Assembly (NCBI GenBank): GCA_037783545.1
Contig: JBBELK010000553.1
Span: forward strand, 62,001-126,000
DNA length: 64,000 nucleotides
Direction: 5' to 3'
From: Henricia sp. BOLD:AAB3569
Taxonomy: Eukaryota > Echinodermata > Asteroidea > Spinulosida > Echinasteridae
In this document: piece after piece, positions 1 through 64,000 of the stretch
Position numbering within the stretch: position 1 is the first letter of the stretch
How the letters are laid out: each line of letters begins with the position of its first letter
The notes under the pieces: model-generated
What the model was told of the DNA's origin: nothing
The model's database searches: none
Seen by the model: the letters and a program-made list of their open reading frames with translations, nothing else
Position numbers and translations under genes: made by a program

Positions 1-1
1 A

Positions 2-259
2 CAGTCTATATTCCGCACTTGTCATGAAAAATTGACAGACTTTCGCCGGGAAATGGCCGAGAAATTTCAGAGTTTAGGGAAAACTGCGCTCAGGCTTCCT
101 GCCTGCTCTGCTGACCGTGGCTGTCCGTGTACTCCTGATCACTCGTGCGCATGCTCAGTCTTGTTTGGGACGGGAATTTGGTCAAAGTGTGGTCCAAACG
201 TCGGCAAATTTGGAAGTCAAGAAATTTTCCGACGAACTTCAAATTTTGCATGCTCCAAA
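2..259 (+). repeat. Representative 258-bp satellite monomer
   Basis: This is the first complete copy. It runs from CAGTCTATATTCC to the CCAAA before the next CAGTCT. Landmarks in order are an A-rich AAAAATTGACAG, TTTCGCCGGGAAATGG, GAAATTTCAGAG, the CTTCCTGCCTGCTCTG segment, the length-variable CTGATCACTCGTGCGCATGC, GGGACGGGAATTTGG, and an inverted repeat at 199-234. One frame is free of stops over the whole unit. Read as peptide it would be Cys-rich (about eight Cys per unit), but nothing shows that it is translated. Confidence 0.95.
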
Positions 260-1230
260 CAGTCTATATTCCGCACTTGTCCTGAAAAATTGACAGACTT
301 TTGCCGGGAAATGGCCGAGAAATTTCAGAGTTGAAGGAAAACTGGGCTTGGGCTTCCTGCCTGCTCTGCAGACCGTGGCTGTCCGTGTACTCCTGATCAC
401 TCGTGCGCATGCTCAGTCTTGTTTCGGACGGGAATTTGGTCAAAGTGTGGTCCAAACGTCGGTAAATTTGGAAGTCAATAAATTTTCCGACGGACTTCAA
501 ATTGTGCATACTCCAAACAGTCTATATTCCGCACTTGTCCTTAAAAATTGACAGACTTTCGCCGGGAAATGGCCGAGAAATTTCAGAGTTTAGGGAAAAC
601 TGCGCTCAGGCTTCCTGCCTGTTCTGCTGACCGTGGCTGTCCGTGTACTCCTGATCACTAGTGCGCATGCTCAGTCTTGTTTGGGACGGGAATTTGGTCA
701 AAGTGTGGTCCAAACGTCGGCAAATTTGGAAGTCAAGAAATTTTCCGACGAACTTCAAATTTTGCATGCTCCAAACAGTCTATATTCCGCACTTGTCCTG
801 AAAAATTGACAGACTTTTGCCGGGAAATGGCCGAGAAATTTCAGAGTTGAAGGAAAACTGGGCTTGGGCTTCCTGCCTGCTCTGCAGACCGTGGCTGTCC
901 GTGTACTCCTGATCACTCGTGCGCATGCTCAGTCTTGTTTGGGACGGGAATTTGGTCAAAGTGTGGTCCAAACGTCGGTAAATTTGGAAGTCAAGAAATT
1001 TTAGGACGAACTTCAAATTTTGCATGCTCCAAACAGTCTATATTCCGCACTTGTCCTTAAAAAATTGACAGACTTTCGCCGGGAAATGGCCGAGAAATTT
1101 CAGAGTTTAGGGAAAACTGGGCTCGGGCTTCCTGCCTGCTCTTCAGACCGTGGCTGTCCGTGTACTCCTGATCACTCGTGCGCATGCTCAGTCTTGTTTG
1201 GGACGGGAATTTAGTCAAAGTGTGGTCCGA

Positions 1231-1266
1231 CGTCGGAAAATTTGGAAGTCAATAAATTTTCCGACG
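1231..1266. repeat. Perfect 13-bp dyad (hairpin) in a satellite monomer
   Basis: CGTCGGAAAATTT at 1231-1243 is the exact reverse complement of AAATTTTCCGACG at 1254-1266, with a 10-nt loop. The ordinary copies have the same structure with one mismatch, for example 199-234 (CGTCGGCAAATTT / AAATTTTCCGACG). In this monomer the left arm also overlaps a separate perfect palindrome, CCGACGTCGG at 1227-1236. Seen directly. Many satellites lacking a CENP-B box have short dyads of this kind, but any role here is inference. Confidence 0.85.
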
Positions 1267-1291
1267 GACTTCAAATTTTGCATACTCCAAA

Positions 1292-1546
1292 CAGTCTATA
1301 TTCCGCACTTGTCCTGAAAAATTGACAGACTTTCGCCGGGAAATGGCCGAGAAATTTCAGAGTTTAGGGAAAACTGCGCTCAGGCTTCCTGCCTGCTCTG
1401 CAGACCGTGGCTGTCCGTATACTCCTGACTCGTGCGCATGCTCAGTCTTGTTTGGGACGGGAATTTGGTCAAAGTGTGGTCCAAACTTCGGCAAATTTGG
1501 AAGTCAAGAAATTTTCCGACGAACTTCAAATTTTGCATGCCCCAAA
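1292..1546 (+). repeat. Representative 255-bp monomer variant
   Basis: This copy lacks three bases at the junction CTGACTCGTGCGC (CTGATCACTCGTGCGC in the long form), so its length drops to 255. The class is sparse before 6.9 kb and dominates 12.3-24 kb, where it often alternates with another 255-bp subtype carrying CCATGTACTCC and GCTCCGTCTTG. The change removes the TGATCA site, so the two classes could be told apart by restriction digest. Confidence 0.93.
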
Positions 1547-4500
1547 CAGTTTATATTCCGCACTTGTCCTGAAAAATTGACAGACTTTTGCCGGGAAATG
1601 GCCGAGAAATTTCAGAGTTGAAGGAAAACTGGGCTTGGGCTTCCTGCCTGCTCTGCAGACCGTGGCTGTCCGTGTACTCCTGATCACTCGTGCGCATGCT
1701 CAGTCTTGTTTGGGACGGGAATTTGGTCAAAGTGTGGTCCAAACGTCGGAAAATTTGGAAGTCAATAAATTTTCCGACGGACTTCAAATTTTGCATACTC
1801 CAAACAGTCTATATTCCGCACTTGTCCTGAAAAATTGACAGACTTTCGCCGGGAAATGGCCGAGAAATTTCAGAGTTTAGGGAAAACTGCGCTCAGGCTT
1901 CCTGCCTGCTCTGCTGACCGTGGCTGTCCGTGTACTCCTGATCACTCGTGCGCATGCTCAGTCTTGTTTGGGACGGGAATTTGGTCAAAGTGTGGTCCAA
2001 ACGTCGGCAAATTTGGAAGTCAAGAAATTTTCCGACGAACTTCAAATTTTGCATGCTCCAAACAGTCTATATTCCGCACTTGTCCTGAAAAATTGACAGA
2101 CTTTTGCCGGGAAATGGCCGAGAAATTTCAGAGTTGAAGGAAAACTGGGCTTGGGCTTCCTGCCTGCTCTGCAGACCGTGGCTGTCCGTGTACTCCTGAT
2201 CACTCGTGCGCATGCTCAGTCTTGTTTGGGACGGGAATTTGGTCAAAGTGTGGTCCAAACGTCGGTAAATTTGGAAGTCAAGAAATTTTAGGACGAACTT
2301 CAAATTTTGCATGCTCCAAACAGTCTATATTCCGCACTTGTCCTTAAAAAATTGACAGACTTTCGCCGGGAAATGGCCGAGAAATTTCAGAGTTTAGGGA
2401 AAACTGGGCTCGGGCTTCCTGCCTGCTCTTCAGACCGTGGCTGTCCGTGTACTCCTGATCACTCGTGCGCATGCTCAGTCTTGTTTGGGACGGGAATTTA
2501 GTCAAAGTGTGGTCCGACGTCGGAAAATTTGGAAGTCAATAAATTTTCCGACGGACTTCAAATTTTGCATACTCCAAACAGTCTATATTCCGCACTTGTC
2601 CTGAAAAATTGACAGACTTTCGCCGGGAAATGGCCGAGAAATTTCAGAGTTTAGGGAAAACTGCGCTCAGGCTTCCTGCCTGCTCTGCAGACCGTGGCTG
2701 TCCGTATACTCCTGACTCGTGCGCATGCTCAGTCTTGTTTGGGACGGGAATTTGGTCAAAGTGTGGTCCAAACTTCGGCAAATTTGGAAGTCAAGAAATT
2801 TTCCGACGAACTTCAAATTTTGCATGCCCCAAACAGTTTATATTCCGCACTTGTCCTGAAAAATTGACAGACTTTTGCCGGGAAATGGCCGAGAAATTTC
2901 AGAGTTGAAGGAAAACTGGGCTTGGGCTTCCTGCCTGCTCTGCAGACCGTGGCTGTCCGTGTACTCCTGATCACTCGTGCGCATGCTCAGTCTTGTTTGG
3001 GACGGGAATTTGGTCAAAGTGTGGTCCAAACGTCGGTAAATTTGGAAGTCAAGACATTTTCCGACGAACTTCAAATTTGGCATGCCCCAAACAGTCTATA
3101 TTCCGCACTTGTCCTGAAAAATTGACAGACTTTCGCCGGGAAATGGCCGAGAAATTTAAGAGTTTAGGGAAAACTGCGCTCAGGCTTCCTGCCTGCTCTG
3201 CTGACCGTGGCTGTCCGTGTACTCCTGATCACTCGTGCACATGCTCAGTCTTGTTTGGGACGGGAATTTGGTCAAAGTGTGGTCCAAACGTCGGCAAATT
3301 TGGAAGTCAATAAATTTTCCGACGGACTTCAAATTTTGCATACTCCAAACAGTCTATATTCCGCACTTGTCATGAAAAATTGACAGACTTTCGCCGGGAA
3401 ATGGCCGAGAAATTTCAGAGTTTAGGGAAAACTGCGCTCAGGCTTCCTGCCTGCTCTGCTGACCGTGGCTGTCCGTGTACTCCTGATCACTCGTGCGCAT
3501 GCTCAGTCTTGTTTGGGACGGGAATTTGGTCAAAGTGTGGTCCAAACGTCGGCAAATTTGGAAGTCAAGAAATTTTCCGACGAACTTCAAATTTTGCATG
3601 CTCCAAACAGTCTATATTCCGCACTTGTCCTGAAAAATTGACAGACTTTTGCCGGGAAATGGCCGAGAAATTTCAGAGTTGAAGGAAAACTGGGCTTGGG
3701 CTTCCTGCCTGCTCTGCAGACCGTGGCTGTCCGTGTACTCCTGATCACTCGTGCGCATGCTCAGTCTTGTTTCGGACGGGAATTTGGTCAAAGTGTGGTC
3801 CAAACGTCGGTAAATTTGGAAGTCAATAAATTTTCCGACGGACTTCAAATTGTGCATACTCCAAACAGTCTATATTCCGCACTTGTCCTGAAAAATTGAC
3901 AGACTTTCGCCGGGAAATGGCCGAGAAATTTAAGAGTTTAGGGAAAACTGCGCTCAGGCTTCCTGCCTGCTCTGCTGACCGTGGCTGTCCGTGTACTCCT
4001 GATCACTCGTGCACATGCTCAGTCTTGTTTGGGACGGGAATTTGGTCAAAGTGTGGTCCAAACGTCGGCAAATTTGGAAGTCAATAAATTTTCCGACGGA
4101 CTTCAAATTTTACATACTCCAAACAGTCTATATTCCGCACTTGTCATGAAAAATTGACAGACTTTCGCCGGGAAATGGCCGAGAAATTTCAGAGTTTAGG
4201 GAAAACTGCGCTCAGGCTTCCTGCCTGCTCTGCTGACCGTGGCTGTCCGTGTACTCCTGATCACTCGTGCGCATGCTCAGTCTTGTTTGGGACGGGAATT
4301 TGGTCAAAGTGTGGTCCAAACGTGGGCAAATTTGGAAGTCAAGAAATTTTCCGACGAACTTCAAATTTTGCATGCTCCAAACAGTCTATATTCCGCACTT
4401 GTCCTGAAAAATTGACAGACTTTTGCCGGGAAATGGCCGAGAAATTTCAGAGTTGAAGGAAAACTGGGCTTGGGCTTCCTGCCTGCTCTGCAGACCGTGG

Positions 4501-7140
4501 CTGTCCGTGTACTCCTGATCACTCGTGCGCATGCTCAGTCTTGTTTGGGACGGGAATTTGGTCAAAGTGTGGTCCAAACGTCGGTAAATTTGGAAGTCAA
4601 GAAATTTTAGGACGAACTTCAAATTTTGCATGCTCCAAACAGTCTATATTCCGCACTTGTCCTTAACAAATTGACAGACTTTCGCCGGGAAATGGCCGAG
4701 AAATTTCAGAGTTTAGGGAAAACTGGGCTCGGGCTTCCTGCCTGCTCTTCAGACCGTGGCTGTCCGTGTACTCCTGATCACTCGTGCGCATGCTCAGTCT
4801 TGTTTGGGACGGGAATTTAGTCAAAGTGTGGTCCGACGTCGGAAAATTTGGAAGTCAATAAATTTTCCGACGGACTTCAAATTTTGCATACTCCAAACAG
4901 TCTATATTCCGCACTTGTCCTGAAAAATTGACAGACTTTCGCCGGGAAATGGCCGAGAAATTTCAGAGTTTAGGGAAAACTGCGCTCAGGCTTCCTGCCT
5001 GCTCTGCAGACCGTGGCTGTCCGTATACTCCTGACTCGTGCGCATGCTCAGTCTTGTTTGGGACGGGAATTTGGTCAAAGTGTGGTCCAAACTTCGGCAA
5101 ATTTGGAAGTCAAGAAATTTTCCGACGAACTTCAAATTTTGCATGCCCCAAACAGTTTATATTCCGCACTTGTCCTGAAAAATTGACAGACTTTTGCCGG
5201 GAAATGGCCGAGAAATTTCAGAGTTGAAGGAAAACTGGGCTTGGGCTTCCTGCCTGCTCTGCAGACCGTGGCTGTCCGTGTACTCCTGATCACTCGTGCG
5301 CATGCTCAGTCTTGTTTGGGACGGGAATTTGGTCAAAGTGTGGTCCAAACGTCGGTAAATTTGGAAGTCAAGAAATTTTAGGACGAACTTCAAATTTTGC
5401 ATGCTCCAAACAGTCTATATTCCGCACTTGTCCTTAAAAAATTGACAGACTTTCGCCGGGAAATGGCCGAGAAATTTCAGAGTTTAGGGAAAACTGGGCT
5501 CGGGCTTCCTGCCTGCTCTTCAGACCGTGGCTGTCCGTGTACTCCTGATCACTCGTGCGCATGCTCAGTCTTGTTTGGGACGGGAATTTAGTCAAAGTGT
5601 GGTCCAAACGTCGGAAAATTTGGAAGTCAATAAATTTTCCGACGGACTTCAAATTTTGCATACTCCAAACAGTCTATATTCCGCACTTGTCCTGAAAAAT
5701 TGACAGACTTTCGCCGGGAAATGGCCGAGAAATTTCAGAGTTTAGGGAAAACTGCGCTCAGGCTTCCTGCCTGCTCTGCAGACCGTGGCTGTCCGTATAC
5801 TCCTGACTCGTGCGCATGCTCAGTCTTGTTTGGGACGGGAATTTGGTCAAAGTGTGGTCCAAACTTCGGCAAATTTGGAAGTCAAGAAATTTTCCGACGA
5901 ACTTCAAATTTTGCATGCCCCAAACAGTTTATATTCCGCACTTGTCCTAAAAAATTGACAGACTTTCGCCGGGAAATGGCCGAGAAATTTCAGAGTTTAG
6001 GGAAAACTGGGCTCGGGCTTCCTGCCTGCTCTGCAGACCGTGGCTGTCCGTGTACTCCTGATCACTCGTGCGCATGCTCAGTCTTGTTTGGGACGGGAAT
6101 TTGGTCAAAGTGTGGTCCAAACGTCGGCAAATTTGGAAGTCAAGAAATTTTAGGACGGACTTCAAATTTTGCATGCTCCAAACAGTCTATATTCCGCACT
6201 TGTCCTGAAAAATTGACAGACTTTCGCTGGGAAATGGCCGAGAAATTTCAGAGTTTATTGAAAAGTGGGCTCGGGCTTTCTGCCTGCTCTGCAGACCGTG
6301 GCTGTCCGTGTACTCCTGATCACTCGTGCGCATGCTCAGTCTTGTTTGGGACGGGAATTTCGTCAAAGTGTGGTCCAAACGTCGGTAAATTTGGAAGTCA
6401 ATAAATTTTCCGACGAACTTCAAATTTTGCATGCTCCAAACAGTCTATATTCCGCACTTGTCCTGACAAATTAACAGACTTTCGCCGGGAAATGGCCGAG
6501 AAATTTCAGAGTTTAGGGAAAACTGGGCTCGGGCTTCCTGCCTGCTCTGCAGACCGTGGCTGTCCATTTACTCCTGATCACTCGTGCGCATGCTCAGTCT
6601 TGTTTGGGACGGGAATTTGGTCAAAGTGTGGTCCAAACGTCGGCAAATTTGGAAGTCAAGAAATTTTCCGACGAACTTCAAATTTTGCATGCTCCAAACA
6701 GTCTATATTCCGCACTTGTCCTGAAAAATTGACAGACTTTCGCCCGGAAATGGCCGATACATTTAAGAGTTTAGGGAAAACTGGGCTCGGGCTTCCTGCC
6801 TGCTCTGCAGACCGTGGCTGTCCGTGTGCTCCTGACTCGTGCGCATGCTCAGTCTTGTTTGGGACGGGAATTTGGTCAAAGTGTGGTCCAAACGTCGGCA
6901 AATTTGGAAGTCAATAAATTTTCCGACGGACTTCAAATTGTGCATACTCCAAACAGTCTATATTCCGCAATTGTCCTGAAAAATTGACAGACTTTCGCCG
7001 GGAAATGGCCGATAAATGTCAGAGTTTAGGGAAAACTGCGCTCAGGCTTCCTGCCTGCTCTGCAGACCGTGGCTGTCCGTGTACTCCTGATCACTCGTGC
7101 GCATGCTCAGTCTTGTTTGGGACGGGAATTTGGTCAAAGT

Positions 7141-10100
7141 GTGGTCCAAACGTCGGCAAATTTGGAAGTCAAGAAATTTCCCGACGAACTTCAAATTTTG
7201 CATGCTCCAAACAGTCTATATTCCGCACTTGTCCTGAAAAATTTACAGACTTTCGCCGGGAAATGGCCGAGAAATTTCAGAGTTTAGGGAAAACTGCGCT
7301 CAGGCTTCCTGCCTGCTCTGCAGACCGTGGCTGTCCGTGTACTCCTGATCACTCGTGCGCATGCTCAGTCTTGTTTGGGACGGGAATTTGGTCAAAGTGT
7401 GGTCCAAACGTCGGTAAATTTGGAAGTCAAGAAATTTTCCGACGAACTTCAAATTTTGCATGCCCCAAACACTCTATATTCCGCACTTGTCCTGAAAAAT
7501 TGACAGACTTTTGCCGGGAAATGGCCGAGAAATTTCAGAGTTTAGGGAAAACTGGGCTCGGGCTTCCTGCCTGCTCTGCAGACCGTGGCTGTCCGTGTAC
7601 TCCTGATCACTCGTGCGCATGCTCAGTCTTGTTTGGGACGGGAATTTGGTCAAAGTGTGGTCCAAACGTCGGCAAATTTGGAAGTCAAGAAATTTCCCGA
7701 CGAACTTCAAATTGTGCATGCTCCAAACAGTCTATATTCCGCACTTGTCCTGAAAAATTGACAGACTTTCGCCGGGAAATGGCCGAGAAATTTCAGAGTT
7801 TAGGGAAAACTGCGCTCAGGCTTCCTGCCTGCTCTGCAGACCGTGGCTGTCCGTGTACTCCTGATCACTCGTGCGCATGCTCAGTCTTGTTTGGGACGGG
7901 AATTTGGTCAAAGTGTGGTCCAAACGTCGGCAAATTTGGAAGTCAAGAAATTTTCCGACGAACTTCAAATTTTGCATGCTCCAAACAGTCTATATTCCGC
8001 ACTTGTCCTGAAAAATTTACAGACTTTCGCCGGGAAATGGCCGAGAAATTTCAGAGTTTAGGGAAAACTGCGCTCAGGCTTCCTGCCTGCTCTGCAGACC
8101 GTGGCTGTCCGTGTACTCCTGATCACTCGTGCGCATGCTCAGTCTTGTTTGGGACGGGAATTTGGTCAAAGTGTGGTCCAAACGTCGGCAAATTTGGAAG
8201 TCAAGAAATTTCCCGACGAACTTCAAATTTTGCATGCTCCAAACAGTCTATATTCCGCACTTGTCCTGAAAAATTTACAGACTTTCGCCGGGAAATGGCC
8301 GAGAAATTTCAGAGTTTAGGGAAAACTGCGCTCAGGCTTCCTGCCTGCTCTGCAGACCGTGGCTGTCCGTGTACTCCTGATCACTCGTGCGCATGCTCAG
8401 TCTTGTTTGGGACGGGAATTTGGTCAAAGTGTGGTCCAAACGTCGGTAAATTTGGAAGTCAAGAAATTTTCCGACGAACTTCAAATTTTGCATGCCCCAA
8501 ACACTCTATATTCCGCACTTGTCCTGAAAAATTGACAGACTTTTGCCGGGAAATGGCCGAGAAATTTCAGAGTTTAGGGAAAACTGGGCTCGGGCTTCCT
8601 GCCTGCTCTGCAGACCGTGGCTGTCCGTGTACTCATGATCACTCGTGCGCATGCTCAGTCTTGTTTGGGACGGGAATTTGGTCAAAGTGTGGTCCAAACG
8701 TCGGCAAATTTGGAAGTCAAGAAATTTCCCGACGAACTTCAAATTGTGCATGCTCCAAACAGTCTATATTCCGCACTTGTCCTGAAAAATTGACAGACTT
8801 TCGCCGGGAAATGGCCGAGAAATTTCAGAGTGTAGGGAAAACTGCGCTCAGGCTTCCTGCCTGCTCTGCAGACCGTGGCTGTCCGTGTACTCCTGATCAC
8901 TCGTGCGCATGCTCAGTCTTGTTTGGGACGGGAATTTGGTCAAAGTGTGGTCCAAACGTCGGTAAATTTGGAAGTCAAGAAACTTTCCAACGAACTTCAA
9001 ATTTTGCATGCTCCAAACAGTCTATATTCCGCACTTGTCCTGAAAAATTGACAGACTTTCGCCGGGAAATGGCCGAGAAATTTCAGAGTTTAGGGAAAAC
9101 TGCGCTCAGGCTTCCTGCCTGCTCTGCAGACCGTGGCTGTCCGTGTACTCCTGACTCATGCTCAGTCTTGTTTGGGACGGGAATTTGGTCAAAGTGTGGT
9201 CCAAACTTCGTCAAATTTGGAAGTCAAGAAATTTTCCGACGAACTTCAAATCTTGCATGCTCCAAACAGTCTATATTCCGCACTTGTCCTTAAAAATTGA
9301 CAGACTTTCGCCGGGAAATGGCCGAGAAATTTCAGAGTTTAGGGAAAACTGCGCTCAGGCTTCCTGCCTGCTCTGCAGACCGTGGCTGTCCGTGTACTCC
9401 TGACTCATGCTCAGTCTTGTTTGGGACGGGAATTTGGTCAAAGTGTGGTCCAAACTTCGGCAAATTTGGAAGTCAAGACATTTTCCGACGAACTTAAAAT
9501 TTGGCATGCCCCAAACAGTCTATATTCCGCACTTGTCCTGAAAAATTGACAGACTTTCGCCGGGAAATGGCCGAGAAATTTCAGAGTTTAGGGAAAACTG
9601 GGCTCGGGCTTCCTGCCTGCTCTGCAGACCGTGGCTGTCCATGTACTCCTGACTCGTGCGCATGCTCCGTCTTGTTTGGGACGGGAATTTGGTCAAAGTG
9701 TGGTCCAAACTTCGTCAAATTTGGAAGTCAAGAAATTTTCCGACGAACTTCAAATTTTGCATGCTCCAAACAGTCTATATTCCGCACTTGTCCTGAAAAA
9801 TTGACAGACTTTCGCCGGGAAATGGCCGAAAAATTTCAGAGTTTAGGGAAAACTGGGCTCGGGCTTCCTGCCTGCTCTGCAGACCGTGGCTGTCCGTGTA
9901 CTCCTGACTCGTGCGCATGCTCAGTCTTGTTTGGGACGGGAATTTGGTCAAAGTGTGGTCCAAACGTCGGCAAATTTGGAAGTCAAGAAATTTCCCGACG
10001 AACTTCAAATTTTGCATGCTCCAAACAGTCTATATTCCGCACTTGTCCTGAAAAATTTACAGACTTTCGCCGGGAAATGGCCGAGAAATTTCAGAGTTTA

Positions 10101-12768
10101 GGGAAAACTGCGCTCAGGCTTCCTGCCTGCTCTGCAGACCGTGGCTGTCCGTGTACTCCTGATCACTCGTGCGCATGCTCAGTCTTGTTTGGGACGGGAA
10201 TTTGGTCAAAGTGTGGTCCAAACGTCGGTAAATTTGGAAGTCAAGAAATTTTCCGACGAACTTCAAATTTTGCATGCCCCAAACACTCTATATTCCGCAC
10301 TTGTCCTGAAAAATTGACAGACTTTTGCCGGGAAATGGCCGAGAAATTTCAGAGTTTAGGGAAAACTGGGCTCGGGCTTCCTGCCTGCTCTGCAGACCGT
10401 GGCTGTCCGTGTACTCCTGATCACTCGTGCGCATGCTCAGTCTTGTTTGGGACGGGAATTTGGTCAAAGTGTGGTCCAAACGTCGGCAAATTTGGAAGTC
10501 AAGAAATTTCCCGACGAACTTCAAATTGTGCATGCTCCAAACAGTCTATATTCCGCACTTGTCCTGAAAAATTGACAGACTTTCGCCGGGAAATGGCCGA
10601 GAAATTTCAGAGTTTAGGGAAAACTGCGCTCAGGCTTCCTGCCTGCTCTGCAGACCGTGGCTGTCCGTGTACTCCTGATCACTCGTGCGCATGCTCAGTC
10701 TTGTTTGGGACGGGAATTTGGTCAAAGTGTGGTCCAAACGTCGGCAAATTTGGAAGTCAAGAAATTTTCCGACGAACTTCAAATTTTGCATGCTCCAAAC
10801 AGTCTATATTCCGCACTTGTCCTGAAAAATTTACAGACTTTCGCCGGGAAATGGCCGAGAAATTTCAGAGTTTAGGGAAAACTGCGCTCAGGCTTCCTGC
10901 CTGCTCTGCAGACCGTGGCTGTCCGTGTACTCCTGATCACTCGTGCGCATGCTCAGTCTTGTTTGGGACGGGAATTTGGTCAAAGTGTGGTCCAAACGTC
11001 GGCAAATTTGGAAGTCAAGAAATTTCCCGACGAACTTCAAATTTTGCATGCTCCAAACAGTCTATATTCCGCACTTGTCCTGAAAAATTTACAGACTTTC
11101 GCCGGGAAATGGCCGAGAAATTTCAGAGTTTAGGGAAAACTGCGCTCAGGCTTCCTGCCTGCTCTGCAGACCGTGGCTGTCCGTGTACTCCTGATCACTC
11201 GTGCGCATGCTCAGTCTTGTTTGGGACGGGAATTTGGTCAAAGTGTGGTCCAAACGTCGGTAAATTTGGAAGTCAAGAAATTTTCCGACGAACTTCAAAT
11301 TTTGCATGCCCCAAACACTCTATATTCCGCACTTGTCCTGAAAAATTGACAGACTTTTGCCGGGAAATGGCCGAGAAATTTCAGAGTTTAGGGAAAACTG
11401 GGCTCGGGCTTCCTGCCTGCTCTGCAGACCGTGGCTGTCCGTGTACTCATGATCACTCGTGCGCATGCTCAGTCTTGTTTGGGACGGGAATTTGGTCAAA
11501 GTGTGGTCCAAACGTCGGCAAATTTGGAAGTCAAGAAATTTCCCGACGAACTTCAAATTGTGCATGCTCCAAACAGTCTATATTCCGCACTTGTCCTGAA
11601 AAATTGACAGACTTTCGCCGGGAAATGGCCGAGAAATTTCAGAGTGTAGGGAAAACTGCGCTCAGGCTTCCTGCCTGCTCTGCAGACCGTGGCTGTCCGT
11701 GTACTCCTGATCACTCGTGCGCATGCTCAGTCTTGTTTGGGACGGGAATTTGGTCAAAGTGTGGTCCAAACGTCGGTAAATTTGGAAGTCAAGAAACTTT
11801 CCAACGAACTTCAAATTTTGCATGCTCCAAACAGTCTATATTCCGCACTTGTCCTGAAAAATTGACAGACTTTCGCCGGGAAATGGCCGAGAAATTTCAG
11901 AGTTTAGGGAAAACTGCGCTCAGGCTTCCTGCCTGCTCTGCAGACCGTGGCTGTCCGTGTACTCCTGACTCATGCTCAGTCTTGTTTGGGACGGGAATTT
12001 GGTCAAAGTGTGGTCCAAACTTCGTCAAATTTGGAAGTCAAGAAATTTTCCGACGAACTTCAAATCTTGCATGCTCCAAACAGTCTATATTCCGCACTTG
12101 TCCTTAAAAATTGACAGACTTTCGCCGGGAAATGGCCGAGAAATTTCAGAGTTTAGGGAAAACTGCGCTCAGGCTTCCTGCCTGCTCTGCAGACCGTGGC
12201 TGTCCGTGTACTCCTGACTCATGCTCAGTCTTGTTTGGGACGGGAATTTGGTCAAAGTGTGGTCCAAACTTCGGCAAATTTGGAAGTCAAGACATTTTCC
12301 GACGAACTTAAAATTTGGCATGCCCCAAACAGTCTATATTCCGCACTTGTCCTGAAAAATTGACAGACTTTCGCCGGGAAATGGCCGAGAAATTTCAGAG
12401 TTTAGGGAAAACTGGGCTCGGGCTTCCTGCCTGCTCTGCAGACCGTGGCTGTCCATGTACTCCTGACTCGTGCGCATGCTCCGTCTTGTTTGGGACGGGA
12501 ATTTGGTCAAAGTGTGGTCCAAACTTCGTCAAATTTGGAAGTCAAGAAATTTTCCGACGAACTTCAAATTTTGCATGCTCCAAACAGTCTATATTCCGCA
12601 CTTGTCCTGAAAAATTGACAGACTTTCGCCGGGAAATGGCCGAAAAATTTCAGAGTTTAGGGAAAACTGGGCTCGGGCTTCCTGCCTGCTCTGCAGACCG
12701 TGGCTGTCCGTGTACTCCTGACTCGTGCGCATGCTCAGTCTTGTTTGGGACGGGAATTTGGTCAAAGT
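7141..12768 (+). repeat. Two tandem copies of a 2,814-bp higher-order unit
   Basis: The segment from about 7141 to 9954 is repeated at about 9955-12768. The same private variants recur exactly 2,814 bp apart: TACTCATGATCACTCG near 8635 and 11449, GAGTGTAGGG near 8829 and 11643, GAAACTTTCCAACG near 8980 and 11794, and CTTCAAATCTTGCATG near 9246 and 12060. Inside each copy a 1,032-bp block of four 258-bp monomers is itself duplicated (about 7069-8100 and 8101-9132 in the first copy). The exact ends cannot be fixed within identical monomers. Confidence 0.85.
9267..9515 (+). repeat. Representative 249-bp monomer variant
   Basis: This is the shortest common class: nine bases are missing in the variable segment, leaving CTCCTGACTCATGCTCAGTC. 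This copy also ends in CTTAAAATTTGGCATGCC, a variant of CTTCAAATTTTGCATGC that puts a stop codon (TAA) in the otherwise open frame. The 249-bp class recurs at about 12081, 26.2 kb, 31.1 kb, 33.4 kb, 40.3 kb, 56.7 kb and 58.9 kb, mostly as part of copied multi-monomer blocks. Confidence 0.93.
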
Positions 12769-15387
12769 GTGGTCCAAACTTCGGCAAATTTGGAAGTCAA
12801 GAAATTTTCCGACGAACTTCAAATTTTGCATGATCCAAACAGTCTATATTCCGCACTTGTCCTGAAAAATTGACAGACTTTCGCCGGGAAATGGCCGAAA
12901 AATTTCAGAGTTTAGGGAAAACTGGGCTCGGGCTTCCTGCCTGCTCTGCAGACCGTGGCTGTCCATGTACTCCTGACTCGTGCGCATGCTCCGTCTTGTT
13001 TGGGACGGGAATTTGGTCAAAGTGTGGTCCAAACTTCGTCAAATTTGGAAGTCAAGAAATTTTCCGACGAACTTCAAATTTTGCATGCTCCAAACAGTCT
13101 ATATTCCGCACTTGTCCTGAAAAATTGACAGACTTTCGCCGGGAAATGGCCGAAAAATTTCAGAGTTTAGGGAAAACTGGGCTCGGGCTTCCTGCCTGCT
13201 CTGCAGACCGTGGCTGTCCGTGTACTCCTGACTCGTGCGCATGCTCAGTCTTGTTTGGGACGGGAATTTGGTCAAAGTGTGGTCCAAACTTCGGCAAATT
13301 TGGAAGTCAAGAAATGTTCCGACGAACTTCAAATTGTGCATGCTCCAAACAGTCTATATTCCGCACTTGTCCTGAAAAATTGACAGACTTTCGCCGGGAA
13401 ATGGCCGAAAAATTTCAGAGTTTAGGGAAAACTGGGCTCGGGCTTCCTGCCTGCTCTGCAGACCGTGGCTGTCCGTGTACTCCTGACTCGTGCGCATGCT
13501 CAGTCTTGTTTGGGACGGGAATTTGGTCAAAGTGTGGTCCAAACTTCGGCAAATTTGGAAGTCAAGAAATTTTCCGACGAACTTCAAATTTTGCATGCTC
13601 CAAACAGTCTATATTCCGCACTTGTCCTGAAAAATTGACAGACTTTCGCCGGGAAATGGCCGAGAAATTTCAGAGTTTAGGGAAAACTGCGCTCAGGCTT
13701 CCTGCCTGCTCTGCAGACCGTGGCTGTCCGTGTACTCCTGACTCATGCTCAGTCTTGTTTGGGACGGGAATTTGGTCAAAGTGTGGTCCAAACTTCGGCA
13801 AATTTGGAAGTCAAGACATTTTCCGACGAACTTAAAATTTGGCATGCCCCAAACAGTCTATATTCCGCACTTGTCCTGAAAAATTGACAGACTTTCGCCG
13901 GGAAATGGCCGAGAAATTTCAGAGTTTAGGGAAAACTGGGCTCGGGCTTCCTGCCTGCTCTGCAGACCGTGGCTGTCCATGTACTCCTGACTCGTGCGCA
14001 TGCTCCGTCTTGTTTGGGACGGGAATTTGGTCAAAGTGTGGTCCAAACTTCGTCAAATTTGGAAGTCAAGAAATTTTCCGACGAACTTCAAATTGTGCAT
14101 GCTCCAAACAGTCTATATTCCGCACTTGTCCTGAAAAATTGACAGACTTTCGCCGGGAAATGGCCGAAAAATTTCAGAGTTTAGGGAAAACTGGGCTCGG
14201 GCTTCCTGCCTGCTCTGCAGACCGTGGCTGTCCGTGTACTCCTGACTCGTGCGCATGCTCAGTCTTGTTTGGGACGGGAATTTGGTCAAAGTGTGGTCCA
14301 AACTTCGGCAAATTTGGAAGTCAAGAAATTTTCCGACGAACTTCAAATTTTGCATGATCCAAACAGTCTATATTCCGCACTTGTCCTGAAAAATTGACAG
14401 ACTTTCGCCGGGAAATGGCCGAAAAATTTCAGAGTTTAGGGAAAACTGGGCTCGGGCTTCCTGCCTGCTCTGCAGACCGTGGCTGTCCATGTACTCCTGA
14501 CTCGTGCGCATGCTCCGTCTTGTTTGGGACGGGAATTTGGTCAAAGTGTGGTCCAAACTTCGTCAAATTTGGAAGTCAAGAAATTTTCCGACGAACTTCA
14601 AATTGTGCATGCTCCAAACAGTCTATATTCCGCACTTGTCCTGAAAAATTGACAGACTTTCGCCGGGAAATGGCCGAAAAATTTCAGAGTTTAGGGAAAA
14701 CTGGGCTCGGGCTTCCTGCCTGCTCTGCAGACCGTGGCTGTCCGTGTACTCCTGACTCGTGCGCATGCTCAGTCTTGTTTGGGACGGGAATTTGGTCAAA
14801 GTGTGGTCCAAACTTCGGCAAATTTGGAAGTCAAGAAATTTTCCGACGAACTTCAAATTTTGCATGATCCAAACAGTCTATATTCCGCACTTGTCCTGAA
14901 AAATTGACAGACTTTCGCCGGGAAATGGCCGAAAAATTTCAGAGTTTAGGGAAAACTGGGCTCGGGCTTCCTGCCTGCTCTGCAGACCGTGGCTGTCCAT
15001 GTACTCCTGACTCGTGCGCATGCTCCGTCTTGTTTGGGACGGGAATTTGGTCAAAGTGTGGTCCAAACTTCGTCAAATTTGGAAGTCAAGAAATTTTCCG
15101 ACGAACTTCAAATTTTGCATGCTCCAAACAGTCTATATTCCGCACTTGTCCTGAAAAATTGACAGACTTTCGCCGGGAAATGGCCGAGAAATTTCAGAGT
15201 TTAGGGAAAACTGGGCTCGGGCTTCCTGCCTGCTCTGCAGACCGTGGCTGTCCATGTACTCCTGACTCGTGCGCATGCTCCGTCTTGTTTGGGACGGGAA
15301 TTTGGTCAAAGTGTGGTCCAAACTTCGTCAAATTTGGAAGTCAAGAAATTTTCCGACGAACTTCAAATTTTGCATGCTCCAAACAGT
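12334..15387 (+). repeat. 510-bp dimer zone of 255-bp monomers
   Basis: Two 255-bp subtypes alternate. One carries CCATGTACTCC, GCTCCGTCTTG and TTCGTCAAATTTGG. The other carries CCGTGTACTCC, GCTCAGTCTTG and TTCGGCAAATTTGG. The pair recurs every 510 bp at 12334, 12844, 14368 and 14878. A longer copy step of 1,524 bp is also visible (12334 and 13858), and it includes a 249-bp monomer at about 13600-13850. Confidence 0.8.
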
Positions 15388-15638
15388 CTATATTCCGCAC
15401 TTGTCCTGAAAAATTGACAGACTTTCGCCGGGAAATGGCCGAAAAATTTCAGAGTTTAGGGAAAACTGGGCTCGGGCTTCCTGCCTGCTCTGCAGACCGT
15501 GGCTGTCCGTGTACTCCTGCCTCGTGCGCATGCTCAGTCTTGTTTGGGACGGGAATTTGGTCAAAGTGTGGTCCAAACTTCGGCAAATTTGGAAGTCAAT
15601 AAATTTTCCGACGAACTTCAAATTTTGCATGCTCCAAA

Positions 15639-15894
15639 CAGTCTATATTCCGCACTTGTCCTGAACAATTGACAGACTTTCGCCGGGAAATGGCCGAACA
15701 ATTTCAGAGTTTAGGGAAAACTGGGCTCGGGCTTCCTGCCTGCTCTGCAGACCGTGGCTGTCCGTGTACTCCTGACTCGTGCGCATGCTCAGTCTTGTTT
15801 GGGACGGGAATTTGGTCAAAGTGTGGTCCAAACGTCGGCAAATTTGGAAGTCAAGAAATTTTCCGACGAACTTCAAATTTTGCATGCCCCCAAA
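15639..15894 (+). repeat. 256-bp monomer with an extra C (frame-breaking variant)
   Basis: This copy ends GCATGCCCCCAAACAG, with five C where other copies have four (GCATGCCCCAAACAG), or CTCC. The extra base shifts the reading frame. The same change recurs at about 16.9, 18.2, 19.2, 21.0, 22.0 and 24.1 kb, always in the same position of a multi-monomer unit. It is therefore a good marker of block copying. It also argues against protein-coding constraint on the array. Confidence 0.9.
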
Positions 15895-18800
15895 CAGTCT
15901 ATATTCCGCACTTGTCCTGAAAAATTGACAGACTTTCGCCGGGAAATGGCCGAGAAATTTCAGAGTTTAAGGAAAACTGGGCTCGGGCTTCCTGTCTGCT
16001 CTGCAGACCGTGGCTGTCCGTGCACTCCTGATCACTCGTGCGCATGCTCAGTCTTGTTTGTGACGGGAATTTGGTCAAAGTGTAGTCCAAACTTCGGCAA
16101 ATTTGGAAGTCAAGAAATTTTCCAACGAACTTCAAATTTTGCATGATCCAAACAGTCTATATTCCGCACTTGTCCTGAAAAATTGACAGACTTTCGCCGG
16201 GAAATGGCCGAAAAATTTCAGAGTTTAGGGAAAACTGGGCTCGGGCTTCCTGCCTGCTCTGCAGACCGTGGCTGTCCATGTACTCCTGACTCGTGCGCAT
16301 GCTCCGTCTTGTTTGGGACGGGAATTTGGTCAAAGTGTGGTCCAAACTTCGTCAAATTTGGAAGTCAAGAAATTTTCCGACGAACTTCAAATTTTGCATG
16401 CTCCAAACAGTCTATATTCCGCACTTGTCCTGAAAAATTGACAGACTTTCGCCGGGAAATGGCCGAAAAATTTCAGAGTTTAGGGAAAACTGGGCTCGGG
16501 CTTCCTGCCTGCTCTGCAGACCGTGGCTGTCCATGTACTCCTGACTCGTGCGCATGCTCCGTCTTGTTTGGGACGGGAATTTGGTCAAAGTGTGGTCCAA
16601 ACTTCGTCAAATTTGGAAGTCAAGAAATTTTCCGACGAACTTCAAATTTTGCATGCTCCAAACAGTCTATATTCCGCACTTGTCCTGAAAAATTGACAGA
16701 CTTTCGCCGGGAAATGGCCGAGAAATTTCAGAGTTTAGGGAAAACTGGGCTCGGGCTTCCTGCCTGCTCTGCAGACCGTGGCTGTCCGTGTACTCCTGAT
16801 CACTCGTGCGCAGGTTCAGTCTTGTTTGGGACGGGAATTTGGTCAAAGTGTGGTCCAAACGTCGGCAAATTTGGAAGTCAAGAAATTTTCCGACGAACTT
16901 CAAATTTTGCATGCCCCCAAACAGTCTATATTCCGCACTTGTCCTGAAAAATTGACAGACTTTCGCCGGGAAATGGCCGAGAAATTTCAGAGTTTAAGGA
17001 AAACTGGGCTCGGGCTTCCTGTCTGCTCTGCAGACCGTGGCTGTCCGTGCACTCCTGATCACTCGTGCGCATGCTCAGTCTTGTTTGTGACGGGAATTTG
17101 GTCAAAGTGTAGTCCAAACTTCGGCAAATTTGGAAGTCAAGAAATTTTCCAACGAACTTCAAATTTTGCATGATCCAAACAGTCTATATTCCGCACTTGT
17201 CCTGAAAAATTGACAGACTTTCGCCGGGAAATGGCCGAAAAATTTCAGAGTTTAGGGAAAACTGGGCTCGGGCTTCCTGCCTGCTCTGCAGACCGTGGCT
17301 GTCCATGTACTCCTGACTCGTGCGCATGCTCCGTCTTGTTTGGGACGGGAATTTGGTCAAAGTGTGGTCCAAACTTCGTCAAATTTGGAAGTCAAGAAAT
17401 TTTCCGACGAACTTCAAATTGTGCATGCTCCAAACAGTCTATATTCCGCACTTGTCCTGAAAAATTGACAGACTTTCGCCGGGAAATGGCCGAAAAATTT
17501 CAGAGTTTAGGGAAAACTGGGCTCGGGCTTCCTGCCTGCTCTGCAGACCGTGGCTGTCCGTGTACTCCTGACTCGTGCGCATGCTCAGTCTTGTTTGGGA
17601 CGGGAATTTGGTCAAAGTGTGGTCCAAACTTCGGCAAATTTGGAAGTCAAGAAATTTTCCGACGAACTTCAAATTTTGCATGATCCAAACAGTCTATATT
17701 CCGCACTTGTCCTGAAAAATTGACAGACTTTCGCCGGGAAATGGCCGAAAAATTTCAGAGTTTAGGGAAAACTGGGCTCGGGCTTCCTGCCTGCTCTGCA
17801 GACCGTGGCTGTCCATGTACTCCTGACTCGTGCGCATGCTCCGTCTTGTTTGGGACGGGAATTTGGTCAAAGTGTGGTCCAAACTTCGTCAAATTTGGAA
17901 GTCAAGAAATTTTCCGACGAACTTCAAATTTTGCATGCTCCAAACAGTCTATATTCCGCACTTGTCCTGAACAATTGACAGACTTTCGCCGGGAAATGGC
18001 CGAACAATTTCAGAGTTTAGGGAAAACTGGGCTCGGGCTTCCTGCCTGCTCTGCAGACCGTGGCTGTCCGTGTACTCCTGACTCGTGCGCATGCTCAGTC
18101 TTGTTTGGGACGGGAATTTGGTCAAAGTGTGGTCCAAACGTCGGCAAATTTGGAAGTCAAGAAATTTTCCGACGAACTTCAAATTTTGCATGCCCCCAAA
18201 CAGTCTATATTCCGCACTTGTCCTGAAAAATTGACAGACTTTCGCCGGGAAATGGCCGAGAAATTTCAGAGTTTAAGGAAAACTGGGCTCGGGCTTCCTG
18301 TCTGCTCTGCAGACCGTGGCTGTCCGTGCACTCCTGATCACTCGTGCGCATGCTCAGTCTTGTTTGTGACGGGAATTTGGTCAAAGTGTAGTCCAAACTT
18401 CGGCAAATTTGGAAGTCAAGAAATTTTCCAACGAACTTCAAATTTTGCATGATCCAAACAGTCTATATTCCGCACTTGTCCTGAAAAATTGACAGACTTT
18501 CGCCGGGAAATGGCCGAAAAATTTCAGAGTTTAGGGAAAACTGGGCTCGGGCTTCCTGCCTGCTCTGCAGACCGTGGCTGTCCATGTACTCCTGACTCGT
18601 GCGCATGCTCCGTCTTGTTTGGGACGGGAATTTGGTCAAAGTGTGGTCCAAACTTCGTCAAATTTGGAAGTCAAGAAATTTTCCGACGAACTTCAAATTT
18701 TGCATGCTCCAAACAGTCTATATTCCGCACTTGTCCTGAAAAATTGACAGACTTTCGCCGGGAAATGGCCGAAAAATTTCAGAGTTTAGGGAAAACTGGG

Positions 18801-20254
18801 CTCGGGCTTCCTGCCTGCTCTGCAGACCGTGGCTGTCCATGTACTCCTGACTCGTGCGCATGCTCCGTCTTGTTTGGGACGGGAATTTGGTCAAAGTGTG
18901 GTCCAAACTTCGTCAAATTTGGAAGTCAAGAAATTTTCCGACGAACTTCAAATTTTGCATGCTCCAAACAGTCTATATTCCGCACTTGTCCTGAAAAATT
19001 GACAGACTTTCGCCGGGAAATGGCCGAGAAATTTCAGAGTTTAGGGAAAACTGGGCTCGGGCTTCCTGCCTGCTCTGCAGACCGTGGCTGTCCGTGTACT
19101 CCTGATCACTCGTGCGCAGGTTCAGTCTTGTTTGGGACGGGAATTTGGTCAAAGTGTGGTCCAAACGTCGGCAAATTTGGAAGTCAAGAAATTTTCCGAC
19201 GAACTTCAAATTTTGCATGCCCCCAAACAGTCTATATTCCGCACTTGTCCTGAAAAATTGACAGACTTTCGCCGGGAAATGGCCGAGAAATTTCAGAGTT
19301 TAAGGAAAACTGGGCTCGGGCTTCCTGTCTGCTCTGCAGACCGTGGCTGTCCGTGCACTCCTGATCACTCGTGCGCATGCTCAGTCTTGTTTGTGACGGG
19401 AATTTGGTCAAAGTGTAGTCCAAACTTCGGCAAATTTGGAAGTCAAGAAATTTTCCAACGAACTTCAAATTTTGCATGATCCAAACAGTCTATATTCCGC
19501 ACTTGTCCTGAAAAATTGACAGACTTTCGCCGGGAAATGGCCGAAAAATTTCAGAGTTTAGGGAAAACTGGGCTCGGGCTTCCTGCCTGCTCTGCAGACC
19601 GTGGCTGTCCATGTACTCCTGACTCGTGCGCATGCTCCGTCTTGTTTGGGACGGGAATTTGGTCAAAGTGTGGTCCAAACTTCGTCAAATTTGGAAGTCA
19701 AGAAATTTTCCGACGAACTTCAAATTGTGCATGCTCCAAACAGTCTATATTCCGCACTTGTCCTGAAAAATTGACAGACTTTCGCCGGGAAATGGCCGAA
19801 AAATTTCAGAGTTTAGGGAAAACTGGGCTCGGGCTTCCTGCCTGCTCTGCAGACCGTGGCTGTCCGTGTACTCCTGACTCGTGCGCATGCTCAGTCTTGT
19901 TTGGGACGGGAATTTGGTCAAAGTGTGGTCCAAACTTCGGCAAATTTGGAAGTCAAGAAATTTTCCGACGAACTTCAAATTTTGCATGATCCAAACAGTC
20001 TATATTCCGCACTTGTCCTGAAAAATTGACAGACTTTCGCCGGGAAATGGCCGAAAAATTTCAGAGTTTAGGGAAAACTGGGCTCGGGCTTCCTGCCTGC
20101 TCTGCAGACCGTGGCTGTCCATGTACTCCTGACTCGTGCGCATGCTCCGTCTTGTTTGGGACGGGAATTTGGTCAAAGTGTGGTCCAAACTTCGTCAAAT
20201 TTGGAAGTCAAGAAATTTTCCGACGAACTTCAAATTTTGCATGCTCCAAACAGT
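15643..20254 (+). repeat. Two tandem copies of a 2,306-bp higher-order unit
   Basis: Positions 15643-17948 and 17949-20254 show the same order of nine monomers. Shared markers include AACAATTGACAG with GAACAATTTCAG, the five-C junction, TTAAGGAAAACTGGG with CTGTCTGC and GCACTCCTG, GTGTAGTCC, and CGCAGGTTCAG. Within each copy the five-C monomers are 1,027 bp apart. The 1,027-bp unit continues downstream (20765/21792 and 21024/22051). Confidence 0.85.
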
Positions 20255-20764
20255 CTATATTCCGCACTTGTCCTGAAAAATTGACAGACTTTCGCCGGGA
20301 AATGGCCGAGAAATTTCAGAGTTTAGGGAAAACTGGGCTCGGGCTTCCTGCCTGCTCTGCAGACCGTGGCTGTCCATGTACTCCTGACTCGTGCGCATGC
20401 TCCGTCTTGTTTGGGACGGGAATTTGGTCAAAGTGTGGTCCAAACTTCGTCAAATTTGGAAGTCAAGAAATTTTCCGACGAACTTCAAATTTTGCATGCT
20501 CCAAACAGTCTATATTCCGCACTTGTCCTGAAAAATTGACAGACTTTCGCCGGGAAATGGCCGAAAAATTTCAGAGTTTAGGGAAAACTGGGCTCGGGCT
20601 TCCTGCCTGCTCTGCAGACCGTGGCTGTCCGTGTACTCCTGACTCGTGCGCATGCTCAGTCTTGTTTGGGACGGGAATTTGGTCAAAGTGTGGTCCAAAC
20701 TTCGGCAAATTTGGAAGTCAAGAAATTTTCCGACGAACTTCAAATTTTGCATGCTCCAAACAGT

Positions 20765-23700
20765 CTATATTCCGCACTTGTCCTGAAAAATTGACAGACT
20801 TTCGCCGGGAAATGGCCGAGAAATTTCAGAGTTTAGGGAAAACTGGGCTCGGGCTTCCTGCCTGCTCTGCAGACCGTGGCTGTCCGTGTACTCCTGATCA
20901 CTCGTGCGCAGGTTCAGTCTTGTTTGGGACGGGAATTTGGTCAAAGTGTGGTCCAAACGTCGGCAAATTTGGAAGTCAAGAAATTTTCCGACGAACTTCA
21001 AATTTTGCATGCCCCCAAACAGTCTATATTCCGCACTTGTCCTGAAAAATTGACAGACTTTCGCCGGGAAATGGCCGAGAAATTTCAGAGTTTAAGGAAA
21101 ACTGGGCTCGGGCTTCCTGTCTGCTCTGCAGACCGTGGCTGTCCGTGCACTCCTGATCACTCGTGCGCATGCTCAGTCTTGTTTGTGACGGGAATTTGGT
21201 CAAAGTGTAGTCCAAACTTCGGCAAATTTGGAAGTCAAGAAATTTTCCAACGAACTTCAAATTTTGCATGATCCAAACAGTCTATATTCCGCACTTGTCC
21301 TGAAAAATTGACAGACTTTCGCCGGGAAATGGCCGAAAAATTTCAGAGTTTAGGGAAAACTGGGCTCGGGCTTCCTGCCTGCTCTGCAGACCGTGGCTGT
21401 CCATGTACTCCTGACTCGTGCGCATGCTCCGTCTTGTTTGGGACGGGAATTTGGTCAAAGTGTGGTCCAAACTTCGTCAAATTTGGAAGTCAAGAAATTT
21501 TCCGACGAACTTCAAATTTTGCATGCTCCAAACAGTCTATATTCCGCACTTGTCCTGAAAAATTGACAGACTTTCGCCGGGAAATGGCCGAAAAATTTCA
21601 GAGTTTAGGGAAAACTGGGCTCGGGCTTCCTGCCTGCTCTGCAGACCGTGGCTGTCCATGTACTCCTGACTCGTGCGCATGCTCCGTCTTGTTTGGGACG
21701 GGAATTTGGTCAAAGTGTGGTCCAAACTTCGTCAAATTTGGAAGTCAAGAAATTTTCCGACGAACTTCAAATTTTGCATGCTCCAAACAGTCTATATTCC
21801 GCACTTGTCCTGAAAAATTGACAGACTTTCGCCGGGAAATGGCCGAGAAATTTCAGAGTTTAGGGAAAACTGGGCTCGGGCTTCCTGCCTGCTCTGCAGA
21901 CCGTGGCTGTCCGTGTACTCCTGATCACTCGTGCGCAGGTTCAGTCTTGTTTGGGACGGGAATTTGGTCAAAGTGTGGTCCAAACGTCGGCAAATTTGGA
22001 AGTCAAGAAATTTTCCGACGAACTTCAAATTTTGCATGCCCCCAAACAGTCTATATTCCGCACTTGTCCTGAAAAATTGACAGACTTTCGCCGGGAAATG
22101 GCCAAGAAATTTCAGAGTTTAAGGAAAACTGGGCTCGGGCTTCCTGTCTGCTCTGCAGACCGTGGCTGTCCGTGCACTCCTGATCACTCGTGCGCATGCT
22201 CAGTCTTGTTTGTGACGGGAATTTGGTCAAAGTGTAGTCCAAACTTCGGCAAATTTGGAAGTCAAGAAATTTTCCAACGAACTTCAAATTTTGCATGATC
22301 CAAACAGTCTATATTCCGCACTTGTCCTGAAAAATTGACAGACTTTCGCCGGGAAATGGCCGAAAAATTTCAGAGTTTAGGGAAAACTGGGCTCGGGCTT
22401 CCTGCCTGCTCTGCAGACCGTGGCTGTCCATGTACTCCTGACTCGTGCGCATGCTCCGTCTTGTTTGGGACGGGAATTTGGTCAAAGTGTGGTCCAAACT
22501 TCGTCAAATTTGGAAGTCAAGAAATTTTCCGACGAACTTCAAATTTTGCATGCTCCAAACAGTCTATATTTCGCACTTGTCCTGAAAAATTGACAGACTT
22601 TCGCCGGGAAATGGCCGAAAAATTTCAGAGTTTAGGGAAAACTGGGCTCGGGCTTCCTGCCTGCTCTGCAGACCGTGGCTGTCCGTGTACTCCTGACTCG
22701 TGCGCATGCTCAGTCTTGTTTGGGACGGGAATTTGGTCAAAGTGTGGTCCAAACTTCGGCAAATTTGGAAGTCAAGAAATTTTCCGACGAACTTCAAATT
22801 TTGCATGCTCCAAACAGTCTATATTCCGCACTTGTCCTGAAAAATTGACAGACTTTCGCCGGGAAATGGCCGAAAAATTTCAGAGTTTAGGGAAAACTGG
22901 GCTCGGGCTTCCTGCCTGCTCTGCAGACCGTGGCTGTCCGTGTACTCCTGACTCGTGCGCATGCTCAGTCTTGTTTGGGACTGGAATTTGGTCAAAGTGT
23001 GGTCCAAACTTCGGCAAATTTGGAAGTCAAGAAATTTTCCGACGAACTTCAAATTTTGCATGCTCCAAACAGTCTATATTCCGCACTTGTCCTGAAAAAT
23101 TGACAGACTTTCGCCGGGAAATGGCCGAGAAATTTCAGAGTTTAGGGAAAACTGGGCTCGGGCTTCCTGCCTGCTCTGCAGACCGTGGCTGTCCATGTAC
23201 TCCTGACTCGTGCGCATGCTCCGTCTTGTTTGGGACGGGAATTTGGTCAAAGTGTGGTCCAAACTTCGTCAAATTTGGAAGTCAAGAAATTTTCCGACGA
23301 ACTTCAAATTTTGCATGCTCCAAACAGTCTATATTCCGCACTTGTCCTGAAAAATTGACAGACTTTCGCCGGGAAATGGCCGAAAAATTTCAGAGTTTAG
23401 GGAAAACTGGGCTCGGGCTTCCTGCCTGCTCTGCAGACCGTGGCTGTCCGTGTACTCCTGACTCGTGCGCATGCTCAGTCTTGTTTGGGACGGGAATTTG
23501 GTCAAAGTGTGGTCCAAACTTCGGCAAATTTGGAAGTCAAGAAATTTTCCGACACACTTTAAATGTTGCATGCTCCAAACAGTCTATATTCCGCACTTGT
23601 CCTGAAAAATTGACAGACTTTCGCCGGGAAATGGCCGAAAAATTTCAGAGTTTAGGGAAAACTGGGCTCGGGCTTCCTGCCTGCTCTGCAGACCGTGGCT

Positions 23701-24097
23701 GTCCGTGTACTCCTGACTCGTGCGCATGCTCAGTCTTGTTTGGGACGGGAATTTGGTCAAAGTGTGGTCCAAACTTCGGCAAATTTGGAAGTCAAGAAAT
23801 TTTCCGACGAACTTCAAATTTTGCATGCTCCAAACAGTCTATATTCCGCACTTGTCCTGAAAAATTGACAGACTTTCGCCGGGAAATGGCCGAGAAATTT
23901 CAGAGTTTAGGGAAAACTGGGCTCGGGCTTCCTGCCTGCTCTGCAGACCGTGGCTGTCCGTGTACTCCTGATCACTCGTGCGCAGGCTCAGTCTTGTTTG
24001 GGACGGGAATTTGGTCAAAGTGTGGTCCAAACGTCGGCAAATTTGGAAGTCAAGAAATTTTCCGACGAACTTCAAATTTTGCATGCCCCCAAACAGT
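20765..24097 (+). repeat. 1,027-bp units grading into a 255-bp monomer run
   Basis: Two 1,027-bp units begin near 20765 and 21792, each with a CGCAGGTTCAG monomer ending in five C followed by a TTAAGGAAAACTGGG/GTGTAGTCC monomer. From 22335 to 23826 there is a run of about six 255-bp monomers with no frame break. One of them has the unique CCGACACACTTTAAATG near 23550. The zone closes with another five-C monomer near 24084. Confidence 0.75.
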
Positions 24098-26394
24098 CTA
24101 TATTCCGCACTTGTCCTGAAAAATTGACAGACTTTCGCCGGGAAATGGCCGAGAAATTTCAGAGTTTAAGGAAAACTGGGCTCGGGCTTCCTGTCTGCTC
24201 TGCAGACCGTGGCTGTCCGTGCACTCCTGATCACTCGTGCGCATGCTCAGTCTTGTTTGTGACGGGAATTTGGTCAAAGTGTGGTCCAAACGTCGGTAAA
24301 TTTGGAAGTCAAGACATTTTCCAACGAACTTCAAATTTTGCATGCTCCAAACAGTCTATATTCCGCACTTGTCCTGAAAAATTGATAGACTTTCGCCGGG
24401 AAATGGCCGAGAAATTTCAGAGTTTAGGGAAAACTGCGCTCAGGCTTCCTGCCTGCTCTGCAGACCGTGGCTGTCCGTGTACTCCTGATCACTCGTGCGC
24501 ATGCTCAGTCTTGTTTGGGACGGGAATTTGGTCAAAGTGTGGTCCAAACGTCGGCAAATTTGGAAGTCAAGAAATTTTCCGACGAACTTAAAATTTTGCA
24601 TGATCGAAACAGTCTATATTCCGGACTTGTCCTGAAAAATTGACAGACTTTCACGGGAAATGGCCCAGAAATTTCAGAGTTTAGAGAAAACTGGGCTCGG
24701 GCTTCCTGCCTGCTCTGCAGACCGTGGCTGTCCGTGTACTCCTGACTCGTGCGCATGCTCAGTCTTGTTTGGGACGGGAATTTGGTCAAAGTGTGGTCCA
24801 AACGTCGGCAAATTTGTAAGTCAATAAATTTTCCGACGAACTTCAAATTTTGCATTCTCCAAACAGTCTATATTCCGCACTTGTCCTGAAAAATTGACAG
24901 ACTTTCGCAGGGAAATGGCCGAGAAATTTCAGAGTTTAAGGAAAACTGGGCTCTGGCTTCCTGCCTGCTCTGCAGACCGTGGCTGTCCGTGTACTCCTGA
25001 TCACTCGTGCGCATGCTCAGTCTTGTTTGGGACGGGAATTTGGTCAAAGTGTGGTCCAAACGTCGGTAAATTTGGAAGTCAAGAAATTTTCCAACGAACT
25101 TCAAATTTTGCATGCTCCAAACAGTCTATATTCCGCACTTGTCCTGAAAAATTGACAGACTTTCGCCGGGAAATGGCCGAGAAATTTCAGAGTTTAAGGA
25201 AAACTGGGCTCGGGCTTCCTGCCTGCTCTGCAGACCGTGGCTGTCCGTGTACTCCTGATCACTCGTGCGCATGCTCAGTCTTGTTTGGGACGGGAATTTG
25301 GTCAAAGTGTGGTCCAAACGTCGGTAAATTTGGAAGTCAAGACATTTTCCAACGAACTTCAAATTGTGCATGCTCCAAACAGTCTATATTCCGCACTTGT
25401 CCTGAAAAATTGATAGACTTTCGCCGGGAAATGGCCGAGAAATTTCAGAGTTTAGGGAAAACTGCGCTCAGGCTTCCTGCCTGCTCTGCAGACCGTGGCT
25501 GTCCGTGTACTCCTGATCACTCGTGCGCATGCTCAGTCTTGTTTGGGACGGGAATTTGGTCAAAGTGTGGTCCAAACGTCGGCAAATTTGGAAGTCAAGA
25601 AATTTTCCGACGAACTTAAAATTTTGCATGATCGAAACAGTCTATATTCCGCACTTGTCCTGAAAAATGGACAGACTTTCGCCGGGAAATGGCCCAGAAA
25701 TTTCAGAGTTTAGAGAAAACTGCGCTCAGGCTTCCTGCCTGCTCTGCAGACCGTGGCTGTCCGTGTACTCCTGACTCATGCTCAGTCTTGTTTGGGACGG
25801 GAATTTGGTCAAAGTGTGGTCCAAACTTCGGTAAATTTGGAAGTCAAGACATTTTCCAACGAACTTAAAATTTGGCATGCCCCAAACAGTCTATATTCCG
25901 CACTTGTCCTGAAAAATTGACAGACTTTCGCCGGGAAATGGCCGAGAAATTTCAGAGTTTAGGGAAAACTGGGCTCGGGCTTCCTGCCTGCTCTGCAGAC
26001 CGTGGCTGTCCATGTACTCCTGACTCGTGCGCATGCTCCGTCTTGTTTGGGACGGGAATTTGGTCAAAGTGTGGTCCAAACTTCGTCAAATTTGGAAGTC
26101 AAGAAATTTTCCGACGAACTTCAAATTTTGCATGCTCCAAACAGTCTATATTCCGCACTTGTCCTGAAAAATTGACTGACTTTCGCCGGGAAATGGCCGA
26201 GAAATTTCAGAGTTTAGGGAAAACTGCGCTCAGGCTTCCTGCCTGCTCTGCAGACCGTGGCTGTCCGTGTACTCCTGACTCATGCTCAGTCTTGTTTGGG
26301 ACGGGAATTTGGTCAAAGTGTGGTCCAAACTTCGGCAAATTTGGAAGTCAAGAAATTTTCCGACGAACTTCAAATTTTGCATTCTCCAAACAGT

Positions 26395-29300
26395 CTATAT
26401 TCCGCACTTGTCCTGAAAAATTGACAGACTTTCGCCGGGAAATGGCCGATACATTTCAGAGTTTAAGGACAACTGGGCTCGGGCTTCCTGCCTGCTCTGC
26501 AGACCGTGGCTGTCCGTGTACTCCTGATCACTCGTGCGCATGCTCAGTCTTGTTTGGGACGGGAATTTGGTCAAAGTGTGGTCCAAACGTCGGTAAATTT
26601 GGAAGTCAAGAAATTTTCCAACGAACTTCAAATTTTGCATGCTCCAAACAGTCTATATTCCGCACTTGTCCTGAAAAATTGACAGACTTTCGCCGGGAAA
26701 TGGCCGAGAAATTTCAGAGTTTAGGGAAAACTGCGCTCAGGCTTCCTGCCTGCTCTGCAGACCGTGGCTGTCCGTGTACTCCTGATCACTCGTGCGCATG
26801 CTCAGTCTTGTTTGGGACGGGAATTTGGTCAAAGTGTGGTCCAAACGTCGGCAAATTTGGAAGTCAAGAAATTTTCCGACGAACTTAAAATTTTGCATGA
26901 TCGAAACAGTCTATATTCCGCACTTGTCCTGAAAAATTGACAGACTTTCGCCGGGAAATGGCCCAGAAATTTCAGAGTTTAGAGAAAACTGGGCTCGGGC
27001 TTCCTGCCTGCTCTGCAGACCGTGGCTGTCCGTGTACTCCTGACTCGTGCGCATGCTCAGTCTTGTTTGGGACGGGAATTTGGTCAAAGTGTGGTCCAAA
27101 CGTCGGCAAATTTGTAAGTCAAGAAATTTTCCGACGAACTTCAAATTTTGCATTCTCCAAACAGTCTATATTCCGCACTTGTCCTGAAAAATTGACAGAC
27201 TTTCGCCGGGAAATGGCCGAGAAATTTCAGAGTTTAGGGAAAACTGGGCTCGGGCTTCCTGCCTGCTCTGCAGACCGTGGCTGTCCGTGTACTCCTGATC
27301 ACTCGTGCGCAGGCTCAGTCTTGTTTGGGACGGGAATTTGGTCAAAGTGTGGTCCAAACGTCGGCAAATTTGGAAGTCAAGAAATTTTCCGACGAACTTC
27401 AAATTTTGCATGCCCCAAACAGTCTATATTCCGCACTTGTCCTGAAAAATTGACAGACTTTCGCCGGGAAATGGCCGAGAAATTTCAGAGTTTAAGGAAA
27501 ACTGGGCTCGGGCTTCCTGCCTGCTCTGCAGACCGTGGCTGTCCGTGCACTCCTGATCACTCGTGCGCATGCTCAGTCTTGTTTGTGGCGGGAATTTGGT
27601 CAAAGTGTGGTCCAAACGTCGGTAAATTTGGAAGTCAAGACATTTTCCAACGAACTTCAAATTTTGCATGCTCCAAACAGTCTATATTCCGCACTTGTCC
27701 TGAAAAATTGATAGACTTTCGCCGGGAAATGGCCGAGAAATTTCAGAGTTTAGGGAAAACTGCGCTCAGGCTTCCTGCCTACTCTGCAGACCGTGGCTGT
27801 CCGTGTACTCCTGATCACTCGTGCGCATGCTCAGTCTTGTTTGGGACGGGAATTTGGTCAAAGTGTGGTCCAAACGTCGGCAAATTTGGAAGTCAAGAAA
27901 TTTTCCGACGAACTTAAAATTTTGCATGATCGAAACAGTCTATATTCCGGACTTGTCCTGAAACATTGACAGACTTTCACGGGAAATGGCCCAGAAATTT
28001 CAGAGTTTAGAGAAAACTGGGCTCGGGCTTCCTGCCTGCTCTGCAGACCGTGGCTGTCCGTGTACTCCTGACTCGTGCGCATGCTCAGTCTTGTTTGGGA
28101 CGGGAATTTGGTCAAAGTGTGGTCCAAACTTCGGTAAATTTGGAAGTCAAGACATTTTCCGACGAACTTAAAATTTGGCATGCCCCAAACAGTCTATATT
28201 CCGCACTTGTCCTGAAAAATTGACAGACTTTCGCCGGGAAATGGCCGAGAAATTTCAGAGTTTAGGGAAAACTGGGCTCGGGCTTCCTGCCTGCTCTGCA
28301 GACCGTGGCTGTCCATGTACTCCTGACTCGTGCGCATGCTCCGTCTTGTTTGGGACGGGAATTTGGTCAAAGTGTGGTCCAAACTTCGTCAAATTTGGAA
28401 GTCAAGAAATTTTCCGACGAACTTCAAATTTTGCATTATCCAAACAGTCTATATTCCGCACTTGTCCTGAAAAATTGACAGACTTTCGCCGGGAAATGGC
28501 CGATACATTTCAGAGTTTAAGGACAACTGGGCTCGGGCTTCCTGCCTGCTCTGCAGACCGTGGCTGTCCGTGTACTCCTGATCACTCGTGCGCATGCTCA
28601 GTCTTGTTTGGGACGGGAATTTGGTCAAAGTGTGGTCCAAACGTCGGTAAATTTGGAAGTCAAGAAATTTTCCAACGAACTTCAAATTTTGCATGCTCCA
28701 AACAGTCTATATTCCGCACTTGTCCTGAAAAATTGACAGACTTTCGCCGGGAAATGGCCGAGAAATTTCAGAGTTTAGGGAAAACTGCGCTCAGGCTTCC
28801 TGCCTGCTCTGCAGACCGTGGCTGTCCGTGTACTCCTGATCACTCGTGCGCATGCTCAGTCTTGTTTGGGACGGGAATTTGGTCAAAGTGTGGTCCAAAC
28901 GTCGGCAAATTTGGAAGTCAAGAAATTTTCCGACGAACTTAAAATTTTGCATGATCGAAACAGTCTATATTCCGCACTTGTCCTGAAAAATTGACAGACT
29001 TTCGCCGGGAAATGGCCCAGAAATTTCAGAGTTTAGAGAAAACTGGGCTCGGGCTTCCTGCCTGCTCTGCAGACCGTGGCTGTCCGTGTACTCCTGACTC
29101 GTGCGCATGCTCAGTCTTGTTTGGGACGGGAATTTGGTCAAAGTGTGGTCCAAACGTCGGCAAATTTGTAAGTCAAGAAATTTTCCGACGAACTTCAAAT
29201 TTTGCATTCTCCAAACAGTCTATATTCCGCACTTGTCCTGAAAAATTGACAGACTTTCGCCGGGAAATGGCCGAGAAATTTCAGAGTTTAGGGAAAACTG

Positions 29301-30502
29301 GGCTCGGGCTTCCTGCCTGCTCTGCAGACCGTGGCTGTCCGTGTACTCCTGATCACTCGTGCGCAGGCTCAGTCTTGTTTGGGACGGGAATTTGGTCAAA
29401 GTGTGGTCCAAACGTCGGCAAATTTGGAAGTCAAGAAATTTTCCGACGAACTTCAAATTTTGCATGCCCCAAACAGTCTATATTCCGCACTTGTCCTGAA
29501 AAATTGACAGACTTTCGCCGGGAAATGGCCGAGAAATTTCAGAGTTTAAGGAAAACTGGGCTCGGGCTTCCTGCCTGCTCTGCAGACCGTGGCTGTCCGT
29601 GCACTCCTGATCACTCGTGCGCATGCTCAGTCTTGTTTGTGACGGGAATTTGGTCAAAGTGTGGTCCAAACGTCGGTAAATTTGGAAGTCAAGACATTTT
29701 CCAACGAACTTCAAATTTTGCATGCTCCAAACAGTCTATATTCCGCACTTGTCCTGAAAAATTGATAGACTTTCGCCGGGAAATGGCCGAGAAATTTCAG
29801 AGTTTAGGGAAAACTGCGCTCAGGCTTCCTGCCTACTCTGCAGACCGTGGCTGTCCGTGTACTCCTGATCACTCGTGCGCATGCTCAGTCTTGTTTGGGA
29901 CGGGAATTTGGTCAAAGTGTGGTCCAAACGTCGGCAAATTTGGAAGTCAAGAAATTTTCCGACGAACTTAAAATTTTGCATGATCGAAACAGTCTATATT
30001 CCGGACTTGTCCTGAAACATTGACAGACTTTCACGGGAAATGGCCCAGAAATTTCAGAGTTTAGAGAAAACTGGGCTCGGGCTTCCTGCCTGCTCTGCAG
30101 ACCGTGGCTGTCCGTGTACTCCTGACTCGTGCGCATGCTCAGTCTTGTTTGGGACGGGAATTTGGTCAAAGTGTGGTCCAAACGTCGGCAAATTTGTAAG
30201 TCAATAAATTTTCCGACGAACTTCAAATTTTGCATTCTCCAAACAGTCTATATTCCGCACTTGTCCTGAAAAATTGACAGACTTTCGCAGGGAAATGGCC
30301 GAGAAATTTCAGAGTTTAAGGAAAACTGGGCTCTGGCTTCCTGCCTGCTCTGCAGACCGTGGCTGTCCGTGTACTCCTGATCACTCGTGCGCATGCTCAG
30401 TCTTGTTTGTGACGGGAATTTGGTCAAAGTGTGGTCCAAACGTCGGTAAATTTGGAAGTCAAGACATTTTCCAACGAACTTCAAATTTTGCATGCTCCAA
30501 AC
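26395..30502 (+). repeat. 2,054-bp tandem duplication of eight monomers
   Basis: Positions 26395-28448 recur from 28449. The monomer order and marker variants repeat at a constant 2,054-bp offset: GATACATTTCAG with GGACAACTGGG, TTTGTAAGTCAAG, CGCAGGCTCAG, GTGCACTCC, CTGCCTACTCTG, and CCGGACTTGTCC with AACATTGACAG. The second copy drifts in its last monomer, so its end is approximate. Confidence 0.8.
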
Positions 30503-33500
30503 AGTCTATATTCCGCACTTGTCCTGAAAAATTGATAGACTTTCGCCGGGAAATGGCCGAGAAATTTCAGAGTTTATGGAAAACTGCGCTCAGGCTTCCT
30601 GCCTGCTCTGCAGACCGTGGCTGTCCGTGTACTCCTGATCACTCGTGCGCATGCTCAGTCTTGTTTGGGACGGGAATTTGGTCAAAGTGTGGTCCAAACT
30701 TCGGTAAATTTGGAAGTCAAGACATTTTCCGACGAACTTAAAATTTGGCATGCCCCAAACAGTCTATATTCCGCACTTGTCCTGAAAAATTGACAGACTT
30801 TCGCCGGGAAATGGCCGAGAAATTTCAGAGTTTAGGGAAAACTGGGCTCGGGCTTCCTGCCTGCTCTGCAGACCGTGGCTGTCCATGTACTCCTGACTCG
30901 TGCGCATGCTCCGTCTTGTTTGGGACGGGAATTTGGTCAAAGTGTGGTCCAAACTTCGTCAAATTTGGAAGTCAAGAAATTTTCCGACGAACTTCAAATT
31001 TTGCATGCTCCAAACAGTCTATATTCCGCACTTGTCCTGAAAAATTGACTGACTTTCGCCGGGAAATGGCCGAGAAATTTCAGAGTTTAGGGAAAACTGC
31101 GCTCAGGCTTCCTGCCTGCTCTGCAGACCGTGGCTGTCCGTGTACTCCTGACTCATGCTCAGTCCTGTTTGGGACGGGAATTTGGTCAAAGTGTGGTCCA
31201 AACTTCGGCAAATTTGGAAGTCAAGAAATTTTCCGACGAACTTCAAATTTTGCATTCTCCAAACAGTCTATATTCCGCACTTGTCCTGAAAAATTGACAG
31301 ACTTTCGCCGGGAAATGGCCGATACATTTCAGAGTTTAAGGACAACTGGGCTCGGGCTTCCTGCCTGCTCTGCAGACCGTGGCTGTCCGTGTACTCCTGA
31401 TCACTCGTGCGCATGCTCAGTCTTGTTTGGGACGGGAATTTGGTCAAAGTGTGGTCCAAACGTCGGTAAATTTGGAAGTCAAGAAATTTTCCAACGAACT
31501 TCAAATTTTGCATGCTCCAAACAGTCTATATTCCGCACTTGTCCTGAAAAATTGACAGACTTTCGCCGGGAAATGGCCGAGAAATTTCAGAGTTTAGGGA
31601 AAACTGCGCTCAGGCTTCCTGCCTGCTCTGCAGACCGTGGCTGTCCGTGTACTCCTGATCACTCGTGCGCATGCTCAGTCTTGTTTGGGACGGGAATTTG
31701 GTCAAAGTGTGGTCCAAACGTCGGCAAATTTGGAAGTCAAGAAATTTTCCGACGAACTTAAAATTTTGCATGATCGAAACAGTCTATATTCCGCACTTGT
31801 CCTGAAAAATTGACAGACTTTCGCCGGGAAATGGCCGAGAAAATTCAGAGTTTAGGGAAAACTGGGCTCGGGCTTCCTGCCTGCTCTGCAGACCGTGGCT
31901 GTCCGTGTACTCCTGATCACTCGTGCGCAGGCTCAGTCTTGTTTGGGACGGGAATTTGGTCAAAGTGTGGTCCAAACGTCGGCAAATTTGGAAGTCAAGA
32001 AATTTTCCGACGAACTTCAAATTTTGCATGCCCCAAACAGTCTATATTCCGCACTTGTCCTGAAAAATTGACAGACTTTCGCCGGGAAATGGCCGAGAAA
32101 TTTCAGAGTTTAAGGAAAACTGGGCTCGGGCTTCCTGCCTGCTCTGCAGACCGTGGCTGTCCGTGCACTCCTGATCACTCGTGCGCATGCTCAGTCTTGT
32201 TTGTGACGGGAATTTGGTCAAAGTGTGGTCCAAACGTCGGTAAATTTGGAAGTCAAGACATTTTCCAACGAACTTCAAATTTTGCATGCTCCAAACAGTC
32301 TATATTCCGCACTTGTCCTGAAAAATTGATAGACTTTCGCCGGGAAATGGCCGAGAAATTTCAGAGTTTAGGGAAAACTGCGCTCAGGCTTCCTGCCTAC
32401 TCTGCAGACCGTGGCTGTCCGTGTACTCCTGATCACTCGTGCGCATGCTCAGTCTTGTTTGGGACGGGAATTTGGTCAAAGTGTGGTCCAAACGTCGGCA
32501 AATTTGGAAGTCAAGAAATTTTCCGACGAACTTAAAATTTTGCATGATCGAAACAGTCTATATTCCGGACTTGTCCTGAAACATTGACAGACTTTCACGG
32601 GAAATGGCCCAGAAATTTCAGAGTTTAGAGAAAACTGGGCTCGGGCTTCCTGCCTGCTCTGCAGACCGTGGCTGTCCGTGTACTCCTGACTCGTGCGCAT
32701 GCTCAGTCTTGTTTGGGACGGGAATTTGGTCAAAGTGTGGTCCAAACGTCGGCAAATTTGTAAGTCAATAAATTTTCCGACGAACTTCAAATTTTGCATT
32801 CTCCAAACAGTCTATATTCCGCACTTGTCCTGAAAAATTGACAGACTTTCGCAGGGAAATGGCCGAGAAATTTCAGAGTTTAAGGAAAACTGGGCTCTGG
32901 CTTCCTGCCTGCTCTGCAGACCGTGGCTGTCCGTGTACTCCTGACTCATGCTCAGTCTTGTTTGGGACGGGAATTTGGTCAAAGTGTGGTCCAAACTTCG
33001 GTAAATTTGGAAGTCAAGACATTTTCCGACGAACTTAAAATTTGGCATGCCCCAAACAGTCTATATTCCGCACTTGTCCTGAAAAATTGACAGACTTTCG
33101 CCGGGAAATGGCCGAGAAATTTCAGAGTTTAGGGAAAACTGGGCTCGGGCTTCCTGCCTGCTCTGCAGACTGTGGCTGTCCATGTACTCCTGACTCGTGC
33201 GCATGCTCCGTCTTGTTTGGGACGGGAATTTGGTCAAAGTGTGGTCCAAACTTCGTCAAATTTGGAAGTCAAGAAATTTTCCGACGAACTTCAAATTTGG
33301 CATGCTCCAAACAGTCTATATTCCGCACTTGTCCTGAAAAATTGACTGACTTTCGCCGGGAAATGGCCGAGAAATTTCAGAGTTTAGGGAAAACTGCGCT
33401 CAGGCTTCCTGCCTGCTCTGCAGACCGTGGCTGTCCGTGTACTCCTGACTCATGCTCAGTCTTGTTTGGGACGGGAATTTGGTCAAAGTGTGGTCCAAAC

Positions 33501-36500
33501 TTCGGCAAATTTGGAAGTCAAGAAATTTTCCGACGAACTTCAAATTTTGCATTCTCCAAACAGTCTATATTCCGCACTTGTCCTGAAAAATTGATAGACT
33601 TTCGCCGGGAAATGGCCGAGAAATTTCAGAGTTTAGGGAAAACTGCGCTCAGGCTTCCTGCCTGCTCTGCAGACCGTGGCTGTCCGTGTACTCCTGATCA
33701 CTCGTGCGCATGCTCAGTCTTGTTTGGGACGGGAATTTGGTCAAAGTGTGGTCCAAACGTCGGCAAATTTGGAAGTCAAGAAATTTTCCGACGAACTTAA
33801 AATTTTGCATGATCGAAACAGTCTATATTCCGCACTTGTCCTGAAAAATTGACAGACTTTCGCCGGGAAATGGCCCAGAAATTTCAGAGTTTAGAGAAAA
33901 CTGCGCTCAGGCTTCCTGCCTGCTCTGCAGACCGTGGCTGTCCGTGTACTCCTGACTCATGCTCAGTCTTGTTTGGGACGGGAATTTGGTCAAAGTGTGG
34001 TCCAAACTTCGGTAAATTTGGAAGTCAAGACATTTTCCGACGAACTTAAAATTTGGCATGCCCCAAACAGTCTATATTGCGCACTTGTCCTGAAAAATTG
34101 ACAGACTTTCGCCGGGAAATGGCCGAGAAATGTCAGAGTTTAGGGAAAACTGGGCTCGGGCTTCCTGCCTGCTCTGCAGACCGTGGCTGTCCATGTACTC
34201 CTGACTCGTGCGCATGCTCCGTCTTGTTTGGGACGGGAATTTGGTCAAAGTGTGGTCCAAACGTCGGTAAATTTGGAAGTCAAGACATTTTCCAACGAAC
34301 TTCAAATTTTGCATGCTCCAAACAGTCTATATTCCGCACTTGTCCTGAAAAATTGATAGACTTTCGCCGGGAAATGGCCGAGAAATTTCAGAGTTTAGGG
34401 AAAACTGCGCTCAGGCTTCCTGCCTGCTCTGCAGACTGTGGCTGTCCATGTACTCCTGACTCGTGCGCATGCTCCGTCTTGTTTGGGACGGGAATTTGGT
34501 CAAAGTGTGGTCCAAACTTCGTCAAATTTGGAAGTCAAGAAATTTTCCGACGAACTTCAAATTTTGCATGCTCCAAACAGTCTATATTCCGCACTTGTCC
34601 TGAAAAATTGACTGACTTTCGCCGGGAAATGGCCGAGAAATTTCAGAGTTTAGGGAAAACTGCGCTCAGGCTTCCTGCCTGCTCTGCAGACCGTGGCTGT
34701 CCGTGTACTCCTGACTCATGCTCAGTCTTGTTTGGGACGGGAATTTGGTCAAAGTGTGGTCCAAACTTCGGCAAATTTGGAAGTCAAGAAATTTTCCGAC
34801 GAACTTCAAATTTTGCATTCTCCAAACAGTCTATATTCCGCACTTGTCCTGAAAAATTGATAGACTTTCGCCGGGAAATGGCCGAGAAATTTCAGAGTTT
34901 AGGGAAAACTGCGCTCAGGCTTCCTGCCTGCTCTGCAGACCGTGGCTGTCCGTGTACTCCTGATCACTCGTGCGCATGCTCAGTCTTGTTTGGGACGGGA
35001 ATTTGGTCAAAGTGTGGTCCAAACGTCGGCAAATTTGGAAGTCAAGAAATTTTCCGACGAACTTAAAATTTTGCATGATCGAAACAGTCTATATTCCGCA
35101 CTTGTCCTGAAAAATTGACAGACTTTCGCCGGGAAATGGCCCAGAAATTTCAGAGTTTAGAGAAAACTGCGCTCAGGCTTCCTGCCTGCTCTGCAGACCG
35201 TGGCTGTCCGTGTACTCCTGACTCATGCTCAGTCTTGTTTGGGACGGGAATTTGGTCAAAGTGTGGTCCAAACTTCGGTAAATTTGGAAGTCAAGACATT
35301 TTCCGACGAACTTAAAATTTGGCATGCCCCAAACAGTCTATATTCCGCACTTGTCCTGAAAAATTGACAGACTTTCGCCGGGAAATGGCCGAGAAATTTC
35401 AGAGTTTAGGGAAAACTGGGCTCGGGCTTCCTGCCTGCTCTGCAGACCGTGGCTGTCCGTGTACTCCTGATCACTCGTGCGCAGGCTCAGTCTTGTTTGG
35501 GACGGGAATTTGGTCAAAGTGTGGTCCAAACGTCGGCAAATTTGGAAGTCAAGAAATTTTCCGACGAACTTCAAATTTTGCATGCCCCAAACAGTCTATA
35601 TTCCGCACTTGTCCTGAAAAATTGACAGACTTTCGCCGGGAAATGGCCGAGAAATTTCAGAGTTTAAGGAAAACTGGGCTGGGGCTTCCTGCCTGCTCTG
35701 CAGACCGTGGCTGTCCGTGCACTCCTGATCACTCGTGCGCATGCTCAGTCTTGTTTGTGACGGGAATTTGGTCAAAGTGTGGTCCAAACGTCGGTAAATT
35801 TGGAAGTCAAGACATTTTCCAACGAACTTCAAATTTTGCATGCTCCAAACAGTCTATATTCCGCACTTGTCCTGAAAAATTGATAGACTTTCGCCGGGAA
35901 ATGGCCGAGAAATTTCAGAGTTTAGGGAAAACTGCGCTCAGGCTTCCTGCCTACTCTGCAGACCGTGGCTGTCCGTGTACTCCTGATCACTCGTGCGCAT
36001 GCTCAGTCTTGTTTGGGACGGGAATTTGGTCAAAGTGTGGTCCAAACGTCGGCAAATTTGGAAGTCAAGAAATTTTCCGACGAACTTAAAATTTTGCATG
36101 ATCGAAACAGTCTATATTCCGGACTTGTCCTGAAACATTGACAGACTTTCACGGGAAATGGCCCAGAAATTTCAGAGTTTAGAGAAAACTGGGCTCGGGC
36201 TTCCTGCCTGCTCTGCAGACCGTGGCTGTCCGTGTACTCCTGACTCGTGCGCATGCTCAGTCTTGTTTGGGACGGGAATTTGGTCAAAGTGTGGTCCAAA
36301 CGTCGGCAAATTTGTAAGTCAATAAATTTTCCGACGAACTTCAAATTTTGCATTCTCCAAACAGTCTATATTCCGCACTTGTCCTGAAAAATTGACAGAC
36401 TTTCGCAGGGAAATGGCCGAGAAATTTCAGAGTTTAAGGAAAACTGGGCTCTGGCTTCCTGCCTGCTCTGCAGACCGTGGCTGTCCGTGTACTCCTGATC

Positions 36501-39500
36501 ACTCGTGCGCATGCTCAGTCTTGTTTGTGACGGGAATTTGGTCAAAGTGTGGTCCAAACGTCGGTAAATTTGGAAGTCAAGACATTTTCCAACGAACTTC
36601 AAATTTTGCATGCTCCAAACAGTCTATATTCCGCACTTGTCCTGAAAAATTGATAGACTTTCGCCGGGAAATGGCCGAGAAATTTCAGAGTTTATGGAAA
36701 ACTGCGCTCAGGCTTCCTGCCTGCTCTGCAGACCGTGGCTGTCCGTGTACTCCTGATCACTCGTGCGCATGCTCAGTCTTGTTTGGGACGGGAATTTGGT
36801 CAAAGTGTGGTCCAAACTTCGGTAAATTTGGAAGTCAAGACATTTTCCGACGAACTTAAAATTTGGCATGCCCCAAACAGTCTATATTCCGCACTTGTCC
36901 TGAAAAATTGACAGACTTTCGCCGGGAAATGGCCGAGAAATTTCAGAGTTTAGGGAAAACTGGGCTCGGGCTTCCTGCCTGCTCTGCAGACCGTGGCTGT
37001 CCATGTACTCCTGACTCGTGCGCATGCTCCGTCTTGTTTGGGACGGGAATTTGGTCAAAGTGTGGTCCAAACTTCGTCAAATTTGGAAGTCAAGAAATTT
37101 TCCGACGAACTTCAAATTTTGCATGCTCCAAACAGTCTATATTCCGCACTTGTCCTGAAAAATTGACTGACTTTCGCCGGGAAATGGCCGAGAAATTTCA
37201 GAGTTTAGGGAAAACTGCGCTCAGGCTTCCTGCCTGCTCTGCAGACCGTGGCTGTCCGTGTACTCCTGACTCATGCTCAGTCCTGTTTGGGACGGGAATT
37301 TGGTCAAAGTGTGGTCCAAACTTCGGCAAATTTGGAAGTCAAGAAATTTTCCGACGAACTTCAAATTTTGCATTCTCCAAACAGTCTATATTCCGCACTT
37401 GTCCTGAAAAATTGACAGACTTTCGCCGGGAAATGGCCGATACATTTCAGAGTTTAAGGACAACTGGGCTCGGGCTTCCTGCCTGCTCTGCAGACCGTGG
37501 CTGTCCGTGTACTCCTGATCACTCGTGCGCATGCTCAGTCTTGTTTGGGACGGGAATTTGGTCAAAGTGTGGTCCAAACGTCGGTAAATTTGGAAGTCAA
37601 GAAATTTTCCAACGAACTTCAAATTTTGCATGCTCCAAACAGTCTATATTCCGCACTTGTCCTGAAAAATTGACAGACTTTCGCCGGGAAATGGCCGAGA
37701 AATTTCAGAGTTTAGGGAAAACTGCGCTCAGGCTTCCTGCCTGCTCTGCAGACCGTGGCTGTCCGTGTACTCCTGATCACTCGTGCGCATGCTCAGTCTT
37801 GTTTGGGACGGGAATTTGGTCAAAGTGTGGTCCAAACGTCGGCAAATTTGGAAGTCAAGAAATTTTCCGACGAACTTAAAATTTTGCATGATCGAAACAG
37901 TCTATATTCCGCACTTGTCCTGAAAAATTGACAGACTTTCGCCGGGAAATGGCCCAGAAATTTCAGAGTTTAGAGAAAACTGGGCTCGGGCTTCCTGCCT
38001 GCTCTGCAGACCGTGGCTGTCCGTGTACTCCTGACTCGTGCGCATGCTCAGTCTTGTTTGGGACGGGAATTTGGTCAAAGTGTGGTCCAAACGTCGGCAA
38101 ATTTGTAAGTCAAGAAATTTTCCGACGAACTTCAAATTTTGCATTCTCCAAACAGTCTATATTCCGCACTTGTCCTGAAAAATTGACAGACTTTCGCCGG
38201 GAAATGGCCGAGAAAATTCAGAGTTTAGGGAAAACTGGGCTCGGGCTTCCTGCCTGCTCTGCAGACCGTGGCTGTCCGTGTACTCCTGATCACTCGTGCG
38301 CAGGCTCAGTCTTGTTTGGGACGGGAATTTGGTCAAAGTGTGGTCCAAACGTCGGCAAATTTGGAAGTCAAGAAATTTTCCGACGAACTTCAAATTTTGC
38401 ATGCCCCAAACAGTCTATATTCCGCACTTGTCCTGAAAAATTGACAGACTTTCGCCGGGAAATGGCCGAGAAATTTCAGAGTTTAAGGAAAACTGGGCTC
38501 GGGCTTCCTGCCTGCTCTGCAGACCGTGGCTGTCCGTGCACTCCTGATCACTCGTGCGCATGCTCAGTCTTGTTTGTGACGGGAATTTGGTCAAAGTGTG
38601 GTCCAAACGTCGGTAAATTTGGAAGTCAAGACATTTTCCAACGAACTTCAAATTTTGCATGCTCCAAACAGTCTATATTCCGCACTTGTCCTGAAAAATT
38701 GATAGACTTTCGCCGGGAAATGGCCGAGAAATTTCAGAGTTTAGGGAAAACTGCGCTCAGGCTTCCTGCCTACTCTGCAGACCGTGGCTGTCCGTGTACT
38801 CCTGATCACTCGTGCGCATGCTCAGTCTTGTTTGGGACGGGAATTTGGTCAAAGTGTGGTCCAAACGTCGGCAAATTTGGAAGTCAAGAAATTTTCCGAC
38901 GAACTTAAAATTTTGCATGATCGAAACAGTCTATATTCCGGACTTGTCCTGAAACATTGACAGACTTTCACGGGAAATGGCCCAGAAATTTCAGAGTTTA
39001 GAGAAAACTGGGCTCGGGCTTCCTGCCTGCTCTGCAGACCGTGGCTGTCCGTGTACTCCTGACTCGTGCGCATGCTCAGTCTTGTTTGGGACGGGAATTT
39101 GGTCAAAGTGTGGTCCAAACGTCGGCAAATTTGTAAGTCAATAAATTTTCCGACGAACTTCAAATTTTGCATTCTCCAAACAGTCTATATTCCGCACTTG
39201 TCCTGAAAAATTGACAGACTTTCGCAGGGAAATGGCCGAGAAATTTCAGAGTTTAAGGAAAACTGGGCTCTGGCTTCCTGCCTGCTCTGCAGACCGTGGC
39301 TGTCCGTGTACTCCTGATCACTCGTGCGCATGCTCAGTCTTGTTTGGGACGGGAATTTGGTCAAAGTGTGGTCCAAATTTCGGTAAATTTGGAAGTCAAG
39401 ACATTTTCCAACGAACTTCAAATTGTGCATGCTCCAAACAGTCTATATTCCGCACTTGTCCTGAAAAATTGACAGACTTTCGCCGGGAAATGGCCGAGAA

Positions 39501-42226
39501 ATTTCAGAGTTTAAGGAAAACTGGGCTCGGGCTTCCTGCCTGCTCTGCAGACCGTGGCTGTCCGTGTACTCCTGATCACTCGTGCGCATGCTCAGTCTTG
39601 TTTGTGACGGGAATTTGGTCAAAGTGTGGTCCAAACGTCGGTAAATTTGGAAGTCAAGACATTTTCCAACGAACTTCAAATTTTGCATGCTCCAAACAGT
39701 CTATATTCCGCACTTGTCCTGAAAAATTGATAGACTTTCGCCGGGAAATGGCCGAGAAATTTCAGAGTTTAGGGAAAACTGCGCTCAGGCTTCCTGCCTG
39801 CTCTGCAGACCGTGGCTGTCCGTGTACTCCTGACTCATGCTCAGTCTTGTTTGGGACGGGAATTTGGTCAAAGTGTGGTCCAAACTTCGGTAAATTTGGA
39901 AGTCAAGACATTTTCCGACGAACTTAAAATTTGGCATGCCCCAAACAGTCTATATTCCGCACTTGTCCTGAAAAATTGACAGACTTTCGCCGGGAAATGG
40001 CCGAGAAATTTCAGAGTTTAGGGAAAACTGGGCTCGGGCTTCCTGCCTGCTCTGCAGACTGTGGCTGTCCATGTACTCCTGACTCGTGCGCATGCTCCGT
40101 CTTGTTTGGGACGGGAATTTGGTCAAAGTGTGGTCCAAACTTCGTCAAATTTGGAAGTCAAGAAATTTTCCGACGAACTTCAAATTTTGCATGCTCCAAA
40201 CAGTCTATATTCCGCACTTGTCCTGAAAAATTGACTGACTTTCGCCGGGAAATGGCCGAGAAATTTCAGAGTTTAGGGAAAACTGCGCTCAGGCTTCCTG
40301 CCTGCTCTGCAGACCGTGGCTGTCCGTGTACTCCTGACTCATGCTCAGTCTTGTTTGGGACGGGAATTTGGTCAAAGTGTGGTCCAAACTTCGGCAAATT
40401 TGGAAGTCAAGAAATTTTCCGACGAACTTCAAATTTTGCATTCTCCAAACAGTCTATATTCCGCACTTGTCCTGAAAAATTGATAGACTTTCGCCGGGAA
40501 ATGGCCGAGAAATTTCAGAGTTTAGGGAAAACTGCGCTCAGGCTTCCTGCCTGCTCTGCAGACCGTGGCTGTCCGTGTACTCCTGATCACTCGTGCGCAT
40601 GCTCAGTCTTGTTTGGGACGGGAATTTGGTCAAAGTGTGGTCCAAACGTCGGCAAATTTGGAAGTCAAGAAATTTTCCGACGAACTTAAAATTTTGCATG
40701 ATCGAAACAGTCTATATTCCGCACTTGTCCTGAAAAATTGACAGACTTTCGCCGGGAAATGGCCCAGAAATTTCAGAGTTTAGAGAAAACTGCGCTCAGG
40801 CTTCCTGCCTGCTCTGCAGACCGTGGCTGTCCGTGTACTCCTGACTCATGCTCAGTCTTGTTTGGGACGGGAATTTGGTCAAAGTGTGGTCCAAACTTCG
40901 GTAAATTTGGAAGTCAAGACATTTTCCGACGAACTTAAAATTTGGCATGCCCCAAACAGTCTATATTCCGCACTTGTCCTGAAAAATTGACAGACTTTCG
41001 CCGGGAAATGGCCGAGAAATGTCAGAGTTTAGGGAAAACTGGGCTCGGGCTTCCTGCCTGCTCTGCAGACCGTGGCTGTCCATGTACTCCTGACTCGTGC
41101 GCATGCTCCGTCTTGTTTGGGACGGGAATTTGGTCAAAGTGTGGTCCAAACGTCGGTAAATTTGGAAGTCAAGACATTTTCCAACGAACTTCAAATTTTG
41201 CATGCTCCAAACAGTCTATATTCCGCACTTGTCCTGAAAAATTGATAGACTTTCGCCGGGAAATGGCCGAGAAATTTCAGAGTTTAGGGAAAACTGCGCT
41301 CAGGCTTCCTGCCTGCTCTGCAGACTGTGGCTGTCCATGTACTCCTGACTCGTGCGCATGCTCCGTCTTGTTTGGGACGGGAATTTGGTCAAAGTGTGGT
41401 CCAAACTTCGTCAAATTTGGAAGTCAAGAAATTTTCCGACGAACTTCAAATTTTGCATGCTCCAAACAGTCTATATTCCGCACTTGTCCTGAAAAATTGA
41501 CTGACTTTCGCCGGGAAATGGCCGAGAAATTTCAGAGTTTAGGGAAAACTGCGCTCAGGCTTCCTGCCTGCTCTGCAGACCGTGGCTGTCCGTGTACTCC
41601 TGACTCATGCTCAGTCTTGTTTGGGACGGGAATTTGGTCAAAGTGTGGTCCAAACTTCGGCAAATTTGGAAGTCAAGAAATTTTCCGACGAACTTCAAAT
41701 TTTGCATTCTCCAAACAGTCTATATTCCGCACTTGTCCTGAAAAATTGATAGACTTTCGCCGGGAAATGGCCGAGAAATTTCAGAGTTTAGGGAAAACTG
41801 CGCTCAGGCTTCCTGCCTGCTCTGCAGACCGTGGCTGTCCGTGTACTCCTGATCACTCGTGCGCATGCTCAGTCTTGTTTGGGACGGGAATTTGGTCAAA
41901 GTGTGGTCCAAACGTCGGCAAATTTGGAAGTCAAGAAATTTTCCGACGAACTTAAAATTTTGCATGATCGAAACAGTCTATATTCCGCACTTGTCCTGAA
42001 AAATTGACAGACTTTCGCCGGGAAATGGCCCAGAAATTTCAGAGTTTAGAGAAAACTGCGCTCAGGCTTCCTGCCTGCTCTGCAGACCGTGGCTGTCCGT
42101 GTACTCCTGACTCATGCTCAGTCTTGTTTGGGACGGGAATTTGGTCAAAGTGTGGTCCAAACTTCGGTAAATTTGGAAGTCAAGACATTTTCCGACGAAC
42201 TTAAAATTTGGCATGCCCCAAACAGT
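29220..42226 (+). repeat. Large tandem duplication (6.1-kb and 6.9-kb copies)
   Basis: About 29220-35337 is copied as about 35338-42226. The offset is 6,118 bp at first; rare markers such as AGTCCTGTTTGG (about 31161 and 37279) and GAGTTTATGGAAAACTG (about 30573 and 36691) are shared. It becomes 6,373 bp after one extra 255-bp monomer in the second copy (marker GAGAAAATTCAG, about 31846 and 38214-38219). It then becomes 6,889 bp after two more 258-bp monomers (33042 and 39931; 34053 and 40942). All changes in offset are whole monomers, as expected of unequal exchange in register. Confidence 0.82.
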
Positions 42227-44766
42227 CTATATTCCGCACTTGTCCTGAAAAATTGACAGACTTTCGCCGGGAAATGGCCGAGAAATGTCAGAGTTTAGGG
42301 AAAACTGGGCTCGGGCTTCCTGCCTGCTCTGCAGACCGTGGCTGTCCATGTACTCCTGACTCGTGCGCATGCTCCGTCTTGTTTGGGACGGGAATTTGGT
42401 CAAAGTGTGGTCCAAACTTCGTCAAATTTGGAAGTCAAGAAATTTTCCGACGAACTTCAAATTTTGCATGCTCCAAACAGTCTATATTCCGCACTTGTCC
42501 TGAAAAATTGACTGACTTTCGCCGGGAAATGGCCGAGAAATTTCAGAGTTTAGGGAAAACTGCGCTCAGGCTTCCTGCCTGCTCTGCAGACCGTGGCTGT
42601 CCGTGTACTCCTGATCACTCGTGCGCATGCTCAGTCTTGTTTGGGACGGGAATTTGGTCAAAGTGTGGTCCAAACGTCGGCAAATTTGTAAGTCAAGAAA
42701 TTTTCCGACGAACTTCAAATTTTGCATTCTCCAAACAGTCTATATTCCGCACTTGTCCTGAAAAATTGACAGACTTTCGCCGGGAAATGGCCGAGAAATT
42801 TCAGAGTTTAGGGAAAACTGCGCTCAGGCTTTCTGCCTGCTCTGCAGACCGTGGCTGTCCGTGTACTCCTGACTCATGCTTAGTCTTGTTTGGGACGGGA
42901 ATTTGGTCAAAGTGTGGTCCAAACTTCGGCAAATTTGGAAGTCAAGACATTTTCCGACGAACTTAAAATTTGGCATGCCCCAAACAGTCTATATTCCGCA
43001 CTTGTCCTGAAAAATTGACAGACTTTCGCCGGGAAATGGCCCAGAAATTTCAGAGTTTAGAGAAAACTGGGCTCGGGCTTCCTGCCTGCTCTGCAGACCG
43101 TGGCTGTCCGTGTACTCCTGACTCGTGCGCATGCTCAGTCTTGTTTGGGACGGGAATTTGGTCAAAGTGTGGTCCAAACGTCGGTAAATTTGGAAGTCAA
43201 GACATTTTCCAACGAACTTCAAATTGTGCATGCTCCAAACAGTCTATATTCCGCACTTGTCCTGAAAAATTGATAGACTTTTGCCGGGAAATGGCCGAGA
43301 AATTTCAGAGTTTAGGGAAAACTGGGCTCGGGCTTCCTGACTGCTCTGCAGACCGTGGCTGTCTGTGTACTCCTGATCACTCGTGCGCATGCTCAGTCTT
43401 GTTTGGGACGGGAATTTGGTCAAAGTGTGGTCCAAACGTCGGCAAATTTGGAAGTCAATAAATTTTCCGACGAACTTCAAATTTTGCATGCCCCAAACAG
43501 TCTATATTCCGCACTTGTCCTGAAAAATTGACAGACTTTCGCCTGGAAATGGCCGAGAAATTTCAGAGTTTAAGGAAAACTGGGCTCGGGCTTCCTGCCT
43601 GCTCTGCAGACCGTGGCTGTCCGTGTACTCCTGATCACTCGTGCGCATGCTCAGTCTTGTTTGTGACGGGAATTTGGTCAAAGTGTGGTCCAAACGTCGG
43701 TAAATTTGGAAGTCAAGACATTTTCCAACGAACTTCAAATTTTGCATGCTCCAAACAGTCTATATTCCGCACTTGTCCTGAAAAATTGATTGACTTTCGC
43801 TGGGAAATGGCCGAGAAATTTCAGAGTTTAGGGAAAACTGCGCTCAGGCTTCCTGCCTGCTCTGCAGACCGTGGCTGTCCGTGTACTCCTGATCACTCGT
43901 GCGCATGCTCAGTCTTGTTTGGGACGGGAATTTGGTCAAAGTGTGGTCCAAACGTCGGCAAATTTGGAAGTCAAGAAATTTTCCGACGAACTTAAAATTT
44001 TGCATGATCGAAACAGTCTATATTCCGCACTTGTCCTGAAAAATTGACAGACTTTCGCCGGGAAATGGCCCAGAAATTTCAGAGTTTAGAGAAAACTGCG
44101 CTCAGGCTTCCTGCCTGCTCTGCAGACCGTGGCTGTCCGTGTACTCCTGACTCATGCTCAGTCTTGTTTGGGACGGGAATTTGGTCAAAGTGTGGTCCAA
44201 ACTTCGGTAAATTTGGAAGTCAAGACATTTTCCGACGAATTTAAAATTTGGCATGCCCCAAACAGTCTATATTCCGCACTTGTCCTGAAAAATTGACAGA
44301 CTTTCGCCGGGAAATGGCCGAGAAATTTCAGAGTTTAGGGAAAACTGGGCTCGGGCTTCCTGCCTGCTCTGCAGACCGTGGCTGTCCATGTACTCCTGAC
44401 TCGTGCGCATGCTCCGTCTTGTTTGGGACGGGAATTTGGTCAAAGTGTGGTCCAAACTTCGTCAAATTTGGAAGTCAAGAAATTTTCCGACGAACTTCAA
44501 ATTTTGCATGCTCCAAACAGTCTATATTCCGCACTTGTCCTGAAAAATTGACTGACTTTCGCCGGGAAATGGCCGAGAAATTTCAGAGTTTAGGGAAAAC
44601 TGCGCTCAGGCTTCCTGCCTGCTCTGCAGACCGTGGCTGTCCGTGTACTCCTGACTCATGCTCAGTCTTGTTTGGGACGGGAATTTGGTCAAAGTGTGGT
44701 CCAAACTTCGGCAAATTTGGAAGTCAAGAAATTTTCCGACGAACTTCAAATTTTGCATTCTCCAAA

Positions 44767-45775
44767 CAGTCTATATTCCGCACTTGTCCTGAAAAATTGA
44801 CAGACTTTCGCCGGGAAATGGCCGATACATTTCAGAGTTTAAGGACAACTGGGCTCGGGCTTCCTGCCTGCTCTGCAGACCGTGGCTGTCCGTGTACTCC
44901 TGATCACTCGTGCGCATGCTCAGTCTAGTTTGGGACGGGAATTTGGTCAAAGTGTGGTCCAAACGTCGGTAAATTTGGAAGTCAAGAAATTTTCCAACGA
45001 ACTTCAAATTTTGCATGCTCCAAACAGTCTATATTCCGCACTTGTCCTGAAAAATTGACAGACTTTCGCCGGGAAATGGCGGAGAAATTTCAGAGTTTAG
45101 GGAAAACTGCGCTCAGGCTTCCTGCCTGCTCTGCAGACCGTGGCTGTCCGTGTACTCCTGATCACTCGTGCGCATGCTCAGTCTTGTTTGGGACGGGAAT
45201 TTGGTCAAAGTGTGGTCCAAACGTCGGCAAATTTGGAAGTCAAGAAATTTTCCGACGAACTTCAAATTTTGCATTCTCCAAACAGTCTATATTCCGCACT
45301 TGTCCTGAAAAATTGACAGACTTTCGCCGGGAAATGGCCGATACATTTCAGAGTTTAAGGACAACTGGGCTCGGGCTTCCTGCCTGCTCTGCAGACCGTG
45401 GCTGTCCGTGTACTCCTGATCACTCGTGCGCATGCTCAGTCTAGTTTGGGACGGGAATTTGGTCAAAGTGTGGTCCAAACGTCGGTAAATTTGGAAGTCA
45501 AGAAATTTTCCAACGAACTTCAAATTTTGCATGCTCCAAACAGTCTATATTCCGCACTTGTCCTGAAAAATTGACAGACTTTCGCCGGGAAATGGCCGAG
45601 AAATTTCAGAGTTTAGGGAAAACTGCGCTCAGGCTTCCTGCCTGCTCTGCAGACCGTGGCTGTCCGTGTACTCCTGATCACTCGTGCGCATGCTCAGTCT
45701 TGTTTGGGACGGGAATTTGGTCAAAGTGTGGTCCAAACGTCGGCAAATTTGGAAGTCAAGAAATTTTCCGACGAA
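44767..45775 (+). repeat. 516-bp dimer duplication next to the insertion
   Basis: Monomers 44767-45282 are repeated from 45283. Both copies share the private CAGTCTAGTTTGGG change, which creates TAG at 44926-44928 and again at 45442-45444, and the GATACATTTCAG/GGACAACTGGG subtype. The second copy runs up to the inserted element at 45776. Confidence 0.85.
45773..45775. other. Target-site duplication GAA, left copy
   Basis: GAA directly precedes TAGTAGGGTCC and is repeated at 51968-51970 directly after CCCTACTA. Uninterrupted monomers such as the one ending near 43993 read GACGAACTTAAAA, with a single GAA. Only three bases are duplicated. Confidence 0.88.
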
Positions 45776-46575
45776 TAGTAGGGTCCAGAATGGAAGTCCC
45801 GTTCTCGATGTCTTTACCAGAAGTTTTGAAGGTGTTTTCTTATGGATTTGAGGGTGCAAAATACAATGAGAGGGGTCTGACCCATCGAAATATGTGGGGA
45901 ACTCTCGCTAGAGGGCGTTTTTCAAAATGGCCGCCAAAATCACTTAAAATCACCATAACTTGGTCAGTGAAGCACCCAGCAGCACGATTCTGATGTCTAC
46001 ACCCATGTTTTTAGGGTCAAGGAATCCAATAGATCCACTTACAAGAGCCTAGGACCTACCATTCCAAGATGGCTGCCAACATTTCAAAATGGCCGCCAGT
46101 GAAAATTAGTTTTGCCTATATCTCGGGTGCAGACAGTACTAGAAGTATGATTCTGGTGTCTATACCCACTTTTACAGGGTCAAGGAATCCACTGGAATAT
46201 CTCAGAACAGCACAGGACCTCAATATCCAAGATGGCTGCCAAAATTTTAAAAATGGCCACTACTAAAAATGCAGAATTTTGCCTATTTCTTGGTTCCAGA
46301 AGCTCATATAAGTATGAATAAAAGTTTTGATGTATTTTTAAACATATTCGAGGATGCTGAATAAAATGAGACGGGTCTGGGTTTAGGGAAAATGTAGGGA
46401 ACTCTTATAGGGGGCCTAAGTAGGACCTACCAGTCCAAGATGGCTGCCAAAATTTCAAAATGGCCACCAGTGAAAGTCTGTATTGCGAATGATACTCAGC
46501 AACAATACCCAAACAAACTAATAGTTATCCTAATGTAATCAATACAATAATTGACAGTGTTACAGTGGTGCATAC
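45776..46575 (+). repeat. Subterminal region with AAGATGGCTGCC repeats (left)
   Basis: About 0.8 kb of transposon DNA lies between the terminus and the retroelement remnant. AAGATGGCTGCC occurs at 46066-46077, 46229-46240 and 46437-46448. Each is followed by TTTCAAAATGGCC or a close variant, also seen alone at about 45921. Sequence between the repeats is related too: AGGGTCAAGGAATCCA occurs twice, and the AATGAGAGGGGTCTG...GGGAACTCTCGCTAGAGGG block has a diverged partner AATGAGACGGGTCTG...GGGAACTCTTATAGGGG. This indicates old internal tandem duplications. No open frame of note. Subterminal repeats in other DNA transposons can bind transposase; that role is inference. Confidence 0.75.
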
Positions 46576-46613
46576 TGTGACGGCCCGTACGGAAGCTGTT
46601 ACGGCCCGCCACA
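46576..46613 (+). mobile_element. LTR-like remnant, 38 bp (left arm)
   Basis: TGTGACGGCCCGTAC at 46576 begins like an LTR (TG...) and CCGCCACA ends like one (...CA). It stands directly in front of a tRNA-Leu primer-binding site, separated by one T. The 38 bp contain ACGGCCCG twice, so the piece may be an LTR collapsed by deletion between short repeats. A real LTR would be several hundred bp. That it derives from an LTR is inference from its edges and position. Confidence 0.6.
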
Positions 46614-46614
46614 T

Positions 46615-46634
46615 TGGTGGCAGCGGTGGGATTC
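46615..46634 (+). other. tRNA-Leu primer-binding site (left arm)
   Basis: TGGTGGCAGCGGTGGGATTC is the reverse complement of GAATCCCACCGCTGCCACCA, the 3' end plus CCA of a eukaryotic cytosolic tRNA-Leu (from memory of the AAG-anticodon isoacceptor). All 20 bases pair. In LTR retrotransposons this site primes minus-strand DNA synthesis and sits just inside the 5' LTR, as here. It marks the retroelement's 5' end and its orientation (+). Confidence 0.8.
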
Positions 46635-46783
46635 ACCAGTACTATGGATAACTGAAGCGGAGGACAACGGAATAGAGCAGAGGGAGCAAGTCGTACTTAC
46701 ACCGGGGAGACACCAGGTAAAATAGGCCGATTCTGGAGTGGAATTCCGGTACCGAGGGAGCGACTTCTTTCAAGCAGCTGCAT

Positions 46784-47131
46784 GTGTGGAGTACAGCAAC
46801 AAGTGGAGCAGCCAACGTGCTGCAATCAGTCAAAAAAGCAGCCCAGCATCAGTTGTCGCCAATGACATCTACAGTGAATCCCGGAGCGGCTCCAGGAGGA
46901 TTGTCAAGATGGACAACTGATGGGGAAGGGTGGATGAAGCAACCATTGGCAAGCAGCACTACACATATTGAGGGTGGATGGATAGGTGAGCTCGGGGAAC
47001 CAGCCGGAGGATCGCCTATGCTAAATACATTTAGCTCCTCTACTCCAGCGAGCAACGTGCAAATGGCAAGAGCCAAGGCAGAGGGGGCACCCAGGCCACC
47101 TGTAACAATCGAGAAGATCGAAAACTGGTAA
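46784..47131 (+). pseudogene. Retroelement leader / Gag N-terminal fragment (left arm)
   Basis: A 115-codon open stretch lies about 150 bp downstream of the primer-binding site. Its residues are Pro/Ala/Gly/Ser-rich (for example NPGAAPGG and PAGGSPM) with no domain I recognise, which is common for the variable N-terminus of Gag. It ends at TGGTAACC, where the right arm reads TGGTACCC. The stop is therefore a point mutation in this copy. The start is not certain, as several in-frame Met codons exist. It could be untranslated leader rather than Gag. Confidence 0.5.
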
Positions 47132-47248
47132 CCGGAGGAAGCAGGAACAGTTAGAGAACATTCCACCATGAATGTTGGAGTTTCTGCTCCACCGGGAATC
47201 ACTACCGCTAGTGGGGGCTTTCAAAGGCAACCAGGGTAGGGCCTATAC

Positions 47249-47419
47249 GTGACACTGGTTTTCAGCACCACGACGGCAGGATTGCGAACATCCCCAGGGT
47301 ATGCAGCGGCAGCCGGACAGTCTGCACGAGCGGCAAGCCTGAGCACGGCTTTAACTCAAGGCAGACCTTTCGAGATGGCACAATGGAGAGTTGGAAGCGA
47401 GCATGTGTCGACGTTAGAT
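47249..47419 (+). pseudogene. Gag-region middle fragment, cut by the MITE
   Basis: This short open stretch (about 57 codons, including GYAAAAGQSARAASL and FEMAQWRVGSEHVS) continues the same retroelement region in a different frame. It is interrupted at 47420 by the hAT-like MITE. The same stretch is uninterrupted in the right arm (50304-50498, minus strand). Function unknown. Confidence 0.4.
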
Positions 47420-47702
47420 CAGGGGCGGATCCAGGAATGTGAATAAGGGGGCGGGGGGGGGGGGGAGCCAAAGGCCCGAACGCGAGGACCGCAGGCCCGA
47501 ATCCCCCAGCGGCAGGTCTGGGTGGCCTCCCCATGAACATTTTGAAATCAAAGTGCTCCAGATGCGTTTTCCTGCAATTTGGAGACGAAATATTGATACA
47601 CCAACCTTCATCATTTTATATGTTCATAAAATATTTTTTTAGTCTGGCAAAAATAGGGGGGGGGGGGGGCGCCCGGGGCGCCCATGCCTGGATCCGCGCC
47701 TG
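47420..47702. mobile_element. hAT-like MITE, copy 1
   Basis: About 283 bp between CAGGGGCGGATCCAGGAATG and CATGCCTGGATCCGCGCCTG; these ends are inverted repeats matching at 18 of 20 bases. The CAGGGGCGG terminus is typical of non-autonomous hAT elements. GTTAGAT precedes it (47413-47419) and follows it (47702-47708), and occurs once in the unoccupied right arm. hAT duplications are normally 8 bp, so one base may have changed. The element contains G tracts near 47447-47464 and 47656-47669 and encodes no protein. The open frames crossing it are incidental. Confidence 0.82.
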
Positions 47703-47746
47703 TTAGATGAACGATCCAGCGCAAGGGCTCCAGTTTTACGACTAAG

Positions 47747-48156
47747 ATGGAGTCGAGTCAACCACAGCTACCAAAGGTTTCCTCATCAACGAAAATGGGA
47801 GGACTGGCGCCAGGATTGACGGGAGCAACAATTGGAAGCAGGAACCCAGAGAGACCCAGGGCAGAACCAGAAGAGAAGACGGGTGAAGAGGATGAGAAGA
47901 TCCAAAGAGCACAACGAAAGCCGAGCTTTATTCCGGACAGATTTTCAGTGGACCTTCCTTGGAGGGATTACAAGGCTTATTTTGAGGCTTGTGCCGCCAT
48001 CAACGCGCGGACTTCGGCAGAAAAGGCATTTTTCTTGGCAGCAAGCCTAAACGGGCAGGCCCAGCAGGTACTTGGAGATGGGGCACACGGCGAACAAGTG
48101 AGCTACGATGACCTTACTACAAGATTGGAAAGGAGATTTGGTCCCGGGGAACAGGC
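47747..48156 (+). pseudogene. gag: Ty3/gypsy-type Gag fragment, left copy 1
   Basis: About 136 codons from the Met at 47747 read as the N-terminal half of a metavirus-like Gag core. An acidic and basic linker (RPRAEPEEKTGEEDEK) is followed by the family pattern VDLPWRDYKAYFEA, AEKAFFLAASLNGQAQQVL and LTTRLERRFGPGEQA. Gag is the structural protein that packages retroelement RNA. The fragment ends at the arm boundary (48156). The open frame runs on to 48538, but that extension is antisense of downstream gag and not protein sequence. Protease, reverse transcriptase and integrase are absent from the window. Confidence 0.75.
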
Positions 48157-48485
48157 GCGAATTGGCGGGAATGGGATCCATCGGACGACTCTTAACCTCT
48201 CCCCCGCTTTCCGACGTGGACGAATCCACAGGGGCGCTGTATTCACGAAGGAGGGTCATGAGGCACTTTCCCCCCGTCCGTGGATGTGGTCCTGCTGGCT
48301 CCACTTCTTGTTTGCAACACTCTCTTTGCTCCTCGGAGTTGTGGTTCGCATTGCTTTCTCTAGATCAATCATCATTCTATGTAATACGGCAAGTTGTTCC
48401 GACATAGCCTGCGTCTGCCGGTTGAATTCTCTCTTGAGACAGATTCCACGTCCCGGTGGACCCTTGGATTTCTGTCCTGGCGACC
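48157..48485 (-). pseudogene. Gag C-terminal fragment in antisense (tandem copy 1)
   Basis: Immediately after the left arm the sequence is the reverse strand of downstream gag, including the MSEQLAVLHRMMIDLEKAM segment. It is the duplicated copy of the loop sequence at 49282-49610. It is cut at 48485 by the tandem-duplication junction, where it meets ACCTTTCGAGATGG. Confidence 0.65.
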
Positions 48486-48540
48486 ACCTTTCGAGATGGC
48501 ACAATGGAGAGTTGGAAGCGAGCATGTGTCGACGTTAGAT

Positions 48541-48827
48541 CAGGGGCGGATCCAGGAATGTGAATAAGGGGGCGGGGGGGGGGGGGGGCGCCAAAGGCCC
48601 GAACGCGAGGACCGCAGGCCCGAATCCCCCAGCGGGAGGTCTGGGTGGCCTCCCCATGAACATTTTGAAATCAAAGTGCTCCAGATGCGTTTTCCTGCAA
48701 TTTGGAGACGAAATATTGATACACCAACCTTCATCATTTTATATGTTCATAAAATCTTTTTTTAGTCTGGCAAAAATAGGGGGGGGGGGGGGGGCGCCCG
48801 GGGCGCCCATGCCTGGATCCGCGCCTG
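48541..48827. mobile_element. hAT-like MITE, copy 2 (by tandem duplication)
   Basis: This has the same ends, orientation and flanking GTTAGAT (48534-48540 and 48827-48833) as copy 1, about 1.12 kb away. It arose through duplication of the surrounding segment, not a second insertion, because flanks on both sides are copied too. G tracts are a few bases longer here (about 17 G near 48572 and 18 G near 48777). Confidence 0.82.
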
Positions 48828-48871
48828 TTAGATGAACGATCCAGCGCAAGGGCTCCAGTTTTACGACTAAG

Positions 48872-49281
48872 ATGGAGTCGAGTCAACCACAGCTACCAAA
48901 GGTTTCCTCATCAACGAAAATGGGAGGACTGGCGCCAGGATTGACGGGAGCAACAATTGGAAGCAGGAACCCAGAGAGACCCAGGGCAGAACCAGAAGAG
49001 AAGACGGGTGAAGAGGATGAGAAGATCCAAAGAGCACAACGAAAGCCGAGCTTTATTCCGGACAGATTTTCAGTGGACCTTCCTTGGAGGGATTACAAGG
49101 CTTATTTTGAGGCTTGTGCCGCCATCAACGCGCGGACTTCGGCAGAAAAGGCATTTTTCTTGGCAGCAAGCCTAAACGGGCAGGCCCAGCAGGTACTTGG
49201 AGATGGGGCACACGGCGAACAAGTGAGCTACGATGACCTTACTACAAGATTGGAAAGGAGATTTGGTCCCGGGGAACAGGC
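48872..49281 (+). pseudogene. gag: Ty3/gypsy-type Gag fragment, left copy 2
   Basis: This is the tandem duplicate of the fragment 1,125 bp upstream, with the same Met, the same motifs (LPWRDYKAYFEA, RRFGPGEQA) and the same break at the arm boundary. The nearby change GGATCCGTCGG, against GGATCCATCGG in copy 1, is one of only a few differences. It cannot make a complete Gag. Confidence 0.75.
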
Positions 49282-49896
49282 GCGAATTGGCGGGAATGGG
49301 ATCCGTCGGACGACTCTTAACCTCTCCCCCGCTTTCCGACGTGGACGAATCCACAGGGGCGCTGTATTCACGAAGGAGGGTCATGAGGCACTTTCCCCCC
49401 GTCCGTGGATGTGGTCCTGCTGGCTCCACTTCTTGTTTGCAACACTCTCTTTGCTCCTCGGAGTTGTGGTTCGCATTGCTTTCTCTAGATCAATCATCAT
49501 TCTATGTAATACGGCAAGTTGTTCCGACATAGCCTGCGTCTGCCGGTTGAATTCTCTCTTGAGACAGATTCCACGTCCCGGTGGACCCTTGGATTTCTGT
49601 CCTGGCGACCACCTTGGCCCTGCTGCCTCTGCCTCTCGAAGTTGATGAACGATTATGTCTCCAGAGCCGCCCGTATCGCTTTATCTAAGGACTTTTGGTG
49701 CGCTCTGAAGATACCCGCTCGCACTTCTGCATCTTGGATAGCATGCTTGAAATGCCCCTGGGCGAGTCTTTCCCTCAAACCTCTAGGGAGCTCTGGGTAT
49801 GCCAATTCGATAAGCCGTCGGATGCTGTGTCCGAGAACTTGTAGACCTGCACTGACTCCCCTCGTCGTACTCCGCAGTTCCGATAGGAATCTCTCG
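49282..49896. other. Single-copy part of the foldback loop
   Basis: About 615 bp separate the inner end of the second left unit from the right arm. On the minus strand it is the 3' part of the gag region described above. The right arm and loop therefore give one continuous gag, while the left arm joins that gag in inverted orientation at AACAGGC. No other gene is visible. Confidence 0.75.
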
Positions 49897-50253
49897 GCCT
49901 GTTCCCCGGGACCAAATCTCCTTTCCAACCTTGTAGTAAGGTCGTCGTAGCTCACTTGTTCGCCGTGTGCCCCCATCTCCAAGTACCTGCTGGGCCTGCC
50001 CGTTTAGGCTTGCTGCCAAGAAAAATGCCTTTTCTGTCCACCTGTTGATGGCGACACAAGCCTCAAAATGAGCCTTGTAATCCCTCCAAGGAAGGTCCAC
50101 TGAAAATCTGTCCGGAATAAAGCTTGGCTTTCGTTGTGATCTGTGGATCTTCTCATCCCCTCCACCCGTCTTCTCTTCTGGTTCTGCCCTGGGTCTCTCT
50201 GGGTTCCTGCTTCCAATTGTTGCTCCCGTCAATCCTTGCTCCAGTCCTCCCAT
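49381..50253 (-). pseudogene. gag: Ty3/gypsy-type Gag, longest copy (right arm into loop)
   Basis: On the minus strand this holds the most complete Gag in the element. The order is the linker and RFSVDLPWRDYKAHFEA, then FFLAASLNGQAQQVLGDG, then RRFGPGEQAERFLSELRST and SIRRLIELAYPELPRGLRERL. The C-terminal stretch has a likely helical segment (MSEQLAVLHRMMIDLEKAM) and ends ESAS. Two frame breaks are visible. One is an extra G after GDG (GATGGGGGCACACGG against GATGGGGCACACGG in the left copies). The other is at ALET-stop near 49655, after which the frame with QLREAEAAGP continues. The QQDHIHGRGES segment sits where a CCHC zinc knuckle would be expected, but no cysteines are present. The family call rests on the WxxYxxxF, LxGxAxxxL and RFGPxxQ pattern. 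Confidence 0.7.
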
Positions 50254-50497
50254 TTTCGTTGATGAGGAAACCTTTGGTAGCTGTGGTTGACTCGACCCCC
50301 ATCTTAGTCGTAAAAACTGGATCGTTCATCTAACGTTGACACATGCTCGCTTCCAACTCTCAATTGTGCCATCTCGAAAGGTCTGCCTTGAGTTAAAGCC
50401 GTGCTCAGGCTTGCCGCTCGTGCAGACTGTCCGGCTGCCGCTGCATACCCTGGGGATGTTCGCAATCCTGCCGCCGTGGTGCTGAAAACCATTGTCA

Positions 50498-50929
50498 CTA
50501 TGGGCCGTACCCTGGTTGCCTTTGAAAGCCCCCACTAGCGGTAGTGATTCCCGGTGGAGCAGAAACTCCAACATTCATGATGAAATGTTCTCTAACTGTT
50601 CCTGCTTCCTCCGGGTACCAGTTTTCGATCTTCTCGATTGTTACAGGTGGCCTGGGTGCCCCCTCTGCCTTGGCTCTTGCCATTTGCACGTTGCTCGCTG
50701 GAGTAGAGGAGCTAAATGTATTTAGCATAGGCGATCCTCCAGCTGGTTCCCCGAGCTCACCTATCCATCCACCCTCAATATGTGTAGTGCTGCTTGCCAA
50801 TGGTTGCTTCATCCACCCTTCCCCATCAGCTGTCCATCTTGACAATCCTCCTGGAGCCGCTCCGGGATTCACTGTAGATGTCATTGGCGACAGCTGATGC
50901 TGGGCTGCTTTTTTGACTGATTGCAGCAC
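50498..50929 (-). pseudogene. Retroelement leader / Gag N-terminal fragment (right arm)
   Basis: This is the inverted partner of the left-arm fragment. It stays open for 143 codons because the left arm's TAA is TAC here. It ends GGGTACGGCCCATAG. The next stretch of the same protein-like sequence (50304-50498, with AAAAGQSARAASL) is in another frame. If these are parts of one Gag they are separated by a frameshift. I recognise no domain in this part. Confidence 0.5.
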
Positions 50930-51106
50930 GTTGGCTGCTCACTTGTTGCTGTACTCCACACAGCCGCTTGAAAGAATTCGCTCCCTCGGTACCGGAATTC
51001 CACTCCAGAATCGGCCTCTTTCACCTGGTGTCTCCCCAGTGTAAGTACGACTTGCCCCCTCCGCTCTATTCCGTTGTCCTCCGCTTCAGTTATCCATAGT
51101 ACTGGT

Positions 51107-51126
51107 GAATCCCACCGCTGCCACCA
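51107..51126 (-). other. tRNA-Leu primer-binding site (right arm)
   Basis: This is the inverted copy of the 20-nt site, intact and identical to the left one. The retroelement leader is therefore in the opposite orientation in this arm. Confidence 0.8.
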
Positions 51127-51127
51127 A

Positions 51128-51165
51128 TGTGGCGGGCCGTACCAGCTTCCGTACGGGCCGTCACA
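51128..51165 (-). mobile_element. LTR-like remnant, 38 bp (right arm)
   Basis: On the minus strand it reads TGTGACGGCCCGTAC...GGTACGGCCCGCCACA. It differs from the left copy by one base (GCTGGTACGG against GCTGTTACGG). It is flanked by the same GCATAC on the transposon side, so the retroelement insertion point is the same in both arms. Confidence 0.6.
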
Positions 51166-51967
51166 GTATGCACCACTGTAAATTATTGTATTGATTACAT
51201 TAGGATAACTATTAGTTTGTTTGGGTATTGTTGCTGAGTATCATTCGCAATACAGACTTTCACTGGTGGCCATTTTGAAATTTTGGCAGCCATCTTGGAC
51301 TGGTAGGTCCTACCTAGGCCCCCTATAAGAGTTCCCTACATTTTCCCTAAACCCAGACCCGTCTCATTTAATTCAGCATCCTCGAATATGTTTAAAAATA
51401 CATCAAAACTTTTATTCATACTTATATGAGCTTCTGGAACCAAGAAATAGGCAAAATTCTGCATTTTTAGTAGTGGCCATTTTTAAAATTTTGGCAGCCA
51501 TCTAGGATATTAAGGTCCTGTGCTGTTCTGAGATATTCCAGTGGATTCATTGACCCTGTAAAAGTGGGTATAGACACCAGAATCATACTTCTAGTACTGT
51601 CTGCACCCGAGATATAGGCAAAACTAATTTTCACTGGCGGCCATTTTGAAATGTTGGCAGCCATCTTGGAATGGTAGGTCCTAGGCTCTTGTAAGTGGAT
51701 CTATTGGATTCCTTGACCCTAAAAACATGGGTGTAGACATCAGAATCGTGCTGCTGGGTGCTTCACTGACCAAGTTATGGTGATTTTAAGTGATTTTAAG
51801 TGATTTTGGCGGCCATTTTGAAAAACGCCCTCTAGCGAGAGTTCCCCACATATTTCGATGGGTCAGACCCCTCTCATTGTATTTTGCACCCTCAAATACA
51901 TAAGAAAACACCTTCAAAACTTCTGGTAAAGACATCGAGAACGGGACTTCCATTCTGGACCCTACTA
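51166..51967 (-). repeat. Subterminal region with AAGATGGCTGCC repeats (right)
   Basis: This is the mirror image of the left subterminal region. GGCAGCCATCTT-type cores lie near 51288-51298, 51497-51505 and 51656-51667; one has mutated to GGCAGCCATCTAGG. It contains no gene that I can support. Confidence 0.75.
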
Positions 51968-51970
51968 GAA
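51968..51970. other. Target-site duplication GAA, right copy
   Basis: This is the second copy of the 3-bp duplication, followed by CTTAAAATTTTGCATGATCG, which completes the interrupted satellite monomer. Confidence 0.88.
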
Positions 51971-51993
51971 CTTAAAATTTTGCATGATCGAAA

Positions 51994-54565
51994 CAGTCTA
52001 TATTCCGCACTTGTCCTGAAAAATTGACAGACTTTCGCCGGGAAATGGCCCAGAAATTTCAGAGTTTAGAGAAAACTGGGCTCGGGCTTCCTGCCTGCTC
52101 TGCAGACCGTGGCTGTCCGTGTACTCCTGACTCGTGCGCATGCTCAGTCTTGTTTGGGACGGGAATTTGGTCAAAGTGTGGTCCAAACTTCGGCAAATTT
52201 GGAAGTCAAGACATTTTCCGACGAACTTAAAATTTGGCATGCCCCAAACAGTCTATATTCCGCACTTGTCCTGAAAAATTGACAGACTTTCGCCGGGAAA
52301 TGGCCCAGAAATTTCAGAGTTTAGAGAAAACTGGGCTCGGGCTTCCTGCCTGCTCTGCAGACCGTGGCTGTCCGTGTACTCCTGACTCGTGCGCATGCTC
52401 AGTCTTGTTTGGGACGGGAATTTGGTCAAAGTGTGGTCCAAACTTCGGCAAATTTGGAAGTCAAGACATTTTCCGACGAACTTAAAATTTGGCATGCCCC
52501 AAACAGTCTATATTCCGCACTTGTCCTGAAAAATTGACAGACTTTCGCCGGGAAATGGCCCAGAAATTTCAGAGTTTAGAGAAAACTGGGCTCGGGCTTC
52601 CTGCCTGCTCTGCAGACCGTGGCTGTCCGTGTACTCCTGACTCGTGCGCATGCTCAGTCTTGTTTGGGACGGGAATTTGGTCAAAGTGTGGTCCAAACGT
52701 CGGTAAATTTGGAAGTCAAGACATTTTCCAACGAACTTCAAATTGTGCATGCTCCAAACAGTCTATATTCCGCACTTGTCCTGAAAAATTGATAGACTTT
52801 TGCCGGGAAATGGCCGAGAAATTTCAGAGTTTAGGGAAAACTGGGCTCGGGCTTCCTGCCTGCTCTGCAGACCGTGGCTGTCTGTGTACTCCTGATCACT
52901 CGTGCGCATGCTCAGTCTTGTTTGGGACGGGAATTTGGTCAAAGTGTGGTCCAAACGTCGGCAAATTTGGAAGTCAAGAAATTTTCCGACGAACTTCAAA
53001 TTTTGCATGCCCCAAACAGTCTATATTCGGCACTTGTCCTGAAAAATTGACAGACTTTCGCCGGGAAATGGCCGAGAAATTTCAGAGTTTAAGGAAAACT
53101 GGGCTCGGGCTTCCTGCCTGCTCTGCAGACCGTGGCTGTCCGTGTACTCCTGATCACTCGTGCGCATGCTCAGTCTTGTTTGTGACGGGAATTTGGTCAA
53201 AGTGTGGTCCAAACGTCGGTAAATTTGGAAGTCAAGACATTTTCCAACGAACTTCAAATTTTGCATGCTCTAAACAGTCTATATTCCGCACTTGTCCTGA
53301 AAAATTGATAGACTTTCGCTGGGAAATGGCCGAGAAATTTCAGAGTTTAGGGAAAACTGCGCTCAGGCTTCCTGCCTGCTCTGCAGACCGTGGCTGTCCG
53401 TGTACTCCTGATCACTCGTGGGCATGCTCAGTCTTGTTTGGGACGGGAATTTGGTCAAAGTGTGGTCCAAACGTCGGCAAATTTGGAAGTCAAGACATTT
53501 TCCGACGAACTTAAAATTTGGCATGCCCCAAACAGTCTATATTCCGCACTTGTCCTGAAAAATTGACAGACTTTCGCCGGGAAATGGCCCAGAAATTTCA
53601 GAGTTTAGAGAAAACTGGGCTCGGGCTTCCTGCCTGCTCTGCAGACCGTGGCTGTCCGTGTACTCCTGACTCGTGCGCATGCTCAGTCTTGTTTGGGACG
53701 GGAATTTGGTCAAAGTGTGGTCCAAACGTCGGTAAATTTGGAAGTCAAGACATTTTCCAACGAACTTCAAATTGTGCATGCTCCAAACAGTCTATATTCC
53801 GCACTTGTCCTGAAAAATTGATAGACTTTTGCCGGGAAATGGCCGAGAAATTTCAGAGTTTAGGGAAAACTGGGCTCGGGCTTCCTGCCTGCTCTGCAGA
53901 CCGTGGCTGTCTGTGTACTCCTGATCACTCGTGCGCATGCTCAGTCTTGTTTGGGATGGGAATTTGGTCAAAGTGTGGTCCAAACGTCGGCAAATTTGGA
54001 AGTCAAGAAATTTTCCGACGAACTTCAAATTTTGCATGCCCCAAACAGTCTATATTCCGCACTTGTCCTGAAAAATTGACAGACTTTCGCCGGGAAATGG
54101 CCGAGAAATTTCAGAGTTTAAGGAAAACTGGGCTCGGGCTTCCTGCATGCTCTGCAGACCGTGGCTGTCCGTGTACTCCTGATCACTCGTGCGCATGCTC
54201 AGTCTTGTTTGTGACGGGAATTTGGTCAAAGTGTGGTCCAAACGTCGGTAAATTTGGAAGTCAAGACATTTTCCAACGAACTTCAAATTTTGCATGCTCC
54301 AAACAGTCTATATTCCGCACTTGTCCTGAAAAATTGATAGACTTTCGCTGGGAAATGGCCGAGAAATTTCAGAGTTTAGGGAAAACTGCGCTCAGGCTTC
54401 CTGCCTGCTCTGCAGACCGTGGCTGTCCGTGTACTCCTGATCACTCGTGCGCATGCTCAGTCTTGTTTGGGACGGGAATTTGGTCAAAGTGTGGTCCAAA
54501 CGTCGGCAAATTTGGAAGTCAAGAAATTTTCCGACGAACTTAAAATTTTGCATGATCGAAACAGT
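51994..54565 (+). repeat. 255-bp triplet and two 1,029-bp units after the insertion
   Basis: Monomers starting at 51994, 52249 and 52504 are near-identical 255-bp copies with GGCCCAGAAATTTCAG and TTAGAGAAAACTGGG. A four-monomer 1,029-bp unit then occurs twice (about 52508-53536 and 53537-54565), with markers TTGATAGACTTTTGCC, GGCTGTCTGTGTAC and CTTTCGCTGGGAAATGG. The same four-monomer order is present once left of the insert, from about 42989 to 44017. Confidence 0.82.
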
Positions 54566-55350
54566 CTATATTCCGCACTTGTCCTGAAAAATTGACAGAC
54601 TTTCGCCGGGAAATGGCCCAGAAATTTCAGAGTTTAGAGAAAACTGGGCTCGGGCTTCCTGCCTGCTCTGCAGACCGTGGCTGTCCGTGTACTCCTGACT
54701 CGTGCGCATACTCAGTCTTGTTTGGGACGGCAATTTGGTCAAAGTGTGGTCCAAACGTCGGCAAATTTGTAAGTCAAGAAATTTTCCGACGAACTTCAAA
54801 TTTTGCATTCTCCAAACAGTCTATATTCCGCACTTGTCCTGAAAAATTGACAGACTTTCGCCGGGAAATGGCCGAGAAATTTCAGAGTTTAGGGAAAACT
54901 GCGCTCAGGCTTCCTGCCTGCTCTGCAGACCGTGGCTGTCCGTGTACTCCTGACTCATGCTCAGTCTTGTTTGGGACGGGAATTTGGTCAAAGTGTGGTC
55001 CAAACTTCTGCAAATTTGGAAGTCAAGACATTTTCCGACGAACTTAAAATTTGGCATGCCCCAAACAGTCTATATTCCGCACTTGTCCTGAAAAATTGAC
55101 AGACTTTCGCCGGGAAATGGCCGAGAAATTTCAGAGTTTAGGGAAAACTGGGCTCGGGCTTCCTGCCTGCTCTGCAGACCGTGGCTGTCCATGTACTCCT
55201 GACTCGTGCGCATGCTCCGTCTTGTTTGGGACGGGAATTTGGTCAAAGTGTGGTCCAAACTTCGTCAAATTTGGAAGTCAATAAATTTTCCGACGAACTT
55301 CAAATTTTGCATGCTCCAAACAGTCTATATTCCGCACTTGTCCTGAAAAA

Positions 55351-58300
55351 TTGACTGACTTTCGCCGGGAAATGGCCGAGAAATTTCAGAGTTTAGGGAA
55401 AACTGCGCTCAGGCTTCCTGCCTGCTCTGCAGACCGTGGCTGTCCGTGTACTCCTGACTCATGCTCAGTCTTGTTTGGGACGGGAATTTGGTCAAAGTGT
55501 GGTCCAAACTTCGGCAAATTTGGAAGTCAAGAAATTTTCCGACGAACTTCAAATTTTGCATTCTCCAAACAGTCTATATTCCGCACTTGTCCTGAAATAT
55601 TGACAGACTTTCGCCGGGAAATGGCCGATACATTTCAGAGTTTAAGGAAAACTGGGCTCGGGCTTCCTGCCTGCTCTGCAGACCGTGGCTGTCCGTGTAC
55701 TCCTGATCACTCGTGCGCATGCTCAGTCTTGTTTGGGACGGGAATTTGGTCAAAGTGTGGTCCAAACGTCGGTAAATTTGGAAGTCAAGAAATTTTCCAA
55801 CGAACTTCAAATTTTGCATGCTCCAAACAGTCTATATTCCGCACTTGTCCTGAAAAATTGACAGACTTTCGCCGGGAAATGGCCGAGAAATTTCAGAGTT
55901 TAGGGAAAACTGCGCTCAGGCTTCCTGCCTGCTCTGCAGACCGTGGCTGTCCGTGTACTCCTGATCACTCGTGCGCATGCTCAGTCTTGTTTGGGACGGG
56001 AATTTTGTCAAAGTGTGGTCCAAACGTCGGCAAATTTGGAAGTCAAGAAATTTTCCGACGAACTTAAAATTTTGCATGATCGAAACAGTCTATATTCCGC
56101 ACTTGTCCTGAAAAATTGACAGACTTTCGCCGGGAAATGGCCCAGAAATTTCAGAGTTTAGAGAAAACTGGGCTCGGGCTTCCTGCCTGCTCTGCAGACC
56201 GTGGCTGTCCGTGTACTCCTGACTCGTGCGCATGCTCAGTCTTGTTTGGGACGGGAATTTGGTCAAAGTGTGGTCCAAACTTCGGCAAATTTGGAAGTCA
56301 AGACATTTTCCGACGAACTTAAAATTTGGCATGCCCCAAACAGTCTATATTCCGCACTTGTCCTGAAAAATTGACAGACTTTCGCCGGGAAATGGCCGAG
56401 AAATTTCAGAGTTTAGGGAAAACTGGGCTCGGGCTTCCTGCCTGCTCTGCAGACCGTGGCTGTCCATGTACTCCTGACTCGTGCGCATGCTCCGTCTTGT
56501 TTGGGACGGGAATTTGGTCAAAGTGTGGTCCAAACTTCGTCAAATTTGGAAGTCAAGAAATTTTCCGACGAACTTCAAATTTTGCATGCTCCAAACAGTC
56601 TATATTCCGCACTTGTCCTGAAAAATTGACAGACTTTCGCCGGGAAATGGCCGAGAAATTTCAGAGTTTAGGGAAAACTGCGCTCAGGCTTCCTGCCTGC
56701 TCTGCAGACCGTGGCTGTCCGTGTACTCCTGACTCATGCTCAGTCTTGTTTGGGACGGGAATTTGGTCAAAGTGTGGTCCAAACTTCGGCAAATTTGGAA
56801 GTCAAGAAATTTTCCGACGAACTTCAAATTTTGCATTCTCCAAACAGTCTATATTCCGCACTTGTCCTGAAAAATTGACAGACTTTCGCCGGGAAATGGC
56901 AGATACATTTCAGAGTTTAAGGAAAACTGGGCTCGGGCTTCCTGCCTGCTCTGCAGACCGTGGCTGTCCGTGTACTCCTGATCACTCGTGCGCATGCTCA
57001 GTCTTGTTTGGGACGGGAATTTGGTCAAAGTGTGGTCCAAACGTCGGTAAATTTGGAAGTCAAGAAATTTTCCAACGAACTTCAAATTTTGCATGCTCCA
57101 AACAGTCTATATTCCGCACTTGTCCTGAAAAATTGACAGACTTTCGCCGGGAAATGGCCGAGAAATTTCAGAGTTTAGGGAAAACTGCGCTCAGGCTTCC
57201 TGCCTGCTCTGCAGACCGTGGCTGTCCGTGTACTCCTGACTCATGCTCAGTCTTGTTTGGGACGGGAATTTGGTCAAAGTGTGGTCCAAACTTCGGCAAA
57301 TTTGGAAGTCAAGAAATTTTCCGACGAACTTCAAATTTTGCATGCCCCAAACAGTTTATATTCCGCACTTGTCCTGAAAAATTGACAGACTTTCGCCGGG
57401 AAATGGCCGAGAAATTTCAGAGTTTAGGGAAAACTGCGCTCAGGCTTCCTGCCTGCTCTGCAGACCGTGGCTGTCCGTGTACTCCTGACTCGTGCGCATG
57501 CTCAGTCTTGTTTGGGACGGGAATTTGGTCAAAGTGTGGTCCAAACTTCGGCAAATTTGGAAGTCAAGACATTTTCCGACGAACTTAAAATTTGGCATGC
57601 CCCAAACAGTCTATATTCCGCACTTGTCCTGAAAAATTGACAGACTTTCGCCGGGAAATGGCCGAGAAATTTCAGAGTTTAGGGAAAACTGGGCTCGGGC
57701 TTCCTGCCTGCTCTGCAGACCGTGGCTGTCCATGTACTCCTGACTCGTGCGCATGCTCAGTCTTGTTTGGGACGGGAATTTGGTCAAAGTGTGGTCCAAA
57801 CTTCGCCAAATTTGGAAGTCAAGAAATTTTCCGACGAACTTCAAATTTTGCATGCCCCAAACAGTCTATATTCCGCACTTGTCCTGAACAATTGACAGAC
57901 TTTCGCCGGGAAATGGCCGAGAAATTTCAGAGTTTAGGGAAAACTGCGCTCAGGCTTCCTGCCTGCTCTGCAGACCGTGGCTGTCCTTGTACTCCTGACT
58001 CGTGCGCATGCTCAGTCTTGTTTGGGACGGGAATTTGGTCAAAGTGTGGTCCAAACTTCGTCAAATTTGGAAGTCAAGAAATTTTCCGACGAACTTCAAA
58101 TTTTGCATGCTCCAAACAGTCTATATTCCGCACTTGTCCTGAAAAATTGACAGACTTTCGCCGGGAAATGGCCGAGAAATTTCAGAGTTTAGGGAAAACT
58201 GGGCTCGGGCTTCCTGCCTGCTCTGCAGACCGTGGCTGTCCGTGTACTCCTGATCACTCGTGCGCATGCTCAGTCTTGTTTGGGACGGGAATTTGGTCAA

Positions 58301-61300
58301 AGTGTGGTCCAAACTTCGGCAAATTTGGAAGTCAATAAATTTTCCGACGAACTTCAAATTTTGCATGCTCCAAACAGTCTATATTCCGCACTTGTCCTGA
58401 AAAATTGACAGACTTTCGCCGGGAAATGGCCGAGAAATTTCAGAGTTTAAGGAAAACTGGGCTCGGGCTTCCTGCCTGCTCTGCAGACCGTGGCTGTCCG
58501 TGTACTCCTGATCACTCGTGCGCATGCTCAGTCTTGTTTGGGACGGGAATTTGGTCAACGTGTGGTCCAAACGTCGGTAAATTTGGAAGTCAAGACATTT
58601 TCCAACGAACTTCAAATTTTGCATGCTCCAAACAGTCTATATTCCGCACTTGTCCTGAAAAATTGATAGACTTTCGCCGGGAAATGGCCGAGAAATTTCA
58701 GAGTTTAGGGAAAACTGGGCTCGGGCTTCCTGCCTGCTCTGCAGACCGTGGCTGTCCGTGTACTCCTGATCACTCGTGCGCATGCTCAGTCTTGTTTGGG
58801 ACGGGAATTTGGTCAAAGTGTGGTCCAAACGTCGGCAAATTTGGAAGTCAAGAAATTTTCCGACGAACTTCAAATTTTGCATGCCCCAAACAGTTTATAT
58901 TCCGCACTTGTCCTTAAAAATTGACAGACTTTCGCCGGGAAATGGCCGAGAAATTTCAGAGTTTAGGGAAAACTGCGCTCAGGCTTCCTGCCTGCTCTGC
59001 AGACCGTGGCTGTCCGTGTACTCCTGACTCATGCTCAGTCTTGTTTGGGACGGGAATTTGGTCAAAGTGTGGTCCAAACTTCTGCAAATTTGGAAGTCAA
59101 GACATTTTCCGACGAACTTAAAATTTGGCATGCCCCAAACAGTCTATATTCCGCACTTGTCCTGAAAAATTGACAGACTTTCGCCGGGAAATGGCCGAGA
59201 AATTTCAGAGTTTAGGGAAAACTGGGCTCGGGCTTCCTGCCTGCTCTGCAGACCGTGGCTGTCCATGTACTCCTGACTCGTGCGCATGCTCCGTCTTGTT
59301 TGGGACGGGAATTTGGTCAAAGTGTGGTCCAAACTTCGGCAAATTTGGAAGTCAAGAAATTTTCCGACGAACTTCAAATTTTGCATTCTCCAAACAGTCT
59401 ATATTCCGCACTTGTCCTGAAATATTGACAGACTTTCGCCGGGAAATGGCCGATACATTTCAGAGTTTAGGGAAAACTGGGCTCGGGCTTCCTGCCTGCT
59501 CTGCAGACCGTGGCTGTCCGTGTACTCCTGATCACTCGTGCGCATGCTCAGTCTTGTTTGGGACGGGAATTTGGTCAAAGTGTGGTCCAAACGTCGGCAA
59601 ATTTGGAAGTCAAGAAATTTTCCGACGAACTTCAAATTTTGCATGCCCCAAACAGTTTATATTCCGCACTTGTCCTTAAAAATTGACAGACTTTCGCCGG
59701 GAAATGGCCGAGAAATTTCAGAGTTTAGGGAAAACTGCGCTCAGGCTTCCTGCCTGCTCTGCAGACCGTGGCTGTCCGTGTACTCCTGACTCATGCTCAG
59801 TCTTGTTTGGGACGGGAATTTGGTCAAAGTGTGGTCCAAACTTCTGCAAATTTGGAAGTCAAGACATTTTCCGACGAACTTAAAATTTGGCATGCCCCAA
59901 ACAGTCTATATTCCGCACTTGTCCTGAAAAATTGACAGACTTTCGCCGGGAAATGGCCGAGAAATTTCAGAGTTTAGGGAAAACTGGGATCGGGCTTCCT
60001 GCCTGCTCTGCAGACCGTGGCTGTCCATGTACTCCTGACTCGTGCGCATGCTCCGTCTTGTTTGGGACGGGAATTTGGTCAAAGTGTGGTCCAAACTTCG
60101 GCAAATTTGGAAGTCAAGAAATTTTCCGACGAACTTCAAATTTTGCATTCTCCAAACAGTCTATATTCCGCACTTGTCCTGAAATATTGACAGACTTTCG
60201 CCGGGAAATGGCCGATACATTTCAGAGTTTAAGGAAAACTGGGCTCGGGCTTCCTGCCTGCTCTGCAGACCGTGGCTGTCCGTGTACTCCTGATCACTCG
60301 TGCGCATGCTCAGTCTTGTTTGGGACGGGAATTTGGTCAAAGTGTGGTCCAAACGTCGGTAAATTTGGAAGTCAAGAAATTTTCCAACGAACTTCAAATT
60401 TTGCATGCTCCAAACAGTCTATATTCCGCACTTGTCCTGAAAAATTGACAGACTTTCGCCGGGAAATGGCCGAGAAATTTCAGAGTTTAGGGAAAACTGC
60501 GCTCAGGCTTCCTGCCTGCTCTGCAGACCGTGGCTGTCCGTGTACTCCTGATCACTCGTGCGCATGCTCAGTCTTGTTTGGGACGGGAATTTTGTCAAAG
60601 TGTGGTCCAAACGTCGGCAAATTTGGAAGTCAAGAAATTTTCCGACGAACTTAAAATTTTGCATGATCGAAACAGTCTATATTCCGCACTTGTCCTGAAA
60701 AATTGACAGACTTTCGCCGGGAAATGGCCCAGAAATTTCAGAGTTTAGAGAAAACTGGGCTCGGGCTTCCTGCCTGCTCTGCAGACCGTGGCTGTCCGTG
60801 TACTCCTGACTCGTGCGCATGCTCAGTCTTGTTTGGGACGGGAATTTGGTCAAAGTGTGGTCCAAACTTCGGCAAATTTGGAAGTCAAGACATTTTCCGA
60901 CGAACTTAAAATTTGGCATGCCCCAAACAGTCTATATTCCGCACTTGTCCTGAAAAATTGACAGACTTTCGCCGGGAAATGGCCGAGAAATTTCAGAGTT
61001 TAGGGAAAACTGGGCTCGGGCTTCCTGCCTGCACTGCAGACCGTGGCTGTACATGTACTCCTGACTCGTGCGCATGCTCCGTCTTGTTTGGGACGGGAAT
61101 TTGGTCAAAGTGTGGTCCAAACTTCGTCAAATTTGGAAGTCAAGAAATTTTCCGACGAACTTCAAATTTTGCATGCTCCAAACAGTCTATATTCCGCACT
61201 TGTCCTGAAAAATTGACAGACTTTCGCCGGGAAATGGCCGAGAAATTTCAGAGTTTAGGGAAAACTGCGCTCAGGCTTCCTGCCTGCTCTGCAGACCGTG

Positions 61301-62952
61301 GCTGTCCGTGTACTCCTGACTCATGCTCAGTCTTGTTTGGGACGGGAATTTGGTCAAAGTGTGGTCCAAACTTCGGCAAATTTGGAAGTCAAGACATTTT
61401 CCGACGAACTTAAAATTTGGCATGCCCCAAACAGTCTATATTCCGCACTTGTCCTGAAAAATTGACAGACTTTCGCCGGGAAATGGCCGAGAAATTTCAG
61501 AGTTTAGTGAAAACTGGGCTCGGGCTTCCTGCCTGCTCTGCAGACCGTGGCTGTCCATGTACTCCTGACTCGTGCGCATGCTCAGTCTTGTTTGGGACGG
61601 GAATTTGGTCAAAGTGTGGTCCAAACTTCGCCAAATTTGGAAGTCAAGAAATTTTCCGACGAACTTCAAATTTTGCATGCCCCAAACAGTCTATATTCCG
61701 CACTTGTCCTGAACAATTGACAGACTTTCGCCGGGAAATGGCCGAGAAATTTCAGAGTTTAGGGAAAACTGCGCTCAGGCTTCCTGCCTGCTCTGCAGAC
61801 CGTGGCTGTCCTTGTACTCCTGACTCGTGCGCATGCTCAGTCTTGTTTGGGACGGGAATTTGGTCAAAGTGTGGTCCAAACTTCGTCAAATTTGGAAGTC
61901 AAGAAATTTTCCGACGAACTTCAAATTTTGCATGCTCCAAACAGTCTATATTCCGCACTTGTCCTGAAAAATTGACAGACTTTCGCCGGGAAATGGCCGA
62001 GAAATTTCAGAGTTTAGGGAAAACTGGGCTCGGGCTTCCTGCCTGCTCTGCAGACCGTGGCTGTCCGTGTACTCCTGATCACTCGTGCGCATGCTCAGTC
62101 TTGTTTGGGACGGGAATTTGGTCAAAGTGTGGTCCAAACTTCGGCAAATTTGGAAGTCAATAAATTTTCCGACGAACTTCAAATTTTGCATGCTCCAAAC
62201 AGTCTATATTCCGCACTTGTGCTGAAAAATTGACAGACTTTCGCCGGGAAATGGCCGAGAAATTTCAGAGTTTAAGGAAAACTGGGCTCGGGCTTCCTGC
62301 CTGCTCTGCAGACCGTGGCTGTCCGTGTACTCCTGATCACTCGTGCGCATGCTCAGTCTTGTTTGGGACGGGAATTTGGTCAACGTGTGGTCCAAACGTC
62401 GGTAAATTTGGAAGTCAAGACATTTTCCAACGAACTTCAAATTTTGCATGCTCCAAACAGTCTATATTCCGCACTTGTCCTGAAAAATTGATAGACTTTC
62501 GCCGGGAAATGGCCGAGAAATTTCAGAGTTTAGGGAAAACTGGGCTCGGGCTTCCTGCCTGCTCTGCAGACCGTGGCTGTCCGTGTACTCCTGATCACTC
62601 GTGCGCATGCTCAGTCTTGTTTGGGACGGGAATTTGGTCAAAGTGTGGTCCAAACGTCGGCAAATTTGGAAGTCAAGAAATTTTCCGACGAACTTCAAAT
62701 TTTGCATGCCCCAAACAGTTTATATTCCGCACTTGTCCTTGAAAATTGACAGACTTTCGCCGGGAAATGGCCGAGAAATTTCAGAGTTTAGGGAAAACTG
62801 CGCTCAGGCTTCCTGCCTGCTCTGCAGACCGTGGCTGTCCGTGTACTCCTGACTCGTGCGCATGCTCAGTCTTGTTTGGGACGGGAATTTGGTCAAAGTG
62901 TGGTCCAAACTTCGGCAAATTTGGAAGTCAAGACATTTTCCGACGAACTTAA
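55351..62952 (+). repeat. Overlapping copied blocks at 762, 3,825 and 4,587 bp offsets
   Basis: Positions about 55351-56620 recur 4,587 bp downstream (about 59938-61207); both have CCTGAAATATTGACAG and GGAATTTTGTCAAAG. Positions about 57592-59100 recur 3,825 bp downstream from 61417; both have AACTTCGCCAAATTTGG, GTCCTTGTACTCC and GGTCAACGTGTGG. Positions from 58921 recur 762 bp downstream at 59683 with AACTTCTGCAAATTTGG. 762 = 258+249+255, and 4,587 = 3,825 + 762. The later copy therefore incorporates the 762-bp step. Confidence 0.8.
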
Positions 62953-64000
62953 AATTTGGCATGCCCCAAACAGTCTATATTCCGCACTTGTCCTGAAAAA
63001 TTGACAGACTTTCGCCGGGAAATGGCCGAGAAATTTCAGAGTTTAGGGAAAACTGGGCTCGGACTTCCTGCCTGCTCTGCAGACCGTGGCTGTCCATGTA
63101 CTCCTGACTCGTGCGCATGCTCAGTCTTGTTTGGGACGGGAATTTGGTCAAAGTGTGGTCCAAACTTCGCCAAATTTGGAAGTCAAGAAATTTTCTGACG
63201 AACTTCAAATTTTGCATGCCCCAAACAGTCTATATTCCGCACTTGTCCTGAACAATTGACAGACTTTCGCCGGGAAATGGCCGAGAAATTTCAGAGTTTA
63301 GGGAAAACTGGGCTCGGGCTTCCTCCCTGCTCTGCAGACCGTGGCTGTCCGTGTACTCCTGATCACTCGTGCGCATGCTCAGTCTTGTTTGGGACGGGAA
63401 TTTGGTCAAAGTGTGGTCCAAACGTCGGCAAATTTGGAAGTCAAGACATTTTCCGACGAACTTCAAATTTTGCATGCTCCAAACAGTCTATATTCCGCAC
63501 TTGTCCTGAAAAATTGACAGACTTTCGCCGGGAAATGGCCGAGAAATTTCAGAGTTTAGGGAAAACTGGGCTCGGGCTTCCTGCCTGCTTGCAGACCGTG
63601 GCTGTCCGTGTACTCCTGATCACTCGTGCGCATGCTCAGTCTTGTTTGGGACAGGAATTTGGTCAAAGTGTGGTCCAAACGTCGGCAAATTTGGAAGTCA
63701 AGAAATTTTCCGACGAACTTCAAATTTTGCATGCTCCAAACAGTCTATATTCCGCACTTGTCCTGAAAAATTGACAGACTTTCGCCGGGAAATGGCCGAG
63801 AAATTTCAGAGTTTAGGGAAAACTGCGCTCAGGCTTCCTGCCTGCTCTGCAGACCGTGGCTGTCCGTGTACTCCTGACTCGTGCGCATGCTCAGTCTTGT
63901 TTGGGACGGGAATTTGGTCAAAGTGTGGTCCAAACGTCGGCAAATTTGGAAGTCAAGAAATTTTCCGACGAACTTCAAATTTTGCATGCCCCAAACAGTC

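Follow-up and report, generated by a model that had tools for sequence, protein, structure and literature searches.

A palindromic foldback element in a Henricia satellite array, probably of the XPG-transposase superfamily best matched by Academ

A palindrome inserted in satellite DNA of Henricia sp. is one member of a dispersed family whose copies insert whole and duplicate 3 bp of target sequence. It is probably a non-autonomous foldback element of the superfamily whose transposase carries an XPG-type nuclease, best matched by Academ, and among the XPG-transposase elements of this genome palindromes arose at least twice.

Results

Architecture of the element and its insertion site

The window (the whole 64-kb stretch of DNA analysed) reads as a single array of a 258-bp satellite (249 copies, 87% matches) that holds a palindrome of 6,192 bp at positions 45776-51967, flanked on both sides by GAA (Table 1). 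Identity between the outer 1,644 bp of the left arm and 51967-50328 is 97.0%; inward of a small MITE-like insert nested in the left arm, pairing resumes for another 0.43 kb at 94.4%. The paired arm thus totals about 2.1 kb, the length given in the initial annotation, whose description of the arms as near-perfect was slightly generous. The halves differ in length because the left one contains a tandem duplication of 1.13 kb (99.3%) as well as the nested 283-bp insert. With the element excised and one GAA kept, the joined flanks (1,200 bp) match the array elsewhere at 98.75% without a gap, and the rejoined site is spanned by 218 of 229 HSPs, so that both the GAA duplication and the exact restoration of the satellite on removal, as first proposed, are borne out. 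This satellite has received at least two insertions of elements of this kind (in the window and on contig C609).

The outermost portion of each arm is a shared end of about 0.8 kb (on the left, sequence identity extends by eye to 46576). Its subterminal repeats contain seven AARATGGCNRC motifs, starting at 45924, 46066, 46086, 46229, 46250, 46437 and 46457, against a mean of 0.004 in 500 shuffles for a motif picked post hoc from the sequence; the repeats are putative transposase binding sites. Inward of the shared ends lies retroelement leader and gag-like DNA, including a 20-mer present once per arm that we take to resemble a tRNA-Leu primer-binding site. Five of ten relatives of the gag-like ORF (query, the sister copy L011) contain zf-CCHC, which together with the 20-mer upholds the earlier reading of retroelement DNA in both arms. 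Pfam scans of two gag ORFs from the window gave no match, and those of three sister gag ORFs gave Retrotrans_gag below the cut-off (E 0.06-0.19). The element had also been described as carrying no transposase, and a tblastn search (E 0.001) that took 4 of 48 transposase relatives as queries found no transposase piece in it. An Rfam scan of 44000-54000 gave no match reaching the gathering score.

Table 1. Features of the window element and its flanks
Feature	Position in window	Strand
Left GAA target duplication	45773..45775	.
Left shared end, about 0.8 kb, starting TAGTAGGGTCC, common to types A and B	45776..46579	+
Seven AARATGGCNRC motifs in subterminal repeats	45924..46467	+
Retroelement leader and gag-like DNA, left arm, first part	46580..47419	+
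20-mer, primer-binding-site-like, left arm	46615..46634	+
Tandem duplication, unit 1 (1.13 kb), left half	47365..48490	+
Nested MITE-like insert, TTAGAT either side, missing from right arm	47420..47702	+
Tandem duplication, unit 2, left half	48486..49615	+
MITE-like insert copy 2, product of the tandem duplication	48541..48827	+
Palindrome centre, unpaired	49282..49896	.
Retroelement leader and gag-like DNA, right arm	49897..51161	-
Identical 20-mer, right arm	51107..51126	-
Right shared end, inverted copy of left shared end	51162..51967	-
Right GAA target duplication	51968..51970	.

Dispersed copies with their own target duplications

A search of the host genome (740.7 Mb in 2,104 contigs, the window lying on contig C553) with the first 201 bp of the element gave 36 matches, 33 of them spanning at least 172 bp and representing 12 two-ended elements (24 ends) and nine single ends. 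The single ends were excluded from the duplication test because the partner end is absent, lost to a contig end or unfetched; two pairs of them (L024/L025 and L026/L028) each look like one locus split over two contigs. Exact 3-bp duplications flank 10 of the 12 two-ended copies (GAA, TGA, TAC, ATT, TAT, TAA, TTC, CTG, TAT and CAT), while lengths of 2 and 4-7 fit none and a length of 1 fits four of 12. When left and right flanks were taken from different copies, 3 of 132 combinations gave a 3-bp match, and six shifted comparisons gave 0 of 12 in five cases and 1 of 12 in the other. The two failures (L012 and L018) have one altered end base each, scored as part of the element. L012 and L013, at two sites on the same contig with unrelated flanks, are 99.5% identical over 4.4 kb, a sign that suggests recent movement.

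Together with the gapless rejoined array, these duplications confirm that the whole palindrome moved as one unit. The initial annotation held that a lack of other copies, or copies without 3-bp flanking duplications, would point to a one-off rearrangement; the 33 ends and the copy-specific duplications at unrelated sites rule such a rearrangement out. Palindromes in arrays are difficult to assemble, but with many copies at unrelated sites, each with its own duplication, the probability that the palindrome is a one-off rearrangement or a satellite assembly artefact is practically negligible.

A shared end with variable interiors

Across the fetched elements (of 21 with an end match) the outer 0.8 kb or so is common, partial where the copy is broken, and the interiors differ (C570 and C127 were left out of the interior comparison). 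In type A (the window element, L010-L015, L018 and L023) the shared end leads into the retroelement leader and gag-like ORFs. In type B (L009, L016, L017, L022, L024/L025, L026/L028 and C871) it leads into a zinc-finger ORF and then an XPG-like ORF, present in both arms save for L022, which has a truncated right arm; four type B copies that align end to end are 94.0-96.8% identical over 3.5-3.9 kb. L027, which has no left outer end, has a third kind of interior, with mirrored N-terminal transposase exons past the point at which type B jumps to the nuclease part; the exon match is modest, its best tblastn E value being 0.001 against 0.013 for the best of 20 shuffles. The gag-bearing composite is thus one among several forms of the family.

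End-region identity is 98.5-100% among type A arms, 96.1-99.1% among type B arms and lowest, about 95%, for L027, and in a tree of this region the type A arms form a single clade, set apart from type B by a branch with support of 0.995. Type A copies differ in how many of their arms hold a MITE at one site: none in L010, one in the window element, L012, L013, L015 and L018, and both in L011, L014 and L023. The fetched copies included none that combined a gag-bearing arm with an arm holding gene pieces. An autonomous copy within the 20.5-kb C871 copy was considered and is not supported, the long ORFs there belonging to a KolobokP-like multimer and a LINE; a KolobokP-type element is seemingly nested in it.

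Full-length relatives with an XPG-type nuclease

The gene pieces of type B have full-length relatives in the same genome (e.g. a 1,466-aa ORF) that fuse a transposase-like fold to a nuclease domain of the EXO1/FEN1/XPG type. Pfam gave no match above cut-off for the 1,466-aa ORF and none for three type B ORFs. The best named protein relatives point tentatively to echinoderms. For the element with the 1,466-aa ORF, the 3' end was set where copies cease to match and the 5' end by inverted subterminal sequence, yielding ends of TAGACTG...CAGTCTA about 8.9 kb apart on C71. Both termini were read for three full-length copies, each of which is flanked by a 3-bp duplication (GTA, TTG and ATG); a fourth (C1037), which diverges from the others ahead of the 5' end, was left unscored. 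The full-length 3' terminus, TAGACTGTGGGCC, occurs at 32 sites and is absent from the opposite end, which differs past TAGACTG. The terminal inverted repeat is short, with no counterpart of the 0.8-kb inverted ends of the foldback.

The foldback and the XPG-transposase elements share an end class, with TAG...CTA termini. In the host assembly we found no autonomous copy bounded by the termini of the window element itself.

A second palindromic family

Among weaker XPG matches, 43 of 136 rows picked by hand resolve into 20 close pairs, divergent in all 20. The only pair read whole (L059) is a 3.2-kb element with 94% identical arms and an XPG piece in both. Its end has 40 matches, which make up 17 inward-facing pairs (15 of 3.4-4.7 kb, one of 0.6 kb and one of 11 kb) and six single ends. 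The family terminus, TAGTTAGGTCC, is close to that of the window element, and exact 3-bp duplications flank 10 of 11 copies (10 of the 17 pairs together with L059 were scored), or nine of 10 loci since C254 and C95 are one locus, against 3 of 110 in a cross-pair control.

The part of the gene nearest the terminus is the 3' part in the L059 family and the 5' part in type B. With opposite gene ends outermost, the two palindromes arose separately, giving at least two origins. We count only these two as independent, because type A may have gained the gag of its second arm by arm exchange. A single origin, in which type A derives from a type B palindrome by retroelement insertion in one arm and conversion of the other, is a tenable though less probable account: conversion does occur, as the MITE in neither, one or both arms of type A copies indicates, and the type A arms form one well-supported clade, but none of the fetched copies pairs gag with gene pieces across its arms, and the L059 family is certainly separate.

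Discussion

Superfamily assignment

The window element has the long inverted arms, short unique centre and movement as a unit of the foldback class. Academ elements are recognized by a DDE transposase with an XPG-type nuclease. The name, a best match, is based on this criterion together with one published statement that Academ makes 3-bp duplications (PMC5199201). Academ DNA transposons are credited to Kapitonov and Jurka 2010 in PMC4455052. The foldback has the same duplication length, and its relatives have an XPG-type nuclease fold along with a fold that may be that of a DDE transposase, whereas the window element itself has no gene, is palindromic with two copies of one end, and bears gag. 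The initial annotation could name no superfamily with confidence and suggested that the family may be undescribed. The data are compatible with undescribed families within an Academ-type superfamily, while an undescribed superfamily is unlikely given the XPG pieces in sister copies and the full-length relatives with TAG...CTA ends and 3-bp duplications. Among the matches listed, no paper paired Academ with foldback terms, and a search for Academ with palindromic elements returned only a paper on KolobokP; neither result is proof that such elements are unpublished.

PIF/Harbinger and EnSpm/CACTA also make 3-bp duplications, in the former confined to TWA-like targets, and EnSpm/CACTA termini start CAC. 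The foldback duplications are varied and include GAA, ATT, TTC, CTG and CAT, which do not match a TWA-type target, and the termini of the window element are TAGTAGGGTCC. Zator makes 3-bp duplications as well (as mentioned in PMC10045372), a length that fits the foldback copies. We nevertheless regard it as very unlikely that the foldback belongs to one of these three superfamilies with the XPG-transposase pieces and gag as passengers. Type A shows that foreign DNA can be taken up, but XPG pieces occur in two palindromic families that differ in sequence and have similar ends, and full-length XPG elements of the same genome share the 3-bp duplications and TAG...CTA ends.

The Mutator-kind foldbacks FB, Tetris and Tm1 resemble the window element in their long inverted arms, variable middle and non-coding character, and Tetris further in inserting in or near satellite DNA (PMC4079207). 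Their duplications are 8-10 bp (for Tetris, same source), whereas here 3 bp is the only length that fits and XPG-transposase pieces are present. KolobokP, according to PMC9587614, combines long direct terminal repeats, a DDD/E transposase and a His-Me finger nuclease gene; it is similar in pairing long terminal repeats with a transposase and a nuclease, differs in that the repeats are direct and the nuclease is a His-Me finger, and is unrelated to the window element.

Origin and movement

Galileo, of the P superfamily, has a P-type transposase and a different duplication length, whereas here the gene is of XPG type and coding DNA lies within the arms. Like the window element, Galileo has long inverted ends in which several copies of a motif make up internal repeats (PMC3573991, PMC3688188), and long repetitive ends are known in Tetris also (PMC4079207). 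The 0.8-kb ends could by analogy be native long inverted repeats of the parent, with arms extended inward by conversion and no fold-back, and arm-to-arm transfer is indeed observed in this family. This is quite unlikely, however, as the arms extend beyond the shared ends to take in pieces of genes (zinc-finger and XPG coding sequence in type B, exons for the N terminus in L027, an XPG piece in L059), and the full-length relatives have no such long inverted ends.

Most likely, instead, copying of one native end produced the palindrome, which then moved by cut-and-paste in trans. First, the internal part of the gene would have been deleted from an ancestral element. A strand with a break or nick may then have folded back, primed its own synthesis and been copied to its end, giving two inverted copies of one native end with adjoining DNA; such an event would account for arms that contain coding DNA and for centres left unpaired over some 0.3-0.6 kb. 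In type A, the leader and gag of an LTR retrotransposon would have replaced the gene pieces, now in both arms. Transposase supplied in trans would recognize the ends, with the subterminal repeats as possible contact sites, and insert the whole palindrome with a 3-bp stagger. The arms probably continue to exchange sequence, as the one nested MITE in no, one or both arms of different copies suggests.

More speculatively, palindromes might be a recurrent by-product of XPG-nuclease transposition, with hairpinned or flapped ends copied back, double-ended palindromes outcompeting the autonomous parent in the manner of snap-back defective genomes, and the FEN1/EXO1-like domain processing, or failing to process, the hairpin. 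We consider this unlikely on balance, and link to the hairpin role of that domain the yeast result that impaired resection or Rad27/FEN1 leads to more foldback and inverted insertions (reported in PMC11724301).

Foldback elements are mostly assigned to Mutator, with exceptions (PMC4079207). Here two separate palindromic families in one genome appear to trace to the XPG-nuclease, Academ-type superfamily. That their forms retain different parts of the parent gene, with the 5' part outermost in one and the 3' part in the other, makes the origin of foldbacks testable by comparison. We know of no test of the role of the XPG nuclease in such transposons, and the recurrent palindromes are a possible clue to that role.

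Sequence content of the foldback copies

The AARATGGCNRC motif, repeated in both arms of the window element, resembles the YY1/Pho binding site, and two such motifs also lie in the arm of L059, a fully read copy of the second palindromic family. The MITE-like insert nested in the left arm of the window element contains G-runs. Two foldback copies enclose LINE-type reverse-transcriptase ORFs (see table). The insert splitting the foldback copy on contig C871 carries three sets of Mutator-like transposase ORFs (PF20700) and two sets of His-Me finger endonuclease ORFs, and looks like a KolobokP-type multimer (for KolobokP, PMC9587614).

Features in the window and in fetched genome loci (L)
Feature	Location	Detail
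LINE-type reverse-transcriptase ORF, 1,064 aa	L020:6069-9263	Pfam RVT_1; inside foldback copy
LINE-type reverse-transcriptase ORF, 422 aa	L017:1745-3010	judged by eye; inside foldback copy
AARATGGCNRC motifs	window 45924-46467	seven per arm
MITE-like insert	window 47420-47702	TTAGAT at either side
Insert interrupting C871 foldback copy	L019:673-9969 + L020:1-4082	ORF content

Insertion sites and a possible short form

Window 1-64000 reads as a single 258-bp satellite array broken by the foldback at 45776-51967. The same satellite hosts a second-palindromic-family copy on contig C609 (L079/L080), as the window contains words from its two flanks 194 and 153 times. Elsewhere in the host assembly, two ends of that family face inward 0.6 kb apart (G000:C832:951648-952261), a pair that resembles a miniature derivative of the family.
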